From: Brumimicrobium oceani
GTDB taxonomy: Bacteria > Bacteroidota > Bacteroidia > Flavobacteriales_D > Crocinitomicaceae
Assembly (NCBI RefSeq): GCF_003143775.1
Contig: NZ_QFRJ01000001.1
Coordinates: 310,001 to 374,000 of the forward strand
Direction of reading: 5' to 3'
Length of the DNA: 64,000 bases
How positions within the stretch are numbered: the stretch's first letter is position 1; each line of letters starts with the position of its first letter. The position numbers and the translations under genes are program-made. The notes beneath the pieces are model-generated. The model searched no databases and was not told the origin of the DNA. It saw only the letters and a list, made by a program, of their open reading frames with translations. This document shows, one piece after another, positions 1 through 64,000 of this stretch.

Positions 1-587
1 AACTCACCTTTTTCATTTGGAGCGAACCCAAAACCATCAGACCCAATTACTGCGCCCGCATGAACTAAACAGGATTTTCCCACCACGCAGTCATGATAAA
101 TGGAAACGTTAGGGTGAAGTGTTGTTGAATCTCCAATTTTCACATTGTCACCAACGTAAGTATTGGGATATATTTTTACATTATCTCCAATCACAGCATT
201 TTCTCCAATGTAGGCATTAGCACCTATGTAACAGTCTTGTCCTATTTTTGCTGATTCGGAAACGAAGGCATTTCTCTCAATTTGTGGTTTTTTTTGATTC
301 ATTTGATCATAAACCTCCAAAAGTTTTGCAAAGCAACTGTAAGGGTCTTCTACCTTAACTAAAGTTAGTGAGCTAGGTAATTCTTTTGATGGATTAAAAG
401 ATTTAGCAACAATTGCAATTGAAGCTTTCGTTTCGTAAATATGAGGTTCGTACTTCATATTTGATAAGAATGTTAATGTGTTGGGTTGACCTTCCTCTAT
501 TTTAGAAAGACCGGATACCTTAACGTGTTCATCACCTTGAACCTCACCATCTAAGATACCTGCAATTTGTTCTGCTGAAAATTCCAT
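1..587 (-). CDS. lpxD: UDP-3-O-acylglucosamine N-acyltransferase LpxD, C-terminus cut by window edge
   Basis: Adds the second acyl chain to UDP-3-O-acylglucosamine in lipid A synthesis, in the cytosol. Translating the minus strand from the ATG at 587 gives a protein starting [12 protein letters not shown]. An LpxD-type N-terminal uridine-binding domain is followed by hexapeptide repeats of the left-handed beta-helix ([20 protein letters not shown] and further turns). The run ends in the family's [13 protein letters not shown] stretch, which carries the catalytic-histidine region. The C-terminus lies beyond base 1. A TATTTTTG promoter box ends four bases before the ATG, which supports this start. 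Family assignment is firm. Confidence 0.93.
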
Positions 588-599
588 TCTTCAAAAATA
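588..599 (-). promoter_or_regulatory. Promoter -7 box of lpxD, probably leaderless
   Basis: On the minus strand TATTTTTG (599 to 592) fits the Bacteroidota TAnnTTTG element. It is followed by four bases (AAGA) and then the ATG, so transcription should begin at or next to the start codon. The same spacing recurs at five other genes in this window. Confidence 0.55.
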
Positions 600-685
600 T
601 AAAAAGAGTTTGTTCAAACCCTCTTGATTCGCTTTATTTTTCCACAATTCCACTTTAATGGTGGAATTTGACCAGTATTTTATTT

Positions 686-1936
686 CTAAATTGTTTTGTG
701 AGAAGGGTAGCATAAAAAATACTTTTCTACCGGTTCTGAGAGCGCATGAATGTTTAGGTTATCCGCTGCCTGACTTACATCTTTAACGCTTCCATCTTTC
801 ATTAGAAGATTAATATTCTCCTTTTGTTCGTTGTAGGCATTGTTTCTTAAAATATCAGTATGTATAAAATAGTTCGTGTCCTCTTGATCAAGACCAAAGG
901 TATTCTTCACTTGCTCCTTTTCATATTGAATTCTATCCTCTGTAAAAGGAGTTGTTGAAATCTCAATTTTAAATAGCTTTCGGTTAATGAGCTGCTTGGC
1001 TAACAGGGCAATTACTCTATCCTCATTAAGCTGCCATACTTTTACAGCTCCCATGATATCGAAATCATCTAACAAAGCAAACTGATTCAATAGATTTTTA
1101 TCTGAGTGAAAGTCGGATAATTCTATATCTCTTTCTAGAAATAGTTTAAAGGCAGGGCTTGCAAATAGCTCTTTTCCAAATTGTACTAGTTGCTTGGCCC
1201 GACGCAACAAGTGTGTTAACATAACTTCTGAAGAAACTACGGTTTTGTGCATGTAAACTTGCCAATACATTAATCGGCGAGCAACCAAAAACTTCTCTAT
1301 TGAATAAACTCCCTTTTGTTCTACAACCAATTGATTATTTACAACATCTAACATCGCGATTATTCTATCACTCCCAATTACTCCTTCGGACACACCAGTA
1401 TAAAAACTGTCTCGATTAAGATAATCCATTCTATCCATATCTAATTGGCTAGAAACTAGTTGGTGAAGAAATGATTTATGATATTTGTCCTCAAATATTT
1501 CTATGGCTAAGTCAAGTTTACCATCAAACTCTTTGGTTAATCTTTGCATGAACAATAGAGAAATCTCTTCATGACTTACACTTTTTACAATATCTCGTTC
1601 TAGGGTGTGGCTGAAAGGGCCATGTCCAATATCGTGCAATAGAATAGCTATAAGTACTGCAGTTTCTTCTTCTTCTGAAACATCCACACCTTTATAACGC
1701 AAGGCATGTATCGCCTTAGTCATTAGGTGTGTAGCACCTAGTGCATGATGAAAGCGGGTGTGAAGCGCCCCAGGATAGACCAAGTGAGACATTCCTAATT
1801 GCTTAATTCTTCTTAACCTTTGATAAAAAGGATGTTCTATTAAATCGAAAATTATATCCTTAGGAAGGGAAATAAAACCGTACACAGGGTCGTTTATAAT
1901 TTTCTTCTTGTTATTTATGTTGAGGTTTGGACGCAA
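686..1936 (-). CDS. HD-domain phosphohydrolase (dGTPase-like, YdhJ type)
   Basis: Predicted metal-dependent phosphohydrolase of the HD superfamily, related to dNTP triphosphohydrolases; its true substrate is unknown. Motifs visible are RLRRIKQLG, the metal-binding histidine in RFHHALGATH, and the HD pair in LLHDIGHGPFSH (about residues 100-111). Length, about 416 residues, is typical for this group in Bacteroidota. The start used is a TTG; no ATG occurs before the conserved IINDPVYGFI segment, so the exact start is uncertain. It is divergent from porX with only 45 bases between them. Confidence 0.85.
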   Translation of the reverse strand: MRPNLNINNKKKIINDPVYGFISLPKDIIFDLIEHPFYQRLRRIKQLGMSHLVYPGALHTRFHHALGATHLMTKAIHALRYKGVDVSEEEETAVLIAILLHDIGHGPFSHTLERDIVKSVSHEEISLLFMQRLTKEFDGKLDLAIEIFEDKYHKSFLHQLVSSQLDMDRMDYLNRDSFYTGVSEGVIGSDRIIAMLDVVNNQLVVEQKGVYSIEKFLVARRLMYWQVYMHKTVVSSEVMLTHLLRRAKQLVQFGKELFASPAFKLFLERDIELSDFHSDKNLLNQFALLDDFDIMGAVKVWQLNEDRVIALLAKQLINRKLFKIEISTTPFTEDRIQYEKEQVKNTFGLDQEDTNYFIHTDILRNNAYNEQKENINLLMKDGSVKDVSQAADNLNIHALSEPVEKYFLCYPSHKTI

Positions 1937-1981
1937 ATCTTTACTTTTATAATATCATGTAAATTTAAAAATAATCAGACA

Positions 1982-3526
1982 ATGCAAGTGAAAATTCTTT
2001 GGGCAGATGACGAAATCGACTTATTAAAACCACATATTATTTTTTTAACACAGAAAGGGTATGAGGTGGAAGCCGTTCATAGCGGGGGTGAAGCAATAGA
2101 AAAATGCGAGGAAACAGCATACGATATCGTTTTTCTAGATGAAAATATGCCTGGAATTTCAGGATTAGACGCTTTAGCGAGAATTAAAGAGCTTAGACCT
2201 TTGGTTCCTGTAGTGATGATCACGAAAAGTGAGGAGGAAAGCATTATGGAAGAGGCAATAGGAGGCAAGATTGCTGATTATTTGATTAAACCTGTAAACC
2301 CCAATCAAATTTTATTGAGTTTAAAGAGAAATCTTGATCAAAGTAAATTAGTTTCAGAAAAGTTGAATACCAACTATCAAAGAGAGTTTAGGCAGATTGG
2401 AATGGATTTAGGCGACCGAATGGATGCCGAAGAATGGAGTGCAATGTACAAGAAGTTGGTGAATTGGGATTTGGAATTTTCAAAAATGGAAGACCAAGGA
2501 ATGCAGGAGGTTTTCGATATGCAGCTGAAAGAAGCCAATTCTTCATTTTCGAGGTTCATCGAGGAGAATTATCTGGATTGGTTAAATGGAGTAGAACAAG
2601 GACCGCAAATGCTACACACTTTGTTTAAGGACAGAGTGGCACCACATTTAAAAGAGCCAGTCTATTTATTAGTAGTGGATAATTTACGCTATGATCAATA
2701 CCAAGTTTTACGTCCTGCATTAAGTAAGTATTTTTCTTTTGAGAAAGAGGATATTGTTTATTCTATTTTACCCACAGCTACCCAGTATGCTAGAAATGCA
2801 TTTTTTGCTGGTTTAATGCCTGGAGAAATCAAAAAGAAACATCCAGATTTATGGGTTGGGGAAGATGAAGAAGGAAGTAAGAATGGAAACGAAGAGGAGT
2901 TATTAACTAAGCAATTACAACGACTTGGAAGTGATGTTAAACTGGGGTACAGGAAGATAACTAACCTTGAAGCAGGTAAAAAACTTTATGAAAACTTTAA
3001 TCAATTAAAAAATAATGATCTTAATGTGATTGTTTACAATTTTGTTGATATGCTTTCACATGCCAGAACGGATATGAAAGTTATTCGGGAGTTGGCTGAT
3101 GATGAAGCTGCATATCGTTCGTTGACATCGAGTTGGTTTGATCATTCGCCATTACAAGATATAATGAAAGAAATTGCGAAAACGGGAGCAAAAGTTATTT
3201 TAACTACAGACCACGGAACAATTAAGGTGAATAACGCGGTTAAAATAGTAGGTCCAAGAGAAACGAATACCAATTTGCGTTACAAAATTGGGAAGAATTT
3301 AAATTACAAGGAAAAGGAGGTTTTTGAGGTTAAAGATCCAGACGAGGCCTATTTGCCTAAAGACAATATTTCTGATACCTATGTCTTTAGCAGAAACAAC
3401 GATTTCTTTGTTTATCCCAATAATTATAATCACTATTCTAAGTATTATAACGATACTTTTCAGCACGGTGGAATTTCTTTAGAGGAGATTTTAATCCCTT
3501 TTGTTGAAATGAGGGGTAAAAAATAG
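1982..3526 (+). CDS. porX: PorX: response regulator with PglZ-type phosphatase domain (type IX secretion control)
   Basis: Cytosolic two-component output protein. In Porphyromonas and Flavobacterium, PorX (with histidine kinase PorY) controls the type IX secretion system. Residues 1-120 form a CheY-like receiver: acidic pair at D9/D10, phospho-acceptor D53 in FLDENMPG, conserved lysine in LIKPVNP. After a helical linker, the C-terminal half is an alkaline-phosphatase-fold PglZ domain with metal-site motifs VVDNLRYD (near residue 233) and TTDHGT (near residue 410). No DNA-binding domain is present, as is known for PorX. The size of 514 residues matches the family. No porY or T9SS structural gene is in the window. 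Confidence 0.92.
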   Translation: MQVKILWADDEIDLLKPHIIFLTQKGYEVEAVHSGGEAIEKCEETAYDIVFLDENMPGISGLDALARIKELRPLVPVVMITKSEEESIMEEAIGGKIADYLIKPVNPNQILLSLKRNLDQSKLVSEKLNTNYQREFRQIGMDLGDRMDAEEWSAMYKKLVNWDLEFSKMEDQGMQEVFDMQLKEANSSFSRFIEENYLDWLNGVEQGPQMLHTLFKDRVAPHLKEPVYLLVVDNLRYDQYQVLRPALSKYFSFEKEDIVYSILPTATQYARNAFFAGLMPGEIKKKHPDLWVGEDEEGSKNGNEEELLTKQLQRLGSDVKLGYRKITNLEAGKKLYENFNQLKNNDLNVIVYNFVDMLSHARTDMKVIRELADDEAAYRSLTSSWFDHSPLQDIMKEIAKTGAKVILTTDHGTIKVNNAVKIVGPRETNTNLRYKIGKNLNYKEKEVFEVKDPDEAYLPKDNISDTYVFSRNNDFFVYPNNYNHYSKYYNDTFQHGGISLEEILIPFVEMRGKK

Positions 3527-3597
3527 GAATTACAATTGAAATGCGAAGGGACAAATTTAGTACCTTCGTATTCTTTTTTTATAAAATACCTCCGTTT

Positions 3598-4014
3598 ATG
3601 AAGTTTTATGCCAGAACCGAAGAAGATTTAATAAATATAAGCACTGAGTTTCTAGAATTAACAAAGGAACATAAGTGCTTTGCTTTTAAAGGGAGTATGG
3701 GGGTCGGAAAAACCACTTTTATTTCATATCTTGCTAAAGCAATGGGGATTGTAGATCAAGTAAGTTCTCCTACTTATGGCTATGTTAACGAGTATAATAG
3801 TCCTTTTTATGGCTCAGTTTATCATTTTGATTTATATCGAATTGAGGATGAAAATGAAGCCTACGATATAGGAATTGAAGAGTATATTTATGGAGATAGC
3901 ATCGTTCTGATTGAATGGGCGGAAAATATTTTGAACCTTTTACCCGAAGATTGCGTATGGGTTAATATGACGAAAAATGATCGTGAAGGTCGAGTGATTG
4001 AAGTAGAGATATGA
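3598..4014 (+). CDS. tsaE: tRNA threonylcarbamoyladenosine biosynthesis ATPase TsaE
   Basis: ATPase that works with TsaB and TsaD to make t6A37 on ANN-decoding tRNAs. The P-loop GSMGVGKTTF is clear, as are SSPTYGYVNEY and FDLYRIEDENEAYDIGIEEY, all typical TsaE blocks. I chose the ATG at 3598 (MKFYARTEED) over an in-frame ATG at 3541: the extra 19 residues are low complexity (FVFFFYK) and not part of the family, and a TACCTTCG promoter-like box lies inside that extension. The stop overlaps the alanine dehydrogenase start (ATGA), so the two are probably co-translated. Confidence 0.92.
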   Translation: MKFYARTEEDLINISTEFLELTKEHKCFAFKGSMGVGKTTFISYLAKAMGIVDQVSSPTYGYVNEYNSPFYGSVYHFDLYRIEDENEAYDIGIEEYIYGDSIVLIEWAENILNLLPEDCVWVNMTKNDREGRVIEVEI

Positions 4015-5231
4015 AAACAGATCCAGAAATTTTAAAGAGCTTATTGAAAGAAGGTAGATTGCTTCCTCAAGAAGAAATGTTGGAAATTGCTCGCAAAAAA
4101 GGCAGTTTAAAAATCGGAATACCCCGAGAAGATTCATTTCAAGAACGGAGAGTAGCCTTAGTTCCGGAGGCTGTTTCCTTATTGGTGGCCAACGGTCATG
4201 ATATTAAGATTGAAACAAAAGCAGGAGAAAATGCTAATTTTTCTGATCGTGCATACTCCGAGGCTGGCGCTGAAATAGTTTATGACAGAAACGAGGTATT
4301 TCAATGTGATATTGTATTTAAAGTTTCACCTCCTATTGAGGAAGAAGTGGAAATGATGGGTATGGGACAAACCTTGATTTCCGCTCTTCAAATTAGCATG
4401 CAGCCAAAACAGATTTTGCAGAAAATGATGCAAAAGAAAATTACGGCCATTGCTTGGGATTATATGAGAGACGATGAAGGTCATTTTCCTGTTGTAAGTG
4501 CCATGGGTGAAATTGCTGGGAATACTTCAATTCATATCGCTGCCGAACTACTTAACGCTTTTAAAAATGGAAAAGGTGTTATGCTAGGGGGCATCGCTGG
4601 AGTTCAGCCAACTGAGGTAGTTATTTTAGGCGCAGGTACAGTGGGGGAATTTGCTGCTCGCTCTGCAATGGGACTAGGTTGCTCTGTTAAGGTTTTTGAT
4701 AATTCCTTAGGGAAATTAAGAAGACTTCAGTCATCTGTTGGCCAAAGAATTTACACTTCTATAATTCAACCAAAAGTATTGAGTAAGGCCTTGATGAGGG
4801 CTGATGTAGTTATTGGTGCGGTGAGGTCTCCTTTTGGTAAAACTCCTTGTATCGTTTCTGAAGAAATGGTTGGAAATATGAAAACTGGGTCTGTAATTAT
4901 AGATGTAAGTATTGATCAAGGAGGTTGTTTTGAAACTTCAGAATTAACAAATCATGAATCTCCAACATTTGATAAATATGGCGTGACTCATTATTGTGTA
5001 CCTAATATTGCCTCACGCGTTTCACGAACTGCATCTTTCGCTATCTCAAATATTTTTGCTCCTGTATTAATTAAAATGGGTGAAAAAGGAGGCGATAAAG
5101 AATTGATAAAGAGAGATCACGGTTTTAGAAGTGGTGTATATATGTACAAGGGGACTTTAACTAGCGAGGTCTTGGGTAAAATCTTTGATCTTAATTACAA
5201 AGAAATCGAGCTTTTATTAATGGGAATGTAA
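4011..5231 (+). CDS. ald: Alanine dehydrogenase
   Basis: NAD-dependent interconversion of L-alanine and pyruvate with ammonia release. The N-terminal domain carries KIGIPREDSFQERRVALVPE, and the Rossmann segment VVILGAGTVGEFAARSAMGLG lies in the second half. DVSIDQGGCFETS and VPNIASRVSRTAS are further family signatures. At 406 residues it is slightly longer than the usual 370, because of an N-terminal extension of about 30 residues common in Bacteroidota homologues. The start overlaps the tsaE stop by four bases. Confidence 0.9.
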   Translation: MKTDPEILKSLLKEGRLLPQEEMLEIARKKGSLKIGIPREDSFQERRVALVPEAVSLLVANGHDIKIETKAGENANFSDRAYSEAGAEIVYDRNEVFQCDIVFKVSPPIEEEVEMMGMGQTLISALQISMQPKQILQKMMQKKITAIAWDYMRDDEGHFPVVSAMGEIAGNTSIHIAAELLNAFKNGKGVMLGGIAGVQPTEVVILGAGTVGEFAARSAMGLGCSVKVFDNSLGKLRRLQSSVGQRIYTSIIQPKVLSKALMRADVVIGAVRSPFGKTPCIVSEEMVGNMKTGSVIIDVSIDQGGCFETSELTNHESPTFDKYGVTHYCVPNIASRVSRTASFAISNIFAPVLIKMGEKGGDKELIKRDHGFRSGVYMYKGTLTSEVLGKIFDLNYKEIELLLMGM

Positions 5232-5240
5232 GTATCCTCC

Positions 5241-5248
5241 TATTTTTG
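5241..5248 (+). promoter_or_regulatory. Possible -7 promoter box for the DUF4230 gene
   Basis: TATTTTTG matches TAnnTTTG and sits 19 bases before the ATG at 5268, in the short gap after ald. It could give the DUF4230 gene its own transcript. Confidence 0.35.
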
Positions 5249-5267
5249 CACTTTAAAAGATTTTATT

Positions 5268-5963
5268 ATGCAAGGGATTTGGAAAAGGCTTAGGTATTAT
5301 TTGATAGGATTCCTTATTGGAACAATATTCGTTAGTATTTTATTTAAGGATAGAGGTTGTTCATGGACACCTACCAACAGGGTGAAAAATTCAATTCAGG
5401 ACAAAATAATTGTCTTTCCAGAAAATCAAATTCAGTCTTTGAATCAATTGGGTTTGAATAAAGACAATATTTACAGATTTTTGGTGAATGCTGATGTTGA
5501 TTTCTCCAATAGTTTAAAAGATAAATTTCCAAAGGTTTATATTGTTGAAAACAATGATTCTATTCATCAACGTTTACAGTTTTCATTATATGAAGATAGC
5601 TATATAACCGTAGTTCACCCATTGAAAAAGGAAGAGAAGCCAAAAAGGTACGAGCATTTGGAAGGTTGGGGTGAAATGATACGGTTGCCAAAAGATTCAT
5701 CTCTTGTTTTTATCGATAAATCAAATTACACGCAATGTAAAGCTAGGGGATTGGCGACCAAAGATCAGCAAGAAATTACGAATGCGATGAAAGCGACTGG
5801 AAGAGTTGATTTTTCTAAAAGCGATTTAATGCTTACAAAAGCTGTTCAACAAATTCAGTTTATTCAAAATGACACTTTGGAAGTAAACGCCAAAACAATT
5901 TGGTTCGAATCTAGAATTACATTTAAAGATTTTGATTGGGACTATAAATTGGAATGTGAATAA
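5268..5963 (+). CDS. DUF4230 family membrane-anchored protein
   Basis: Function unknown. A hydrophobic N-terminal segment (YYLIGFLIGTIFVSILF, about residues 10-26) should anchor the protein, with the rest outside the cytosol or forming a soluble domain. The C-terminal part (ARGLATKDQQEITNAMKATG, then TIWFESRITFKDFDWDYKLE) resembles the DUF4230 pattern of conserved alpha/beta elements. It follows ald by 36 bases on the same strand. The only assignment possible is the family. Confidence 0.65.
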   Translation: MQGIWKRLRYYLIGFLIGTIFVSILFKDRGCSWTPTNRVKNSIQDKIIVFPENQIQSLNQLGLNKDNIYRFLVNADVDFSNSLKDKFPKVYIVENNDSIHQRLQFSLYEDSYITVVHPLKKEEKPKRYEHLEGWGEMIRLPKDSSLVFIDKSNYTQCKARGLATKDQQEITNAMKATGRVDFSKSDLMLTKAVQQIQFIQNDTLEVNAKTIWFESRITFKDFDWDYKLECE

Positions 5964-5989
5964 AAATTATCCCGTTTGGCATGGCCAAA

Positions 5990-6030
5990 TATCCCGTAGG
6001 CTTGCCCAATTTGGGCATGCCTACGGGATA
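5990..6030. terminator. Bidirectional hairpin terminator between convergent genes
   Basis: Arms TATCCCGTAGGC (5990-6001) and GCCTACGGGATA (6019-6030) pair, and inside them TGCCCA pairs with TGGGCA. T-rich tracts follow on the plus strand. The hairpin overlaps the last codons of the minus-strand DUF1684 gene (stop at 6021-6023), so the gene end and the terminator share sequence. A partial second copy of the arm (ATCCCGTTTGGC) lies just upstream. Confidence 0.75.
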
Positions 6031-6653
6031 TTTTTATCAGGATTCATAATCCCTGCATTAATTTTTACATCAACATGATTTTCTTTCGGTGTAATAGGAC
6101 ATGAATATCTATATGAATAGACACAGTATGGATTATAAGCTTTGTTGAAATCAACGATTACAACCTTGTCTTTAATAGACATTTCCAAATCCAAATATCT
6201 CCCTCCTCCGTAAGTCAAGTTTGGCGCATTTTTATCGACGAAAGGAACGAATACATAGTTTTTATATTCTGAACCTTTCAAACCTAGATTTTTGTATACC
6301 GCTAATTTGAATTTCTCAGTATTGTGTGCAAAATGAAGATAACCAATGCGTTTATATCTTGGTGTTCGGCTTGTTGTTGTTGGCATGTTGAATGATCTGC
6401 CCTTGTCCTTTGTAAATTGTGCTGTAATAACCCAGGAGGAATCGATAGGAAAATGATTGAGTGATTGAATAGCTTCTCTTTCTTCGGCGTTTAGCACTGA
6501 ATCTGTTTGCAATAACTTTTGTTCAAATTGTAATCTGTCTTTTTCAATAGCTTTGTAATAATCACTCTGAGCAAAAGTAGAGATTGTCAAGGGTAGAAAC
6601 AGGAGTATAAATAAGACTTTCAATTTTGACATAGGTATTTGAATGTTTAACAA
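6021..6653 (-). CDS. DUF1684 domain protein, exported
   Basis: Probable periplasmic or surface protein of unknown activity. The product opens with a hydrophobic signal-like segment (LKVLFILLFLPLTISTFAQ, ending about residue 29). Typical DUF1684 blocks follow: YGGGRYLDLEM, VDFNKAYNPYCVYS, YSCPITPKENH and the closing NAGIMNP. The start may be the internal ATG seven codons in (MSKLKVLF), giving a cleaner signal peptide. The last three codons lie inside the terminator hairpin. Confidence 0.8.
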   Translation of the reverse strand: MLNIQIPMSKLKVLFILLFLPLTISTFAQSDYYKAIEKDRLQFEQKLLQTDSVLNAEEREAIQSLNHFPIDSSWVITAQFTKDKGRSFNMPTTTSRTPRYKRIGYLHFAHNTEKFKLAVYKNLGLKGSEYKNYVFVPFVDKNAPNLTYGGGRYLDLEMSIKDKVVIVDFNKAYNPYCVYSYRYSCPITPKENHVDVKINAGIMNPDKNIP

Positions 6654-6694
6654 GTAACGATGTTCTATTTTCGTAAGATTTAAGAACAGCGCTT

Positions 6695-7360
6695 TTATTT
6701 ATTTCTCGCACCAAAAATAGTGCTTCCAATACGCACCATGTTGCTTCCTTCTCCAATAGCTATTTCATAATCTCCACTCATTCCCATGGAAATTACAGAG
6801 AAACTATCATTAAATTTAAAGTAGTGACTTCTGAAAACTTCGAAATAATTATTGAGTGTTCTGAACTCATCCTGCACGGTTTCTTTGTTATCCGTAAATG
6901 TAGCCATTCCCATAACACCTCGAACATTAATATTTTCTAGCTCTACAAATTCTCGATCTTCAAACATTTCTTTAGCCTCATCAAATGTGAAACCTGATTT
7001 AGAGTCCTCCTGAGCAATATGAAACTGAATTAGAACATCAATAATACGCCCTTCACTTTTGGCACGTTTATTAATTTCTTTGAGCAATTTAAAAGTATCA
7101 ACACCGTGAATTAAGGATACGAAAGGCGCTATATATTTTACTTTTTTGGTTTGTAAATTTCCAATCATATGCCATTCAATATCCTTTGGCAATGATTCAT
7201 ATTTATCCACCAACTCTTGCACACGGTTTTCTCCAAATATGCGTTGTCCGCTTTTGTAGGCCTCTAGTATATCTTCGTTTGGTTTTGTTTTTGATACAGC
7301 AACTAAGGTAACTTCTGATGGTAGATTAGCCTTTATTTTTGATAAGTTTTCTGAAATCAT
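6695..7360 (-). CDS. YggS/PROSC-type pyridoxal-phosphate homeostasis protein
   Basis: PLP-binding protein of the YggS family, with a fold-type III barrel that buffers vitamin B6 and has no known catalytic activity. The PLP lysine lies in LVAVSKTKPNEDI near residue 25. IFGENRVQELVDKY, WHMIGNLQTKKVKY, MGMATFTD and SMGMSGDYEIAIGEGSNMVR are all signature blocks. At 221 residues it is full length. It starts four bases inside the end of the DUF1015 gene, implying one transcript. Confidence 0.93.
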   Translation of the reverse strand: MISENLSKIKANLPSEVTLVAVSKTKPNEDILEAYKSGQRIFGENRVQELVDKYESLPKDIEWHMIGNLQTKKVKYIAPFVSLIHGVDTFKLLKEINKRAKSEGRIIDVLIQFHIAQEDSKSGFTFDEAKEMFEDREFVELENINVRGVMGMATFTDNKETVQDEFRTLNNYFEVFRSHYFKFNDSFSVISMGMSGDYEIAIGEGSNMVRIGSTIFGARNK

Positions 7361-8601
7361 TCGTCTATTTTATAAATTGTTAATCCACTGCGCATTTTTG
7401 GCTCAATGTAGGTAGACTTTGGCGGCATAATGGCGTTTTCATCGGCAACTGCTTTTAGTTGTTCCATGGTTACAGGATAGAGCAGAAAACCTACCTGATT
7501 AACACCAGAATTTACAGAATGTTCTATGGCTAAGATTCCGTCTTCACCACTTTGAAAAGATATATTTTCATCCGTTGTTAAGTCATGTATTCCAAGTACA
7601 GGGGAGAGGATGTATCTCGTTAGTATTTCAGCGTCTATACTACTTACAGCATCTAATTTACTGTGTTTGTCAACTCTTAATCTCAGTCTAAACCAAGTTC
7701 TGTCAATAAACATGTGAATGTCATGCAATTGTTCTGGAGGTTTTGGTCTTTTAAGCTCTTCAACTTCGAAGTGCGTTTCCACCAGATCCAAAAGGCTACT
7801 TTTTGAATGTCCGTTCAAGGTATTGCACAAACGGTTAAAAGGCATTATATTTAAACGTTCTTCATCGATAAAAAAGCTCAGGAAAGAAGTGTAATTTTTA
7901 TCGGCATGATAATCTCCCTTTGCTGCAATTAAATCATGTAATCTAACAGATGATGCAGATCTGTGATGTCCATCGGCAATATAACAAGTTTCTATTTTAT
8001 CATAGGCTTCCTGAATTTGCAATAGTTCCTCTGCTGTTGTTATCCATAATTCATGGGTGGATTCATCCGTTGTAGCAAATTCATATTCAGGACGTTTTTT
8101 AGTGATTTCTGCCAGTACTAAATCTAGTTCTTCGCTCTTCTTGTGACTTAACAAAACGGGTTCTGCATTAAAACCTACGATATCTAAATAATTCGTAAAC
8201 ATGGCCTCGCGTGAAGCAAGAGTAGCCTCATGTTTCTTGATCTTATTTTCTTTGTATTCTTGAACACTAGCCCCACCAATTACGCCTAAATAGGAGTGGT
8301 TGGGTGTGGATTGCCGGTATACATATAAGGCTTTCTCTTCATCTTGTTTCAATATTCCTCTTGCGGAAAATTCTTCATACTTGTCTTTGACCTTTAAAAA
8401 ACGCTCTGGCGTGTTGGGTAAAGTTCTGGTATTATCGTTTTCAAAAAATTCGGGATGAATAATATGAATAAAAGAGAATGGATTAGATTCTAATTTGGCT
8501 TCTAGAATCGAATGTTTATAGGTTGATACTGCTCGAGAAGCCACTAAGTGAGCTTTACTTCGAACTGGGCGTATGGCTTTAAAAGCTTTAATTTTGGTCA
8601 T
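7357..8601 (-). CDS. DUF1015 family protein
   Basis: Function not established. In many genomes DUF1015 genes sit beside serine or PLP-enzyme genes; here the partner is the YggS-type protein, which overlaps it by four bases. Recognisable family blocks are the N-terminal FKAIRPVRSKAHLVASRAVS, the YRQSTPNHSYLGVIGG region, and the nearly invariant CYIADGHHRSASSVRL about mid-protein. The length of 414 residues is normal. There is no signal peptide or membrane segment, so it is probably cytosolic. Confidence 0.85.
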   Translation of the reverse strand: MTKIKAFKAIRPVRSKAHLVASRAVSTYKHSILEAKLESNPFSFIHIIHPEFFENDNTRTLPNTPERFLKVKDKYEEFSARGILKQDEEKALYVYRQSTPNHSYLGVIGGASVQEYKENKIKKHEATLASREAMFTNYLDIVGFNAEPVLLSHKKSEELDLVLAEITKKRPEYEFATTDESTHELWITTAEELLQIQEAYDKIETCYIADGHHRSASSVRLHDLIAAKGDYHADKNYTSFLSFFIDEERLNIMPFNRLCNTLNGHSKSSLLDLVETHFEVEELKRPKPPEQLHDIHMFIDRTWFRLRLRVDKHSKLDAVSSIDAEILTRYILSPVLGIHDLTTDENISFQSGEDGILAIEHSVNSGVNQVGFLLYPVTMEQLKAVADENAIMPPKSTYIEPKMRSGLTIYKIDE

Positions 8602-8762
8602 AGTTTAAACATTTCAGATTTGCTTAAGTCTGCAAGATGAACAAAGATAAAAATTTGTTTGAATCACTGTCGAATTATCCCCTGTTCTAAATTTTTTTAA
8701 TCAAATCCTGTGCACTGCCCATTCTTTTTATGAGTGAGTGCTTGTAAATCTTTTTTAAGCTG

Positions 8763-8774
8763 TAACTTTGCAGC
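8763..8774 (+). promoter_or_regulatory. Promoter -7 box of rimO, probably leaderless
   Basis: TAACTTTG (8763-8770) is followed by CAGC and then the ATG at 8775. A TTG lies 18 bases upstream of the box, close to the expected -33 position. Confidence 0.6.
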
Positions 8775-10088
8775 ATGAAGACAAAAACGCTGAAGAAAAA
8801 CAAAGTGAACGTTGTCACTTTAGGGTGTTCAAAGAATATATATGACTCAGAAGTGTTAATGGCACAGTTGAAAGCTAATAAATTCGAGGTAGAACATGAA
8901 GCAAAACAAGATGATTCTGAAATTGTAATCATCAATACATGTGGATTTATAGATAATGCAAAGCAAGAATCTATTGATACTATTTTACGCTATGCACAAG
9001 CAAAAAAGGAAGGGCAAGTTGATAAGGTTTACGTAACAGGATGCTTGTCTCAGAGATATAAAGAAGATTTGGAGCAAGAAATTCCAGAGGTAGACGCTTA
9101 TTTTGGTACACGTGAATTGCCACGTATGTTGAAAACATTAAAAGCGGATTACAAACATGAATTGGTTGGAGAGCGACTGCTAACAACACCTTCTCATTAT
9201 GCATATTTTAAAATTGCAGAGGGATGTGATCGACCTTGTTCTTTCTGTGCTATTCCGATTATGCGTGGTGGACACAAGTCTACACCTATTGAAGATTTAG
9301 TGAAGCAAGCAGAAGGCTTAGCAGTAAAAGGGGTTAAAGAATTGATGTTGATTGCTCAAGATTTAACATATTATGGATTAGATTTATATAAGAAACGCGC
9401 TTTAGCAGAATTGGTAGACCGTTTAGCTGATGTGGAAGGAATAGAATGGATTAAATTGCATTATGCATTCCCAACAGGTTTCCCAATGGATGTGTTAGAT
9501 GTAATGAAAAATAGAAGTAACGTATGCAATTACTTGGATATGCCATTGCAACATGGTTCAACAAGAATGTTGAAAGCCATGAGAAGGGGAACAACGCGTC
9601 AAAAAACAGAGCAGCTAATCGCTGATATTCGAGACAGAGTTCCTGGTATAGCAATAAGAACTACTTTGATTGCTGGGTACCCTGGTGAAACAGAGGCAGA
9701 TTTTCAAGAAATGTATGATTGGGTTGAGAAATCAAGGTTTGAACGTTTAGGTATCTTTACTTATTCGCATGAGGAGAACACTCACGCTCACAATTTTGAA
9801 GACGATGTGCCTGCAGCTTTGAAGCGTGAACGTGCTGATGCGATTATGGAACTACAATCTGGAATTAGCTATGATTTAAATCAAAAGCACATTGGTCAAG
9901 TAAGAAAAGTTCTATTTGATAGGGCGGAAGGCGAGTATTTTATAGGGAGAACAGAATTTGACTCTCCAGAGGTAGATAATGAGGTTTTGATTAAAGCAAA
10001 AGATAACTATGTTAGAATTGGCGATTTTTCACCGATTTTAATTACTGCAGCAGATCATTATGATTTATATGGTAAGTTAGCAGACTAG
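8775..10088 (+). CDS. rimO: Ribosomal protein S12 methylthiotransferase RimO
   Basis: Radical-SAM enzyme that adds a methylthio group to the conserved aspartate of ribosomal protein S12. The N-terminal UPF0004 domain supplies the second iron-sulfur cluster through cysteines in TLGCSKNIYDSE, INTCGFIDNA and VTGCLSQRY. The radical-SAM CxxxCxxC motif is GCDRPCSFCAIPIMRG. A C-terminal TRAM domain (RKVLFDRAEGEYFIGRTEFD onward) completes the usual order. SEVLMAQL and the RGGHKS extension favour RimO over MiaB. The length of 437 residues is typical. It is a single gene ended by a strong terminator. Confidence 0.95.
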   Translation: MKTKTLKKNKVNVVTLGCSKNIYDSEVLMAQLKANKFEVEHEAKQDDSEIVIINTCGFIDNAKQESIDTILRYAQAKKEGQVDKVYVTGCLSQRYKEDLEQEIPEVDAYFGTRELPRMLKTLKADYKHELVGERLLTTPSHYAYFKIAEGCDRPCSFCAIPIMRGGHKSTPIEDLVKQAEGLAVKGVKELMLIAQDLTYYGLDLYKKRALAELVDRLADVEGIEWIKLHYAFPTGFPMDVLDVMKNRSNVCNYLDMPLQHGSTRMLKAMRRGTTRQKTEQLIADIRDRVPGIAIRTTLIAGYPGETEADFQEMYDWVEKSRFERLGIFTYSHEENTHAHNFEDDVPAALKRERADAIMELQSGISYDLNQKHIGQVRKVLFDRAEGEYFIGRTEFDSPEVDNEVLIKAKDNYVRIGDFSPILITAADHYDLYGKLAD

Positions 10089-10110
10089 TTTTAAAGGTTA
10101 TTATATACAA

Positions 10111-10145
10111 ACAAAAAAGGCGCAATTAAATTGCGCCTTTTTTGT
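10111..10145. terminator. Bidirectional terminator between rimO and the YtxH/holin-like operon
   Basis: A perfect inverted repeat: ACAAAAAAGGCGCAAT (10111-10126) and ATTGCGCCTTTTTTGT (10130-10145), loop of three bases. Each strand presents a GC stem followed by a T run, so it can end transcription from both convergent units. Confidence 0.9.
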
Positions 10146-10161
10146 TTGAAGAAGTATTAGT

Positions 10162-10560
10162 CTACTTCTTCAATTTTTCTATGTTTTGATCTATAAAATC
10201 AGAAACAGCATCAGTTATTACTACCTTGTTGCCAATGTATAATTGGTCAGCGTAACTTTTAACAATAAGTTTCCAATCCATACCCTCTTTTATTTCGTCT
10301 TTGTTTGTAAGTAATTTTTCTGACACTTGATTGTATAAAAAATCTAATGATAAACTCACGAGATACTTTTTTAGTTCAAAATCGCCCGAAAATCCTTGAT
10401 CAACTTCTTTCTCTACTTTTTTCTCCAAGAAACTAAATAGATTACTCGGTTTTAAGTAAGATTTTATGTTGGTATCAAGAGATGCTTTGGCCAGAAGAAC
10501 TTCCGCTTCAATGCGCTGTTCTTCTAAAAGTAAATCCTCGTAGGTTTGAATTGTTTTCAT
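10162..10560 (-). CDS. Small unknown protein downstream of the holin-like gene
   Basis: 132 residues, charged and predicted mainly helical, without signal peptide or membrane segment. I recognise no domain. Its start overlaps the end of the holin-like gene by four bases and it is last in a three-gene set (YtxH, holin-like, this). That arrangement is recurrent in Bacteroidota and usually linked to envelope or stress proteins. A membrane-associated accessory role is inference from context only. Confidence 0.6.
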   Translation of the reverse strand: MKTIQTYEDLLLEEQRIEAEVLLAKASLDTNIKSYLKPSNLFSFLEKKVEKEVDQGFSGDFELKKYLVSLSLDFLYNQVSEKLLTNKDEIKEGMDWKLIVKSYADQLYIGNKVVITDAVSDFIDQNIEKLKK

Positions 10561-10895
10561 AGTTTCTTTGTCATTATACGTGTGAAAATGTTTAATAAAT
10601 AATGAAGGGTATGTTTGTTAAAAATACGCATCAAGAGAATAGCCAGAAAAGGGATGGCTCCCACAATTAAGAAGCCTAATGCATAACTTTCTAGTACACC
10701 ACCTAAGTAGATTGCTAAAGCGAAACCAAAGAATGCTAATCCCATCATCATTAAAATGATTTTAAGAAATCCGTAAGTAGCGTTTGCTAAAACAGCTGTA
10801 ACTTTTTTGATTCCTCTGACCTTAATTAGGGCCCAACTAGATTCTAATAACTTTTTGGCTTCTTGCAATCCTTCTTCAGTGGTTTTATTTCCCAT
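10557..10895 (-). CDS. Small membrane protein, phage-holin-like (holin superfamily III type)
   Basis: 112 residues. After a soluble N-terminal helix there are two membrane segments (FLKIILMMMGLAFFGFALAI, about 43-62, and YALGFLIVGAIPFLAILLM, about 71-89), then a basic tail. The layout matches the chromosomal holin-III-like proteins that accompany YtxH proteins in Bacteroidota; there is no phage context here. A real lysis role is unlikely. Translational overlap with the downstream gene and a 36-base gap to the YtxH gene suggest one operon. Confidence 0.65.
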   Translation of the reverse strand: MGNKTTEEGLQEAKKLLESSWALIKVRGIKKVTAVLANATYGFLKIILMMMGLAFFGFALAIYLGGVLESYALGFLIVGAIPFLAILLMRIFNKHTLHYLLNIFTRIMTKKL

Positions 10896-10931
10896 GATTT
10901 TCTTTAGTAGTTAATAATTCTGATATGTAGT

Positions 10932-11156
10932 TTATGATTTCAACTGTGCTTTTTTTAAAAGCTCATCACTTTTTTCAACTACTGCATCTTTAGCAGTGTT
11001 TAATGCTTCTTTGGTTGCATCTGTTGCTTCACCAAATTTTTGTGCTATTGCATCACGGGTTTCTTTTCCACTAGCTGGTGCTAATAATAATGATACTCCT
11101 GCTCCTACAACTGCTCCTGCTAATGCTGCTACGATTATTTTTGATTTTTCGTCCAT
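10932..11156 (-). CDS. YtxH-domain small protein
   Basis: A glycine/alanine-rich hydrophobic segment (IIVAALAGAVVGAGVSLLLA, residues 6-25) is followed by the YtxH hallmark PASGKETRDAI and an amphipathic alanine-rich helix. I chose the ATG at 11156 (MDEKSKI) rather than the in-frame ATG at 11225, because YtxH proteins begin just before the membrane segment and the 23 extra residues are not conserved in type. Such proteins are associated with general stress; the mechanism is unknown. Confidence 0.8.
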   Translation of the reverse strand: MDEKSKIIVAALAGAVVGAGVSLLLAPASGKETRDAIAQKFGEATDATKEALNTAKDAVVEKSDELLKKAQLKS

Positions 11157-11358
11157 AATAATTTTTGTTTTTTTATTTGTTAATATCTGTTTCAATAAAG
11201 GTAGGGATTTACTAAAGTTATTCAAAGTTTGAAATCATAAAAAAAATTAAAATGGCGATTGTGTTTCCAATTGAGAACCAGTTGTTAAAAAGCCTTAATT
11301 TTAGTCTTGATTTAAGATCTCTTAATTTTCGATGCAGTATAGATTGATGTTTAATTTA

Positions 11359-11542
11359 AATGTTTATCGGGAACTTTTCCCCTCTCACTTGAAATATGAA
11401 CCTAGCTTAATGTCATCCTGAAGCGAATTTCTTTTTTCAACTGGTTGGAAATAGAAATTTGCAAAGGATCTTGTCAGTTCACCGCTGAATCACATTATGC
11501 TAGGGTTAGATATATTTACTGGTAAAGTATCGGATAGGCATT
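11359..11542 (-). mobile_element. MITE-like element, copy 1 (184 bp)
   Basis: Non-coding element with imperfect terminal inverted repeats: AATGTTTATCGGGAACTTTT at 11359 and, read on the other strand from 11542, AATGCCTATCCGATACTTTA. It is flanked by the identical 8-bp sequence TTAATTTA (11351-11358 and 11543-11550), as expected for a target-site duplication. Compared with copy 2 it lacks the right-hand third, and it carries the segment CCCCTCTCACTTG in inverted orientation. It fills the gap between the YtxH gene and dnaE. Confidence 0.8.
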
Positions 11543-11564
11543 TTAATTTATTTATGAACAGCTT

Positions 11565-14528
11565 TTATTTTGTCAATCTCGGATCACCTGCAACACTTAG
11601 TTTTTTAGATTGAATCACTTTCATACTGCAAAAACCAAATCGCTCTGTAATTTCTCCATAACAACCATAAATTCCCATCCCCGTGATTGGATATTGATGA
11701 ACAACATCCGTAAAATGAACTGCATCAAAGTAATTGCCTTCCTTGTCAATGAAAGTACTCAAGCGCATTAATTTCCCCTGAGATGTTTTGTTGAAACGGG
11801 TATTTACTAATTTCCCATATAAAAGCACTTTTTTATTGACATATTGATTCATTTCCTTGGCTTTTATATGGGGTTTAAATTCTTCGGTTGTCAAAGAAAA
11901 GTAATCATGAATGGTAAAATCTAGCAACTCCATTTCATCATAAACATCCTCTAACCAGTGAGAATTCAATTGGGGAATTATAAAGTCTTGATTCTGCGCA
12001 CGAAATAGTTGTTTCTGTTCCTGAACTTGTCGTTGTTTTGTTGCGTTTAGTCTAAAAGTAGCTTTCCAGAGCAGTTCTGTTTTTGGTGTTGAAACAAAAC
12101 GAAAGGCATTAATGCGAATTAAAATGGTGATTTGCTCTATTGATATACTGACGCGGTCCATAAAATCATCTAAAGACTTGAATTTTCCATAAACTTGTCT
12201 TTCATTTAAAATCCGTTGAATAACCAGTTGCTCTAAGCTCTTTAAATAGCCAAAGCCCAAGTAAATGGTTTTGCCGATTACTCTATTTACATGTTCACTG
12301 TTATTAATGCAAGGCAATTCGATTTTTGCACCACGCATTTTAGCTTCGTGAATATAATGTTCAACAGAATAAAATCCGCCGCCATTGTTTAGCACGGCTA
12401 CCATAAATTCGATAGGATAATAACATTTTAAGAATAAACTTTGGTAGCTTTCTACTGCATAAGATGCCGAGTGACCTTTAGCAAACGCATAACCTGCAAA
12501 GCTTTTGATCTGGTTCCAAATTTCGAAAATCAACTTATCGTCATGGCCTTTTTTTCTGCTGTTGGCAATGAATTTGTCTTCCACAGCTTTAAATTCCGCA
12601 GCAGAACGTGATTTTCCGCTCATTCCTCTCCTCAGCACATCTGCTTCACCTAGAGTGAGATCTGCAAACTTATTCGCTACTTTCATCACGTCTTCTTGAT
12701 ATACCATCACACCATAAGTTTCTGGCATAATTTCCAGTAAAATGGGATGGGCTTCTTTTCTTTTTTCAGGGAATCTGTGCCTTTTGATAAATTCATCTTT
12801 CATTCCTGAACCAGAAACACCAGGTCTAACAATAGAACTCGCAGCGACTAAACCAATGTAATCTTCCGTTTGTAGTTTCTGCATTAGTCCACGCATGGCA
12901 GGAGATTCTACATAATAAGCTCCAATTGCTCCGCCTGTTTTTAAAAGATTATTGATGTTTTCATCCTTTTTAAAACGCTCAACGTCTGTGATGTCAATTG
13001 CTGGAGCATTCGGGTTATTTTTTTTAATTATTGCTAAAGCGTCTTTAATCTTCGCTAAACCACGCTGACCCAAAATGTCAAATTTGAAAATACCGACATC
13101 ATCAGCAATATTCATGTCGAATTGAACCGTCGGAAAACCCTTAGGAGGAAGACTTGTGGCGGAATAGTAATGAACTGGTTTGTCTAAAATTAAAACTCCG
13201 GCAGAATGTACACTCACATAATTGGGGAAACCTTCAATTAACTTTCCGTATCTTAAAACAAGTTTAGAAATATCATCAAGTTCACCTTTTTTAGTGCCTT
13301 TACTCAGTTTATCGATTTCTTCTTTGGGTAGTCCAAATACTTTTCCCAATTCCCTCACAACCGCTCTGTATTTAAAAGTAACGTAAGTCGCCATTAGCGC
13401 TACATTGTCGAAACGATCAAAAATATATTGCGTAACGGTATTTCTATCCTTCCACGAAAAATCAATATCAAAATCGGGTGGGGAAGCCCTAAAAGGATTG
13501 ATGAATCTTTCGAAATATAAATCCAATTCTACGGGGTCTACATCTGTGATTCCAATAATATAAGCTACGATACTGTTTGCGCCACTTCCTCTTCCCACAT
13601 GGAAGAAGTTGTTCCTTTTTGCATATTGAATGATGTCGTAATTGATTAAGAAAAAGGAAACGAATTTTAATTCGATAATGACTTTCAATTCTTTTTGAAG
13701 TCTATCCAATACTTTTTGGCTCGGGTTTTTATAACGTTCGTGAATTTTTTCATCACACAAATCCAACAGCATTTTGCAATCTTCTTCAAAACTGTTTAGG
13801 TATAAGTTTTGATTTTGATTTTCACGTTCATCATCAAAGCCAAAATAGACATTACACGCCTTGAGTAATTTCTCAGTATTTGAAATGATAAAAGGAAACT
13901 CTTTGAAATACGCTTTCAGTTCAGATTTAGAATGCATTTTATCGCTTTGCAAACATTCTTCGGAAGTGGGGAGTTTACTCAATAAAGTATTGTTGTCAAT
14001 TGCTCTAAGTAATCGGTGTGCATTGAAATCCTTTTTATCTCTAATGGTAACTTGCTGCTGAATGACTAGCTTATCTTCAAATTTTCTCACGTAGGAAAAC
14101 CGGAGTTTATTTATTTCAGCAATAGAAACACCGATAAATTCATGTTCTGAAAATGTGTTGAGATTGAGTTCTAGAACTTTCTCAAAGGGATAGATAATAA
14201 AAACATCTTCTAGTTTTTTTGGTTTTTCAGGAATAGCTGTTTTAGATTCTAAAAAAGAGGACAAATAACGATTGATGTTTTCAAAACCAGTATTGCTTTT
14301 TGAAAGTGCCACAAATTGCTGCTTATTCCCATTTCTAAAATCGACACCAATTACTGGTTTTATATTCAGTTTTTTTGCTTCCTGTATAAAATTCATACAA
14401 GCAGAAGTATTGTTGATGTCGGTTAGCGCAATTGAATTCATACCATTATCGATTGCCAAATGCAGCAATTCGATTTCGGAGAAAGTTCCGTAACGCAAAG
14501 AATAATATGTGTGACAATTAATGTACAT
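11565..14528 (-). CDS. Short DnaE-type DNA polymerase III alpha subunit (damage-tolerance type)
   Basis: C-family polymerase. The catalytic aspartates are intact in PPDFDIDF (about residues 347-354), next to HVGRGSGANSIVAYIIGITD. The N-terminal PHP domain looks degenerate: CHTYYSLRYG replaces the metal-binding HLHTxYS pattern, and ALTDINNTSA lacks the usual histidine after ALTD. The C-terminus has an OB fold (VLLYGKLVNTRFNKTSQGKL). At 987 residues it is shorter than the replicative enzyme expected elsewhere in the genome. It starts four bases after dinB ends, with an AGGAGA ribosome-binding site inside the last dinB codons. The pairing with DinB and an S24 repressor points to inducible translesion synthesis. 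Confidence 0.9.
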   Translation of the reverse strand: MYINCHTYYSLRYGTFSEIELLHLAIDNGMNSIALTDINNTSACMNFIQEAKKLNIKPVIGVDFRNGNKQQFVALSKSNTGFENINRYLSSFLESKTAIPEKPKKLEDVFIIYPFEKVLELNLNTFSEHEFIGVSIAEINKLRFSYVRKFEDKLVIQQQVTIRDKKDFNAHRLLRAIDNNTLLSKLPTSEECLQSDKMHSKSELKAYFKEFPFIISNTEKLLKACNVYFGFDDERENQNQNLYLNSFEEDCKMLLDLCDEKIHERYKNPSQKVLDRLQKELKVIIELKFVSFFLINYDIIQYAKRNNFFHVGRGSGANSIVAYIIGITDVDPVELDLYFERFINPFRASPPDFDIDFSWKDRNTVTQYIFDRFDNVALMATYVTFKYRAVVRELGKVFGLPKEEIDKLSKGTKKGELDDISKLVLRYGKLIEGFPNYVSVHSAGVLILDKPVHYYSATSLPPKGFPTVQFDMNIADDVGIFKFDILGQRGLAKIKDALAIIKKNNPNAPAIDITDVERFKKDENINNLLKTGGAIGAYYVESPAMRGLMQKLQTEDYIGLVAASSIVRPGVSGSGMKDEFIKRHRFPEKRKEAHPILLEIMPETYGVMVYQEDVMKVANKFADLTLGEADVLRRGMSGKSRSAAEFKAVEDKFIANSRKKGHDDKLIFEIWNQIKSFAGYAFAKGHSASYAVESYQSLFLKCYYPIEFMVAVLNNGGGFYSVEHYIHEAKMRGAKIELPCINNSEHVNRVIGKTIYLGFGYLKSLEQLVIQRILNERQVYGKFKSLDDFMDRVSISIEQITILIRINAFRFVSTPKTELLWKATFRLNATKQRQVQEQKQLFRAQNQDFIIPQLNSHWLEDVYDEMELLDFTIHDYFSLTTEEFKPHIKAKEMNQYVNKKVLLYGKLVNTRFNKTSQGKLMRLSTFIDKEGNYFDAVHFTDVVHQYPITGMGIYGCYGEITERFGFCSMKVIQSKKLSVAGDPRLTK

Positions 14529-14532
14529 GTTT

Positions 14533-15747
14533 TTAATGTCTCCTGTGTGCTAAAACCAAAGGCGGTTCACCATTAAATGGATTTTTAAATCTCCCGATGG
14601 TTTTTGCGCCCATGGAAGATGCTCTCATAATACTTAATTCACCATATTTATCACGAACGGCATCCATGGCATTGTAGAGTTTGAGCATCTGTTCGGTATC
14701 ATCAAAAAGATTGATTTGATAATTTCCACTTACAATGTCGGAAACCTTTACACCGACCAATCGAATGAGTAATCTTCTTTGATATAATTGCTTGAACAAC
14801 TCTAAAACCTTAGGAATAATAATATGGTCGGCACTTGTGTATGGAATCTTTATTTGCTTGTTGTAAGTATTAAAATCGGAATATCTAATTTTCACACTAA
14901 TTGTTCCTGCTAGTTTATTCCCTTTTCTTAATTGATAAGCTAAATTCTCTGCCATTGCGAAAATGGTTGTTTTTAGTTTTACCATATCAATGGTGTCTTT
15001 ATTGTAAGTTCTTTCGGTAGATAAGGATTTGCGTTCATGGAAAGCAACAATAGGTTGATGGTCGATTCCATTTGCGCGCTTCCAAATTGTTTTTCCATTT
15101 TTACCTAAAACACTAATCAGCATTTCGACAGGCATTTCTTGAACAACTTTTACTTTATCTACACCAAGATTTCTTAAAATAGTGTAGGTTTTTGTTCCCA
15201 CTGAAGGTATTTTTTTAATAGACAAAGGTGCCAGGAAGTCTTTTTCAAATCCTGCATTGATGAGTAATTGGTTGTTTGGTTTTGCTTCGCCAGTGGCTAC
15301 TTTAGAAACAATTTTGTTTTGTGACATTCCAAATGAAATCGGTAATCCACTTTCTTTGATAATGCGCTGACGTAATTCAGAAGCGTATTTGTAACTCCCA
15401 AAAAAAGCGTCCATTCCAGAAAGGTCTGCATAGAATTCATCAATACTGGCTTTTTCAAAAAGAGGAACACTTTCCTTAATGATATCTGTAACGATATTGG
15501 AGTATTTGGAATAAGTACCTGTATTTCCTCGAATGATAATTGCTTCTGGACACAATCTTCTCGCAATCTTCATGGACATACCTGAATGTACACCAAATCT
15601 TCTTGTTTCATAACTACAAGCTGCCACAACACCTCTGTCTCCAGTACCACCAACCAATAGCGGTTTTTTTTGTAATTTACTATCAATCAGTCGTTCGCAG
15701 GAAACGAAGAAGGTGTCTAAATCGAGATGTAAAATATTCTTGCTCAT
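14533..15747 (-). CDS. dinB: Y-family DNA polymerase IV (DinB)
   Basis: Error-prone translesion polymerase. The metal-binding carboxylates are present: LDLDTFFVSCE at residues 7-17 and SIDEFYADL near residue 102. The steric-gate region and ACSYETRRFGVHSGM are canonical, and helix-hairpin-helix and little-finger domains follow (IKKIPSVGTKTY, then ISVKIRYSDF). At 404 residues it is full length and appears active. This separates it from ImuB, which lacks the catalytic residues. It is transcribed with the short dnaE and divergent from the XRE/S24 repressor. Confidence 0.94.
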   Translation of the reverse strand: MSKNILHLDLDTFFVSCERLIDSKLQKKPLLVGGTGDRGVVAACSYETRRFGVHSGMSMKIARRLCPEAIIIRGNTGTYSKYSNIVTDIIKESVPLFEKASIDEFYADLSGMDAFFGSYKYASELRQRIIKESGLPISFGMSQNKIVSKVATGEAKPNNQLLINAGFEKDFLAPLSIKKIPSVGTKTYTILRNLGVDKVKVVQEMPVEMLISVLGKNGKTIWKRANGIDHQPIVAFHERKSLSTERTYNKDTIDMVKLKTTIFAMAENLAYQLRKGNKLAGTISVKIRYSDFNTYNKQIKIPYTSADHIIIPKVLELFKQLYQRRLLIRLVGVKVSDIVSGNYQINLFDDTEQMLKLYNAMDAVRDKYGELSIMRASSMGAKTIGRFKNPFNGEPPLVLAHRRH

Positions 15748-15751
15748 AGTG

Positions 15752-15759
15752 CAAAATTA
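15752..15759 (-). promoter_or_regulatory. Promoter -7 box of dinB, probably leaderless
   Basis: On the minus strand TAATTTTG is followed by CACT and then the dinB ATG. The palindromic operator candidate lies immediately upstream, where it would cover the spacer to the -33 region. Confidence 0.6.
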
Positions 15760-15796
15760 GCTACAAATCCGTACATTTGTTGCTCAATATTGTAGC
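15760..15796. promoter_or_regulatory. Palindromic operator candidate in the dinB / S24-repressor divergent promoter
   Basis: Two nested symmetries occupy the 52-bp gap. ACAAAT (15763-15768) and ATTTGT (15775-15780) form a perfect dyad with a six-base spacer; GCTACAA (15760-15766) and TTGTAGC (15790-15796) form a wider one. A TACATTTG box for the rightward gene (15772-15779) overlaps the inner dyad. A repressor bound here would block both promoters. That the S24 protein is the binder is inference. Confidence 0.6.
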
Positions 15797-15799
15797 ATT

Positions 15800-16573
15800 A
15801 TGAATAATTTATCGAAAAACATAAAACATTTAAGACGATTAAAGAAGTTAACACAAGAGGTTTTAGCGGAGGAATTATCTGTAACGAGATCAAGAATAAG
15901 TTCTTATGAAGAGAACAGATCTTCGCCCACAATTGAGTTTTTGATTGACTTTTCGACCTATTTTAAAATTCCAATTGACATTATCATCAAAAATGATTTA
16001 ACAAAAGCGAAAGATGTTTCATTTATAGAAGTGGGAGATAAAAGGGTTTTGTTTCCGATTACCGTAGATAGTGACAATGAGAATTTAATCGAGGTGATCT
16101 CTTCGAAAGCATCTGCCGGATATTTATTAGGATATGACGATCCAGAATATATTGAGCAATTAGAGAAGATAAAACTCCCATTCTTACCTACAGGAAAACA
16201 CAGGGCTTTTCCCATCAAAGGAGATTCTATGTTACCGATGAAAGATGGTTCTTATGTAGTGGCAGAATTTGTGGAAAATATCAAAGAAGCAAAAAGTGGT
16301 CTGTCCTATATTGTAGTCACAAAAGACGACGGAATGACGTATAAAAGACTGGAAAACCAGGTAGAGGAGAAGCAAACTTTTTTACTGAAGCCAGATAATC
16401 CGAGTTACCCACCTTACGAAGTGCCTGTTTCCGAAGTTTTAGAATTGTGGAAATTTACGTGTAGCATCAATACACAAGAATATGAGGAACACGAGTTGAA
16501 ATTAAGTAGTATTATTCAGATGTTTAATGGGTTGGGAGTGGAGTTGGAGGCTTTGAAGAAGAGTTTGGGGTAG
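15800..16573 (+). CDS. XRE-family repressor with S24 (LexA/UmuD-like) self-cleavage domain
   Basis: Likely damage-responsive repressor of the adjacent dinB-dnaE operon and of itself. Residues 8-62 are a Cro/CI-type helix-turn-helix (LTQEVLAEELSVTRSRISSYE). The S24 peptidase region has the nucleophile serine in IKGDSMLPMKDGSYVV and the general-base lysine in MTYKRLEN. An Ala-Gly pair in SKASAGYLLGYDD is a candidate auto-cleavage site at the right distance ahead. At 257 residues the protein has the layout of phage CI-like SOS repressors. A canonical LexA was not seen in the window. Confidence 0.88.
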   Translation: MNNLSKNIKHLRRLKKLTQEVLAEELSVTRSRISSYEENRSSPTIEFLIDFSTYFKIPIDIIIKNDLTKAKDVSFIEVGDKRVLFPITVDSDNENLIEVISSKASAGYLLGYDDPEYIEQLEKIKLPFLPTGKHRAFPIKGDSMLPMKDGSYVVAEFVENIKEAKSGLSYIVVTKDDGMTYKRLENQVEEKQTFLLKPDNPSYPPYEVPVSEVLELWKFTCSINTQEYEEHELKLSSIIQMFNGLGVELEALKKSLG

Positions 16574-16575
16574 AT

Positions 16576-16700
16576 TTTACCGCTGAGGGTGTTTTTTACC
16601 GCGGAGGGCGCAGAGATTTCGCAAAGTTCATAACGCGTTTTCTCAGCATTCATAACACCAAAAAGTTTTCTCCGCGAAATCTTAGCGTCTTCTGCGGTTA
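16576..16700. repeat. Hairpin-forming interspersed repeat, copy A
   Basis: A roughly 110-bp sequence whose ends are imperfect inverted repeats: a CCGCGGAGGGCGCAGAGATT block and, at the far end, the complement of CCGCAGAAGACGCTAAGATT. The middle (TTCATAACGCGTTTTCTCAG) is shared almost base for base with copy B on the other side of the GxxExxY gene. It is non-coding. Confidence 0.8.
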
Positions 16701-16703
16701 ATT

Positions 16704-17081
16704 TTAAAGCTTATTCGCAACACGTCGTATCCCTTGTTTTAATAAAAGAACATTAAAATTGATTAATAATCCCAATTTATAATTTCCCAGCCTTAAATAT
16801 GTGATTGTTTGCGCCATGTGGAGATCATTTAAACCCTCTACACTTTTAAGTTCAATGACGACTTTGTTTTCAACTAATAAATCAATCCTGTAGCCACAAT
16901 CGAGTTTCACTTCTTCAAACACAAGAGGGATCGGCTTTTCTTCCGCTACTTTTAGTCCTTCTTTTTTTAATTTGTAAAACAGACATTTTTGATAAGTACT
17001 TTCTAGTAATCCTGGGCCTAAAGCCCGATGGACTTCAATTGCGCATCCGATTATTTTGGTTGCTATTTCATTTTTTGACAT
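16704..17081 (-). CDS. GxxExxY family protein
   Basis: 125 residues, full length. The name-giving motif is GPGLLESTYQKCL (about residues 22-34). CGYRIDLLVENKVVIELKSV has the look of a PD-(D/E)xK nuclease core (D...E.K), and MAQTITYLRLGNYKLGLLINFN closes the domain. The biological role of the family is not established. The gene stands alone between two direct copies of a hairpin repeat, suggesting it arrived, or moves, with that repeat. Confidence 0.85.
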   Translation of the reverse strand: MSKNEIATKIIGCAIEVHRALGPGLLESTYQKCLFYKLKKEGLKVAEEKPIPLVFEEVKLDCGYRIDLLVENKVVIELKSVEGLNDLHMAQTITYLRLGNYKLGLLINFNVLLLKQGIRRVANKL

Positions 17082-17193
17082 AATTTAAGGTGATTAAGGT
17101 TAATATTTAAACCGTAAAACGGTCCACTCTAAACTAAGATAATGAAATATATGAATTTAAAAAGTGCATTCAGCAGAAAGATAGCTTTAACAA

Positions 17194-17325
17194 TTTTAAC
17201 CGCAGTGGATGTTTACCGCGGAGGGCGCAAAGATTTCGCAAAGTTCATAACGCGTTTTCTCAGCGTTCATAACACCAAAAAGTTTTCTCTGCGAAATCTC
17301 TGCGAAATCTCCGCGTCCTCCTATG
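17194..17325. repeat. Hairpin-forming interspersed repeat, copy B
   Basis: Direct copy of the repeat at 16576-16700, with only a few differences over the central 85 or so bases and a local duplication of GCGAAATCTC near its end. Related CGCGGAGATTTCGCA fragments also occur near 57640. A 78-codon ORF across it is an artefact of the repeat. Confidence 0.8.
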
Positions 17326-17419
17326 TTTGTAATTCAATATATTTGAAGATAAATAAGATGAAAAGGAATGAGAGCTAATTTGTGTCCAAACAACCTTAAA
17401 GGTATGTTCACGCAAAGAA

Positions 17420-17478
17420 ATTGCCTCATTCCTTCTCAATTTCTTAGAGTTTGAACAGAATGTAAGGAATACTGCAAT
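17420..17478 (+). ncRNA. Candidate bridge-RNA stem-loop of the IS110 element
   Basis: In the non-coding left flank, ATTGC (17420-17424) pairs with GCAAT (17474-17478). A symmetric 3x3 internal loop follows, then ATTCCTT (17428-17434) pairs with AAGGAAT (17464-17470), closing a 29-nt loop. IS110-group recombinases are known to use an RNA from their non-coding end with internal loops that pair with target and donor DNA. Whether this stem is part of such an RNA is inference. Confidence 0.35.
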
Positions 17479-17562
17479 GTGGTGTATCCAGAATGACCGA
17501 TCAGGAGAAAAAACGGAGGGAAATGATTCATCTTATTCTAATATTAATTAAAAATTCATATT

Positions 17563-18609
17563 ATGGATATTGTAAAACAAGCAGTAGGCATTGATGTTTC
17601 TCAAAAGGAACTAGTGGTTTGTTTAGGTAGAATGGATTCAGATTTTACACCAGAACTCTACGCTCACAAGGTGTTTAATAATACTGAACATGGCTTTAAA
17701 ACATTATTGCTTTGGGTTAAAAAACACACTTTAGAGTCTGTTAAACTTCGTTTTGTGATGGAAGCTACTGGAGTGTATCATGAGTCTTTTGCTTACTTTC
17801 TAGATGAAAAAGGTTATGAATTAAGCGTAGTTTTACCCAATAAGATCAGTAATTATATTCGTTCGTTTAACTTAAAATCAAAAAATGATAAATCTGATTC
17901 TAGGGCTATTGCAATGTTTGGGTTGAAAAGAAAACTTGACAGTTGGAATAGGCCTAAACCAATTTATAGAGAGATGAAGCAGCTTACTCGGGAACGAGAT
18001 CAAGTACTTCATGAACGAACAATGGTTAAGAATCAACTACATGCAGAAAAAGTAGAAGCTCACCCTAACAAGCGTTCAATAGAGCGTTTAAACGAACGAA
18101 TTAAACTTTTAAATAGTCAAGAAAAAGAAATAAAAACAGAAATAAGTGATTTAATAAAGACGGATAATTTGATTCTTGAAATAGTTGGCATCATCTGTAC
18201 CATACCAGGAATAGGCTTGGTAACCGCAGCAATTATTCTAGCTGAAACCAATGGTTTTGAATTGATCAAAAATAAAAGACAATTAGTTAGTTATGCTGGA
18301 TTAGATGTAAGAGAGAGGCAGTCTGGAACCTCAATAAATGGTAAAGCTCGAATAACGAAAAGAGGAAATAAACATTTAAGAAAAGCACTATACTTTCCAG
18401 CATGGACCGCAATAAGACATGATGAAAGATTTAAATTAACCTTTAGTAGACATGTGTCAAAACACGGTATAAAAATGAAGGCAGGAGTTGTAATACAAAG
18501 AAAGCTACTAGAATTGGTGTTTGCCTTGTATAAAACGAGAAAACCTTATGATAAAGAATATTTAAATGAATATGAAGAAGGTATGGAGAACAAAGTAGCT
18601 GTAGTATAA
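17563..18609 (+). CDS. IS110-family transposase (DEDD recombinase)
   Basis: 348 residues, apparently intact. The N-terminal RuvC-like DEDD domain has VGIDVSQKE, a glutamate in VMEATGVYHE, and the paired aspartates in SKNDKSDSRAIAMFG. A coiled-coil stretch (about residues 140-200) leads to the C-terminal Transposase_20 domain: CTIPGIGLVTAAIILAE, LVSYAGLDVRERQSGTS with the likely catalytic serine, and ITKRGNKHLRKALY. A roughly 200-bp non-coding 5' flank precedes it, as in the IS110 group. Confidence 0.93.
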   Translation: MDIVKQAVGIDVSQKELVVCLGRMDSDFTPELYAHKVFNNTEHGFKTLLLWVKKHTLESVKLRFVMEATGVYHESFAYFLDEKGYELSVVLPNKISNYIRSFNLKSKNDKSDSRAIAMFGLKRKLDSWNRPKPIYREMKQLTRERDQVLHERTMVKNQLHAEKVEAHPNKRSIERLNERIKLLNSQEKEIKTEISDLIKTDNLILEIVGIICTIPGIGLVTAAIILAETNGFELIKNKRQLVSYAGLDVRERQSGTSINGKARITKRGNKHLRKALYFPAWTAIRHDERFKLTFSRHVSKHGIKMKAGVVIQRKLLELVFALYKTRKPYDKEYLNEYEEGMENKVAVV

Positions 18610-18615
18610 AAAATC

Positions 18616-18648
18616 AGAGGGTGGATTTATGAAAAAATCCTACCCTCT
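18616..18648 (+). terminator. Hairpin just after the IS110 transposase gene
   Basis: AGAGGGT (18616-18622) pairs with ACCCTCT (18642-18648), extended inward by GGATT/AATCC with one bulge. It may terminate the transposase transcript or mark the right end of the element. No long T tract follows. Confidence 0.5.
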
Positions 18649-18769
18649 TAATAGGCTAGCTCAAAACTGCCATGAAAACAAATTTACGTAAAAAAAGCTA
18701 ATGAAAATTTGTTTTCTAACACAGAATCTTTGCAGTAAAAAAAACACGCCCTTTGCGGTTAGATACACC

Positions 18770-19222
18770 CTAAATAACCACCCGAGTAGAATACTTCAAC
18801 TCCTCCAACACAATCTGAGATTCAATATCACTAATGTTAGAAATCGAAGCCACATCATTCACCAAGAAGTCACGGTATTCTTTAATGTTGGAAAACCTAG
18901 CCTTTGCCAAAAAGTCATAAGAGCCAGAAATATGATAAAATTCAGTGATTGAAGCTAATGACTCCATTTGTTGAACGAATTCCGTTCGTTTGGAAGCGTG
19001 GTGGTCTTTCACAGTAAGGTTTAAGAATACTACAATGGATTTTCCAAGTAAATCAGCATCCAATAACGCAACATATTCTTTTATATAGCCCGCTTTTTCC
19101 AACTTTTTTATCCTTTCGTAGATCGGTGTTGTGGTTAATGAGAGTTCAGAAGCCATTTCTTTTGCCGTTTTTAAACAGTCCGTTTGGAGAATTTCAAGGA
19201 TTCTTTGATCTATACTATCCAT
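18770..19222 (-). CDS. Lrp/AsnC family transcriptional regulator
   Basis: 150 residues with the standard two-domain layout. The N-terminal winged helix includes MDSIDQRILEILQ and LSLTTTPIYERIKKLEKAGYI. The C-terminal RAM ligand-binding domain includes VFLNLTVKDHH and EFYHISGSYDFLAKARF. It is divergent from the arginine decarboxylase gene across a 156-bp AT-rich gap rich in short inverted motifs, so it probably controls the polyamine genes; the amino-acid effector is unknown. Confidence 0.9.
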   Translation of the reverse strand: MDSIDQRILEILQTDCLKTAKEMASELSLTTTPIYERIKKLEKAGYIKEYVALLDADLLGKSIVVFLNLTVKDHHASKRTEFVQQMESLASITEFYHISGSYDFLAKARFSNIKEYRDFLVNDVASISNISDIESQIVLEELKYSTRVVI

Positions 19223-19240
19223 GTTTAGTTATTTTAACTA

Positions 19241-19248
19241 CAAATATA
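19241..19248 (-). promoter_or_regulatory. Promoter -7 box of the Lrp/AsnC gene
   Basis: Minus-strand TATATTTG fits TAnnTTTG and lies 18 bases before the ATG at 19222. The surrounding stretch to 19300 has repeated TATAC and AGTA-type motifs that could be Lrp contacts. Confidence 0.5.
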
Positions 19249-19378
19249 CAGTATAACAGTAAAATATACTAACTTTTATCTATTAGTATTTTATATCACT
19301 TTTTTGAATCAAATTTGCAGCGATTTAATCTTTTAATAAGATGAGATTTTTTAACCAATTTTTTTTCTGAAATAAAAA

Positions 19379-20770
19379 ATGAAAAACAAATATCAAGATT
19401 TAATAGAGCAAACGTTCGACTTTCCACAAGAGGAGTTTAGCGTTGAAAATGGTGAATTGTCATACAGAGGAATTGACATGAATGCGTTGATTGAAAAATA
19501 TGGAACTCCTTTTCGTTTTACTTATCTTCCTGTAATTGGAAAGCAGATTGAACGTTGTCGTAATTGGTTTCATTCAAGCATGAAAAAGCAAGATTACAAA
19601 GGGAAGTACGAATATTGCTACTGTACGAAAAGTTCACATTTTAACTTCGTATTGGAAGAGTGTACAAAACACAAAACCAATATTGAAACGAGTTCAGCTT
19701 TTGATATCGATATTTTAATTGCTTTACACAAAAAAGGAAAGCTAGATAAAGACACTTATGTTTTGTGCAACGGATACAAGACGGAAGTTTATATTAAGAA
19801 AATCAAAGAATTATTGGAATTGGGCTTTACGAAAGTGATTCCTGTAATTGATAACTTTCAAGAATTTGATATTCTAGATGAACAAATTGATCAAGAATTA
19901 GAAATCGGAATTCGTATTGCATCTGAGGAAGATCCAAAATTTGAATTCTATACTTCTCGTTTGGGAATTGGATATAAAGATGTTGTTTCATTCTACAACT
20001 GGAAATTAAAAGATCACAAGAAATTTAAACTTTCAATGTTGCATTTCTTCGTGAATACAGGAATTCGTGATAATGCATACTACTGGAACGAGTTGCACAA
20101 ATTCGTAAGCGTATATGAAAACTTGATTAAGAATGACGCAGATATTACTTATTTGAACGTTGGAGGAGGATTCCCAGTGAAAAACACTTTGGCTTTCGAT
20201 TTTGATTATGAATATTTGGTTGATGAAATTATAGGACAAATTAAAATGTCGGCTGACCATGTAGATGCACGTCACCCAGATATATTCACGGAATTTGGCT
20301 CTTTCACAGTGGCTGAAGCAGGAGGAATGGTGTACACTATCTTGGATCAGAAAAAGCAAAACGACAGAGAGAAATGGAATATGATCAATAGTTCTTTCAT
20401 GACAACCCTTCCAGATGCTTGGGCAATTAGTAAACGTTTTATCATGCTACCAATCAACCGTTGGAATGAGAAATACGAACGTGTTTTCTTGGGTGGATTA
20501 ACATGCGATAGTGATGATTATTATAACTCAGAACAACATACAAACGCAATTTATTTACCGGTTTATAATAAGAAAGAACCAATGCACGTTGGGTTTTTTA
20601 ACTGTGGAGCGTATCAAGAATCAATTTCAGGTTACGGGGGAATTAAGCACTGTTTGATTCCAAGTCCAAAACACATTTTATTGAGTCATGATGAAAACGG
20701 AAAATTAGTAGATGAACTATTTGCTCCACAACAAACAAGTGAAGAAATGCTTAAAATCTTAGGATACTAA
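19379..20770 (+). CDS. Arginine decarboxylase, PLP-dependent (alanine-racemase fold)
   Basis: Expected to convert arginine to agmatine as the first step of putrescine synthesis. The PLP lysine lies in YCYCTKSSHFNFV (about residue 84). Downstream are the glycine-rich phosphate-binding segment LNVGGGFPVKN, FTEFGSFTVAEAGG, and a C-terminal GLTCDSDDYY containing the cysteine-aspartate pair of fold-III decarboxylases. At 463 residues it is of the short Bacteroidota type, not the 630-residue SpeA. Its stop shares one base with the agmatinase start, which supports arginine or a related substrate. Confidence 0.82.
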   Translation: MKNKYQDLIEQTFDFPQEEFSVENGELSYRGIDMNALIEKYGTPFRFTYLPVIGKQIERCRNWFHSSMKKQDYKGKYEYCYCTKSSHFNFVLEECTKHKTNIETSSAFDIDILIALHKKGKLDKDTYVLCNGYKTEVYIKKIKELLELGFTKVIPVIDNFQEFDILDEQIDQELEIGIRIASEEDPKFEFYTSRLGIGYKDVVSFYNWKLKDHKKFKLSMLHFFVNTGIRDNAYYWNELHKFVSVYENLIKNDADITYLNVGGGFPVKNTLAFDFDYEYLVDEIIGQIKMSADHVDARHPDIFTEFGSFTVAEAGGMVYTILDQKKQNDREKWNMINSSFMTTLPDAWAISKRFIMLPINRWNEKYERVFLGGLTCDSDDYYNSEQHTNAIYLPVYNKKEPMHVGFFNCGAYQESISGYGGIKHCLIPSPKHILLSHDENGKLVDELFAPQQTSEEMLKILGY

Positions 20771-21615
20771 TGAGAACATTTGCAGGAATCCCTGAAGAAT
20801 TAGGGAAATTAGAAAACGCAGCGGTAGTGATTATCCCTGTGCCTTATGACGGAACTTCGACCTACGGGAAAGGTGCCGACAAAGGATTTGAAGCTTTAAT
20901 GGACGCTTCAGAAAATATGGAATTGTACGATATTGAAACAAATTCTGAGGTGTATGAAAAAGGAATTTTCGTTGCTCCAGCAGTTACAGAGGACAAATCA
21001 CCAGAATTAATGTGCGACGCAGTAGAAAAAGCTACTGATGAATATTTAGAGACAGGGAAATTTGTAAGTCTTTTTGGTGGTGAACATTCCATTTCTATTG
21101 GAGCGATTCGTTCATTTAAAAAGAAATACGAGAATCTTACGGTTTTACAATTGGATGCGCACTCAGATTTACGTCCAGAATTTCATGGTTCAGCTTGTAA
21201 TCATGCTTGTGCAATGCATGCCGCTTCAAAAAACACGAATTTAGTTCAAGTTGGAATTCGCAGTATGGATTCAGTAGAATTACCATTCGTAAACGAAGAC
21301 AACTTCTTTGATATGTATCGCATTAACTCCACTTCTAATTGGATGGATGAGGTATTAGATCAACTAGGAGAAGAAGTGTATTTGACAATTGATTTGGATG
21401 TTTTTGATCCTTCAATTATGCCATCCACAGGCACACCAGAGCCAGGCGGATTGTATTGGTACGATGTAATTACTTTGGTAAGAAGAGTAGTAGAAGAAAA
21501 AAACTTAGTTGGTTTTGATATTGTTGAATTGGCTCCAGTAGAAGGAGTGCCAGCGCCAGATTTCATGGCAGCAAAATTATTATATAAAACATTAACTTAT
21601 AAATTTAATTCATAA
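20770..21615 (+). CDS. speB: Agmatinase (ureohydrolase family)
   Basis: Hydrolyses agmatine to putrescine and urea with a binuclear manganese centre. All metal-ligand motifs are visible: GGEHSIS, LDAHSDLRPEFHGS, and TIDLDVFDPSIMPSTGTPEPGG split around residues 210-230. At 281 residues it is full length. It overlaps the decarboxylase stop and the downstream gene start by one base each (TAATG), a tight three-gene operon. The placement favours agmatine over arginine as substrate. Confidence 0.92.
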   Translation: MRTFAGIPEELGKLENAAVVIIPVPYDGTSTYGKGADKGFEALMDASENMELYDIETNSEVYEKGIFVAPAVTEDKSPELMCDAVEKATDEYLETGKFVSLFGGEHSISIGAIRSFKKKYENLTVLQLDAHSDLRPEFHGSACNHACAMHAASKNTNLVQVGIRSMDSVELPFVNEDNFFDMYRINSTSNWMDEVLDQLGEEVYLTIDLDVFDPSIMPSTGTPEPGGLYWYDVITLVRRVVEEKNLVGFDIVELAPVEGVPAPDFMAAKLLYKTLTYKFNS

Positions 21616-22583
21616 TGGGAAAAGTTAGAGAATTTATTGAATACAATTACAGACATTTTAACGCTGCAGCACTTGTAGATGCTGCGAAAGGATACGAAAA
21701 ACACCTTGACGAAGGAAAGAAAATGTTGGTTTCACTTGCTGGTGCGATGAGTACGGCCGAATTAGGGATTTCTTTGGCAGAAATGATTCGCCAAGATAAA
21801 ATTCATATGATTTCAACTACAGGAGCAAACTTGGAGGAGGATTTAATGAATCTAGTAGCGCACAACAGTTACAAGAGAATTCCAAATTACCGTGACTTAA
21901 CACCACAAGACGAGTGGGATTTATTGGAAAACCACTTGAATCGCGTAACTGACACATGTATTCCTGAGGAAGAAGCATTTCGTCGTTTGCAAGATCACGT
22001 TTTTAAAGTATGGAAAGATGCAGAAGACAAAGGAGAACGTATGTTCCCTCATGAATTCTTGTTTAAACTAGTGAATTCAGGAGTTTTAGAGCAGTATTAT
22101 GAAATTGACCCTAAAAACTCTTGGATGCTTGCAGCAGCGGAGAAAAACTTACCAATTGTTGTTCCAGGTTGGGAAGATTCAACCTTAGGAAACATTTTCG
22201 CTTCTTATTGTATCAAAGGAGAATTGAAGGCTTCCACGATGAAATCAGGAATTGAGTACATGATGTGGTTGGCAGATTACTATACAAACAATGCTGGAGA
22301 GGAAGGAATTGGTTTCTTCCAAATCGGTGGAGGAATCGCAGGAGATTTCCCAATTTGTGTTGTGCCAATGTTAGCGCAAGATTTGGAGCGCGAGGACACA
22401 CCATTCTGGAGTTATTTCTGTCAAATTTCAGATTCTACTACAAGTTTTGGTTCGTATTCAGGAGCAGTTCCAAATGAGAAAATCACTTGGGGGAAATTGA
22501 GTATTGACACGCCTAAGTTTATTATTGAATCGGATGCAACGATTGTAGCGCCTTTGGTATTTGCATATTTGTTGGATCAGTAG
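21615..22583 (+). CDS. Deoxyhypusine-synthase-like enzyme, possible homospermidine or other polyamine synthase
   Basis: Clear member of the deoxyhypusine synthase family: LVSLAGAMSTAELG, MISTTGANLEEDL, FFQIGGGIAGDFP and the active-site lysine in ITWGKLSID near the C-terminus (about residue 295). Bacteria lack eIF5A, the eukaryotic substrate, so the enzyme must act on something else; family relatives aminobutylate putrescine. As last gene of an arginine-agmatine-putrescine operon it could make homospermidine or a related polyamine. The reaction is inference; the family is firm. Confidence 0.85.
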   Translation: MGKVREFIEYNYRHFNAAALVDAAKGYEKHLDEGKKMLVSLAGAMSTAELGISLAEMIRQDKIHMISTTGANLEEDLMNLVAHNSYKRIPNYRDLTPQDEWDLLENHLNRVTDTCIPEEEAFRRLQDHVFKVWKDAEDKGERMFPHEFLFKLVNSGVLEQYYEIDPKNSWMLAAAEKNLPIVVPGWEDSTLGNIFASYCIKGELKASTMKSGIEYMMWLADYYTNNAGEEGIGFFQIGGGIAGDFPICVVPMLAQDLEREDTPFWSYFCQISDSTTSFGSYSGAVPNEKITWGKLSIDTPKFIIESDATIVAPLVFAYLLDQ

Positions 22584-22597
22584 ATTTAGGATTTAGG

Positions 22598-22651
22598 ATT
22601 TCACCACATTGTAGAGACGAACGGCCGTTCGTCTCTACAATGTGGTGAAAT
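22598..22651. repeat. 54-bp perfect palindrome after the polyamine operon
   Basis: A gapless inverted repeat centred on GGCC at 22623-22626. The inner part reads GAGACGAACGGCCGTTCGTC and the outer arms ATTTCACCACATTGTA. It can form a 27-bp hairpin on either strand and may terminate the operon, but lacks a T run. The ACGGCCGT core is shared with the palindrome at 57766-57811. Confidence 0.85.
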
Positions 22652-22699
22652 GATTCTAAATAAAAAAACACATCAATCCATTTATAATCCGAGAAAATC

Positions 22700-22933
22700 T
22701 TAGATTGGAGATTTGCGCCATAGATTTATCGAGTTTCTATTTTCTGTAATGGTTTCTAGTTGTTTTTTAGTTGCGACTGGACCTTTCAAAAGTAATTCCT
22801 CAAGAATTGAATCTGACTTTTCAGTCATTTTTCCTTTTTCAATTTCATTCAGAAGTTTATTCAACTGATTTTTAGGTAGTGTTTTTACTATTTTCACTAA
22901 TTGATTAAATCCTATTTTTACTTGAACTTCCAT
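22700..22933 (-). CDS. Small antitoxin-like protein without visible toxin partner
   Basis: About 77 residues starting MEVQVKIGFNQLVKIVKTLP. The opening resembles small proteins often found ahead of PIN-type toxin genes in Bacteroidota, with a short helical N-terminal domain and a charged tail. The longer start at 22966 adds an unconvincing METRFFHIFDN. No toxin gene adjoins it: downstream is the 54-bp palindrome, upstream an unrelated AbiE-type pair on the other strand. It is probably an orphan, and the function is inference. Confidence 0.5.
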   Translation of the reverse strand: MEVQVKIGFNQLVKIVKTLPKNQLNKLLNEIEKGKMTEKSDSILEELLLKGPVATKKQLETITENRNSINLWRKSPI

Positions 22934-23021
22934 ATTATCAAATATATGAAAAAATCTTGTTTCCAATTGAAATCCACAATCTATGTCTAATTAGAAGTTG
23001 TGTTTCAGTTTGTTATAGTCC

Positions 23022-23062
23022 CTATGATACGGCAATAAATATAATTTATTGCCAAATCATAG
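23022..23062. promoter_or_regulatory. 41-bp interrupted palindrome, candidate AbiE operator
   Basis: Symmetric about 23042: CTATGAT (23022-23028) matches ATCATAG (23056-23062), and GGCAATAAAT (23031-23040) matches ATTTATTGCC (23044-23053), with two-base spacers on each side and a three-base centre. AbiEi antitoxins are known to repress their own operon by binding inverted repeats in the promoter, which fits this position exactly. Confidence 0.7.
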
Positions 23063-23834
23063 TGAATTTTTTGTATATTTGTCGAAACACATTATCATCG
23101 AAAACAACACATTACATATAGATCAACTAAAAAGTTCTTTCAATAAGATTGACAAAATCACTATTCAAGATTTATTTGATTTCTATAATCAGTTTGAAGA
23201 CAGCATCAAACGTACAACTATTGACTGGAGAATACATCAACTTACAGAAAAAGGTATTTTACATAGAATTTCTAGAGGTGTTTACTCGGTTTCTGAGAGG
23301 GAAGTGGAAAAATTTGAACCAGAGGTGAGTCAATCTTTAAAACAGCTTTCAAGAATGGTGCTGAAAAAGTTCCCATTCATAGATGTTTGCTTATGGTCGA
23401 CTAGGTGGCTAAACGAATTCATGCTTCACCAACCAGGAAAGTTTTATACAATTCTCGAAGTAGAAAATGATGCAATGGAGGCAGTCTTTTACGAATTAAG
23501 TGCTAAAAGGAAAGATGTCTTTCTTAATCCTTCGGAAGAAATAATGAATAAATATGTCATTAATGCAAAAGAGCCTATACTGATTATTAAACTCGTTACA
23601 GAGGCACCAACAACTAAAGTAGGTAGTGTAAAAACCTCAACTTTAGAGAAAATCCTTGTGGATATTCAATGCGAACCAGCTGTTTACGCTACTTTTCAAG
23701 GTGCGGAAATGAATAATATCTATCAAAACGCCTTTGAGAAATATCATTTAAATGAAGTAGGAATGTTGCGTTATGCAAAAAGAAGGGGAAGAAAAGAAAA
23801 AATTAAGACATTGATAGGTAGTTTGGAAAAATAG
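23049..23834 (+). CDS. AbiEi-like antitoxin (DUF6577 type)
   Basis: Up to 261 residues. The N-terminal winged helix (TTIDWRIHQLTEKGILHRIS) is followed by CLWSTRWLNEFMLHQPGKFY and PTTKVGSVKTSTLEKILVDI, patterns of the DUF6577/AbiEi group. It pairs with the nucleotidyltransferase toxin gene downstream. The start is doubtful: the only upstream in-frame candidate is a TTG lying inside the palindromic operator, and a TATATTTG box (23074-23081) falls within the reading frame. The true start may be further in, or may have been lost. Basic residues at the C-terminus could bind nucleic acid. Confidence 0.72.
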   Translation: MPNHSEFFVYLSKHIIIENNTLHIDQLKSSFNKIDKITIQDLFDFYNQFEDSIKRTTIDWRIHQLTEKGILHRISRGVYSVSEREVEKFEPEVSQSLKQLSRMVLKKFPFIDVCLWSTRWLNEFMLHQPGKFYTILEVENDAMEAVFYELSAKRKDVFLNPSEEIMNKYVINAKEPILIIKLVTEAPTTKVGSVKTSTLEKILVDIQCEPAVYATFQGAEMNNIYQNAFEKYHLNEVGMLRYAKRRGRKEKIKTLIGSLEK

Positions 23835-23867
23835 CAGTAACTTGTTGTAAGTACCTAAATCAAAAAC

Positions 23868-24922
23868 ATGATACATAAGGATTCATTATCAGAAGATTGG
23901 ATAGTTGGAATTGCGAAAAAATATAATGCTGACCCTATTTTAGTAGAAAGGTGATTCGTGCGCTATATCTTTTGGAACTACTGCAAAAAGCTGAAATTGA
24001 CTTTGTATTTAAAGGAGGAACGGCACTGATGTTGTTGCTTTCAGAACCAAAAAGATTTTCTATTGATATCGATATTATTATTTCGGAAAAGCTCCACAGA
24101 ATAGAAGATGTCTTTTCTATCTTAATCCAAGAATCAGAGTTTATTCATTTCAAAGTTGATAAAAGAACAGATCTTTCGAAAATTGAAAAAGCGCATTATA
24201 AATTCTATTACAAGCCCGTTACAAACTCTAGATCAAAGGAAGAATATATACTGTTAGATATTCTTTATGAGAAAAGTCACTATGGTAAATACATTCAAGG
24301 AATCGAGGTTACTTCCGTATTTATTAAGTCAATACATGAAAATATAACTGTAAAAATGCCAATTTCTGAAGCGATTTTAGGTGATAAGTTAACGGCATTT
24401 GCACCAAGAACAACAGGTATTCCCTATTATAGAAATAAAGAAATTGAAATTATTAAGCAATTATTTGATATTGGAAATCTATTTGACATTGTGGAGAATA
24501 TTGAGGCTGTCTCTATGGTCTTCAATCAATTTGCAAAAACAGAATTAGCTTATCGTAATATTTCAGATTGTACTCCACTAGACGTGCTGAAAGATATTTA
24601 CGAAACCTCTTTGGTTATTTCTACTAGGGGAATGGGAGGAATTGGCAATTTTGAGGAACTTCAAAAAGGTATTCGGAACATTAAGAACTTTATTTTTTCC
24701 GAAACCTTCCATTTGGAACGAGCAATGATACTTGCTTCTAAAGCTGCCTATCTTTCTGCAATCATTCAATCGAGAACCGAAGATATTTCTCGTTTTTCTT
24801 CACCTTTAGAAATTGTATCATGGAAAATAGAACAACCCTTTGAAACAAAATTGAATAAGCTTAAAAAGACTAACCCTGAGGCTTTCTTTTATTGGTATAA
24901 GGCCTATGAATTGGTGAGGTAA
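23868..24922 (+). pseudogene. AbiEii-like nucleotidyltransferase toxin, frameshifted near its start
   Basis: The intact-looking part begins at a GTG at 23951 and has the DUF1814 core: DFVFKGGTALMLL, the metal-binding SIDIDIII, then a helical C-terminal half. The missing N-terminus is present 83 bases upstream in another frame: an ATG at 23868 encodes MIHKDSLSEDWI and ends PILVER-stop. Adding one A to the run at 23947-23949 would join both parts as PILVEKVIRAL. So either the gene has lost one base, or translation restarts at the GTG. With the damaged antitoxin start, the pair may be decaying. Confidence 0.7.
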
Positions 24923-25351
24923 ATTTAAACAGCAATTCTTCAAGGAGTGATTTTGATTTTTTAGTCATTTAACCTATTCCAAATCCGCCCTATTTCTTCT
25001 TAATAAACCCTTGCAAATTCAAACCACCTAGCAATCGATCCAAATCATGGCGAAATCCTAAAATAAAAGTTCAAATTACCAATGAAAAGCTCAAAGAGCT
25101 AAAAGGCAAAAACAAAAAAGTACGCAGCGGAGAACTGCGTACTTAATTTAAGTTTTAATCTTCATTTAAAACTATCTATTCGAAATTGCATACCGTTTTG
25201 ATTTAGGAGGTAAGCAGGGCGTTCCTTTCATAAAACACCTTTGTTGAATAGCAAGAGGTTTTCGTAATTTTTATGCTTTTGGGATAACCGCATCATTTAA
25301 GAGTTGAAATTCCAAAGATCATGTCTCCAATTTTTTTCTGAATTGCTTTTC
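24923..25351. other. Intergenic stretch between the AbiE pair and the SSB genes
   Basis: No convincing gene. It contains the hairpin at 25119-25144 and a short broken reading frame from 25047 (MAKS, stop, then a lysine-rich stretch one base out of frame) that may be a gene remnant or chance. Confidence 0.5.
25119..25144. terminator. Hairpin terminator candidate downstream of the AbiE region
   Basis: AAGTACGCAG (25119-25128) and CTGCGTACTT (25135-25144) are perfect arms around a six-base loop. The A-rich bases before it give a T tract on the minus strand, so it best ends leftward transcripts from the SSB genes. Confidence 0.6.
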
Positions 25352-25672
25352 CTAGCTTAACGCTACCGCATTCTTTACCTCAATCGAAGTAAAGGACCTA
25401 GATTCTCCAGTCTTTGATAAGTACTTTCTGGTAACTAATTTCCCAGTAATTGCCATCTGAGTTCCTTTCTTTCCTGATTTTGCAATATAATTTGCCGTGG
25501 GTCCCCAAGCATGGATGTTGTGCCAAAATGTTTTGTCTTTTTTTGTTCCATTTTTATCAACATAGCGTTCATTGGTTGCCAAGGTGAAACGTACTTTTTT
25601 TGCACCACTTTCAAAATTTGTGATTTCTGGATCGATGCCTATATTTCCGATTAATTGAATTTGATTTCTCAT
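25352..25672 (-). CDS. Small SSB-like single-stranded DNA-binding protein, paralogue 1
   Basis: 106 residues forming an OB fold: MRNQIQLIGNIGIDPEI, RFTLATNERY, KTFWHNIHAWGPTANYIAK and MAITGKLVTRKYLSKTGE. It lacks the long disordered tail and acidic DIPF-type C-terminal tip that replicative SSB uses to recruit partners. Third in a row of three related genes, each separated by 80-110 bases, so possibly separately expressed. Confidence 0.88.
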   Translation of the reverse strand: MRNQIQLIGNIGIDPEITNFESGAKKVRFTLATNERYVDKNGTKKDKTFWHNIHAWGPTANYIAKSGKKGTQMAITGKLVTRKYLSKTGESRSFTSIEVKNAVALS

Positions 25673-25760
25673 GATTTCTGATTTTTATGCCCAAACCCCA
25701 TAGAATAGGGCAGAGCTGAATTAATTTGATTTAACTTTTTTCTATCTGTCCAGTCTTGCT

Positions 25761-26087
25761 TTAAAGAATGACCAAATCATTGATTTCTATTTCCGTAAAA
25801 GACTGCGTTTTGCCTTTGTTCTTGTAGAAACGTGATCTCAATCTTCCTTCGATGGCCAAGGCTTGACCTTTAGCTCCCAATTGCTCTAATATTGGAACCC
25901 ATTTTCCCCAAGCGGTTATTTTGTGCCAATTCTTGGTGTCTTTGGTGTTTCCTTCTTCATCCAAATAGTTCTCTTTTGTGGACAAAGAGAATTTAGCTAT
26001 TTTTTTGCCTCCGTCCATTTCAATAAAAGTTGGATCTGATGACATTTGACCGATTAAATTAACGTGATTCATTTGTTGAACTCTCAT
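25761..26087 (-). CDS. Small SSB-like single-stranded DNA-binding protein, paralogue 2
   Basis: About 109 residues. OB-fold blocks are VNLIGQMSSDPTFIE, KFSLSTKENYLDEEG, NWHKITAWGKWVPILE and ALAIEGRLRSRFY. The ATG at 26087 (MRVQQMNHV) is used; another ATG at 26072 (MNHVNLIG) aligns even better with its neighbours, and the first ATG at 26123 adds residues not seen in SSB. No acidic tail. It diverges from both neighbours, which argues for an old duplication. Confidence 0.85.
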   Translation of the reverse strand: MRVQQMNHVNLIGQMSSDPTFIEMDGGKKIAKFSLSTKENYLDEEGNTKDTKNWHKITAWGKWVPILEQLGAKGQALAIEGRLRSRFYKNKGKTQSFTEIEINDLVIL

Positions 26088-26201
26088 GATATGATGTGTT
26101 TTAAGGTTACTATTTTGTGACAACCAAACATTTTCTGACTGTCCTGTTAAGAGTACCCGAGATTTTCCCGAGTACTCATTAATTTTTCAACTTACCGTTT
26201 A

Positions 26202-26561
26202 TTATTTACTTGCTTGAGCTTTGTCTTTGTCGCGGTTCATTAACATAAATTCCCGCAAAGAAATTTCTGTTTTGTAGCGTTTTTCACCTTCTTTCGTCTC
26301 ATAAGAGTCGTTCACTAACTTCCCTTCCAAAACTATTTCAGTTCCTTTCTTAAGCAGCTTCTCACAAAGCTCTGCGTTTTTTCCCCAGGCTACTACATTG
26401 TGCCATGTTGTGTTTTGCACATACTCACCTTTTTTGTCTTTGTACACCTCTTTCGTTGCAACGCTAAAACGTGCTACTGAGTTCTTGTCACCAAATTGTG
26501 TGATTGCAGGATCAGCACCTAAATTCCCGATTAAACTAACTGTGTTTCTTAAATTGTTCAT
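26202..26561 (-). CDS. Small SSB-like single-stranded DNA-binding protein, paralogue 3
   Basis: 119 residues: NTVSLIGNLGADPAI, RFSVATKEVYKDKKGE, TTWHNVVAWGKNAELCEKLL and EIVLEGKLVNDSYETKEGE are the OB-fold blocks. The C-terminus is a short basic tail (MNRDKDKAQASK) instead of the acidic tip of canonical SSB. First of three consecutive paralogues on this strand. Small tail-less SSBs are often found with conjugative or competence functions, but no such gene is nearby. Confidence 0.88.
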   Translation of the reverse strand: MNNLRNTVSLIGNLGADPAITQFGDKNSVARFSVATKEVYKDKKGEYVQNTTWHNVVAWGKNAELCEKLLKKGTEIVLEGKLVNDSYETKEGEKRYKTEISLREFMLMNRDKDKAQASK

Positions 26562-26979
26562 GTCTGTAAATTTTAATTAATAATGGTTTGAACATTTTCT
26601 CAAGCTGTCTCTCAGCCATCGACACTGCAAAGTTGGGGTAAGCAGCAAACTTTATTTGGTTATTAATCATTTGTTGTCGAATAATAGTCGCTTGTAAGTG
26701 GTTATTATCGGTTATAGCATTGATTTCATTGATGTTTTGGGATTAATAGATTTTTGAAGATTTTTGAAAATAAATGAAATAAAATCAAAATACTCAGAAA
26801 CTAGAGATTGAAATTGGTGACATTAGTGCGGAAGAAACAAAATAAACACCTACATTTTATCATTGATTAGTTATTGCTTTCAGGATTCCCGCTTAAAGAG
26901 GTTTGCACACAGGCTTTTTTAAAAATCATTTCAAATAAACTGCATTCACAATTCCAACTTTAAATCGTAATTTTGCACC
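26562..26979. other. Intergenic stretch between SSB paralogue 3 and the DEAD-box helicase
   Basis: Divergent promoter region of about 420 bases. Apart from the helicase -7 box at its right end I see no gene, hairpin or repeat. Confidence 0.5.
26968..26979 (+). promoter_or_regulatory. Promoter -7 box of the DEAD-box helicase gene, probably leaderless
   Basis: TAATTTTG (26968-26975) is followed by CACC and then the ATG, leaving no room for a ribosome-binding site. Confidence 0.6.
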
Positions 26980-28206
26980 ATGAAATTTGAAGATTATAAA
27001 ATAGCGAAAGTAATAAAGACTGAAATTAAAAATCTAGGTTGGTCGAGACCTACAGATATTCAGTTTAAGGCCATTCAACCAATTCTAAATGGAGAAGATG
27101 TCCTGGCAATTGCGCAAACGGGAACAGGTAAAACAGCGAGTTTCGTGATTCCTATTTTAAATTCAATTCATAATCAATTAGAAAAGAATGATGAGCATTT
27201 TGTTCGTGCATTGGTCATGGTTCCCACAAGAGAATTGGCCGAGCAAGTGGAACAGGTTTTCGTTGAAGTAGGGAAGGGCGTTAATGTACGTTCTCGCTCT
27301 TTGATGGGAGGAGTTTCGCAAGATGATCAAATCACAGATTTGGACAATGGAATTGATGTGGTGATTTCTACTCCCGGAAGAATGTTTGACTTGATTTCAC
27401 AAGGAGTTTTGAAAGTTGATCGTTTGCAAACTTTGGTTTTAGACGAAGCCGATCACATGTTGGATTTAGGATTCATTAAAGACATCGAAGATTTAATGCG
27501 TCACATTCCTCAAAAACGTCAAACTTTGTTCTTTTCTGCAACGATTGATAAGAAGATTAAGAAAATCGCGTATAATTTGGTGCGAAATGCTATTCGTATT
27601 CAGATTTCTCCTAAGGATCCTGTAGCCAAAAACATCGAACATGCGGTGACTTTCGTTGAAATGGACGACAAGCGATTCTTTTTGGAAAATATCATTAAAG
27701 AAAACGATGATTTAAAAATAATGGTGTTTGTGCGAACGAAAGTTAGAGCAGAACGTGTGAAAAAAGCAATGGAACGTGTCAACATTGAAGCGGTAACCAT
27801 CCACGGAGATGTGGAACAAAAAGACCGTTTTAAAGTTTTAGATCAATTTAAAAACAATGAAGTTTCCGTTCTGATTTCAACAGACGTTGCAGCGCGAGGA
27901 ATCGATATCCCTGGAATTGGAGCGGTAATTAATTATGATTTACCCGAAGAACCAGAAAACTATGTTCACAGAGTAGGAAGAACGGGGCGTGGAAAAGAAA
28001 AAGGTGTAGCCATTTCATTTTGTAGCGAAGAAGAAAAGATTCTACTTTCAGCAATTGAAGCCTACAACGGTACTGAAATCGCTGTTTTCGATTTATCAAA
28101 AAAAGATTATAGCGCGATTTTGGAAGATTCTGAAGATGGAACAGATAATTGGCGAAAATTAATTGAGGAAGAAGAAAAGAGAACGGGTAAAGGAAATGAA
28201 TGGTAA
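26980..28206 (+). CDS. DEAD-box RNA helicase (RhlE-like)
   Basis: ATP-dependent RNA helicase for RNA remodelling. Every core motif is present in order: the Q motif (WSRPTDIQFKAIQPIL), I AQTGTGKTAS, Ia PTRELAEQ, II LDEADHMLDLG, III FSATIDK, then in the second RecA domain IV MVFVRTK, V ARGIDIPG and VI YVHRVGRTGRG. At 408 residues it has only a short acidic C-terminus rather than the basic tail of many RhlE proteins. Its role could be ribosome assembly or cold adaptation; the sequence does not decide. Confidence 0.93.
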   Translation: MKFEDYKIAKVIKTEIKNLGWSRPTDIQFKAIQPILNGEDVLAIAQTGTGKTASFVIPILNSIHNQLEKNDEHFVRALVMVPTRELAEQVEQVFVEVGKGVNVRSRSLMGGVSQDDQITDLDNGIDVVISTPGRMFDLISQGVLKVDRLQTLVLDEADHMLDLGFIKDIEDLMRHIPQKRQTLFFSATIDKKIKKIAYNLVRNAIRIQISPKDPVAKNIEHAVTFVEMDDKRFFLENIIKENDDLKIMVFVRTKVRAERVKKAMERVNIEAVTIHGDVEQKDRFKVLDQFKNNEVSVLISTDVAARGIDIPGIGAVINYDLPEEPENYVHRVGRTGRGKEKGVAISFCSEEEKILLSAIEAYNGTEIAVFDLSKKDYSAILEDSEDGTDNWRKLIEEEEKRTGKGNEW

Positions 28207-28551
28207 AATCAATTATGAATTGCTCAATTACGAATTACGAATTACGAATTTCCTTAACCAGAGATGAACGCTTATAATTAGTTCTTAAAGTAAATCCATT
28301 CTGAAAATAGAATGGTAATTAGGGAATTTGAGAGTGAAATAGAATTCTGGGAAACAACCACTAAGCATTTCAGTTGATTTCATTTTTGAATTGATCCAAT
28401 TTCAAATATTCAACCATTTCTTACTTTATAACTTTCATCCGAAGGATTAAAAATCGAAGTAACCCCAATTCGTAATTCGTAATTATTTCATTCGTAATTG
28501 TTAAAATATAAGTAAAAAGCAGCTCCAAAGGAGCTGCTTTTTACTTATATT
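28207..28551. other. Intergenic stretch with facing AATTACG repeats
   Basis: Three tandem copies of the AATTACG unit at 28226-28250 face the complementary units at 28467-28484 across about 220 bases. Similar AATTACGAATT strings occur near 47715-47745. No gene is visible. The right edge holds the nrdA terminator. Confidence 0.6.
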
Positions 28552-28555
28552 TTAA
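28501..28555. terminator. Long perfect hairpin terminator at the end of nrdA
   Basis: Two 26-base arms (28501-28526 and 28530-28555) are perfectly complementary around an AAA loop; the core is AGCAGCTCC/GGAGCTGCT flanked by A and T tracts, so it works in both directions. The TAA stop of nrdA lies inside the right arm. Confidence 0.9.
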
Positions 28556-30201
28556 CCTTCGCAACTCACGCATTCAACCAAGTTCTTAACCACAAACTCT
28601 TTTCCAACACTTTGACTTCTTTGGTAATACAAAGTTTTAACGCCTAGTTTCCAAGATTCAATAATTAGTTTATTGATGTCTTTTACTGGTAAATTAGAGG
28701 GAATATTTAAATTCAAACTTTGAGACTGGTCAATGAATTTTTGTCTAATCGAAGCTTGTTGAATGATCTCTAATTGACTAATTTCTTTAAATGTTTTGAA
28801 AACAGCTTTTTCTTCAGCAGTTAATTCATTCAAATGCTGAATACTTCCTTGATTTAGCATGATGCTTCTCCACGTTTCCTCGTTGTCTAAATCTTTTTCT
28901 ACTAGTAATTCCTTCAAGTATTTGTTTTTTCTTACAAAGTTACCTTTTGCTAATCCAGCTTTGTAGTAATTACTGCTTAAAGGCTCAATTCCTGGAGAAG
29001 TTTGTCCTAAAATAGCGGAAGAAGATGTTGTAGGAGCAATGGCTAAAAGTGTGGTATTTCGCATGCCATAATCTTTTAGCAATTCTGGTTCGCCATAAAT
29101 ATCTGCCAACTCTCTTGAAGCTTTCTCCGCTTCATTTTTAATGTGAGAAAAGATGGAAGATGTTAATTGCTTGGCTTGCATTCCTTCAAATGGAATCATG
29201 TTTTTTTGAAGATAAGAATGCCATCCCATTGCGCCTAAACCAAGTGCACGGTGACGCTTTGCAAATCTATTTGCTGAAGCCAAGTAGTAATTATTTTCTG
29301 TTTTGGCGATAAATTCCTGTAAAACGGCATCTAAGAAATAAATGGCCAATTGAACTGCATTTGTATCTTTCCATTCGTCATATAACTCTAAATTCATGGA
29401 AGAAAGGCAGCAAATAAACGATTCCTCTTCGCTTGAAGGCAACATAATTTCTGAACATAAATTACTTGAATTAATGCTCATGCTTTTGTCTTTGTAGACT
29501 TGAGGTTTGTTTTTATTTACATTGTCTGTGAAGAACAAATAAGGCAATCCTTTTTGTTGACGTGATTCCAAGACTTTTGCCCAAATTTCTCGCTTTTCCA
29601 TGTCGCCATCAATCATTTCTATCATCCAATAATCTGGAATACAAACACCAGAAAATAGATTTTGCAATGGACTTCCGATGTCTTTAATTTGAAGAAATTC
29701 TTTAATATCAGGATGGTCGATATCTAAATAAGCAGCGAATGCACCACGGCGAACACCACCTTGAGAAATTGTATCCATCGCTGTGTCAAACAGTTTCATA
29801 AAAGAAACCGCACCGCTACTTTGTCCGTTATCGGTTACGGCGCTACCACGTGCTCGCAATTCACCAAAATAACCAGAAGTTCCTCCACCAATTTTGGTTT
29901 GCATGATGACTTCACCGAGTTTGTGTGTAATTTCTTCGATTCCGTCAGGCACGTGAACATTGAAACAAGAAATAGGTAATCCGCGTTCTGTTCCCATATT
30001 TGCCCAAATTGGTGAACTTAAACTCATCCATCCTTTTTCAATAAGGTCGATAAATGGTTCTTTTAATTCAGGTTTGTATAAGCGTTTACTTGCAGCAGTA
30101 GCCACACGTTCGATTGCTCCTTTTACCGTTTCTCCTTTTAATAAATATCCTCGATTTAAAATTTGCTCACTTTCATCATTGAGCCACCATAAGTTTTCCA
30201 T
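28552..30201 (-). CDS. nrdA: Ribonucleoside-diphosphate reductase alpha subunit, short form
   Basis: Large subunit of class I ribonucleotide reductase, making dNDPs from NDPs. Active-site cysteines are in LPISCFNVHVP and SSNLCSEIMLP; the C-terminal redox pair is CVSCEG at the very end. QTKIGGGTSGYFGELR and ATTSSSAILGQTSPGIEP-like blocks confirm the family. At 549 residues it is much shorter than E. coli NrdA and starts directly at the helical domain without an N-terminal ATP-cone, so overall-activity control by dATP is presumably absent. nrdB lies 117 bases upstream on the same strand. Confidence 0.9.
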   Translation of the reverse strand: MENLWWLNDESEQILNRGYLLKGETVKGAIERVATAASKRLYKPELKEPFIDLIEKGWMSLSSPIWANMGTERGLPISCFNVHVPDGIEEITHKLGEVIMQTKIGGGTSGYFGELRARGSAVTDNGQSSGAVSFMKLFDTAMDTISQGGVRRGAFAAYLDIDHPDIKEFLQIKDIGSPLQNLFSGVCIPDYWMIEMIDGDMEKREIWAKVLESRQQKGLPYLFFTDNVNKNKPQVYKDKSMSINSSNLCSEIMLPSSEEESFICCLSSMNLELYDEWKDTNAVQLAIYFLDAVLQEFIAKTENNYYLASANRFAKRHRALGLGAMGWHSYLQKNMIPFEGMQAKQLTSSIFSHIKNEAEKASRELADIYGEPELLKDYGMRNTTLLAIAPTTSSSAILGQTSPGIEPLSSNYYKAGLAKGNFVRKNKYLKELLVEKDLDNEETWRSIMLNQGSIQHLNELTAEEKAVFKTFKEISQLEIIQQASIRQKFIDQSQSLNLNIPSNLPVKDINKLIIESWKLGVKTLYYQRSQSVGKEFVVKNLVECVSCEG

Positions 30202-30318
30202 AATACCGTTTTGAAGTAATTTTGATCAATTTTTGAAAAGAAATAACAGTCGAACTTTTGCTTTTCTCCCGTTGTTAGAAAAGCGAATTAAATTTTGCTC
30301 GATTGAATAAATCTGATT

Positions 30319-31293
30319 TTAGAATAAGTCCGCCGCGCTAATACTTTTATCGTGCTTTGTATATTCTGTGGGACGTTTAGCAAAGAAATCATCTAAAGAA
30401 TTGGCAAAAATTTCTTCTTCAAACCATGCCATTGGTCTGTATTGTTCAGTTGAAATATGATACAGTTTTTCAATGCCCAATTCTTCAAGACTTTCATCTA
30501 CTCTAAATTTCATAAAGTGAATTAAATTTTCTTTGCTTATCGCATCGATTTCTCCGTCTTCAAAAATCCAATCTAAAATTTCAGATTCAACTTGAATGGA
30601 ATTTCTAACAATTTCTTTAATTTCTTCTACTGTTTCTTGGTCGAAGAATTCTGGGTATTCTTCTTTAATTTTATTCACAAGAAAAACTCCTGCTTTCGCG
30701 TGGACTTGTTCGTCAATTGAAGTCCAAGAAATGATATTGCTCACGTTTTTCATGAGTCCTTTAAAACGAGTAAATGAAAGAACAATTGCAAACTGACTAA
30801 ACAAAGAAACGTTTTCAATGAGAATAGAGAATAAGATCAAAGAAAAGATGTATTTCTTTTTGTCATCCGATTTTGAATGTTGGAGCGCTTCTTCCAAATA
30901 TTCAATTCGTTTTTTAATCGCTGGAATTTCAATGACATGCTGGAACTCTTCATCGTAGCCTAAAACCGCTAAAAGTCTTGAATAAGCCTCTGAGTGTCGG
31001 AATTCACATTCAGCGAAAGTACTTCCTAATCCGTTTAATTCAGGTTTAGGCATGTGTTGATATAGATTTCCCCAAAAAGATTTCACTGAGACTTCAATTT
31101 GTGCGATGGCCAACAGACTTTTCTTAATGGCTTGTTTTTCTCTTTCGTCGAGATGAGAATGAAAATCTTGTGTGTCGGCAGTAAAATCCACTTCAGAATG
31201 TACCCAAAAAGTTCTGTTGATGTTTTCAATGAAATCCATTACTTCTGGATATTCAAATGGCTTGTAATTCGTTCTTTTGTCAAAAATGCCCAT
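30319..31293 (-). CDS. nrdB: Ribonucleoside-diphosphate reductase beta subunit
   Basis: Dimetal radical subunit of class I ribonucleotide reductase. Ligand motifs are visible: glutamate in AIAQIEVSVKSFW, the E-x2-H pair in ECEFRHSEAYSRLL, glutamate in ILIENVSLFSQF, and E-x2-H in SIDEQVHAKAG. A tyrosine four residues after the first ligand histidine fits the radical tyrosine position. At 324 residues it lacks the N-terminal ATP-cone found in some Bacteroidota NrdB proteins, so neither subunit here carries that control domain. Confidence 0.92.
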   Translation of the reverse strand: MGIFDKRTNYKPFEYPEVMDFIENINRTFWVHSEVDFTADTQDFHSHLDEREKQAIKKSLLAIAQIEVSVKSFWGNLYQHMPKPELNGLGSTFAECEFRHSEAYSRLLAVLGYDEEFQHVIEIPAIKKRIEYLEEALQHSKSDDKKKYIFSLILFSILIENVSLFSQFAIVLSFTRFKGLMKNVSNIISWTSIDEQVHAKAGVFLVNKIKEEYPEFFDQETVEEIKEIVRNSIQVESEILDWIFEDGEIDAISKENLIHFMKFRVDESLEELGIEKLYHISTEQYRPMAWFEEEIFANSLDDFFAKRPTEYTKHDKSISAADLF

Positions 31294-31749
31294 TTTAAAA
31301 TAGTTTAATTATTAATAAAACAAAGGCATAAAAAATAGGAGGGAAGATGGAGAATTAACTCGCTTCGGAACCTTGTTTTTCATGCGAAAACAAAATTCTA
31401 CTTGTTAAGATTGAGTATCTGACTTATGGCTTTGACCACTTACAGTTGCGCAACAGTTCATGAATTTCACATGATTCCTCTAATTTTCATTTGACATTAT
31501 TATTGATAACATCAAGATGTCCTAACAAATGGATTTTGGGTCAAATATAGATAAGAATGTGATTTTGGATTTGAAATTTAGGACCTAGTTATAAACAAAA
31601 TTTGTTGATAAGTAGGGTATATAGTTGATTTTCAATTTAGTTATGAATGACACGAGATAATTGGTGAACTAGAGAGAAACCAGTTTGAACTTGACTCTAA
31701 AAGTAGTTGAAGTCATTGCAATATAGACGGTTTTCTTTTGGAAATAAAA

Positions 31750-31772
31750 AAACGCACTGTAAGAGTGCGTTT
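31750..31772. terminator. Hairpin after the degT-type aminotransferase gene
   Basis: AAACGCACT (31750-31758) and AGTGCGTTT (31764-31772) pair around GTAAG, flanked by A and T tracts. It could end the long leftward polysaccharide transcript. Confidence 0.7.
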
Positions 31773-31782
31773 TATGATGATA

Positions 31783-31803
31783 TTTGCACTGTGAGAGTGC
31801 GAA
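31783..31803. repeat. GCACT/AGTGC palindrome, left side of the aminotransferase-ATPase segment
   Basis: TTTGCACT, spacer GTGAG, AGTGCGAA. The same element in inverted orientation (spacer CTCAC) lies at 34254-34274, so the two frame a 2.5-kb segment. Confidence 0.65.
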
Positions 31804-31824
31804 TGGATATTTTTGAATCTTAAA

Positions 31825-32961
31825 TCATCTATTCACAACTGCCAAAATTGCTTTTAAAATCCTCGCTCTATCTTCATCTGTTAGATTAGAACCACTTGGT
31901 AAACACAATCCAATTTCGAATAATTCTTCGGCTACTTTTGTTCCGTAATAATCATATTTTTCAAAAACGGGTTGCATGTGCATTGGTTTCCAAAGTGGCC
32001 GAGTTTCGATATTTTCTTTATCCAAGGCTAATCTTAAATCTTCTCTTGTGAATCCTGCTTCGTTTGGGTGAATTAATACCGCAGTTAGCCAACGGTTACT
32101 GTAAATTCCTTCTAATTCATCTACGAATTCAAATCCTGGAAGATGTCCCAAGTTTTCCTTGTAAAATTCATAATTAGCACGGCGCAATTTTACATGTTTG
32201 TCCAAAATCATCATTTGTCCACGGCCAATACCAGCGGTGATGTTTGACATTCTGTAATTGTAACCTATTTCACTGTGCTGATAATGAACGCCAGCGTCTC
32301 TTGATTGAGTGGCGAAAAATATTGTACGTTTTTTGATTTCTTCATTTGGACAAACCAAAGCGCCTCCACCAGAGGTTGTGATGATCTTGTTTCCGTTAAA
32401 AGAAAGAATTCCGAATTGAGCAAGTGTTCCACATTCTTGACCATTGTATTTACTTCCCAAAGCTTCCGCGGAATCTTCAATTACAGGAATATCATATTTC
32501 TCAGCAATTGCATTTATTTCATCCGATAGATAAGGCATTCCATATAAGTGAACAGCAATTATAGCCTTGGGTTTTACTCCATGTTTTGTTATCGTTCCTT
32601 CAATGGCGTTTACCAAATCTGTTGGACACATGTTCCAAGTTCTGGTTTCACTGTCAATAAAAACAGGATGAGCGCCTTGATAAACTATCGGGTTAGCAGA
32701 GGCAGAGAAAGTCATTGATTGACAAATGACAAAATCGCCTTGTGAAACGCCAAGCATAATTAAAGCGAGATGAATGGCAGCAGTTCCCGAGCTTAGGGCA
32801 GCGACATGTTTTTTGTCTCCTAAATATTTCTCTAAATCTCCTTCGAATCCATTTACGTTGGGACCCAGTGGAGCTACCCAATTTTCGTCAAATGCTTGCT
32901 TTATAAATTCTTGCTCGTGTCCGCCCATGTGTGGAGACGAAAGCCATATTTTTGAGTTCAT
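31825..32961 (-). CDS. DegT/DnrJ/EryC1/StrS sugar aminotransferase (PglE-like)
   Basis: PLP enzyme that transaminates a nucleotide-linked keto-sugar for surface glycan synthesis. The PLP lysine lies in LSFNGNKIITTSGGGALV (about residue 191). PLGPNVNGFE near the start, DSAEALGSKYNGQECG and GYNYRMSNITAGIGRGQ are family blocks. At 378 residues it is full length. The nearest sugar transferase (PglC-like) is two genes upstream, so it probably makes the amino sugar that transferase loads. An AAA_14 ATPase gene separates them. Confidence 0.92.
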   Translation of the reverse strand: MNSKIWLSSPHMGGHEQEFIKQAFDENWVAPLGPNVNGFEGDLEKYLGDKKHVAALSSGTAAIHLALIMLGVSQGDFVICQSMTFSASANPIVYQGAHPVFIDSETRTWNMCPTDLVNAIEGTITKHGVKPKAIIAVHLYGMPYLSDEINAIAEKYDIPVIEDSAEALGSKYNGQECGTLAQFGILSFNGNKIITTSGGGALVCPNEEIKKRTIFFATQSRDAGVHYQHSEIGYNYRMSNITAGIGRGQMMILDKHVKLRRANYEFYKENLGHLPGFEFVDELEGIYSNRWLTAVLIHPNEAGFTREDLRLALDKENIETRPLWKPMHMQPVFEKYDYYGTKVAEELFEIGLCLPSGSNLTDEDRARILKAILAVVNR

Positions 32962-33023
32962 ATTGTTTTATTATCTAGTTTTATTCGTGTTCTTGACAAG
33001 CAAAATATTTCTTAATAACTCTT

Positions 33024-34193
33024 TTAATACATCAAACCAAAATGCCAAAGAGGAATCGTATTCAAATATCCCTTTTCTATATTATCTTTCACTACATAGC
33101 CGTTTTCTGCATTTATCAATTGTTTTTGTCCTTTATTTTTTCCTCCAACTTCAAAATCTATTTCATTCATTTTGAAATCCGACAAGGCTGAAGACGTAAT
33201 TTCATGATTTACTTTCAACTGATTTATGAAAAAGGTCTCTCTGAGATTCCCAACATTTTGATTTTCTTTGGCTAGAGCATAAACTAAATTAGTGTTATCT
33301 AAGTATATTTTGTCAATTTTTCCTAAGGACCTAATTCCTCCTGTGTTACTTCTTAATTGTGCTAACATTCCTGCTTCTTCCATGTACAAGAAATAATCGG
33401 CGATATTATTTCTGCTAATATTTAGCATTTCAGCAATTTTGCTCATGTTTGGTTTAAACGGAACACTTTCTGCCACCACAGCCAATAACTGTTTCAATTT
33501 CCTGCCTGTTGCCACATTCATTTCTGCATAAGTTGGGATATCAATTTCAAGCGTTTGATTAACGACTTGTTGTAATTTCAAATTAAAATCTTCCTCTTTG
33601 GCAAAGGGGTAATATCCTTTTTTGAGATATTCATCAAAGAAAGCTAATGGATTTGGGATATTTGGTGTTTCGACTTCGTGATTTAAAATTTGCTCTAAAG
33701 TGAATTCAGGAACATCTATTCCTTGAAAAAGCATTAAATATTCTCTAAAAGATAAGCCTTGCATTGAGTAAATTACTGCCCTTCGGCTTAAATCTGCATT
33801 TCCTTTTTTAATGTCTAAAACGGAAGAACCCGTGAATACGACGTTTAAATCTTTGTGATAATCATAAATTAATTTTAATTCTCGTGACCAATCTGAGTAT
33901 TTGTGAATTTCATCGATAAATAAATATTTCCCACCTTTCTTTGTAAAAGTGTCCGCTAAATCTAACAAACGATTTTTCGCAAAATAAAAATCTTCCATGG
34001 TTACATATAGTGTTTGACTTTGCGGAAGATTTTTTTTGATGTATTGAAGAATCATTGTTGTTTTCCCTACACCACGCGGACCGATTAATCCTAAGAATCT
34101 ATTTTTCCAATTAATTCTGTGATACATATAACGTGTAAAGTCCGTTTCTGTCTCAGAAATTAGTTTGTTAGAATGCTTGAATAACGAATCCAT
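33024..34193 (-). CDS. AAA_14/DUF4143-type ATPase
   Basis: Walker A is GLIGPRGVGKTTMIL, Walker B is KYLFIDEIHKYSDW, and sensor 1 is VVFTGSSVLDI, followed by RRAVIYSMQGLSFREYL. The C-terminal DUF4143-like region has a winged helix (LNISRNNIADYFLYMEEAGM) and a nuclease-like end (DFEVGGK). I chose the ATG at 34193 (MDSLFKHSNK) because a TAAGTTTG promoter box sits at 34209-34216, within the longer reading frame. The role of this widespread family is unknown. It is foreign to the surrounding glycan genes and carries its own palindrome-rich promoter. Confidence 0.85.
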   Translation of the reverse strand: MDSLFKHSNKLISETETDFTRYMYHRINWKNRFLGLIGPRGVGKTTMILQYIKKNLPQSQTLYVTMEDFYFAKNRLLDLADTFTKKGGKYLFIDEIHKYSDWSRELKLIYDYHKDLNVVFTGSSVLDIKKGNADLSRRAVIYSMQGLSFREYLMLFQGIDVPEFTLEQILNHEVETPNIPNPLAFFDEYLKKGYYPFAKEEDFNLKLQQVVNQTLEIDIPTYAEMNVATGRKLKQLLAVVAESVPFKPNMSKIAEMLNISRNNIADYFLYMEEAGMLAQLRSNTGGIRSLGKIDKIYLDNTNLVYALAKENQNVGNLRETFFINQLKVNHEITSSALSDFKMNEIDFEVGGKNKGQKQLINAENGYVVKDNIEKGYLNTIPLWHFGLMY

Positions 34194-34208
34194 GATATGT
34201 TTTTGATA

Positions 34209-34274
34209 CAAACTTACTAAAAATGCACTGTCACAGTGCAATTTTTTAAAATATTTGCACTCTCACAGTGCAAA
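34209..34274 (-). promoter_or_regulatory. Promoter and double palindrome upstream of the AAA_14 ATPase gene
   Basis: On the minus strand TAAGTTTG (34216 to 34209) fits the -7 box. Upstream are TGCACTG-TCA-CAGTGCA (34224-34240) and TTTGCACT-CTCAC-AGTGCAAA (34254-34274). The inner palindrome overlaps the TTG expected at -33, so a protein bound there would block the promoter. Both share the GCACT/AGTGC half-sites of the palindromes near 31760 and 31790. Confidence 0.6.
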
Positions 34275-34284
34275 ATAACTAATT

Positions 34285-34887
34285 CTACCATTTGCTTTCA
34301 TCAAAACCGCCCAAAACTGTTTGGAAAATCAACTGAAGATCCAGTTTTAAACTGTGGCGTTCTAAATAAAGTAAGTTGATTCTGATTTTATCAGGATAAA
34401 TCACATGGTCATTATAGTGAAAAGGGTCGTCCTGTTCTGCCAATAGTTCTTCTTCGTTTTTATATTTTAAACTTGCAGGACCTGTAATTCCGGGTTTTAA
34501 TTTTAAAATATCTCTGTCTCTTCCTGTCAGTAAATCTGCATAACCAGGAACATCAGGTCTGGGACCTACAAAGCTCATGTCACCGATTAATACATTCCAC
34601 AATCCAGGGAGTTCATCAATTTTATAAGCACGTAGTTTCTCTCCCAAAGGTGTAATTCTGCTTTCTCCTTTCACCGAAATACTAGATCCGCTGTGAGAAA
34701 CAGACATGGAACGGAATTTAATCATCGTGAATAATTTTCCATGTTGCCCCACACGTTTTTGTTTGAAAAAAGCTGGACCACCGGGCATTTTTATCTTGAT
34801 GAGCATTGCAACGATTAATAAAAGTGGCCAAATCAGCAAAAGTCCGAACAAGGCCAGGAAGAAATCCATTATGCGTTTGAGTATCAT
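34285..34887 (-). CDS. Initiating sugar transferase (PglC/WcaJ-type phosphoglycosyl transferase)
   Basis: Transfers a sugar phosphate from a UDP-sugar to undecaprenyl phosphate to start glycan assembly. One N-terminal membrane helix (FFLALFGLLLIWPLLLIVAM) precedes the catalytic region: FKQKRVGQHGKLFTMIKFRSM, KIDELPGLWNVLIGDMSFVG with the Asp-Glu pair, and GPRPDVPGYA. At 200 residues it is the minimal monotopic PglC form. It overlaps the upstream glycosyltransferase gene by four bases. Confidence 0.93.
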   Translation of the reverse strand: MILKRIMDFFLALFGLLLIWPLLLIVAMLIKIKMPGGPAFFKQKRVGQHGKLFTMIKFRSMSVSHSGSSISVKGESRITPLGEKLRAYKIDELPGLWNVLIGDMSFVGPRPDVPGYADLLTGRDRDILKLKPGITGPASLKYKNEEELLAEQDDPFHYNDHVIYPDKIRINLLYLERHSLKLDLQLIFQTVLGGFDESKW

Positions 34888-35891
34888 TTCTTTTTTGTTA
34901 TTAATTGAGTTAACCCGACCAAAGATCCTGTACCATAAGAAAGGTGCAGCGTAAAAAAGGCTAAAAACAGGGAAGTGAAATCAAGTTTGTTTTTCGCTGA
35001 TATTTTCGCACTAATACTGCTGATTAAAAAAGAGTATGCCAATAGTGAAACAACAGAAAGCCAAATAAATGGTAACCAGAAAAGACTAAAAATAATTGGA
35101 ATAAGCATAGACATGACAAATATAAATGGGATAAAATGTCGAATAGATAGAGAGTCTAAATTCCTCGTATATTTCATCATTAAAATATTCCACTTTCCAT
35201 TTTGGAAGTTATTTTTGGCTAAATCAGTAAAATTTTCACGGGCGTAGTAGGTACAAAAAGTATCAGGAACCAAATATATTGTTCCGCCATTTCTTAGAAT
35301 TCGTTTGTTCAGTTCTATGTCTTGATTTCTTGTCAGTTTGGGATTATACAATCCATATTCTTCAAAAACCTCTTTTTTATAACAACCAAAAGGAACAGTA
35401 TCGGCAACGGTGATTTTATCAATTCCAATACGAAATAATGAATTTCCTACACCAAACTTATTACTCAAAACTTCTCGAATCGCTAAACTTTTTGGTGTTT
35501 TATTAATGACATCTGTTTTGCAAACCGCTCCAACATTCGTAGCATCCAACTCAATTAATGCCTTGCTCAATACAGAAACATAATTGGATTCGAAATGAGC
35601 ATGTGCATCAATTCTCATGATAATATCACCTTTTGCAGCCTTAATTCCATAATTCATGGCATAAGGAACCGTCTTTTCAGGATTGTCAATAAGATGAATA
35701 AATGGATGTGTTTTTTGATAAGTTTTTATAATCTCACGCGTTTTATCGGTGCTTCGACCATCAACAAAAAGCAATTCAATAGCTGTTAGCTCAATATCCT
35801 GAGCAATCATAGAAAGAATACAGTTAGCAATGTACTTTTCTTCGTTATAAGTTGGACAAATTATTGAGATTTTAGGCATTTCTATAGACAC
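34884..35891 (-). CDS. Family 2 glycosyltransferase with C-terminal membrane segments (ExoA-like)
   Basis: GT-A fold: SIICPTYNEEKYIANCI at the N-terminus, FVDGRSTDKT, and MRIDAHAHFE in place of the usual DxD, as in ExoA-type enzymes. The acceptor region follows with RNQDIELNKR. Two or three hydrophobic segments close the protein (IPFIFVMSMLIPIIFSLFWL and after), placing it at the inner membrane. The donor and linkage cannot be read from sequence. Confidence 0.88.
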   Translation of the reverse strand: MSIEMPKISIICPTYNEEKYIANCILSMIAQDIELTAIELLFVDGRSTDKTREIIKTYQKTHPFIHLIDNPEKTVPYAMNYGIKAAKGDIIMRIDAHAHFESNYVSVLSKALIELDATNVGAVCKTDVINKTPKSLAIREVLSNKFGVGNSLFRIGIDKITVADTVPFGCYKKEVFEEYGLYNPKLTRNQDIELNKRILRNGGTIYLVPDTFCTYYARENFTDLAKNNFQNGKWNILMMKYTRNLDSLSIRHFIPFIFVMSMLIPIIFSLFWLPFIWLSVVSLLAYSFLISSISAKISAKNKLDFTSLFLAFFTLHLSYGTGSLVGLTQLITKKK

Positions 35892-35972
35892 TTTTTGCGA
35901 TTATTCTCCGGTTTTCTAGCATATAAATGTACCATTCTATTTTGAATTTTAATATTTCAAATTACATTGAAG

Positions 35973-37016
35973 TTACGAAGGTAAATCTATTTTTGATTTT
36001 AAAACTTTCCATGCCTCTCCAGCACTAAATTTATGTACAAGATTTTGAGTTCCTTCTTTGAGTTTCAATAGCTCGTTTTTATCTTGAACTAATTTAATTG
36101 TTTCGTTGATAAATTCATTTGAATCATTGAAAGTTACGATTTTACCTGATTTATTGTTTTCAATAAATTCATTAGCATATTTCCATTTGGTAGCAATAAC
36201 AGGAACCTTGGAAATGTATGCATCTAAAATAGTCCCTGGAAAGCCTTCTGTATAAAACTGCGTTGGAAAAAGAAGTAAATCGTAATTTTGAAGTGTGTTA
36301 TAAATATCTTCAGCTTGAAGAACACCATGATACTTTACAATCTGTGACTCAGAAAGTAGTGCATTGAACTCTTCTTCAAAAGGTAAATAAATCGGACCAT
36401 AAACGTCTATCGTAAGCTTTGCTATTCCTTGTTTTTGAATTTCGTTCTCCAGTTCAAAGAGTGTTTTCACTCCTTTCAAAGGATGAATTCGCGCCATGAA
36501 AACTAATTTTATTTCACCAGATTTTTTTATTTCTGAAGGTTGAAAATCAGTAATTCTAAAATTATGAAGCTGATAAACTCTTTTTAGGCCAAATTTAGTT
36601 TTTAGCGTAGTGGATAATTCATCAAGTTCTGGATAAACAGCATCAATTTTTGAAAGCATCCAACGGTGTAAAGGTTTTCCATTTAGAAACTCCGTAAGCC
36701 ATCCGCCAATTACTATGTAGTGAAGTTTTACATTGAATATCTTACTCAATATAAAGATAAACGGGAAAATGAATCTTAAGTTATTCTGTGCAGGCAAGTA
36801 ATAAACAATGTCAGACTGTATTACACTTTGGAAAACTTTAAATATCCTCCACTTACTTCTCTGGAAACTCTGCGTATCAAAATAGTTAACTTGTTTGAAT
36901 TCAGTAGGTTCTTTCGTTTTAAGTAAGTCAAGAATATTTCTCGTTTTAACGGTTTGACCATCGAGGTGATTGTTTTCAAAACCGAAATATCCTAAAACCA
37001 GTGCTTTATTGATCAT
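35973..37016 (-). CDS. Family 4 glycosyltransferase (347 residues)
   Basis: GT-B fold. The N-terminal half opens with LVLGYFGFENNHLDGQTVKT. The nucleotide-sugar domain has LVFMARIHPLKGVKTLFEL, YHGVLQAEDIYNTLQNYDLL and TEGFPGTILDAY, where aspartate replaces the second glutamate of the EX7E motif. It is cytosolic and acts on the lipid-linked intermediate. Sugar specificity is unknown. It lies within a ten-gene leftward cluster. Confidence 0.87.
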   Translation of the reverse strand: MINKALVLGYFGFENNHLDGQTVKTRNILDLLKTKEPTEFKQVNYFDTQSFQRSKWRIFKVFQSVIQSDIVYYLPAQNNLRFIFPFIFILSKIFNVKLHYIVIGGWLTEFLNGKPLHRWMLSKIDAVYPELDELSTTLKTKFGLKRVYQLHNFRITDFQPSEIKKSGEIKLVFMARIHPLKGVKTLFELENEIQKQGIAKLTIDVYGPIYLPFEEEFNALLSESQIVKYHGVLQAEDIYNTLQNYDLLLFPTQFYTEGFPGTILDAYISKVPVIATKWKYANEFIENNKSGKIVTFNDSNEFINETIKLVQDKNELLKLKEGTQNLVHKFSAGEAWKVLKSKIDLPS

Positions 37017-37073
37017 TTTAAAAAATTGTTTTGACTTCTTGTTTCACTATATAATTGTCTGAATTTAGGCTTT

Positions 37074-38180
37074 TTATGAACATTTGCTTTCGTATAGTTT
37101 TGTGTGTTCAACCGCACATTGCTCAATAGAAAACTTACTAATGAATTCAGTAAACGCGTTTTCTTCGATTTTTCTTTTTGAATCAACTGACAATTCTAAT
37201 GCTTCAATTATTTTGAGTTTTAGATTTTCTTTATCAAAATCTGTGGTGATTAGTCCATTAAATCCATCTTTAATCATGCTTTTTACTCCGCCTGCAGGAG
37301 TTGAAATGGCCAAACAATGAGTTGCAAAAGCTTCAATTAATGAAATGGGCATGCCTTCCCAAAGCGAGCTTAAACAAAAGAAATCTGCGGCAAACATATA
37401 ATCTGTGGGGTTGTTCACCATTCCCAAAAAGTGGATGTGCTCCAAGTTTGCCAATTTTGTCATACGGTCATAATCTTTACCACTCGCTGGATTTCCAAGA
37501 ACAATTAATTTGACTTTCGTTCCATTTTCATTGATCTCATTGATTGCTTCGATGAGCATCTTTTGATTTTTAGCTTCTTTAAAACTGCCAATATTTATAA
37601 TTACAGGGATATTGTCTTTTGTCTCTATTTTTTTAACTAATTCATTAACCTCTGGGAATAAATTGCTTCTTTTGGGCTCAACTCTTCCGTTATAAATTAA
37701 ATGAACTTTACTTCCATAGAGCATTAGGCTTTCCTGATGCACTTCGTCTGAAATACTAATTGGATTAACGATGCCGGATTTAAAGATTAGTTTTTTGATG
37801 GATAAATCCACTTTATTGATCGCCTCATTTACAGGCATACTGTGTAAAGTATGGAAGTATTTAGTCTTTCTGGAAATAAAATAGGATAAAAAGCAATAGT
37901 TAAAAGCATTTAGATGTGTGTGAACAATATCTGGCTTTAGTTTTTTTAGAAATTTATGAACTCTAAATATCAATGAAAAATCAAATCCTGGCTTCTTTTG
38001 AATGGTAACTATTTTGACTCCTTCGTTTATTTCAGATTCCAATATATTCTGATCTGCATCATCAAAAAATCGAATGATCGTTACCTTGTGACCGTCTAAA
38101 TACAGTCTATTGGAAAGATCAATGGCAAATCTCTCTGCACCTCCAGTGGCGAAGTTTCTAATAATTTGAACAATTTCCAT
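37074..38180 (-). CDS. Family 4 glycosyltransferase (368 residues)
   Basis: GT-B fold with a canonical start IIRNFATGGAERFAIDLSNRL, a donor domain with IINIGSFKEAKNQKMLIEAI and HFLGMVNNPTDYMFAADFFC, and the EX7E motif in WEGMPISLIEAFATHC. A full-length retaining glycosyltransferase of the surface polysaccharide pathway. A 57-base gap separates it from the next glycosyltransferase gene. Donor and acceptor unknown. Confidence 0.9.
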   Translation of the reverse strand: MEIVQIIRNFATGGAERFAIDLSNRLYLDGHKVTIIRFFDDADQNILESEINEGVKIVTIQKKPGFDFSLIFRVHKFLKKLKPDIVHTHLNAFNYCFLSYFISRKTKYFHTLHSMPVNEAINKVDLSIKKLIFKSGIVNPISISDEVHQESLMLYGSKVHLIYNGRVEPKRSNLFPEVNELVKKIETKDNIPVIINIGSFKEAKNQKMLIEAINEINENGTKVKLIVLGNPASGKDYDRMTKLANLEHIHFLGMVNNPTDYMFAADFFCLSSLWEGMPISLIEAFATHCLAISTPAGGVKSMIKDGFNGLITTDFDKENLKLKIIEALELSVDSKRKIEENAFTEFISKFSIEQCAVEHTKLYESKCS

Positions 38181-38217
38181 TTTATATTATTACAAGTACA
38201 TCAATTTGTGTTGGCGC

Positions 38218-39216
38218 TTAGTTGAACAAGTTATTTGCGTAGGGTAAAATATCACCAGCACCAAAGGTTTTAAAGAAAATGGTGAAAGCATAGATAACTA
38301 CTGCGGAAATTAGCAAAGCGTTATCGCCTTTTCGAGTTGTATATAGAAATAATGGGAGGTAGAGCACTTGAATAACTGCAAAATACATCATTAATCTACT
38401 TCCCATCGGAATTCTGACCAGCATATTAGAAAAAACAATGTAGAGAAAGAAGATTTTAAAGAAGGTTTCTCTTTTATCCGAAAAATAAAGAATAAACAGA
38501 AAAAAACCATTGAGCAATAGGAGGTACAAGGCATTCCCAGAAACATTCCCCAACTCTAATCTAGATAGATAACGAGAGTAGGAGGTAAGTTCGATTAAAT
38601 TATAAAGTAAATCTGTCCCAAATAATCCGATTAAAGCCGAAACTACAATAGCGGAAACATACAAGACTATCTTATCAGGAATTAGATTGACAAAGACTAA
38701 GGGCAAAACAATCAATGCGGATGCGTGAAAAGAAGAGGCGAGTAATACAAAAGCTATAAAGGCTAACTTTATATTGTTTTTTAGAAAGTGAAAGCCCAAT
38801 AAAACAAAGCTAATGGCCAAAATTTGTCGGGAAATATTGAACGAATAAAAGTAAAAGTACAGCGTGATGTAGAAAAATAGTGATAGCGCTGGATTGACAG
38901 AAGACTTTTTACATACATAATATACGGGAAGCATGGTGAGCAGAGTGACCAGTAATAAAAGCGTTTCAAAGCTACCATTAAACAGAATGACTAAATTGTT
39001 GATTGCTAACCAACCAGCCTCAACTGGCAAATATTCTCCACTTTGAATTACATCAAAATACATTTTATAATTAATGGTGTCGGTTCCAACTTCTATTGCT
39101 CGAAATCCGACAATAAAAACCAGAATAGCCACCAAGAAATGCAAAATTATTTCTCCATTCTTTTTTATCGCAGAGGACAACAAGACAAAGAGAGCAAAGA
39201 TAAAGTAGAAAGTCAT
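38218..39216 (-). CDS. EpsG-family polysaccharide polymerase (Wzy-like)
   Basis: Integral membrane protein with about ten hydrophobic segments over 332 residues. The EpsG signature FIVGFRAIEVGTDTINYKMY lies between the first helices, and RQILAISFVLLGFHFLKN with SSFHASALIVLPL recalls Wzy-type polymerases. It most likely polymerises repeat units after flipping, given the Wzx-like flippase and Wzz-like protein in the same locus. Confidence 0.85.
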   Translation of the reverse strand: MTFYFIFALFVLLSSAIKKNGEIILHFLVAILVFIVGFRAIEVGTDTINYKMYFDVIQSGEYLPVEAGWLAINNLVILFNGSFETLLLLVTLLTMLPVYYVCKKSSVNPALSLFFYITLYFYFYSFNISRQILAISFVLLGFHFLKNNIKLAFIAFVLLASSFHASALIVLPLVFVNLIPDKIVLYVSAIVVSALIGLFGTDLLYNLIELTSYSRYLSRLELGNVSGNALYLLLLNGFFLFILYFSDKRETFFKIFFLYIVFSNMLVRIPMGSRLMMYFAVIQVLYLPLFLYTTRKGDNALLISAVVIYAFTIFFKTFGAGDILPYANNLFN

Positions 39217-39323
39217 TAAATTTTTTTAAACAAGTTCTATCAATTTTTCAGGAAACCACAAGGCGATAGTTGATCACTTTTGCAGGTTTTATATAGAACT
39301 TTTGTAATGTTATAATTAGTGTT

Positions 39324-40247
39324 TTATACGGACCAAGCAACAAAGAAAAGCTTTTTGATTACTTTCTTCACTAAAATGGGAAGATTAATTGTGTTTTTAA
39401 ATAAAAAAGTCTCCAAACGATTGAAGTTTCTATTAAAATCAGCAGACCATTTATTATTAACGCACCAAAAATTCAGAATATCTTTCTTGTTAATTTTATT
39501 CAGAACTTGGTAAAATGCTTTTTGTCTTTCTGAATTTAAAGATTTGAGTTGCTTTTCTAGTCTATCTTCCATGTTTATATTCTTACGAATATCATTAAAA
39601 CTATTGTCGGAATTTGTAGTTAAAGATTGTCCTGTGGAATCGATAACATACTCCGATAAAATTTTGGAACTATAGAATGGAGATGGGAATTTGAAAGCTA
39701 ATTTATACCAAAGTTCTCTATCTTCAGAGGTATTGTATCCCACCCTAAAAGTCATGTCTTCACCCGAGAAGCAGCTTTTGTGAACGGTAACAGCACTTGT
39801 TTGAATTTTCAGATTATTTTTCAAATCGAATAGCACATCCTTTAAAATATCTTGTTGCTCATAGGAGTTTGGCGTTCTATTTTCTTGATTTCTTACGGTA
39901 TCAAAAGCATGAATAAGCCATTTTACCTGAGGATGTTTTTTTATTGCTTCATTTAATACCATTAACTTTTCTGGCAGCCAAATATCATCGCCGTCTAGGA
40001 AAGCAATCCAATCATTTTTGGCTTGGGCAATTCCCTTATTTCTAGCTGCAGAAACTCCTTGGTTTTCTTGGTTTATTAATCGAATCCGAGGATCTTTAAT
40101 TCCTTCTACAACTTCAACGCTTTTGTCTGTAGATCCATCATTAACAATTACAATTTCAAAATCATCAAATGTTTGGTTTAATACGGATTGAATCGTAGCA
40201 GTTATGCTGGCTTCTTTGTTGTAAAGAGGAATGACTACTGAGAACAT
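39324..40247 (-). CDS. Family 2 glycosyltransferase (307 residues)
   Basis: GT-A fold: FSVVIPLYNKEASITATIQS, IVIVNDGSTDKSVEVV, and the metal-binding DxD in WIAFLDGDDIWLPEK. NTSEDRELWYKLAF contains the probable catalytic acidic residue. It has a basic tail without membrane segments. Its start is two bases from the end of the pyruvyl transferase gene, so they are co-transcribed. Specificity unknown. Confidence 0.9.
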   Translation of the reverse strand: MFSVVIPLYNKEASITATIQSVLNQTFDDFEIVIVNDGSTDKSVEVVEGIKDPRIRLINQENQGVSAARNKGIAQAKNDWIAFLDGDDIWLPEKLMVLNEAIKKHPQVKWLIHAFDTVRNQENRTPNSYEQQDILKDVLFDLKNNLKIQTSAVTVHKSCFSGEDMTFRVGYNTSEDRELWYKLAFKFPSPFYSSKILSEYVIDSTGQSLTTNSDNSFNDIRKNINMEDRLEKQLKSLNSERQKAFYQVLNKINKKDILNFWCVNNKWSADFNRNFNRLETFLFKNTINLPILVKKVIKKLFFVAWSV

Positions 40248-40249
40248 GA

Positions 40250-41365
40250 TTATAAATTTATTTCAGTAAAGTTTAAAAGCGCTTGCTCTTTCATTTCGGA
40301 AATTCTACTGGGAACAACATAAGCCGCTTGATCATTGATTATTTCTAATATTTTGTTTGTTTTATCTTTCGTATCATATTCAGAATCATAAAGTCTGTAA
40401 TCTTCATTATATCCAATGTTGAATAAAAAATCTGTACATTTTCTATGGTATTCATTGAGCATAAAAGGAGTGTTTGAAAAACAAGCAAACACAGCAGCAT
40501 GGAGCCGTGTAGAAATCATGAAATCACAATTTGAAATAGATTTCCAGATGTTCTGGGTGTCTTTCGAATATTCAATAATTTCATAGCTTTTGGGATTAAC
40601 TTTCTTAATTGTTTCTAAAGTAAGCTGATAATCTCCGATTTTGTGATGCCCGTTAATAATATAAAACTTGAAATGAACTGGCTGCGTTTCATCTATTGAC
40701 TTTAACAATTCATTCGTTTTATTATTTCGTTTTATTTCATTTTTTATGTTCAAATCACCTTGTATTGATTCATGCGGGCAAACACTAACACCAATAGTTT
40801 TTACTTTGTTTTTTAGCTTAAATTCGGGAGAAAAGTTGTAAATGTTAGGTAATAATGCAGCTAAATCAAAGGCGTTAACTGGTTTGTATGGCAAACTTAA
40901 GCTTGAAACATAATCAAAGGAGGCTTTATCACGAACAGCTAAAAAGTCGATATTTTTTAAATAATCTTCGACATGCTTTTCATCTTCAATAGTTTTGAAA
41001 GGACCTATTGAAACACCAATTCCTCCAATTTTTAAGTTCTTTTTACTTAGTTTTCTTTGAATTGCTTTGTGTTTAACATTGCTTCTATCTAGTTTGTTGT
41101 GAATGGTAGAACCCCCTCCAGAAATTAAGTAATCACAATTTCTAACTAAAATACTGTCTTGTAAACGATATGTTTTAGGAATTGTTAGAGGGTATCCTTT
41201 TGAGGGAGTTAGGGTCGTTGGTAAATTGTCATCAACAGCCAAAAATCTATTGTTTTTTTTGTTCCACAACTTGTCTGCACCCCAAGAAGCAACCTCAACA
41301 AAGGCATCGTCTCCTGTGTTGCTGTTACCATAAAACCCTGTAAATAGTATATCTGTTTTAAACAC
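40250..41365 (-). CDS. Polysaccharide pyruvyl transferase family protein (CsaB-like)
   Basis: Likely transfers pyruvate from phosphoenolpyruvate to a sugar, forming a ketal that adds negative charge to the glycan. The family start is ILFTGFYGNSNTGDDAFVE; the C-terminal domain has NCDFMISTRLHAAVFACFSN and a short FMLNEYHRKCTDFL, both conserved in CsaB/WcaK proteins. At 371 residues it is full length. Tight spacing to the flippase gene upstream (four bases) and the glycosyltransferase downstream. Confidence 0.88.
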   Translation of the reverse strand: MFKTDILFTGFYGNSNTGDDAFVEVASWGADKLWNKKNNRFLAVDDNLPTTLTPSKGYPLTIPKTYRLQDSILVRNCDYLISGGGSTIHNKLDRSNVKHKAIQRKLSKKNLKIGGIGVSIGPFKTIEDEKHVEDYLKNIDFLAVRDKASFDYVSSLSLPYKPVNAFDLAALLPNIYNFSPEFKLKNKVKTIGVSVCPHESIQGDLNIKNEIKRNNKTNELLKSIDETQPVHFKFYIINGHHKIGDYQLTLETIKKVNPKSYEIIEYSKDTQNIWKSISNCDFMISTRLHAAVFACFSNTPFMLNEYHRKCTDFLFNIGYNEDYRLYDSEYDTKDKTNKILEIINDQAAYVVPSRISEMKEQALLNFTEINL

Positions 41366-41369
41366 TTTA

Positions 41370-42800
41370 TTATCGAATTAAATTTTTGATAAGATAAATT
41401 ATTTTTTTGTTGAACATAAACATAGCACCTAAATAAAGAGCAGAATATGCAAGTCCAATTAGTAAAATCATGAGGAAATTACTTTCAACTATATTTCCCA
41501 GGTAATGATGTAGAAAATAGCAAATTATACCCGCAAACACGCCGATAAGCAAAACACTTGAAGCATCATTGATCTGTTCTTTAATCGAATAGTTAATTAA
41601 TCTACCACTAAAAAACATATTAATCGCAGTAAAGAAATAGGATATCACTGTTAAAGAAACAACAAGCGCCATAATTCCGAATGGTAAAGCAACGGCAATA
41701 ACGATAATACCAATTATTTTTTTAACCACCTCAAGCCGCAAAAACAAATCACTTCTCCCTTTCACTTTTAATAAATTCAAGTTATAGGCTCCAATGGGTC
41801 TAACGATAGATGCAAAAGCCAAAATCTGGAAATAAGGAACTGCAGGTAACCATTTTTCACCAAATACAAATACAAAGAATTCTGTTCCAACAAGGATTAA
41901 AACGAGCATTATAGGAGTAACAACAAACAATGCCAATTGCATAGTAGAACGATATGCCGATTTCAATTGAATATCACTTGTGATATTGGAGAATAAGGGG
42001 TAAGTCACTTTCCCCATTACCGTGGAAATTTGTTCTACGGGGAAAAGCCGCATGGTTTCCGCTTGGTTAAAAAAACCAACCGATGCTGGAGAGAAGAATT
42101 TACCAATAACTATTCTATACGCATTATTATAAATGGTGTCCAACAATCCCGATAAAGTTAATTTGTACCCAAAATTTAAATGATATTTAAACCGACGTTT
42201 ATTAAACACGAAGGAAGGTCGCCATTTAATAAAAATCCAATTTTGAATGGTGAAAATGATGGCTTGACTTAAGCTCAGCCAAACTAAACTCCAGACTCCA
42301 AATCCCGTGAAGGCCATGCTTACTCCAACAATTCCTCCAACAATCGTAGATGGCACTTGCAACTTCATTTGAGTTTTGAAGTTCATTTCCTTGGTCAATT
42401 TTGCTGTGTGCACGGCTACAAAAGATCGAATTACGAATGTAAGGGCATAGACACGAAGAATGTTTTTAAGAATTTCTTGATCATAAAAAGAAGCTATTGC
42501 CGGGGCAGCAAGAAAAATGATCGCATAAATTCCCACACTGACCATCAAGTTAGTGAGGAATACGGTAGAGTAATCTAATTGATCTGGGTTTTTAGTCCGA
42601 ATCAATGAGCTGGTCATTCCTCCATCCATTAGTGTTTGACCGATAGATACGAAGACTGTAAGCATGGCAACGAGACCAAAAACCTCTGGCATTAAAAGAC
42701 GAGCAAGTATTATTTGCACGCCAAAATTAATAATCTGCATGCTAAACTGTTGGGTAAAGGTCCAGATTACCCCGCTTACTGCTTGTTTTTTTAAACTCAT
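41370..42800 (-). CDS. Wzx-like polysaccharide flippase (MOP superfamily)
   Basis: Membrane protein of 476 residues with about 12-14 helices. The opening KKQAVSGVIWTFTQQFSMQI and the segment EVFGLVAMLTVFVSIGQTLM are typical of WzxC-type lipid-linked oligosaccharide flippases. FFNQAETMRLFPVEQISTVM is the central conserved loop. It should move the undecaprenyl-linked repeat unit to the periplasm. It is the first gene of the long leftward cluster. Confidence 0.92.
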   Translation of the reverse strand: MSLKKQAVSGVIWTFTQQFSMQIINFGVQIILARLLMPEVFGLVAMLTVFVSIGQTLMDGGMTSSLIRTKNPDQLDYSTVFLTNLMVSVGIYAIIFLAAPAIASFYDQEILKNILRVYALTFVIRSFVAVHTAKLTKEMNFKTQMKLQVPSTIVGGIVGVSMAFTGFGVWSLVWLSLSQAIIFTIQNWIFIKWRPSFVFNKRRFKYHLNFGYKLTLSGLLDTIYNNAYRIVIGKFFSPASVGFFNQAETMRLFPVEQISTVMGKVTYPLFSNITSDIQLKSAYRSTMQLALFVVTPIMLVLILVGTEFFVFVFGEKWLPAVPYFQILAFASIVRPIGAYNLNLLKVKGRSDLFLRLEVVKKIIGIIVIAVALPFGIMALVVSLTVISYFFTAINMFFSGRLINYSIKEQINDASSVLLIGVFAGIICYFLHHYLGNIVESNFLMILLIGLAYSALYLGAMFMFNKKIIYLIKNLIR

Positions 42801-43269
42801 TTACTAATTACTGCTATTGTACCCTTAAATTATAAATGTGTTCTGCATTTTTTTGTTGAAGAGACTTGTTATGATCAGCAAAAAAAGAAGTTTTAAACAT
42901 TACTAATTTGGTCTTGCTTAAGCTGGTATTCATTCGGGTTAATACGGCTTCGCCCTTGTTAGTCCCATCAAATTAATGCGATTAACTTATCTTGAAGCCA
43001 AAGAAAATGAATACGTGCGAATATAAATAAATTAGTGACAGTATCCATTATATGTATTGGAGCAATTTGGCATTTTTAGAGGAGTTTTTAGCCCTTGAAA
43101 TGGCTTCAAATAGGATAGAAATATATCCTGATAACCCAAGTTTAAAAATGTTTTTAGGATTTTTAAATCGCTAGAAATGTGCTCGTTCTTAATAGTGATT
43201 TAAAACTGAAAAGTAGAAAACCTTATAAATATTGATTATTATTGCACTACTAACGTCAATTTTGTTTAA
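42801..43269. other. Intergenic stretch between divergent flippase and Wzz-like genes
   Basis: About 470 AT-rich bases that must hold the promoters of the leftward polysaccharide cluster and of the rightward Wzz-like gene. I see no clear gene, JUMPstart element or strong hairpin. CAATTTTG at 43253-43260 is a one-mismatch -7 box for the rightward gene. Confidence 0.4.
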
Positions 43270-44280
43270 ATGAAAATCAATTCCAAAACATTCAACGCTA
43301 AAAACGAATTTGACTTATTCTACACTATAGTTAAAAACTGGAAACCAATTTTGATTTTTAGTTTAGCCTTTTCTTTAGTTGGGATTGGCTACGTTTTCAT
43401 CATTCCAAAAACCTATACTTCCTCAACAGCATTTTCAATTTCTTTGGATAAAACAATTGAGACAGCCTATGGAAATTATCCTTTAAAAACTCAAAACCCT
43501 TCTCACTACTTATCCTTATTTGATTCAAGGGGTTTTAAAGATGATGTATCCAAAAGTTTTAAAAAATCAGAACTTGGAGAATTTCGCTTTAAAATTATTA
43601 AGGAAAGATTGGATTTACCTCCAAACAGAAAACACCTCATATTTCCTAGCAAGTTTAAACTGCGGGTAATTGGAACAAATAAAACACAATTAAATAGTAT
43701 TAGCGATACGGCTATTTCTTCCTTTTTAGCGATTACCGACAAGAAGCTAGGAGAAGACATGTATCACTACTATTTTTCGACTTTACAGCAGGAGGTGGAG
43801 AAGCTCCAGTTTAATATTCAAACCAAAAATAGCTTTATTGAAAGTTTAAATATCGACACTTCTAATAGAGGAGAATTGAGTTCTGAAAGCTTAACTAGCT
43901 TAGATTCTTTGAAAACTAGATTACTGGATGGTGCTCAAATGAACAATAATACGTTATTGATTTCCTCAATGTTATTAAATGAAGGGAAAGGAGCAAAGAA
44001 TTATTTGGATGCTGTGTTAACAGTGGAGCAGGTAGAATTAAAAAAACTACAAAATGAATTGAAGAATAAAAAACTTCTTCTCGATAAGCTAAATGATCAA
44101 GAAAAAAAACTGCATGGTGTCTTTGACAAACCTTTTAGTAACAGTTTTATTTCGCTTTCAGTTGCTGAATTACAGGAAGACAAATGGCTTTCTAATAGTA
44201 TCAAACAGATTCTAATATTCTTTTTGGCTGGTTTCTTTATCGGAAGTGTGGTTGTTTCCTTTAGAATTTACTACAAGTAA
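43270..44280 (+). CDS. Wzz/chain-length-determinant-like inner membrane protein
   Basis: 336 residues with two terminal membrane helices (WKPILIFSLAFSLVGIGYVF, about 24-43; ILIFFLAGFFIGSVVVSF near the C-terminus) enclosing a periplasmic helical domain, the Wzz topology. The extended coiled-coil part runs from about residue 165 to 290. There is no cytosolic tyrosine-kinase domain. It probably sets polymer length with the EpsG-type polymerase. It is transcribed opposite to the rest of the locus. Confidence 0.78.
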   Translation: MKINSKTFNAKNEFDLFYTIVKNWKPILIFSLAFSLVGIGYVFIIPKTYTSSTAFSISLDKTIETAYGNYPLKTQNPSHYLSLFDSRGFKDDVSKSFKKSELGEFRFKIIKERLDLPPNRKHLIFPSKFKLRVIGTNKTQLNSISDTAISSFLAITDKKLGEDMYHYYFSTLQQEVEKLQFNIQTKNSFIESLNIDTSNRGELSSESLTSLDSLKTRLLDGAQMNNNTLLISSMLLNEGKGAKNYLDAVLTVEQVELKKLQNELKNKKLLLDKLNDQEKKLHGVFDKPFSNSFISLSVAELQEDKWLSNSIKQILIFFLAGFFIGSVVVSFRIYYK

Positions 44281-44463
44281 GCTTAGACACGCTATTGTGT
44301 TTCTTCTTAAACATCACCGTTTTTTCGTGAGAAAGCTTTCTAGCTCATGGGAGTGAAAAGCTGTTAACAGTAATTATGGAAACCCTGTTAAAACAATTCT
44401 ATCTCCAATAATTTCAGCGATTTAAACCAATGATTAAAGTTTTTAATCACACGAGAACATCCA

Positions 44464-45336
44464 TTAATTCGCCAGTACTTCTTTGATGTAATCGTAATAA
44501 TTTCCTTTCATTTCACCAATTTCCGTCAATATTGTTTCAGATTTTATCCATCCCATTCTAAATGCGATTTCCTCCAAGCAAGCGATCTTTAATCCTGTTC
44601 TTTTTTCAATCACCTTTACAAACTCTGTTGCTTCAGTTAGTGCTTCATGTGTTCCTGTATCTAGCCAAGCAAAACCTCTGCTTAATATTTGTAGTTTTAG
44701 CTGCTCTTTTTCTAAATAGTTTTGATTGACAGAAGTGATTTCTAATTCGCCACGGTTGGATGGCTTGGTTTGCTTAGCCACTTCTATAACTGAGTTAGGG
44801 TAGAAGTAGAGCCCTACCACCGCATAATTTGATTTTGGATTTTCTGGTTTTTCCTCGATGCTTACAACATTTCGCTTAGCGTCAAATTCTGCAACACCAT
44901 ACCTTTCCGGATCATTCACATAATTCCCGAATATGACCGCTTTATTCTCCGATGCAACAGTGTCAACAGCATCTTTTAAAATGTTTTGTAACCCTACACC
45001 ATGAAATATATTGTCTCCTAAAATCAAACAGACATCATCATTCCCTATAAATTCTTCTCCAATAATAAAGGCTTGTGCAAGTCCATCTGGAGTGGGTTGT
45101 TCTTTGTAAGACAATTCTATTCCAAAACGACTTCCATCTCCAAGGAGTTTCTCAAAATTGGGTAAATCGTGTGGTGTTGAAATGATAAGAATTTCTTTGA
45201 TTCCAGCGAGCATGAGCACCGACAAAGGATAATAAATCATTGGTTTGTCGTATATCGGCAACAATTGTTTGCTGACAGCATGTGTTAGTGGGTGAAGTCT
45301 CGTTCCAGATCCTCCTGCTAAAATAATTCCTTTCAT
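44464..45336 (-). CDS. rmlA: Glucose-1-phosphate thymidylyltransferase RmlA
   Basis: Makes dTDP-glucose from glucose-1-phosphate and dTTP. Nucleotide-binding start [39 protein letters not shown], the metal site in [10 protein letters not shown], and [20 protein letters not shown] are all diagnostic. At 290 residues it is full length. RmlB, RmlC and RmlD are not in the window, so the later steps must be encoded elsewhere. Confidence 0.95.
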
Positions 45337-45671
45337 AGGTATATAGTTTGTTTGGTTTTACTAGGTAAAATACCCAGAGATTCGATCAATTTATAAATAT
45401 CTTTAGTTCTTTTCTTTAGAAACCGATTAGATGCGAATATACACAAAATAGGCGCATATGCAATGAAACATCTAAACCTTAATTCCGAATGCTGATTACC
45501 TAAGGAAAGGTCGAAATGTGTGTCAGATAAGCGAAGCACAGTGTTTAGCAGATGAGACCATGGCATCGGTTATGATGAGTATGAGAAAACGTGAATTCCC
45601 TTAGGTTGTGAGAGTATGAGCGGAGAATAGGAATTTGCATTTGAATTTAAAGTAAAACACAAAGCGAGCAG
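45337..45671. other. Intergenic stretch between rmlA and the WecA-like gene
   Basis: 335 bases without a convincing gene. A 77-codon minus-strand frame here has a composition unlike a protein and no recognisable start context. Confidence 0.45.
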
Positions 45672-46835
45672 TTAGGCCCCTGACCTCCGTCTTTCTGCTG
45701 CTTTTTGCTTTTTCATATTCCGTACTTTAACTTTTAAGAACCAACTGGATTTGTTGATTATGAAAAAGAATAAAGATAACAAAATTAAAAGACATATAAA
45801 TAGTGTGAGCAGCAACCAATTGCTTGTGGTTACAGCAAGAAATGAAATTAAGATAATGACCAAAAAGTTGGAAACACCTAAAACAAAACTGGCTCTTCTA
45901 TGAGATATTTTAAATTTATCTATGATAATGTGATGAATGTGAGACCGGTCTGGTTTGAACGGGTTTTTCTTTTTTACAATACGAACAAGGAAAACACGAA
46001 CGGTATCAAAGAAAGGGATAATTAAAATAGCCCCTGTAACGATCGGTAAATTTTCGCCTCTAATTGGCAGTCTTGCGATGTCTTTAGGATCAAGAGCTAG
46101 GAATGAAATCGCCATGACTCCCAGCATAAATCCAAGGATCATGGAGCCTGTATCCCCCATAAATATCTTTTGAGTAGACGAAAGGTTGAATCTGAGATAA
46201 GCCATTAAAGTACCTATCATTACAACGCTTACAGAAAATAAGAAAATATGGTTAATCACATAAAAAGCCATTCCGAAAGCAGCGAACATGATAATAGATA
46301 CGGATGCTGCCAAACCATCAATTCCATCAATTAAGTTTAGAGCGTTGATCACTGCAACCAAAATAAATACCGCAATTGCACCAGCCAATATTGGGTTCAA
46401 ATCTTCAATCCCCATAAAACCATACAGCGTGTTAATTGATTTACCGTAGTGGTAAACAAAAAGGACAGCGGCAAGCGTTTGCGCCATGAGTTTGGAAAGG
46501 GGAGCAATGACTAAAATATCATCTTTTAAACCCACAATAAAAAGAATGGTTAAACCAGGAAGGAGGGAGATAATTATATTGCTTGGGTCATAAACGTCCT
46601 TTACTACATCAACCCCAAAATATTCGGTGGATGCAATAAAATAAAAGGAAAGCATGAGCACAACAAAAAATGCAATTCCACCTAAGTTTGGAGTTGGTAC
46701 TTCATGCGAGGAGCGATTATCTGGTTCCGCTGCCAAGTTTTTACTCAACATTAACGTACGAATTTTGGGCGTAAGGTAGTTACAAACGATAAAGGAAAAT
46801 ATAAAAAGAAGTGCTGTATAAATAAAAAAGTTCAT
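45672..46835 (-). CDS. WecA/MraY-family undecaprenyl-phosphate GlcNAc-1-phosphate transferase
   Basis: Polytopic enzyme (about 10-11 helices) that starts glycan synthesis by moving HexNAc-1-phosphate onto a polyprenyl phosphate. Signature loops are PTPNLGGIAFFVVLM, NALNLIDGIDGLAA with the catalytic aspartates, IFMGDTGSMILGFMLG and KPDRSHIHHIIIDK. The C-terminus is basic (RRRSGA). This is a second initiating transferase besides the PglC-like one, so two different glycans or branches may be started. Confidence 0.92.
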   Translation of the reverse strand: MNFFIYTALLFIFSFIVCNYLTPKIRTLMLSKNLAAEPDNRSSHEVPTPNLGGIAFFVVLMLSFYFIASTEYFGVDVVKDVYDPSNIIISLLPGLTILFIVGLKDDILVIAPLSKLMAQTLAAVLFVYHYGKSINTLYGFMGIEDLNPILAGAIAVFILVAVINALNLIDGIDGLAASVSIIMFAAFGMAFYVINHIFLFSVSVVMIGTLMAYLRFNLSSTQKIFMGDTGSMILGFMLGVMAISFLALDPKDIARLPIRGENLPIVTGAILIIPFFDTVRVFLVRIVKKKNPFKPDRSHIHHIIIDKFKISHRRASFVLGVSNFLVIILISFLAVTTSNWLLLTLFICLLILLSLFFFIINKSSWFLKVKVRNMKKQKAAERRRSGA

Positions 46836-47031
46836 TTTAGTCTCTTTAAAAACTGAATAGTTAGGTCATTACTTGGTTAGTTTCTATAGTATGTAATACT
46901 AAATCATCCTTCATCAGTACATTTACAATTTAAGTTCTTACAAAAGTACTATAAACTAATTTAATAATGTATTTAAATCTATGCTTTTATGATAATATTC
47001 AGTAACAAAACTTGTTTTGAACAATTCTAAT

Positions 47032-47709
47032 TTAGGAATCTAGTAAATCTGGTCTGCGTTCTTTTGTTCTTCTGTAGGCTTCTTGCTCTCTGTATTCTTC
47101 AATTTTCTTGAAATTACCTGATAATAAAACCTCAGGAACTTTATGTCCTTTGTAGTCTGCTGGGCGAGTATAAATAGGAGGAGAAAGCAAATTGTCCTGA
47201 AAACTATCTGTTAATGCCGAGGTTTCGTCGTTTAAAACTCCGGGTAATAATCGAATAATGCTGTCTGCAACAACAGCGGCTGCAAGTTCACCTCCTGAAA
47301 GTACATAGGAACCAATTGATATTTCCTTTGTGATAAATAATTCACGAATTCGTTCATCCACTCCCTTATAGTGGCCACACAGTAAAATAATATTTTTAAC
47401 CCTGCTCAATTGGTTGGCTGCTGATTGCTCAAAAAGCTCACCATCAGGTGTCATGTAAATTATTTCATCGTATTCTCGCTGCGATTGTAGTTCTTCTATG
47501 CACGCCGCAATGGGCTGAATGGACATTACCATTCCTGCACCACCGCCATATTGATAATCATCTACGTTTCTGTGTTTATCTGTAGAGTAATCACGAATAT
47601 TATGGATATGAACCTCGGCTAAGCCTTTGTCTTTAGCGCGTTGAAGAATGGAATGACTAAAAGGGCCTTCTAATAATTCGGGAACAACAGTTAAAATATC
47701 AATTCTCAT
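47032..47709 (-). CDS. trmD: tRNA (guanine-N1)-methyltransferase TrmD
   Basis: Methylates G37 of tRNAs to prevent frameshifting. SPOUT-class trefoil-knot motifs are seen in [13 protein letters not shown] and [19 protein letters not shown]; the start [13 protein letters not shown] and [13 protein letters not shown] are typical. The C-terminal helical domain ends with RRPDLLDS. At 225 residues it is complete. It stands alone rather than in the usual rpsP-rimM-trmD-rplS operon. Confidence 0.95.
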
Positions 47710-47721
47710 GGTGCGAAATTA
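47710..47721 (-). promoter_or_regulatory. Promoter -7 box of trmD, probably leaderless
   Basis: Minus-strand TAATTTCG, one mismatch from TAnnTTTG, is followed by CACC and the ATG: the same four-base spacing and nearly the same bases as at the DEAD-box helicase gene. Confidence 0.5.
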
Positions 47722-47910
47722 CGAATTTTAACCAATTACGAATTATCAATTGTGTACAATTAATTCCTTATAGCATTTGCCCTAGATGAAGTTAATTAAG
47801 AATTTCTAAGGTTAACATGTACCTAAAAACTTACAAGAGGTAAATTGACTTTAAGGGAGGATTATTAAATAGTTTGGATAAATAAACTTGGTCTCCTTAT
47901 CAATTCTTAA

Positions 47911-48204
47911 AATGCCTATCCGATACTCTACCAGTAAATATATCTAACCCAACAATAATGTGATTCAGCGGTGAACTGACAGGATCCTTCGCAAATTTCT
48001 ATTTCCAACCGGTTGAAAAAAGAAATTGGCTTCGGGATGACGTGAAGCTAGGTTCCCCTCTCACTTGCTTACCAGCGCCCACAACTGTCATCCTGACCAG
48101 AGATGAAAATCTTAATTTTCCTCTCTGGAAGGATCTGGCCTAGTTAAAGAGAGTGCTTTTTATTGTAGCATATTAAATAGCTGGTAAAGTTCCCGATAAG
48201 CATT
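47911..48204 (+). mobile_element. MITE-like element, copy 2 (294 bp, longest)
   Basis: Terminal inverted repeats: AATGCCTATCCGATACTCTA at the left and, on the other strand from the right, AATGCTTATCGGGAACTTTA. The flanks ATTCTTAA (47903-47910) and ATTCGTAA (48205-48212) agree in seven of eight bases, consistent with an ageing target duplication. It contains two internal ATCCTGA or GGATC-type motifs and has no ORF for a transposase, so it would depend on an enzyme encoded elsewhere. Confidence 0.8.
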
Positions 48205-48285
48205 ATTCGTAATTATTTATTGTGTATTAACATTTGGCTTTTTATAACAAGTTAACCTTTTAAAAAATGAAGAGGATTTCTGCTA

Positions 48286-48297
48286 TATATTTGCCAT
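48286..48297 (+). promoter_or_regulatory. Promoter -7 box of the SirB1-like gene, probably leaderless
   Basis: TATATTTG (48286-48293) is followed by CCAT and then GTG. The alternative ATG two bases after the box runs straight into TGA, so the GTG is the start supported by the recurrent spacing. Confidence 0.5.
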
Positions 48298-49188
48298 GTG
48301 ATAACAAAAACCTCTATACATGCCTTGATAAAATTGATGGACGACCCCGATCCAATGGTTGTTCAGCATGCGCGGGAAAAGCTCGTGGAGTATGGAGAGA
48401 ATATTATACCTGATTTAGAGGTATTGGAGGAAGATTGCTTTATTGATCCCAATCAGTTAGATAATATCACTCGTGTTTTAGAACTGCTCCGGTTTCAACG
48501 TGTGAAACATGCTTTATCCACTTGGCTCAAATCTGACGAAAAAAATTTAATGCAGGCAGTTTACGTGATTTGTAGCTATCAATTTCCTGATTTAACCATA
48601 CAAGACTTTACTGCTCAATTTCAAAGTTTAAGACATCAGTGCTGGATGGAGATTAATTCTCGTCAAACAAGTTTTGAAAAGGTTGAAGCCTTAAATAAAA
48701 TATTCTTCGATGAATTTGATTTTGTTCGCGTGAATGAGCTGCCACATTCTCCTTTTGAGATTTTTGTAAATTCTGTCATGGAAACTAAAGAGGGAACAGA
48801 TATTTCATTGGGTTTAATTTATAGTTTGGTAGCACAATCCCTAGACATTCCGATTTATGGAGTAACTACGATGAATAATCGTGCACCATTTGTTTTGGCC
48901 TATATGGACAAAGATAATTTGCTTCCAATTTTAGATTGGGGAATTGACAATAATGGAGTCCTTTTTTATATTGGGGTAGGCACAAAAGGTCTAATTGTTG
49001 ACCCAAAACAGTTAAGAGAGATATACCTTTCAGAGGGTTTGCCACAAAGCAGAGCACAATTCGAACCTTCACCAAATACTTTGATCATTAAGAAATATCT
49101 AAAAGATATTAAAAGGAGCTACTCTAATCAAGCGCAGTTCAGGTATAAATTGAAAGATATTGAGGAGCTGTTGGAACTTTTTAGGTGA
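48298..49188 (+). CDS. SirB1/YchA-like transglutaminase-fold protein
   Basis: 296 residues. An N-terminal helical, HEAT-like part (ALIKLMDDPDPMVVQHAREK) is followed by a SirB1-type transglutaminase-like domain: FFDEFDFVRVNELPHSPFE, EGTDISLGLIYSLVAQSLDI and PIYGVTTMNNRAPFVLAY. The catalytic cysteine of true transglutaminases appears replaced (serine in DISLGLIYS), as in most SirB1 proteins, so enzyme activity is doubtful. The start is a GTG fixed by the promoter spacing. Confidence 0.78.
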   Translation: MITKTSIHALIKLMDDPDPMVVQHAREKLVEYGENIIPDLEVLEEDCFIDPNQLDNITRVLELLRFQRVKHALSTWLKSDEKNLMQAVYVICSYQFPDLTIQDFTAQFQSLRHQCWMEINSRQTSFEKVEALNKIFFDEFDFVRVNELPHSPFEIFVNSVMETKEGTDISLGLIYSLVAQSLDIPIYGVTTMNNRAPFVLAYMDKDNLLPILDWGIDNNGVLFYIGVGTKGLIVDPKQLREIYLSEGLPQSRAQFEPSPNTLIIKKYLKDIKRSYSNQAQFRYKLKDIEELLELFR

Positions 49189-49278
49189 TGATTAACAGAT
49201 AGTTCAGTACAATAATTTCCATCCTTTTTTATCATGAATAACTCTTACAAAAATTCTCTATTCTAAAATACGATTCTC

Positions 49279-50574
49279 TTAAACCGCTCGTTTCTTCTGT
49301 TTATTCACAATACTCTTCAAAATTGCAGCCAAAATTAAACCGTACAGCACATATGTGATAAATAAAATATAACCAGGTTGTAGAGAAGTATTGTTGGTAG
49401 CAATGCTGTTCATGCTGTCAGATTCAACATTCAGATATTCCATTTGATCTTCCAAAATTCCATTAAATCCAACATAAGCCATAAAGATAGCAACAACCAT
49501 TACATCTGCCATCGACCATTTTCCAGATTTAAAAGCCAGCCAATAAATTACTTTGTTTGTCTGCCAGGTTCGTTTACCAAACAGATAAACTTGTGTAGAC
49601 AATAATTTTGCAATGGGAAGAATTACACTAAAAGCCAAGACTAAAGCGCCAACAAGAATTGAATCTATTTTACCGGTTTTTAGCAAAATACTAACCAGTT
49701 GAAGTATGCTTTTACTTTGATAGAAAATTACTTGATCTTTAAAAATGACATGTTCTCCTAAAAGCACGAAATCTAATGAGTTTATTCTTGCATCAATCTC
49801 AATCATAGCGCTGGTTAAACCCACACTTAAAACAATTAAGGCCAGCAGTACAGAGACGAAAAATAGTGATTTTTGAAGTTCAATATATTTAAAAACAAAG
49901 AACCAAAGAAGTAGAAAAAGGGCTACAATTCCTAATATCCAAAATGTTTCTCGGTAATTTTTGATTTCTAATTCTTTGGCTTGAGTAAGAAGAATTGTAT
50001 TGATATCTTCGTCAAGTGAGATGTTGTATTTGCCATGAATATTTTTAATCTCCAGGGAATCTTGCAAGTCGTATGTATCGTCGGCAAATTCAGTGAGTTT
50101 ACTAATCGCCAAGGTTTTCATCCTCTCTTTATTCTTTTCCTTCATCACTTCGTCGATAATTCTTCGACTAAATTGTGGAGCACCCGCTTTTATTTCCTCC
50201 GAATTGACAAAAGTGTTAACAGCCCATTTACGAATGGTTTTCTTAAATCCTTCATCATCCGCTTGGATAGTTCGATCCGCTTGATCTACCAAACTGCGAA
50301 TCATTTCAGTGAGCTGCAAGTGCAGCAAGCTGTCTTGACTTTTAGTTAATTCAAAGTTACCAATTTGATTTTCAATAATATTTATCAACGTTCCTTTCCA
50401 AGCGGTAACAGACAACATTCCCTTATTGATGTAGTTGAGTGTACTAAAGTCATCCTTTATTTCAGATCGTTTTATGGAGTCATGATACACGCCATAAGCG
50501 AAATACATTGCTAAAGCGAGTAAAGGAGTAGTGACCAAAAAAAGTAATAATTTACGCGTTTTAGATTGAGACAT
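49279..50574 (-). CDS. Membrane protein with C-terminal PqiA-like domain
   Basis: 431 residues. An N-terminal membrane helix (LLLFLVTTPLLALAMYFAYG) leads to a large soluble region of about 170 residues, then four or five helices. The last part has the paraquat-inducible protein A pattern: LPIAKLLSTQVYLFG and KSGKWSMADVMVVAIFMAYVGF. PqiA-type domains occur in envelope lipid-transport systems, but no MCE-domain partner is present here. The function remains open. Confidence 0.75.
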   Translation of the reverse strand: MSQSKTRKLLLFLVTTPLLALAMYFAYGVYHDSIKRSEIKDDFSTLNYINKGMLSVTAWKGTLINIIENQIGNFELTKSQDSLLHLQLTEMIRSLVDQADRTIQADDEGFKKTIRKWAVNTFVNSEEIKAGAPQFSRRIIDEVMKEKNKERMKTLAISKLTEFADDTYDLQDSLEIKNIHGKYNISLDEDINTILLTQAKELEIKNYRETFWILGIVALFLLLWFFVFKYIELQKSLFFVSVLLALIVLSVGLTSAMIEIDARINSLDFVLLGEHVIFKDQVIFYQSKSILQLVSILLKTGKIDSILVGALVLAFSVILPIAKLLSTQVYLFGKRTWQTNKVIYWLAFKSGKWSMADVMVVAIFMAYVGFNGILEDQMEYLNVESDSMNSIATNNTSLQPGYILFITYVLYGLILAAILKSIVNKQKKRAV

Positions 50575-50718
50575 TTTATCTGAATATTTACATAAATATA
50601 GTGTTTTAACTAGAAATAGAATTCTTAATTAAAAAAAGTAAATAATTTTCTCGACATCCTAAAATAAAAAATGGCGTCCATACAGAACACCATTTCAGAA
50701 TTATTAAAATTGTTTTGA

Positions 50719-51531
50719 TTAGAAATTAAAGCTCAAACCTAAGGAAAAAGGCTTGTTGTCTGGACCTTTATTGGATTCAAAAAGGCTATTTAAACCATAG
50801 TTTGCAAACATTGTAAAATCACCCACACCAACTCGCACACTGGCGTCGATGATAAAAGGATTTAAATGATAATGTCCTCTTTCAATGTCTTTTCTTTTCT
50901 GGTCTTGTGAGACATATTTTTGTTTTAAACGGGAGCCAATTCTGTAATTTATAATTGCTCCAGCGGATAAAAAGAAACTTTTATCGGGATTTTTTCCAGG
51001 CATAAATGTGAAGTAAAGTGGAACAGAAATGTAGGATGCGTTGAGGTAATTCTTGTCAAATGTTTTTAAACTATCCATTGAATTGAAAATAGTGGTATCG
51101 TTGTATGATAGTGTTGAATTTGTGGATTTGAACGCATATCTGTTGAATCTAAAACCCAAGCCTGTGAAAAACCTAAAATGCTCAGTTCCTAATGCGGTGT
51201 TAAACTCAAATAAATTCATATTGATCATGAAGCTTTTGGCATAATCGAGTTCCAAATAAACGTTGGCCGGATCATTGTTAATATCAAAGGCATCAGAGGT
51301 AAAAAATCCATTTACACCGAATTCTAATCCTCTCCAATGATTTACGTCCCATTTCTCTTCTTCTAAATCGTCTTCAAGCACGATTGTTGTGTCGCTTTCG
51401 GAGTCATTGTCAGAGGTAATCGTAATCACTTTTCCCTTAAAGGAAATAGTAGTGGTTTCTTCTTCTTCTTTTTGTCCGAAGGCAAAAGTAGCCAGTGACA
51501 GAGCCAAAATAAAAGTAATTGTATATTTCAT
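50719..51531 (-). CDS. Outer-membrane beta-barrel protein (PorT-like fold)
   Basis: 270 residues starting with a signal peptide (KYTITFILALSLATFAFGQ), then an acidic linker and amphipathic strands ending in SLGLSFNF, the aromatic C-terminus typical of outer-membrane barrels. FFTGLGFRFNRYAF and FFLSAGAIINYRIGSRL are strand-like segments of the OMP_b-brl type. It lies 54 bases after the anti-sigma-like gene, so it is probably an output of that sigma/anti-sigma unit. Confidence 0.75.
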   Translation of the reverse strand: MKYTITFILALSLATFAFGQKEEEETTTISFKGKVITITSDNDSESDTTIVLEDDLEEEKWDVNHWRGLEFGVNGFFTSDAFDINNDPANVYLELDYAKSFMINMNLFEFNTALGTEHFRFFTGLGFRFNRYAFKSTNSTLSYNDTTIFNSMDSLKTFDKNYLNASYISVPLYFTFMPGKNPDKSFFLSAGAIINYRIGSRLKQKYVSQDQKRKDIERGHYHLNPFIIDASVRVGVGDFTMFANYGLNSLFESNKGPDNKPFSLGLSFNF

Positions 51532-51584
51532 AATTTATTGTTTTTTACAGGACGCTTAACTATTTGAAATGTTACAGCTGAAGT

Positions 51585-52661
51585 TTATTTTTTTGTTTTT
51601 CTTTCAATTTTAAAGGCACCCAATTGAAAAATGGTTGTTTTGGTTTCTGGTTTATCTTCTATTGTGATAATTGGTTTCTTATTTTTATTAATCTCAGAGA
51701 AAGTATTGTTTATCATTGCGGTTATATTAGCTTTTCCCTCCTCGTTAATTACTTGTTTGCGACGTAGAAAATCGTTTGTTATTTCGGCGAGAGTCTGAAT
51801 TTTATTAGTAGAACTGATCTGTTTTTCTAAATTGTTGTCTTGTTCAGTTTTTAAACCCGAAGCAAGGGATGTCATTGCTTCAGAGATATCGTTATCTTTG
51901 ATTCCGGCATTTAATTTTAGATTGTCCTTTTTTTCTGTTTTAGTTACTTTTATTTTGGTTTCACGCTGACCTTTGATTGACTTTGTGGGTTTGTCTGCCA
52001 TCTGTAATCGATTTTCTATACTCTTTTTGTTTTTGTTTTGAAAATCAGTGCTTTGTGTTGTTTTTAATCGTTTTTTAATCGTTTTATTTTCGTTTTTAAT
52101 CTTTTTAGATAGTAGTTTGTCTATATCTAATTCTTGTGTTTCACTCATTTCGTATCTAGACTCTACTCCCTCAAAAGGAAAAGTAAGGAACAACGATACT
52201 AGGATGGAGGCGGCTGCAAATAGACCAATCCAACGCTTAATTGGCAAGGACATCGAAGAATTTGGAATACTGTTTAATTGCTCTTTATTCGGATATAAAA
52301 TAGTTTCTTCGGGTAACTTGGCTTTAGTAAACTGGGTGAATTTTTGTTGGAGTGAAGGATGCTCTGCTAAAAATACATCAACTAAACTCTTTTCTTTATT
52401 TGAAAGGTCGCCTTCGCAGTAAGCTACAAAAAAGAACTCATAATTTTTGGTGTTAATTTCATCAAAATCGATGGCAGCTTTATCAAATTGAATGGCTGGT
52501 TCTTTAATTGAAATATCATCGGTTAAAGTTAAAGCTTCTTCTTCATCGAACTGCGGATTATTTTTTAAAAAATTAGAAAGCATTAATTTTTGGTGATCAG
52601 AAAGAGTTCCTTCCCAAAGGTCTAGCAAATACGCTTCATAATTTTCCTTATTGATTTCCAT
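51585..52661 (-). CDS. Anti-sigma-factor-like membrane protein with duplicated N-terminal module
   Basis: 358 residues. Two similar blocks, NYEAYLLDLWEGTLSDHQKL (from residue 7) and NYEFFFVAYCEGDLSNKEKS (from residue 73), look like a duplicated cytosolic sigma-binding module of the kind found in Bacteroidota anti-sigma proteins. One membrane helix follows (IGLFAAASILVSLFLTFPF, about 145-163), then a lysine-rich, probably disordered periplasmic region. It starts at the base where the ECF sigma gene ends, so they are translationally coupled. The regulatory role is inference from position and layout. Confidence 0.7.
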   Translation of the reverse strand: MEINKENYEAYLLDLWEGTLSDHQKLMLSNFLKNNPQFDEEEALTLTDDISIKEPAIQFDKAAIDFDEINTKNYEFFFVAYCEGDLSNKEKSLVDVFLAEHPSLQQKFTQFTKAKLPEETILYPNKEQLNSIPNSSMSLPIKRWIGLFAAASILVSLFLTFPFEGVESRYEMSETQELDIDKLLSKKIKNENKTIKKRLKTTQSTDFQNKNKKSIENRLQMADKPTKSIKGQRETKIKVTKTEKKDNLKLNAGIKDNDISEAMTSLASGLKTEQDNNLEKQISSTNKIQTLAEITNDFLRRKQVINEEGKANITAMINNTFSEINKNKKPIITIEDKPETKTTIFQLGAFKIERKTKK

Positions 52662-53140
52662 TAAATTACTTTTTCTAAACTACCAATGTATTTCTGTAAC
52701 TGTTTTCTTGCCCGATAAATATAGACTTTTACCTGTGATGGACTCAGTTCTAAAATTTCTCCAATCTCATTATAGCTGTAGCCCTCATAATCGCGCAAAA
52801 GAAGGGCTGATTTTTGAATAGGTGCTAAGCTGGATAAAGCCAAATTTAACACTGTTTTCAAATCACAGCTTTCAGGCAGAAAGGAAGCTTCTTTATGATA
52901 TTCTTCCAACGAAACTACTTTGTTCCGCTTTTTGTCATCTAAAAACTGATTAAAGACGGTTCTAAATAAATAAGATTTCACTTTTTCGGCTTGAATGTTA
53001 TCTTTTTTAATCCACACCTTTTCGAAAGCGCTCTGAACTAAATCTTGCGCCAATGATTCACTTTTAGTGAGTTTTACGGCAAAACGATAAAGTCCATCAC
53101 TGAAACAATTGACTGCGCTATGGTATTCTTTTTTATTCAA
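52661..53140 (-). CDS. ECF-type RNA polymerase sigma factor
   Basis: 159 residues. Region 2 includes ESLAQDLVQSAFEKVWIKKD and the promoter-melting segment SYLFRTVFNQFLDDKKR. Region 4 includes LAPIQKSALLLRDYEGYSYN and the helix-turn-helix EIGEILELSPSQVKVYIYRA. First gene of a three-gene unit with the anti-sigma-like and outer-membrane genes. It probably senses an envelope signal relayed through that partner. Confidence 0.93.
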   Translation of the reverse strand: MNKKEYHSAVNCFSDGLYRFAVKLTKSESLAQDLVQSAFEKVWIKKDNIQAEKVKSYLFRTVFNQFLDDKKRNKVVSLEEYHKEASFLPESCDLKTVLNLALSSLAPIQKSALLLRDYEGYSYNEIGEILELSPSQVKVYIYRARKQLQKYIGSLEKVI

Positions 53141-53669
53141 TCTGATAGTAAGACGGCTGAGTCTAAAGAAAGTTACAGGATGAATAGCGAATTTATATTT
53201 CCGTATTCCATTCCACTTAAAGTTAGCACTAATTTCAATTGAAGACCTATGAGCTTAGTTTATTATGATTTATCGAAGATTTGTTCTGAACAACAAAGGA
53301 GGTTCCTCATCCAATTATATATAACATCATTCATTTTGAAAGAAATAAACGACTGAGGAGTTCTCAGGCTTCCGACTGAAACTCTTTTTGATTATCGTTA
53401 AATATTAATTTGGCAACAAGGTTTTAATTTTGAGCTAGTAATTTCCATCATACAGAACTGGTATAATAGCGAGCAACCATTAGGCATTAGTAGTGCATCC
53501 CTTTGCTTCTAGGAATAGACCGATAAGATTTTGAAAGGCACATGGATAGCTGGAATTCGTCAAATGATCATCAAACTGAAGATTATTCAATATATATTAG
53601 AAGTACTACAAGTTTTGTAGAATCATTTTTTCATTATAAATTAGGAGAATAATCTAAAAACAAATCTTT
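53141..53669. other. Intergenic stretch between the ECF sigma gene and the lipoprotein gene
   Basis: About 530 AT-rich bases holding divergent promoters. I see no gene, tRNA or strong hairpin. GGAGA at 53644-53648 is too far from the 53670 ATG to be a normal ribosome-binding site. Confidence 0.4.
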
Positions 53670-54104
53670 ATGAAAGGCGCTAACATCTTTTTAATTGGCA
53701 TCTCCACAATTTTAACTTTTTCTTTGTTTACTTCTTGTAAAAAGAATGATCGATTTGATAATTACGAACAGTTAACAAACAAGGAATGGAATATTACCGA
53801 AGTTCAGAATGAGCAAGGAAATTCTATAATTTCAGAATGCGAAAAGGACGATATTATTCTTTTCGGTGAAGACGCTTTCACCTTAAATGAAGGAAACAAT
53901 GTTTGCGATGAGGGATTAATTTTTAAATCGGGGAAATGGGAATTTAAAGATGATGGAAATGGATTGAAAATCAAGAAAGTAATGAAGTCAAACAGCGGGA
54001 TGGTCAATGCAAGGTTAGTTGAGCGTTTTGAAATTCTTAAACTAAGCGATGTAGAATTGGTTTTAAAAAGCGAAGAGGAGGACAAGATTTTTTATTATGA
54101 GTAG
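53670..54104 (+). CDS. Small lipoprotein, lipocalin-like
   Basis: 144 residues. The signal peptide ends in a lipobox, LFTSCKKND, giving a lipidated cysteine near residue 23. The mature part (LTNKEWNITEVQNEQGN, then KSGKWEFKDDGNGLKIKK and FEILKLSDVELVLKSE) has the strand pattern of Bacteroidota lipocalin-like lipoproteins. Function unknown; it would sit on the outer or inner membrane. It stands alone, followed by MITE copy 3. Confidence 0.75.
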   Translation: MKGANIFLIGISTILTFSLFTSCKKNDRFDNYEQLTNKEWNITEVQNEQGNSIISECEKDDIILFGEDAFTLNEGNNVCDEGLIFKSGKWEFKDDGNGLKIKKVMKSNSGMVNARLVERFEILKLSDVELVLKSEEEDKIFYYE

Positions 54105-54232
54105 GAGGGGAACCAATTTAACATTTCTAATTGAAGATAGTGTTAGATTCATTTAGCTATAGTAAAACAGGCGTTGGAATGTCTAAATCTAGTTATTTAG
54201 CGAGAAAAAGTAATAATCAATGATTAAATTTA

Positions 54233-54475
54233 AATGCCTATCTGATACTTTACCAGTAAATATGTCTAGCTCAACAATAATGTGATGCAGCGGTAAACTG
54301 ACAAGATTCTTCGCATATTTCTTTTTCCTTCTCACTTGCCTCCCAGCACCCACAACTGTCACCCAGACCAGAATTGAAAATTAAGATTTTCAACTCTGGA
54401 AGGATACGACCTAGTTAAAGAGAGTGCTTTTTATTGTAGCATATCAAATAGCTGGTAAAGTTCCTGAAAAGCATT
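54233..54475 (+). mobile_element. MITE-like element, copy 3 (243 bp)
   Basis: Left end AATGCCTATCTGATACTTTA; right end, on the other strand, AATGCTTTTCAGGAACTTTA. Both flanks are the identical octamer TAAATTTA (54225-54232 and 54476-54483). It aligns with copy 2 along its length but lacks about 50 internal bases around the CCGGTTG segment. It lies between the lipoprotein gene and the SulP transporter gene. Confidence 0.83.
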
Positions 54476-54593
54476 TAAATTTATAACTACTATGTTCTTA
54501 AAATGGAGCAGCTACAAGAATTTAAATATCATGGAAGAACCGCGTTAAACTGCTTGTCCGACAACTGGAGGATTAATAATTAAGCCTTAATCA

Positions 54594-56255
54594 TTACAAC
54601 TTATACTCCGAAAGTGGTTTAGGAAAATCTTCTGGATTCGCAGCTAAATGATACCTCGGATCGTCAATGTCATTTACAATTACCTCTTGGAACTTTGGAC
54701 TTGCTTTGTACATGAGTTGTTTACAATCCTGACTCAAATGTTTCAGTTTAATGGTTTTTCCTTCGGCTTCGTATTTTTCTACAATATTGTGGATCGCTTC
54801 CAATGCAGAGTGGTCGCTGACACGAGATTCAACGAAATCAATTTCTACGTTTTCTGGGTCGTTTTTAGGATCAAACTTTTCGTTGAACGCTTGAATAGAG
54901 CCAAAGAAAAGTGGTCCCCAAATTTCGTAAACTTTTGTTCCGTCTTCCTTAATGCGTTTTCGTGCTCGAATTCTAACTGCGTTTTGCCAAGCGAATGAAA
55001 GTGCAGAAATGATAACTCCAACGAATACCGCTATGGCTAAATCAAAGATTACAGTAACCGCGGAAACGATGATTAAAACAACGGCGTCAGACATTGGAAT
55101 CTTTTTCAAAATTCTGAAACTTGACCAAGCAAATGTTTGAATTACCATCATAAACATTACACCTACAAGAGCAGCAATTGGAACTTGTTCAATCAATTTA
55201 TCTGTAAATAAAATGAATGTCAATAAAGTTAGGGCCATCATGATTCCAGACAAACGTCCACGTCCACCTGCGTTGATGTTAATTACTGTTTGACCAATCA
55301 TTCCGCAACCACCCGTTCCTCCGAAAAGTCCCGACATGATGTTTCCTGTTCCTTGAGCGATACATTCCTTATCCCCATTTCCTCTGGTATCTGTAAGTTC
55401 GTCCACAAGATTCATGGTCATTAAAGACTCTATTAACCCAACAGAAGCTGCTAAAAATGCATAAGGAAGAATAAAGTTTAGGGTGTCTAAATTGATGGGT
55501 AAATTCTGCCATAATTCTACACTTGGTGTTGGTAATTCTCCTTTTAATCCTGTTCCACCACCTTCAATAATGTATGATCCAACAGTAGAAACGTCTAAAT
55601 CAATTCCAATTGCGAGCAAAGTTGTAACTAAAATTGCTGTTAAAGCAGCAGGAATTTTCGTGGTAATTTTCGGGAGTAGCCAAATAATTCCCATGGTGAG
55701 CAGCACTAAACCAATCATAATGTAAAGTTCTGTACCGTGCATAAATGTACTCACGTATTCTTTAACTCCATTTTCTCCTACGATCATTTCTTTGTGAGAA
55801 AACATCTTTACCTGCGCCCAAAAAATGACAATGGCCAAACCATTCACGAATCCCATCATTACAGGATGCGGAATTAATCTAACGAAACGCCCCAATTTAA
55901 AAACACCTGCTAATATTTGAATAACTCCCATTAAAATAACACAGGCCATGAGATAAAAGAATCCCATATTTTCGACGGGTTGGTCGAACAGCATTCCTTT
56001 TTCATGTCCGTCCGCAATCATAGTAACAAAGATGACCGCTACAGCTCCTGCTGCACCAGAAATTAATCCAGGTCTACCTCCAAAAATAGCAGCGATTAAC
56101 CCTACAATAAAAGCACCTGAAAGTGCCATTAATGGATCAATTTGAGCAACAAAAGCAAAAGCAACCACTTCAGGAATCATTGCTAATGAAACAGTCACAC
56201 CACTGATCACATCGTTTTTTGGATTAGTTGTAAATCTTTGGATAAATTTATTCAT
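54594..56255 (-). CDS. SulP-family anion transporter with STAS domain
   Basis: 553 residues. The transmembrane part has the SulP blocks DVISGVTVSLAMIPEVVAFA, PLMALSGAFIVGLIAAIFGG and RPGLISGAAGAVAVIFVTM, about ten or more helices in all. A cytosolic STAS domain follows from about residue 445 (VYEIWGPLFFGSIQAFNEKF, DFVESRVSDHSALEAIHNIV). It could carry sulfate, bicarbonate or other anions; no substrate clue is next to it. A TATTTTTG box lies about 23 bases before its start. Confidence 0.92.
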   Translation of the reverse strand: MNKFIQRFTTNPKNDVISGVTVSLAMIPEVVAFAFVAQIDPLMALSGAFIVGLIAAIFGGRPGLISGAAGAVAVIFVTMIADGHEKGMLFDQPVENMGFFYLMACVILMGVIQILAGVFKLGRFVRLIPHPVMMGFVNGLAIVIFWAQVKMFSHKEMIVGENGVKEYVSTFMHGTELYIMIGLVLLTMGIIWLLPKITTKIPAALTAILVTTLLAIGIDLDVSTVGSYIIEGGGTGLKGELPTPSVELWQNLPINLDTLNFILPYAFLAASVGLIESLMTMNLVDELTDTRGNGDKECIAQGTGNIMSGLFGGTGGCGMIGQTVININAGGRGRLSGIMMALTLLTFILFTDKLIEQVPIAALVGVMFMMVIQTFAWSSFRILKKIPMSDAVVLIIVSAVTVIFDLAIAVFVGVIISALSFAWQNAVRIRARKRIKEDGTKVYEIWGPLFFGSIQAFNEKFDPKNDPENVEIDFVESRVSDHSALEAIHNIVEKYEAEGKTIKLKHLSQDCKQLMYKASPKFQEVIVNDIDDPRYHLAANPEDFPKPLSEYKL

Positions 56256-56406
56256 TGCATTATTTTTAAAGGGTGCAAAAATAGTATTTTTATTCTGGAA
56301 TAAAGAAGGAGTTTATTTTGTTTGCTGTAATTCTTAGATTAAACTAATTATTGATACTTCAATGGGGACTTTTTAATTAATTTAGAGCTGTAAACTTCGA
56401 TATGCT

Positions 56407-56745
56407 ATGATTTTAAAATACTTTCTTTCCTTTCTCTTTCTTATTTGGATTTCACTTTTATTTGGACAAAAAATTCATGCTTCGGATTACAAAAGTGCTG
56501 CAGATCTAACCGCTTTTGTTGTTGATTATAAAAGTCAAGCCGATTTATTGGTGTATCGCGTTGAGTACGAAAGTCAAGCGGGAGAAAATGATGGTAGATG
56601 GTATTTTGTTGATTATCAAAGTCAGTCCGATAAAAGTGTGTTTTTTGTTGAATACCAAAGTCAGGCAGATATTAAAATTTACTTTGTCGACTACGAAAGT
56701 CAAGCCGGTTGGATAACAACCAATAAAAAGCAATTTCTAGAATAA
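56407..56745 (+). CDS. DUF6150-type repeat protein, exported
   Basis: 112 residues: a signal peptide (FLSFLFLIWISLLFGQ) followed by about seven tandem units of the pattern V-D/E-Y-x-S-Q-A/S-D, such as VVDYKSQADLLVY and VEYQSQADIKIYF. The regular strand-plus-turn spacing suggests a small beta-propeller-like or beta-helical fold. The role is unknown. It lies 18 bases before murQ on the same strand. Complete, with one unit expanded by ENDGRWYF. Confidence 0.78.
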   Translation: MILKYFLSFLFLIWISLLFGQKIHASDYKSAADLTAFVVDYKSQADLLVYRVEYESQAGENDGRWYFVDYQSQSDKSVFFVEYQSQADIKIYFVDYESQAGWITTNKKQFLE

Positions 56746-56763
56746 GAAACTTTTAATTAGCCA

Positions 56764-57606
56764 TTGACAAAACAAATTATAAAAAAGAAACGCGTGAATA
56801 AAATTACAGAACAATCCAGCAATTACGATAAACTTGAAGAATTATCACCTAAAGAAGTTTTAACGGCTATGAATAAAGAGGATCAATTGGTTCCTTTGGC
56901 GGTTGAAAAAATAATTCCAGAAATTTCAGCTTTTGTTGAAGAAGCCTTAATACGCATGAAAAAAGGCGGAAGATTGTTTTATTTGGGTGCTGGAACCAGT
57001 GGTAGACTTGGGATTTTAGATGCTTCTGAATGTCCGCCAACTTTTGGAGTAGAGCAAGGGTTAGTCGTTGGGTTAATTGCTGGTGGAGATGATGCGATAA
57101 GAATTGCGGTAGAAAACGCTGAAGACAATAGAGAATTAGGTTGGGAAGAACTATTGAAATATGATATACAGCCCAATGATATTGTAGTAGGAATTGCGGC
57201 TTCTGGAACAACTCCTTACGTTTTAGGAGCCTTAGAAAAAGCCAATTCCGCAGGAAATTTAACCGCCGGAATTACCTGTAACCCTGATAGTCCGCTGAGT
57301 GAAACTGCCCAACATGCTTTAGTAGCGGTTGTTGGTCCAGAATTCGTAACGGGAAGCACACGCTTAAAATCTGGAACTGCGCAAAAATTAATTCTCAACA
57401 TGATTTCAACGAGTTTAATGATTGGATTAGGCAAGGTACAAGGAAACAAAATGGTAGATATGCAGCTCAGCAATGCCAAGTTGGTAATTAGAGGCTCAAA
57501 AATGGTGGCAGAACAATGCGGAATTGAGTTTGAAGAAGCGAAGAAGCTACTGTTGGAATATGGTTCTGTAAGGAAGGCAGTGATTGGGTTTAGAGGAAAA
57601 GAGTAG
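56764..57606 (+). CDS. murQ: N-acetylmuramic acid 6-phosphate etherase MurQ
   Basis: Cleaves the lactyl ether of MurNAc-6-phosphate during cell-wall recycling, giving GlcNAc-6-phosphate. The SIS-fold sugar-phosphate motif is FYLGAGTSGRLGILDASECP, with PPTFGVEQG, GIAASGTTPYVLGAL and STRLKSGTAQKLILNMIS as further blocks. The start is uncertain: a TTG at 56764 gives a lysine-rich lead; the GTG at 56794 (VNKITEQSSNYDKLE) matches the family start better. No AnmK kinase gene is adjacent. Confidence 0.9.
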   Translation: MTKQIIKKKRVNKITEQSSNYDKLEELSPKEVLTAMNKEDQLVPLAVEKIIPEISAFVEEALIRMKKGGRLFYLGAGTSGRLGILDASECPPTFGVEQGLVVGLIAGGDDAIRIAVENAEDNRELGWEELLKYDIQPNDIVVGIAASGTTPYVLGALEKANSAGNLTAGITCNPDSPLSETAQHALVAVVGPEFVTGSTRLKSGTAQKLILNMISTSLMIGLGKVQGNKMVDMQLSNAKLVIRGSKMVAEQCGIEFEEAKKLLLEYGSVRKAVIGFRGKE

Positions 57607-57765
57607 AAGAAGACGAGGAATGCATAGCGATAGAATTACGCGGAGATTTCGCATAGGTGCAAAGATTCGCAGAGGTACATAGTTTTGAAGAGATGAACCG
57701 ATTGTTTGTTAATATAAATTTGATTTTGTGAAATGATGAACGTTTTTGGTTGAAATGGCGTCCGA

Positions 57766-57811
57766 TTTTTGTTTGAAGAGGCGCACGGCCGTGCGCCTCT
57801 TCAAACAAAAA
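57766..57811. repeat. 46-bp perfect palindrome adjoining a tandem array
   Basis: Centred on GGCC at 57787-57790, arms ending in TTTTTGTTTGAAGAG and its complement; the core GCGCACGGCCGTGCGC is strongly self-complementary. Its right arm runs directly into the 16-bp tandem repeats and supplies their CAAACAAAAA part. Confidence 0.85.
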
Positions 57812-57927
57812 CCGTTTCAAACAAAAACCGTTTCAAACAAAAACCGTTTCAAACAAAAACCGTTTCAAACAAAAACCGTTTCAAACAAAAACCGTTTCAA
57901 ACAAAAACCGTTTCAAACAAAAACCGT
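57802..57927. repeat. 16-bp tandem repeat array, about 7.9 copies
   Basis: Seven full units and one partial unit of CAAACAAAAACCGTTT, without visible mismatch. The array begins inside the right arm of the 46-bp palindrome. Sixteen is not a multiple of three, and no translated product is plausible. The uniformity suggests recent expansion by replication slippage. Confidence 0.93.
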
Positions 57928-58049
57928 GATTCCTTTTACGTCAATTAATAAAACCAATGTCATGTTCATCTACTTGGATTTCAATGAGGATAGTCTTACG
58001 TGATGTTTACCAAAATCATTAAGAATCCTTTGTGGATTTATTTAGACTA

Positions 58050-59099
58050 TTATTTTTTTGTTTTCATGAAGAACAAAACAAAAACTAGTGCTAATCCTAA
58101 GATAATCATGATTAGAATTGAATTGTCTATCCATGGTAAGTAATCTTTTTGTCCTTTCTTTTTGGGTGGAGCGGTATAATCAGCTGGTGTTACGAGGTTA
58201 TTGCTATCAATACTTTCGTTGAGTTCAGTATTCATGCGGTATCGATTATTTATAATTTTCCCAAATTTGTTTTTAAAACTAATTGAAATGTAATTGTATT
58301 CACTCATTTCTTTGGCTACTTTATTGTATTTTTCAATTACCAATTTGTCTGTTACATAGTAATGACGGGATCCTGCATAGTAAAAAAGGGCGTTGGTCAA
58401 ATAGAAATAGTCTCTCTGGAAATCTCCCATTTCCTCAAATGCTTGCGAAAGCACATAGTCTTTTTCGTCGTGTAGCACGGTGAAATGCCTAAAAGCAGAA
58501 TCTATGGCAAAAGCTATTTCCACCAATTTATTCTTGTTTGGTGATTTTTTTGGATTCATTTTTTCTAACGCTGCGTTTTCCAAAATTGGAAATATGAGCG
58601 TGGAATCAGGAATGTATGTTTTCCGTTTATATGCAATGTAGGCATTGTTCAAGTCTAAAACGGCCTGTTTTATACTGTAAACGGAAGTTGGATCGTCAGG
58701 AATATTCTTTTCATTGAATTTTTTGAGCATTTCGTACCGCTCCAAAGATTGAAGGGTAGTCCTGTATAGCATTTGCGCATGAGGTTCCTGAATGGTATCA
58801 ATATTGACTCTAGAAAAAATGCTTAAGGCCATTTCAAACTCTTCTAAGTGAACGTTTTCATAAGCATAAAATAAACTGTCTTGTGCGGTCCACTTAGATG
58901 TTGGAATAGTGTTTACTTCCGCAATCCTACTTTTCATATATTTTGGAGGAGCCGGTTGACGATGATATTTCAGCACTTTAAATAAGTAGGTGTTTTCTTG
59001 GCTTGGAGGCTTACTATAATCAATTACCTGACCTATTAAAGAATCTGAGTTCATTAAAATTACGACAGCGCAAAGCAAATATTTTATTAAATTTTTCAT
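58050..59099 (-). CDS. Exported, C-terminally membrane-anchored protein of unknown function
   Basis: 349 residues. Signal-like N-terminus (LIKYLLCAVVILMNSDSLIG), a mainly helical middle that may hold TPR-like pairs (WTAQDSLFYAYENVHLEEFE), and a final membrane helix (SILIMIILGLALVFVLFFMK) preceded by a PPKKKGQK linker. I recognise no named domain. It overlaps the DUF4159 gene start by four bases and probably acts with it at the envelope. Confidence 0.65.
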   Translation of the reverse strand: MKNLIKYLLCAVVILMNSDSLIGQVIDYSKPPSQENTYLFKVLKYHRQPAPPKYMKSRIAEVNTIPTSKWTAQDSLFYAYENVHLEEFEMALSIFSRVNIDTIQEPHAQMLYRTTLQSLERYEMLKKFNEKNIPDDPTSVYSIKQAVLDLNNAYIAYKRKTYIPDSTLIFPILENAALEKMNPKKSPNKNKLVEIAFAIDSAFRHFTVLHDEKDYVLSQAFEEMGDFQRDYFYLTNALFYYAGSRHYYVTDKLVIEKYNKVAKEMSEYNYISISFKNKFGKIINNRYRMNTELNESIDSNNLVTPADYTAPPKKKGQKDYLPWIDNSILIMIILGLALVFVLFFMKTKK

Positions 59100-59755
59100 T
59101 CTAAACCTCCGTTTATTAGTGCAAATTGTAAAATGTTAAGTCCCATTTTAAGTGCCTTTTCATGATTTTCTTGGGTATCGTTGTGCACTGTGATGTCCTC
59201 CCAGCCATCTCCTAAATCTGTTTCGTAAGTGTAAAGCAAAACCAACCTTCCTTCAATTAAAATTCCAAAAGCTTGAGCACGTTGGTTGTCATGCTCGTGA
59301 ATTTTAGGCAATCCATTAAACTTATATTTTTGATCGAAAATTGGATGGTCGTATGGAAGTTCAACTAGTTTTAAGTTGGGAAATAACTTCTCAATTTCTG
59401 GGCGAATGTATTGATCCATTCCATAATTATCATCGATATGCAGAAATCCTCCTCCAATTAAATAGTTCCTTAAATTCTCTCTTTCGGAATTAGAAAATAC
59501 AACGTTTCCATGTCCTGTCATGTGAACGAAAGGATAGGTAAATAGTAGGGGAGAACCCGCATCGACGTAAGGAACATCTGGGTTAATATTGGCGTTTAAC
59601 TGTTGATTGGCAAATTTTACAAGATTAGGAACCGCCGTTGGATTCGCATAATAATCTCCGCCGCCATTGTATTTGAGTACCGCCAATTGATAACTTCCTT
59701 GCCCGAAAACAATATTCGAAATGAAAAATGAAAAGATGATCAATAATAATCTCAT
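59096..59755 (-). CDS. DUF4159 domain protein, exported
   Basis: 219 residues with a signal peptide (LLLIIFSFFISNIVFGQ). DUF4159 blocks: AVLKYNGGGDYYANPTAVPN, VHMTGHGNVVFSN, YLIGGGFLHIDDNYG and LVLLYTYETDLGDGWED. The family resembles the glutamine-amidotransferase-like fold found with von Willebrand and ATPase genes in Bacteroidota, but its role is unknown. It follows rsmE by ten bases and overlaps the next gene, so all three form one operon. Confidence 0.85.
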   Translation of the reverse strand: MRLLLIIFSFFISNIVFGQGSYQLAVLKYNGGGDYYANPTAVPNLVKFANQQLNANINPDVPYVDAGSPLLFTYPFVHMTGHGNVVFSNSERENLRNYLIGGGFLHIDDNYGMDQYIRPEIEKLFPNLKLVELPYDHPIFDQKYKFNGLPKIHEHDNQRAQAFGILIEGRLVLLYTYETDLGDGWEDITVHNDTQENHEKALKMGLNILQFALINGGLE

Positions 59756-59764
59756 AATTTTGTT

Positions 59765-60493
59765 CTAGCGTTCTTCAAAAAATAGTTTAACATTCATACA
59801 GGCATAAACTCCTGCGGTTTCTGTACGTAATCGGGTTTTTCCTAAAGTTACGGCTTGAAATCCATTTTCTAGGGCTTTTTTAACTTCATTTAAGGTAAAA
59901 TCTCCTTCGGGGCCAATCAAAATTGGCGTCTTTTTTTCTATCCAACGGTTGGATTCTTTTTCTAACTGTTTTTGAATTGAAGTATTGCGCTCTTCTTCTT
60001 CATAACAATGCGCGATTAATCCATTTGGATTTTGTTTGATAAATTCTTCAATGGAAATCAGCTCATTTAACTTTGGAATAAATAAGCGCTTTGACTGTTT
60101 CATTGCCGAAACAAGAATTTTCTGAAAACGTTCAAGTTTAATTTTCTTTCGTTCGGCATTTTTGCATAAAATCGGGGTGATTTCATGAATACCTAATTCT
60201 GTAGCTTTTTCTAAAAACCATTCAAATCTGTCGTTGTTCTTGGTTGGAGCTATTGCAATATGAATATGATGCTCATCTGGTGTTGCTTTATGAAAATCAA
60301 TTTTCTTCACCACAACAGCTTTTGGAGCGCTATCAATAATTTCTCCTGTAAAAACAACTCCAGTTCCGTTTACAATCTCCATTTGGTCTCCAGCCATCAT
60401 TCTCAAAACTTTCGCAGCGTGCTTTGATTCGTCTGGAGGTAAAGTGATTTTTTCCTGGTTTAAAGAGGCTATGTCAATGTAAAATCTTCTCAT
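59765..60493 (-). CDS. rsmE: 16S rRNA (uracil-1498-N3)-methyltransferase RsmE
   Basis: SPOUT-class methyltransferase for U1498 in helix 44 of 16S rRNA. An N-terminal PUA-like domain is followed by the knot motifs ATELGIHEITPILCKNAERK, TPILIGPEGDFTLNEV and LGKTRLRTETAGVYACMNVK. At 242 residues it is full length. It follows holA by 17 bases. Confidence 0.94.
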   Translation of the reverse strand: MRRFYIDIASLNQEKITLPPDESKHAAKVLRMMAGDQMEIVNGTGVVFTGEIIDSAPKAVVVKKIDFHKATPDEHHIHIAIAPTKNNDRFEWFLEKATELGIHEITPILCKNAERKKIKLERFQKILVSAMKQSKRLFIPKLNELISIEEFIKQNPNGLIAHCYEEEERNTSIQKQLEKESNRWIEKKTPILIGPEGDFTLNEVKKALENGFQAVTLGKTRLRTETAGVYACMNVKLFFEER

Positions 60494-60510
60494 TTCTCTA
60501 TCTTAATATT

Positions 60511-61503
60511 TTAGTGCATTAAAAGATAAACGAGCTCTCTTAATAAATCAGCATCAGACCCCGGACCACGGTCAATTCCCTTACTTTTTAAATCGTATTC
60601 TTGAAGAGTTGCAATGTTTTTTGCAATCTTTTTTGGATTGTAAATTTTCTTGGCTTGTAAAACTTCTTTAGCCGCTGGATAACTCATTTTTAAGGCTGAC
60701 ATTAAACCATTGATGTCTTGCGCATTCGAAAAATGAGCTTTCATTAATCGTTCATGAAACCCAAATAAAAGCGGAATTAATTGCGTTATATGGGCAGCTT
60801 TCGGATTTTGTTCAAAATAATTAATGATTTTATTGGCTTTTAAAATGTCGCGAGAAGCCAAGGCATTTGTTAATTCAAAAGCATTATAATCCTTCGAAAT
60901 TCCAATATTTTCTTCGATGTGAACTTCGCTAATTTGAGTTCCTTTTTCAAGAACAATCATTAGTTTTTCAAGCTCTTTCGCTATTTTCCCTAAATCAGCT
61001 CCTAAAAACTCCACCAAAAGCATTGTCGCTTTTTGATTAATGGAATAGCCTTTGCTTTTCAAATAGGTGATGATCCATCCATCTACCTGATTTTCATAAA
61101 GCTTTTTACTTTCGAAAATCACACCGTTTTTTTTGATGGATTTGAAGAATTTCTTTCGGGAATCGGCTTTCTTATGTTTGTGCGCAAGAATTAAAACCGT
61201 AGTTGGTGAAGGATTATCGAAATAGGATTCCATAACACCCCAGCTTTTTACATCTTGAGCTTCTTTTACAATCACCAATTGACGTTCAGCCATCATTGGA
61301 AATTGCTTTACCTGCTCTTGTAAGCGCCCCATGTCTGCATCTTTTCCATACAAAACGGTCATGTTGAAATCACGTTCGCTTTCATCTAAAATGTATTGGG
61401 TAGCCGCTTCCGTAATTTGGTCAATATAAAAAGATTCATCACCATGTAGTAAATACACAGGACTAGGTGTCTTTTCTTTAAACTGTTTTATAATTTCTTT
61501 CAC
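60511..61503 (-). CDS. holA: DNA polymerase III delta subunit HolA
   Basis: Clamp-loader delta subunit that opens the sliding clamp. It starts with PVYLLHGDESFYIDQITEAA, a degenerate AAA+ domain. VKQFPMMAERQLVIVKEAQD and VEFLGADLGKIAKELEKLMI are typical HolA segments, and the C-terminal collar domain ends with GPGSDADLLRELVYLL. At 330 residues it is normal. It leads the holA-rsmE-DUF4159-unknown operon. Confidence 0.92.
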   Translation of the reverse strand: MKEIIKQFKEKTPSPVYLLHGDESFYIDQITEAATQYILDESERDFNMTVLYGKDADMGRLQEQVKQFPMMAERQLVIVKEAQDVKSWGVMESYFDNPSPTTVLILAHKHKKADSRKKFFKSIKKNGVIFESKKLYENQVDGWIITYLKSKGYSINQKATMLLVEFLGADLGKIAKELEKLMIVLEKGTQISEVHIEENIGISKDYNAFELTNALASRDILKANKIINYFEQNPKAAHITQLIPLLFGFHERLMKAHFSNAQDINGLMSALKMSYPAAKEVLQAKKIYNPKKIAKNIATLQEYDLKSKGIDRGPGSDADLLRELVYLLMH

Positions 61504-61608
61504 GTTTTTCTAAATCAATAAGGGCTTAAAATAACACAAATTTTACAAGTCAACATTCGTTTTTCCTGCAAAATTTGTGTTTGGATATTTCTTTCTTTTG
61601 AATGCACT

Positions 61609-61686
61609 GCCTTCGACGCCTTCACCCTGTGTCTTTGACAAGCTCAATCATCGAAGAGTAATCTGTTGCATGAGCCTGTCGAAGGC
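61609..61686. repeat. Imperfect inverted repeat between holA and the aminopeptidase gene
   Basis: GCCTTCGAC (61609-61617) pairs with GTCGAAGGC (61678-61686), and inside them TTGACAAGCTCA (61635-61646) pairs nearly with TGAGCCTGTCGA. CTTCGAC/TGAGCCTGTCGAAG strings of this type are frequent intergenic repeats in Bacteroidota. No protein is encoded here. Confidence 0.6.
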
Positions 61687-61745
61687 AACAGCAATTATCA
61701 ATTAAAATAACGCAGTATTTGGCGTTTTCTTGCAAAGAAAAAGAA

Positions 61746-63134
61746 TTAATAATTTTCTAAGAAATTATTCAACAACCTCACGCCAGTTCCTGTTCCACCA
61801 GTGCCTTTATAATTATCCGTTGAGCCTAAAAATGCTGGACCAGCGATATCTAAGTGAACATAAGGTGATTTTACAAAATGCTCCAAAAATTTACCTGCGG
61901 TGATCATTCCTGCGTATTTTCCACCCAGATTTTTTAAGTCGGCAATGGAAGATTTCACTTCTTCCGCATAGTCATCCCAGAATGGGAATTGCGCTAATCT
62001 TTCATGGACATTGTAACCAGATTTGATCAAATCATCGATTACTTCCTGTTTTGCGTTCCCCATTACGCAGGCTGCTTTTTGTCCTATCGCTGCAACAGCT
62101 GCACCAGTTAAAGTCGCTGCATCTATTACTAATTCTGGATTTAACTCATTAGAATACGCTAAAGCATCCGCTAAAATCATTCTTCCTTCGGCATCGGTGT
62201 TTAGTACTTCAACCGTTGTTCCGTCATACATTTTTATGACATCACCAGGAACATAAGCATTTCCACTTGGACGATTATCAGTTGCTGGAATGAGTGCAAT
62301 AATGTGTAAATCTAATTCGTTCATCGCCGCTGCGTAAATCGTTCCTGCCATACAAGCAGCTCCTCCCATGTCACTTTTCATCAAGTCCATTGAACCCGCT
62401 GTTGGTTTTAAACTCATTCCTCCAGTATCATAAACAACACCTTTTCCAACCAAAACGATTGGTTTTTTGTTCTTAGGATTTTTAGGTTTGTATTCAACAA
62501 TCGTAAAAGTTGGTTCATCAACAGATCCTAAATTCACAGCCAACAATCCACCCATTTTTAACTCCTCAATTTTCTTTTTATCGAAAACCGTAACTTTTAA
62601 ATTGTCAACATGTTCAAAAGATTGAATTTCTTTGGCCAATTGTGGAGCAGTTAAATAGGAGAGTGGCTCATTCACCATATCTCTTGACCAATAAACGGCT
62701 TTTGTGGTATTGTTTAAACGAGAAATAGCTTTTTCGTCAAAGGTATTGAGTAAAGAAATATCTTTTAATTGATAACGTTTCTTCTCTGCATCTTTAAAAT
62801 ATTTCAAAAACTGATAATTTGACAATGCCAGACCTTCCGCAAGAGCTAAAGTTTCAGCACCTTCACCAGAAATAAAAATTTCTTCAGCAGATTTCGCTAA
62901 AGTCTTACGTATTTCATATCCCGCAACACGCATTTTCTCTAATTCATCATTCTTTTTCACGAAGAATATAAACTGCTCGCCAAGTTTAATATAATCTGTT
63001 TTATCATCAGAAGAAAGGAACTTTTCTGCTTGTTCAGCTACGATGTCAGGAAGATTTTCAATTGACTTAAATTCTGTATCTAAAACAATAGCGATATGTC
63101 CGTTTTTAGAGTATGATTTTGATTGTTTTATCAT
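61746..63134 (-). CDS. Leucyl aminopeptidase (M17 family)
   Basis: Two-metal exopeptidase of cytosolic peptide turnover. The catalytic C-terminal domain has VGKGVVYDTGGMSLKP, MKSDMGGAACMAGTIYAAA and the M17 hallmark NTDAEGRMILADALAYSNEL with its metal-binding Asp and Glu. The substrate-side HLDIAGPAFLG precedes the C-terminal GTGGTGTGVRLL. At 462 residues it is typical. It is a single gene with a TAATTTTG box about 34 bases before its ATG. Confidence 0.94.
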   Translation of the reverse strand: MIKQSKSYSKNGHIAIVLDTEFKSIENLPDIVAEQAEKFLSSDDKTDYIKLGEQFIFFVKKNDELEKMRVAGYEIRKTLAKSAEEIFISGEGAETLALAEGLALSNYQFLKYFKDAEKKRYQLKDISLLNTFDEKAISRLNNTTKAVYWSRDMVNEPLSYLTAPQLAKEIQSFEHVDNLKVTVFDKKKIEELKMGGLLAVNLGSVDEPTFTIVEYKPKNPKNKKPIVLVGKGVVYDTGGMSLKPTAGSMDLMKSDMGGAACMAGTIYAAAMNELDLHIIALIPATDNRPSGNAYVPGDVIKMYDGTTVEVLNTDAEGRMILADALAYSNELNPELVIDAATLTGAAVAAIGQKAACVMGNAKQEVIDDLIKSGYNVHERLAQFPFWDDYAEEVKSSIADLKNLGGKYAGMITAGKFLEHFVKSPYVHLDIAGPAFLGSTDNYKGTGGTGTGVRLLNNFLENY

Positions 63135-63233
63135 CTTTTTTTTGTTTGAATTTTCAGTTTCAAAATTAAGAACTTTCGGGAATTAAATCAATTAAAAATA
63201 GGAAAGACCATGACTGAGGTTGATTACGTAGTT

Positions 63234-64000
63234 TCACTCAAGTAAATTCGATACATCTTTATTTTCCAGTAGGGATTTCATTTGCATTATGGCTACTTGA
63301 TTAAGTTGGATCAATCTATCTTTTTGAGATAATTTTTGTTCAATCAGAAGCGCGTTGATACTTTCCATGTTACTTAAAACCACCAGTTGTTCAATATTGG
63401 CCTCATCCCTCATATTCCCATCCTTATTTGGGTTTTCTTTTTTCCACTCTTTTGCAGTTTTACCAAATAATGTAACATTCAATAAATCGGCTTCACTCGC
63501 GTAGGCAAAATTAATTTGAGTTTTTGTAATTAAACTTGGGATAATATTATCACGAATTGCATCTGTATGAATTTTATAATTGATTTTAGATAGTGTTCTT
63601 TGGAAGTTCCATTTGAGATTAAGTTTGTTGTTTTCCTCTTCTTTTAATCGTTGAAATTCTTTGATGAGGAATAGTTTAAATACAGGGTTTATTGCAGAAC
63701 CAAATTCAAAGGCAATATCCTTATGTGCAAATGTCCCCCCGTATTTTCCTTTTTTGGTGTAAATACCGATTGCATTTGTTGACTCAACCCATTTAGAAGG
63801 ACTCAAAACAAAACTATGCAAGCCCGCTTCCGTTTTAAAGTGGTCGAATTCGACCACTTTAAAATCCGGGTTATATAATTGCTCCCATGTACCAAGGAAT
63901 TCTAAAGTATTCCTTGTTCTTATCCAGTTTTTTATAATGTCTGCTGCTCTGGCTTCTCCTTCTATAGTGTCTGGTCGGAAACAGACGAATTTTATAAAAT
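63234..64000 (-). CDS. KilA-N domain protein, N-terminus beyond the window edge
   Basis: The reading frame stays open to base 64000, so the start is missing and the ATG at 63857 is internal. Upstream of it the frame reads FVCFRPDTIEGEARAADIIK and then NWIRTRNTLEFLGTWEQLYN, continuing into EAGLHSFVLSPSKWVESTNA and FAHKDIAFEFGSAINPVFK, the KilA-N pattern. These DNA-binding domains are common in phages and in accessory bacterial genes. The C-terminal part is helical (IEQLVVLSNMESINALLIEQ). Its presence hints at an accessory region continuing to the right. Confidence 0.82.
   Translation of the reverse strand, partial: FIKFVCFRPDTIEGEARAADIIKNWIRTRNTLEFLGTWEQLYNPDFKVVEFDHFKTEAGLHSFVLSPSKWVESTNAIGIYTKKGKYGGTFAHKDIAFEFGSAINPVFKLFLIKEFQRLKEEENNKLNLKWNFQRTLSKINYKIHTDAIRDNIIPSLITKTQINFAYASEADLLNVTLFGKTAKEWKKENPNKDGNMRDEANIEQLVVLSNMESINALLIEQKLSQKDRLIQLNQVAIMQMKSLLENKDVSNLLE

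Follow-up and report, generated by a model that had tools for sequence, protein, structure and literature searches.

Three related elements in the window

The window analysed here, that is, the whole 64-kb stretch of DNA, corresponds to C1:310001-374000 of the host genome (35 contigs, 3.85 Mb). Three related elements are found in it, referred to as copies 1, 2, and 3 hereafter, and their positions are listed in Table 1 with those of the flanking octamers, the terminal inverted repeats, and the internal modules. A preceding sequence-only reading had described them as a miniature transposon family. The coordinates, the lengths (184, 294, and 243 bp for copies 1, 2, and 3), and the matches between the flanking octamers (8/8, 7/8, and 8/8) that it gave were all exact to the base. 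Its ends were also exactly defined: the sequence common to the copies halts at them, and none continues beyond.

The ends of the elements follow the pattern AATGC(C/T)TATC...CTTTACCAG, and those of each copy are imperfect inverted repeats of 24 nt, with 79% complementarity in copy 2. The elements are short and carry no transposase gene, as is typical of MITEs; the longest ATG frames in copies 1, 2, and 3 are 15, 30, and 19 aa, respectively, in agreement with the earlier claim that none of them encodes a protein. When 200,000 random pairs of A/T-rich octamers were taken from the window, 0.77% matched at 7/8 or better and 0.075% at 8/8. Since such pairs so rarely reach these values, the octamer matches are unlikely to have arisen by chance.

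Table 1 Positions of the three elements and their parts in the window
Feature	Position	Strand	Remarks
Copy 1	11359..11542	-	184 bp; without the right module
Target duplication of copy 1	11351..11358	.	TTAATTTA
Target duplication of copy 1	11543..11550	.	TTAATTTA; 8/8
Left terminal inverted repeat of copy 1	11519..11542	-	IS1595 end profile, rank 1
Right terminal inverted repeat of copy 1	11359..11382	+	IS1595 end profile, 8 positions score at least as high
Module of copy 1	11412..11471	+	GTCATCCTGA...AAAGGATCT
Copy 2	47911..48204	+	294 bp; most complete of the three, with left end, inverted palindromic module pair, and right end
Left target duplication of copy 2	47903..47910	.	ATTCTTAA
Right target duplication of copy 2	48205..48212	.	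ATTCGTAA; 7/8 relative to ATTCTTAA
Left terminal inverted repeat of copy 2	47911..47934	+	IS1595 end profile, rank 2 of 127,952 positions
Right terminal inverted repeat of copy 2	48181..48204	-	IS1595 end profile, rank 3
Left module of copy 2	47982..48041	-	GTCATCCCGA...GAAGGATCC on the - strand
Right module of copy 2	48087..48136	+	GTCATCCTGA...GAAGGATCT
Copy 3	54233..54475	+	243 bp; left module cut short
Left target duplication of copy 3	54225..54232	.	TAAATTTA
Right target duplication of copy 3	54476..54483	.	TAAATTTA; 8/8
Left terminal inverted repeat of copy 3	54233..54256	+	IS1595 end profile, rank 4
Right terminal inverted repeat of copy 3	54452..54475	-	IS1595 end profile, 12 positions score at least as high
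Right module of copy 3	54358..54407	+	two mismatches in each flank motif

Copy number and target duplications in the host genome

The family extends far beyond the window. At least 58 DNA matches to copy 2 were found in the host genome (a lower bound, with 40 of the 119 candidates scored). The left-end pattern, with up to three mismatches allowed, occurs at 75 sites as compared with none for the reversed control, and a looser end pattern occurs at 144 sites as compared with 17 for its control. The DNA around the pattern matches (72 stretches; 441,685 bases, hereafter 442 kb) was fetched, and ends lying 100–700 bp apart were paired, ties being resolved by the script toward the better flank match. 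This procedure yielded 45 elements of 168–620 bp. Thus, terminal inverted repeats are common to many copies (75 left-end sites and 45 paired elements), as in a MITE family, and the three copies counted by the sequence-only reading are a large underestimate, a limit set by the window.

In 30 of the 45 elements, the two flanking octamers agree at seven or all eight positions; when a left flank is combined with the right flank of a different element, such agreement is found in 4.1%. The full distribution is as follows: 8/8 in 20 elements, 7/8 in 10, 6/8 in 1, 5/8 in 8, 4/8 in 3, 3/8 in 2, and 2/8 in 1. Among the 30 well-matched octamers, 27 are distinct, i.e., the duplications have a fixed length and lie at different sites, which is a mark of MITEs and is what the sequence-only reading had predicted for further copies. 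These octamers are 94.2% A+T (68.5% in the adjoining 100 bp on either side) and lean loosely toward the palindrome T-A-A-A-T-T-T-A. Of 28 insertion sites tested, only one has an open frame of 100 aa or longer across the flanks. Copies lacking the 8-bp repeats, which that reading had named as an observation that would refute it, also occur: in 15 of the 45 elements the flanks match at 6/8 or fewer, beside the 30 that carry the repeats. These 15 are probably old, rearranged, or wrongly paired copies. On the whole, the ends, the flanks, and the copy number support a miniature transposon with 8-bp target duplications.

The 45 elements are not uniform. A few of them, with ends finishing in CCCC, form a more distant subfamily. 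The elements of about 343–345 bp and those of 292–294 bp have their halves in common and differ only in the middle, so that replacement or recombination of halves must have occurred too. The internal loss to which the length differences had been attributed is therefore a part of the story, and swapped or replaced halves are another.

Ends shared with IS1595-family elements

The element ends were searched for by pattern in 40 related genomes and were found in 10 of them, the host included; seven of the ten members of the genus are among these 10. In a species of the same genus (G009), an IS of 1,053 bp (G009:C8:57450-58502) has the ends AATGCCTATCGGGTACTTTACCAG and AATGAATATCGGATACTTTACCAG and encloses a single gene of 315 aa. 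Its protein matches PF12762 (9.9e-17; 61.8 bits against a cut-off of 27) and NF033547, the IS1595 family transposase (1.7e-48; 165.4 bits against a cut-off of 75). For this protein, Pfam gave the catalytic domain only (E up to 0.001); two Cys-x-x-Cys pairs are invariant in seven aligned proteins. An identical protein is encoded on CAJXMN010000008.1 of an uncultured Flavobacteriales bacterium, which assigns the genus of the host to this order. The first 26 bp of the G009 IS agree with many MITE copies at 24 of 26 bases, and its flanks match at 6/8 only. The sequence-only reading had predicted a full IS with a transposase and the same ends; such an IS exists in this species, with nearly the same ends, and not in the host assembly.

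Two more IS of this kind were found. One (L142), on CANGOF010000032.1, is 1,054 bp long, its transposase is 70% identical, its inverted ends match at 26/26, and it is flanked on both sides by TTATAAAA, an 8/8 duplication; its right end and those of the MITE copies are alike over 34 to 50 bp. The other, in G017, is split over contig ends but retains its two termini and fragments of its transposase (51% over 35 aa). Further copies of the miniature family with 8-bp flanks were seen by eye in another related genome, G005 (e.g., 8/8 in L246).

The type of the ends was also examined with elements other than these close relatives. The end-finding script was given 74 elements or loci (70 of 80 loci plus L091–L094, L141 and L091 being one element). 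Within this set, the ends accompanying the two nearest transposases match the consensus at 25 and 22 of 26 positions, all others at 18 or fewer, and the flanks match at 8/8 in 22 elements. L142 and the host's own IS were left out of these 22 on purpose, and L185 was dropped for ends called one base off; the remaining 19 IS1595 elements, with 8/8 flanks and correctly registered ends, provided 38 ends for a profile of 24 positions. Of the 127,952 positions on the two strands of the window, this profile ranked four ends of the three copies 1st, 2nd, 3rd, and 4th; the remaining two, on the right of copies 1 and 3, came 8th and 12th. Since a profile built from other IS1595 elements ranks four of the six window ends at the top, the ends are of the IS1595 type even when close relatives are disregarded. 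Both this profile and the G009 IS demonstrate that the family has its ends in common with IS encoding an IS1595-family transposase, the feature by which an IS1595-related MITE is recognized.

Search for the helper in the host

An IS with closely matching ends was not found in the host assembly (35 contigs, which may have gaps); a matching autonomous copy in the same genome is not part of the MITE definition. The matching helper may have been lost, may lie in an assembly gap, or may be too diverged for the search to detect. Two candidates for an autonomous copy were rejected. Among host end pairs lying 700–4,500 bp apart with flanks matching at 6/8 or better (442 kb), there is a single case, of 749 bp, with no frame longer than 79 aa. 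The ends of contigs C6 and C8 carry fragments of a MITE interrupted by other DNA, and not an IS. The ends of these two contigs, as seen by eye, carry the same joining sequence.

The host does have an IS1595 element of its own, of 1,008 bp on C35, and this element might be the helper despite its differing ends. It provides the only IS1595 transposase match in the host genome (41% identical), with a frame uninterrupted for 300 codons; it is flanked by a perfect 8-bp duplication (AAACTTAA), and its right end scores high on the profile described above. The match halts on a TAG three codons before the end of the query, which we read as a natural stop. Its ends (AATGCTTCCCCGCAATCATACCAC) are more diverged, however: compared by eye, its right end agrees with the right ends of the miniature elements at 15 to 16 of 24 positions, whereas the G009 IS agrees with the left ends of the family at 22 of 24 or more. 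We therefore consider it unlikely that the C35 element is the helper.

A transposase of another family, with the likeness of the ends to IS1595 arising by convergence, is considerably less probable still. Several IS families, such as IS256, IS66, and ISL3, make 8-bp duplications, and no full helper was found in the host assembly, both of which would fit such an origin. Nevertheless, two elements that encode IS1595-family transposases (the G009 IS and L142) have almost the same ends, which argues against convergence, and the high ranks of the window ends in the independent profile argue against a transposase of another family, as does the yield of the host end pairs mentioned above, the 749-bp case alone.

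Palindromic modules in the interior

Within copy 2 lie two modules, inverted relative to each other and each consisting of GTCATCC(T/C)GA, a hairpin, and GAAGGATC. Copy 1 retains the left module only, and copy 3 retains the right module and the edge of the left one. The exact module pattern occurs at 24 places in the host genome as compared with none for the reversed pattern; from the coordinates and BLAST, 19 of these have the MITE-type hairpin and five are located in other repeats. On C33, a module pair in the same orientation as in the MITEs flanks a long palindrome, and this arrangement is present twice, 1,450 bp apart. Among the literature matches listed for the letters GTCATCCTGA, none concerns genome repeats. 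A link of the modules to a RAYT is not supported: the host has one Y1_Tnp (PF01797) gene, and the 3.3-kb surroundings searched contain no exact module motifs.

When 15 distinct MITE modules are compared, the hairpin forms in 95.9% of the cells. Changes on both sides of the hairpin were found in 11 cells, a number reached by none of 500 shuffles; pairs with double changes number three, and 111 of 500 shuffles reach that number. These counts are only suggestive of compensatory change, given that the structure was read from the same related copies. Folded as single-stranded DNA, copy 2 has a z of −4.15. This folding and the presence of the modules elsewhere would suit a set of structured REP or RNA repeats that multiplied through recombination or duplication. 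For the elements as wholes, that reading is refuted, since exact ends with differing 8-bp duplications in 30 of the 45 are the mark of insertions made by a transposase; for the internal modules, it may hold.

A possibility that we regard as tentative, and rather less likely to hold than to fail, is that the family is a composite, in which an IS1595-type MITE has captured a REPIN-like module pair (GTCATCCTGA-hairpin-GAAGGATC) and carries it to new sites, while compensatory change maintains the hairpins because they are functional. If so, the hairpins may mark the ends of transcripts or be acted on by another factor, for example.

The copy 2 locus in related genomes

The genes flanking copy 2 are present in all 10 genus genomes searched, and they are not an adjacent pair in every one. 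At this locus, G001, G002, G003, and G004 have no element and no end within nine mismatches. G005 has a left-end-like sequence (eight mismatches) and an interior match (e.g., 83% over 60 bp), i.e., a diverged remnant; this insertion could be older than the divergence of the two species, or it could have arisen independently. No base-exact empty site for copy 2 was demonstrable in the five relatives (G001–G005), whose intergenic DNA is too diverged.

Probable origin and movement of the elements

Taken together, these results lead us to conclude, with a probability of about 0.9, that the elements constitute a high-copy MITE family of the IS1595 type moved by a transposase supplied elsewhere, of the type encoded by the G009 IS. 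A transposase like that of the 1,053-bp IS would recognize the AATGC(C/T)TATC...CTTTACCAG ends and insert the element at A/T-rich, mostly intergenic sites, leaving the 8-bp duplication. The elements probably go back to an IS whose transposase gene was lost and which acquired other DNA, including the palindromic module pair. In the comparison with the IS1595 relatives, the likeness of the elements to IS1595 was limited to about 26 bp at the left end and 34–50 bp at the right end, and their interior gave no match, so that descent from a deleted IS is no more than probable.

An orphan repeat can thus be named: it is a MITE family abundant in one member of a Flavobacteriales genus, present in others, and tied to IS1595, because the G009 IS of the same genus has nearly the same ends. 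The ends are now defined to the base, a consensus can be used for annotation, and a clean pair of donor and helper exists for testing transposition in trans. The module pair raises a more modest question, namely, whether MITEs ferry REP-like palindromes around genomes. The family is new, and its kind, the IS1595-related MITE, is well known; in the open literature on IS1595 MITEs and on "Flavobacteri-" MITEs, the available portions of four articles (PMC3852290, PMC6367388, PMC11578231, PMC9769881) do not describe it.

Comparison with known systems

The IS1595-family IS of Bacteroidota (an ISfinder family; PF12762, NF033547) are like the MITEs in their ends and in their 8-bp A/T-rich duplications; they differ in being about 1,000 bp long with a transposase gene, whereas the MITEs here are 168–620 bp without one. 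The IS1595 family comprises the subgroups ISPna2, ISH4, IS1016, IS1595, ISSod11, ISNwi, and ISNha5. A similar MITE is known from Cardinium, another Bacteroidota lineage. This element, MITECca01, is a high-copy and mostly intergenic MITE of about 240 bp and resembles the present family in size, copy number, and location; in contrast, it is derived from an IS982-family element, intact copies of which persist in the same genome, according to the available part of the article (PMC9769881).

An 8-bp target duplication, as found in the present family, is usual for IS1595, as stated in the accessible section of PMC8101967. ISApl4 (IS1595 family, IS1016 group) likewise makes 8-bp, preferably A/T-rich duplications, and differs in being autonomous, 712 bp long, and bounded by unrelated ends (GGGGCTGTACTAGA), as far as the text available from PMC12561309 goes. 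Finally, the excerpts available from PMC3852290 describe an IS1595-type MITE of Haloquadratum walsbyi that is related to ISHwa6 and has a length of 165 bp, an inverted repeat of 25, and a direct repeat of 8. Likened by description, this MITE agrees with the present family in the IS1595 type and the 8-bp repeat, and differs in its archaeal host and its seven copies.

A module pair outside the MITEs, and further repeats and proteins

Both copies of a 279-bp repeat on contig C33 of B. oceani, which share 94% likeness and lie 1,450 bp apart, were located outside any IS1595 MITE. Their architecture is a 61-bp palindrome flanked by an inverted GTCATCCTGA...GAAGGATC module pair.

In the same genome, the start of C6 and the end of C8 were seen by eye to have a common sequence; these contig ends hold the two halves of one MITE, with other DNA interrupting. 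A second MITE-like subfamily (395-620 bp; ends AATGCCTATCGGATACTTTACCCC / AATGCCTATCGTCTTCTTTACCCC) was also found, and 8/8 flanks occur in two of its four paired elements.

Repeats and proteins by locus
Feature	Locus	Position	Basis
279-bp repeat, two copies	L223 (B. oceani C33:157300-160200)	about 663-940 and 2113-2391 within L223	BLAST/coordinates of locus
Second subfamily	L059 (C32), L031 (C1), L133 (C8), L132 (C4)		end pairing
IS1595-like proteins	L094 (G043), L095 (G019), L096 (G016), L110 (G019)		by-eye reading of protein alignment

The second aspartate is absent by eye from the four tabulated IS1595-like proteins and present in those of B. oceani, its congener G009 and the related genome G006; the four may be inactive.

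Palindromic repeats in G026

G026, of another family in the same order, carries 16 matches to GTCATNCTGA...AAGNATC palindromes; in 15 of the 16, counted by eye, pairing is kept at the variable position N. These palindromes represent a wider palindromic-repeat family with covarying flanks.
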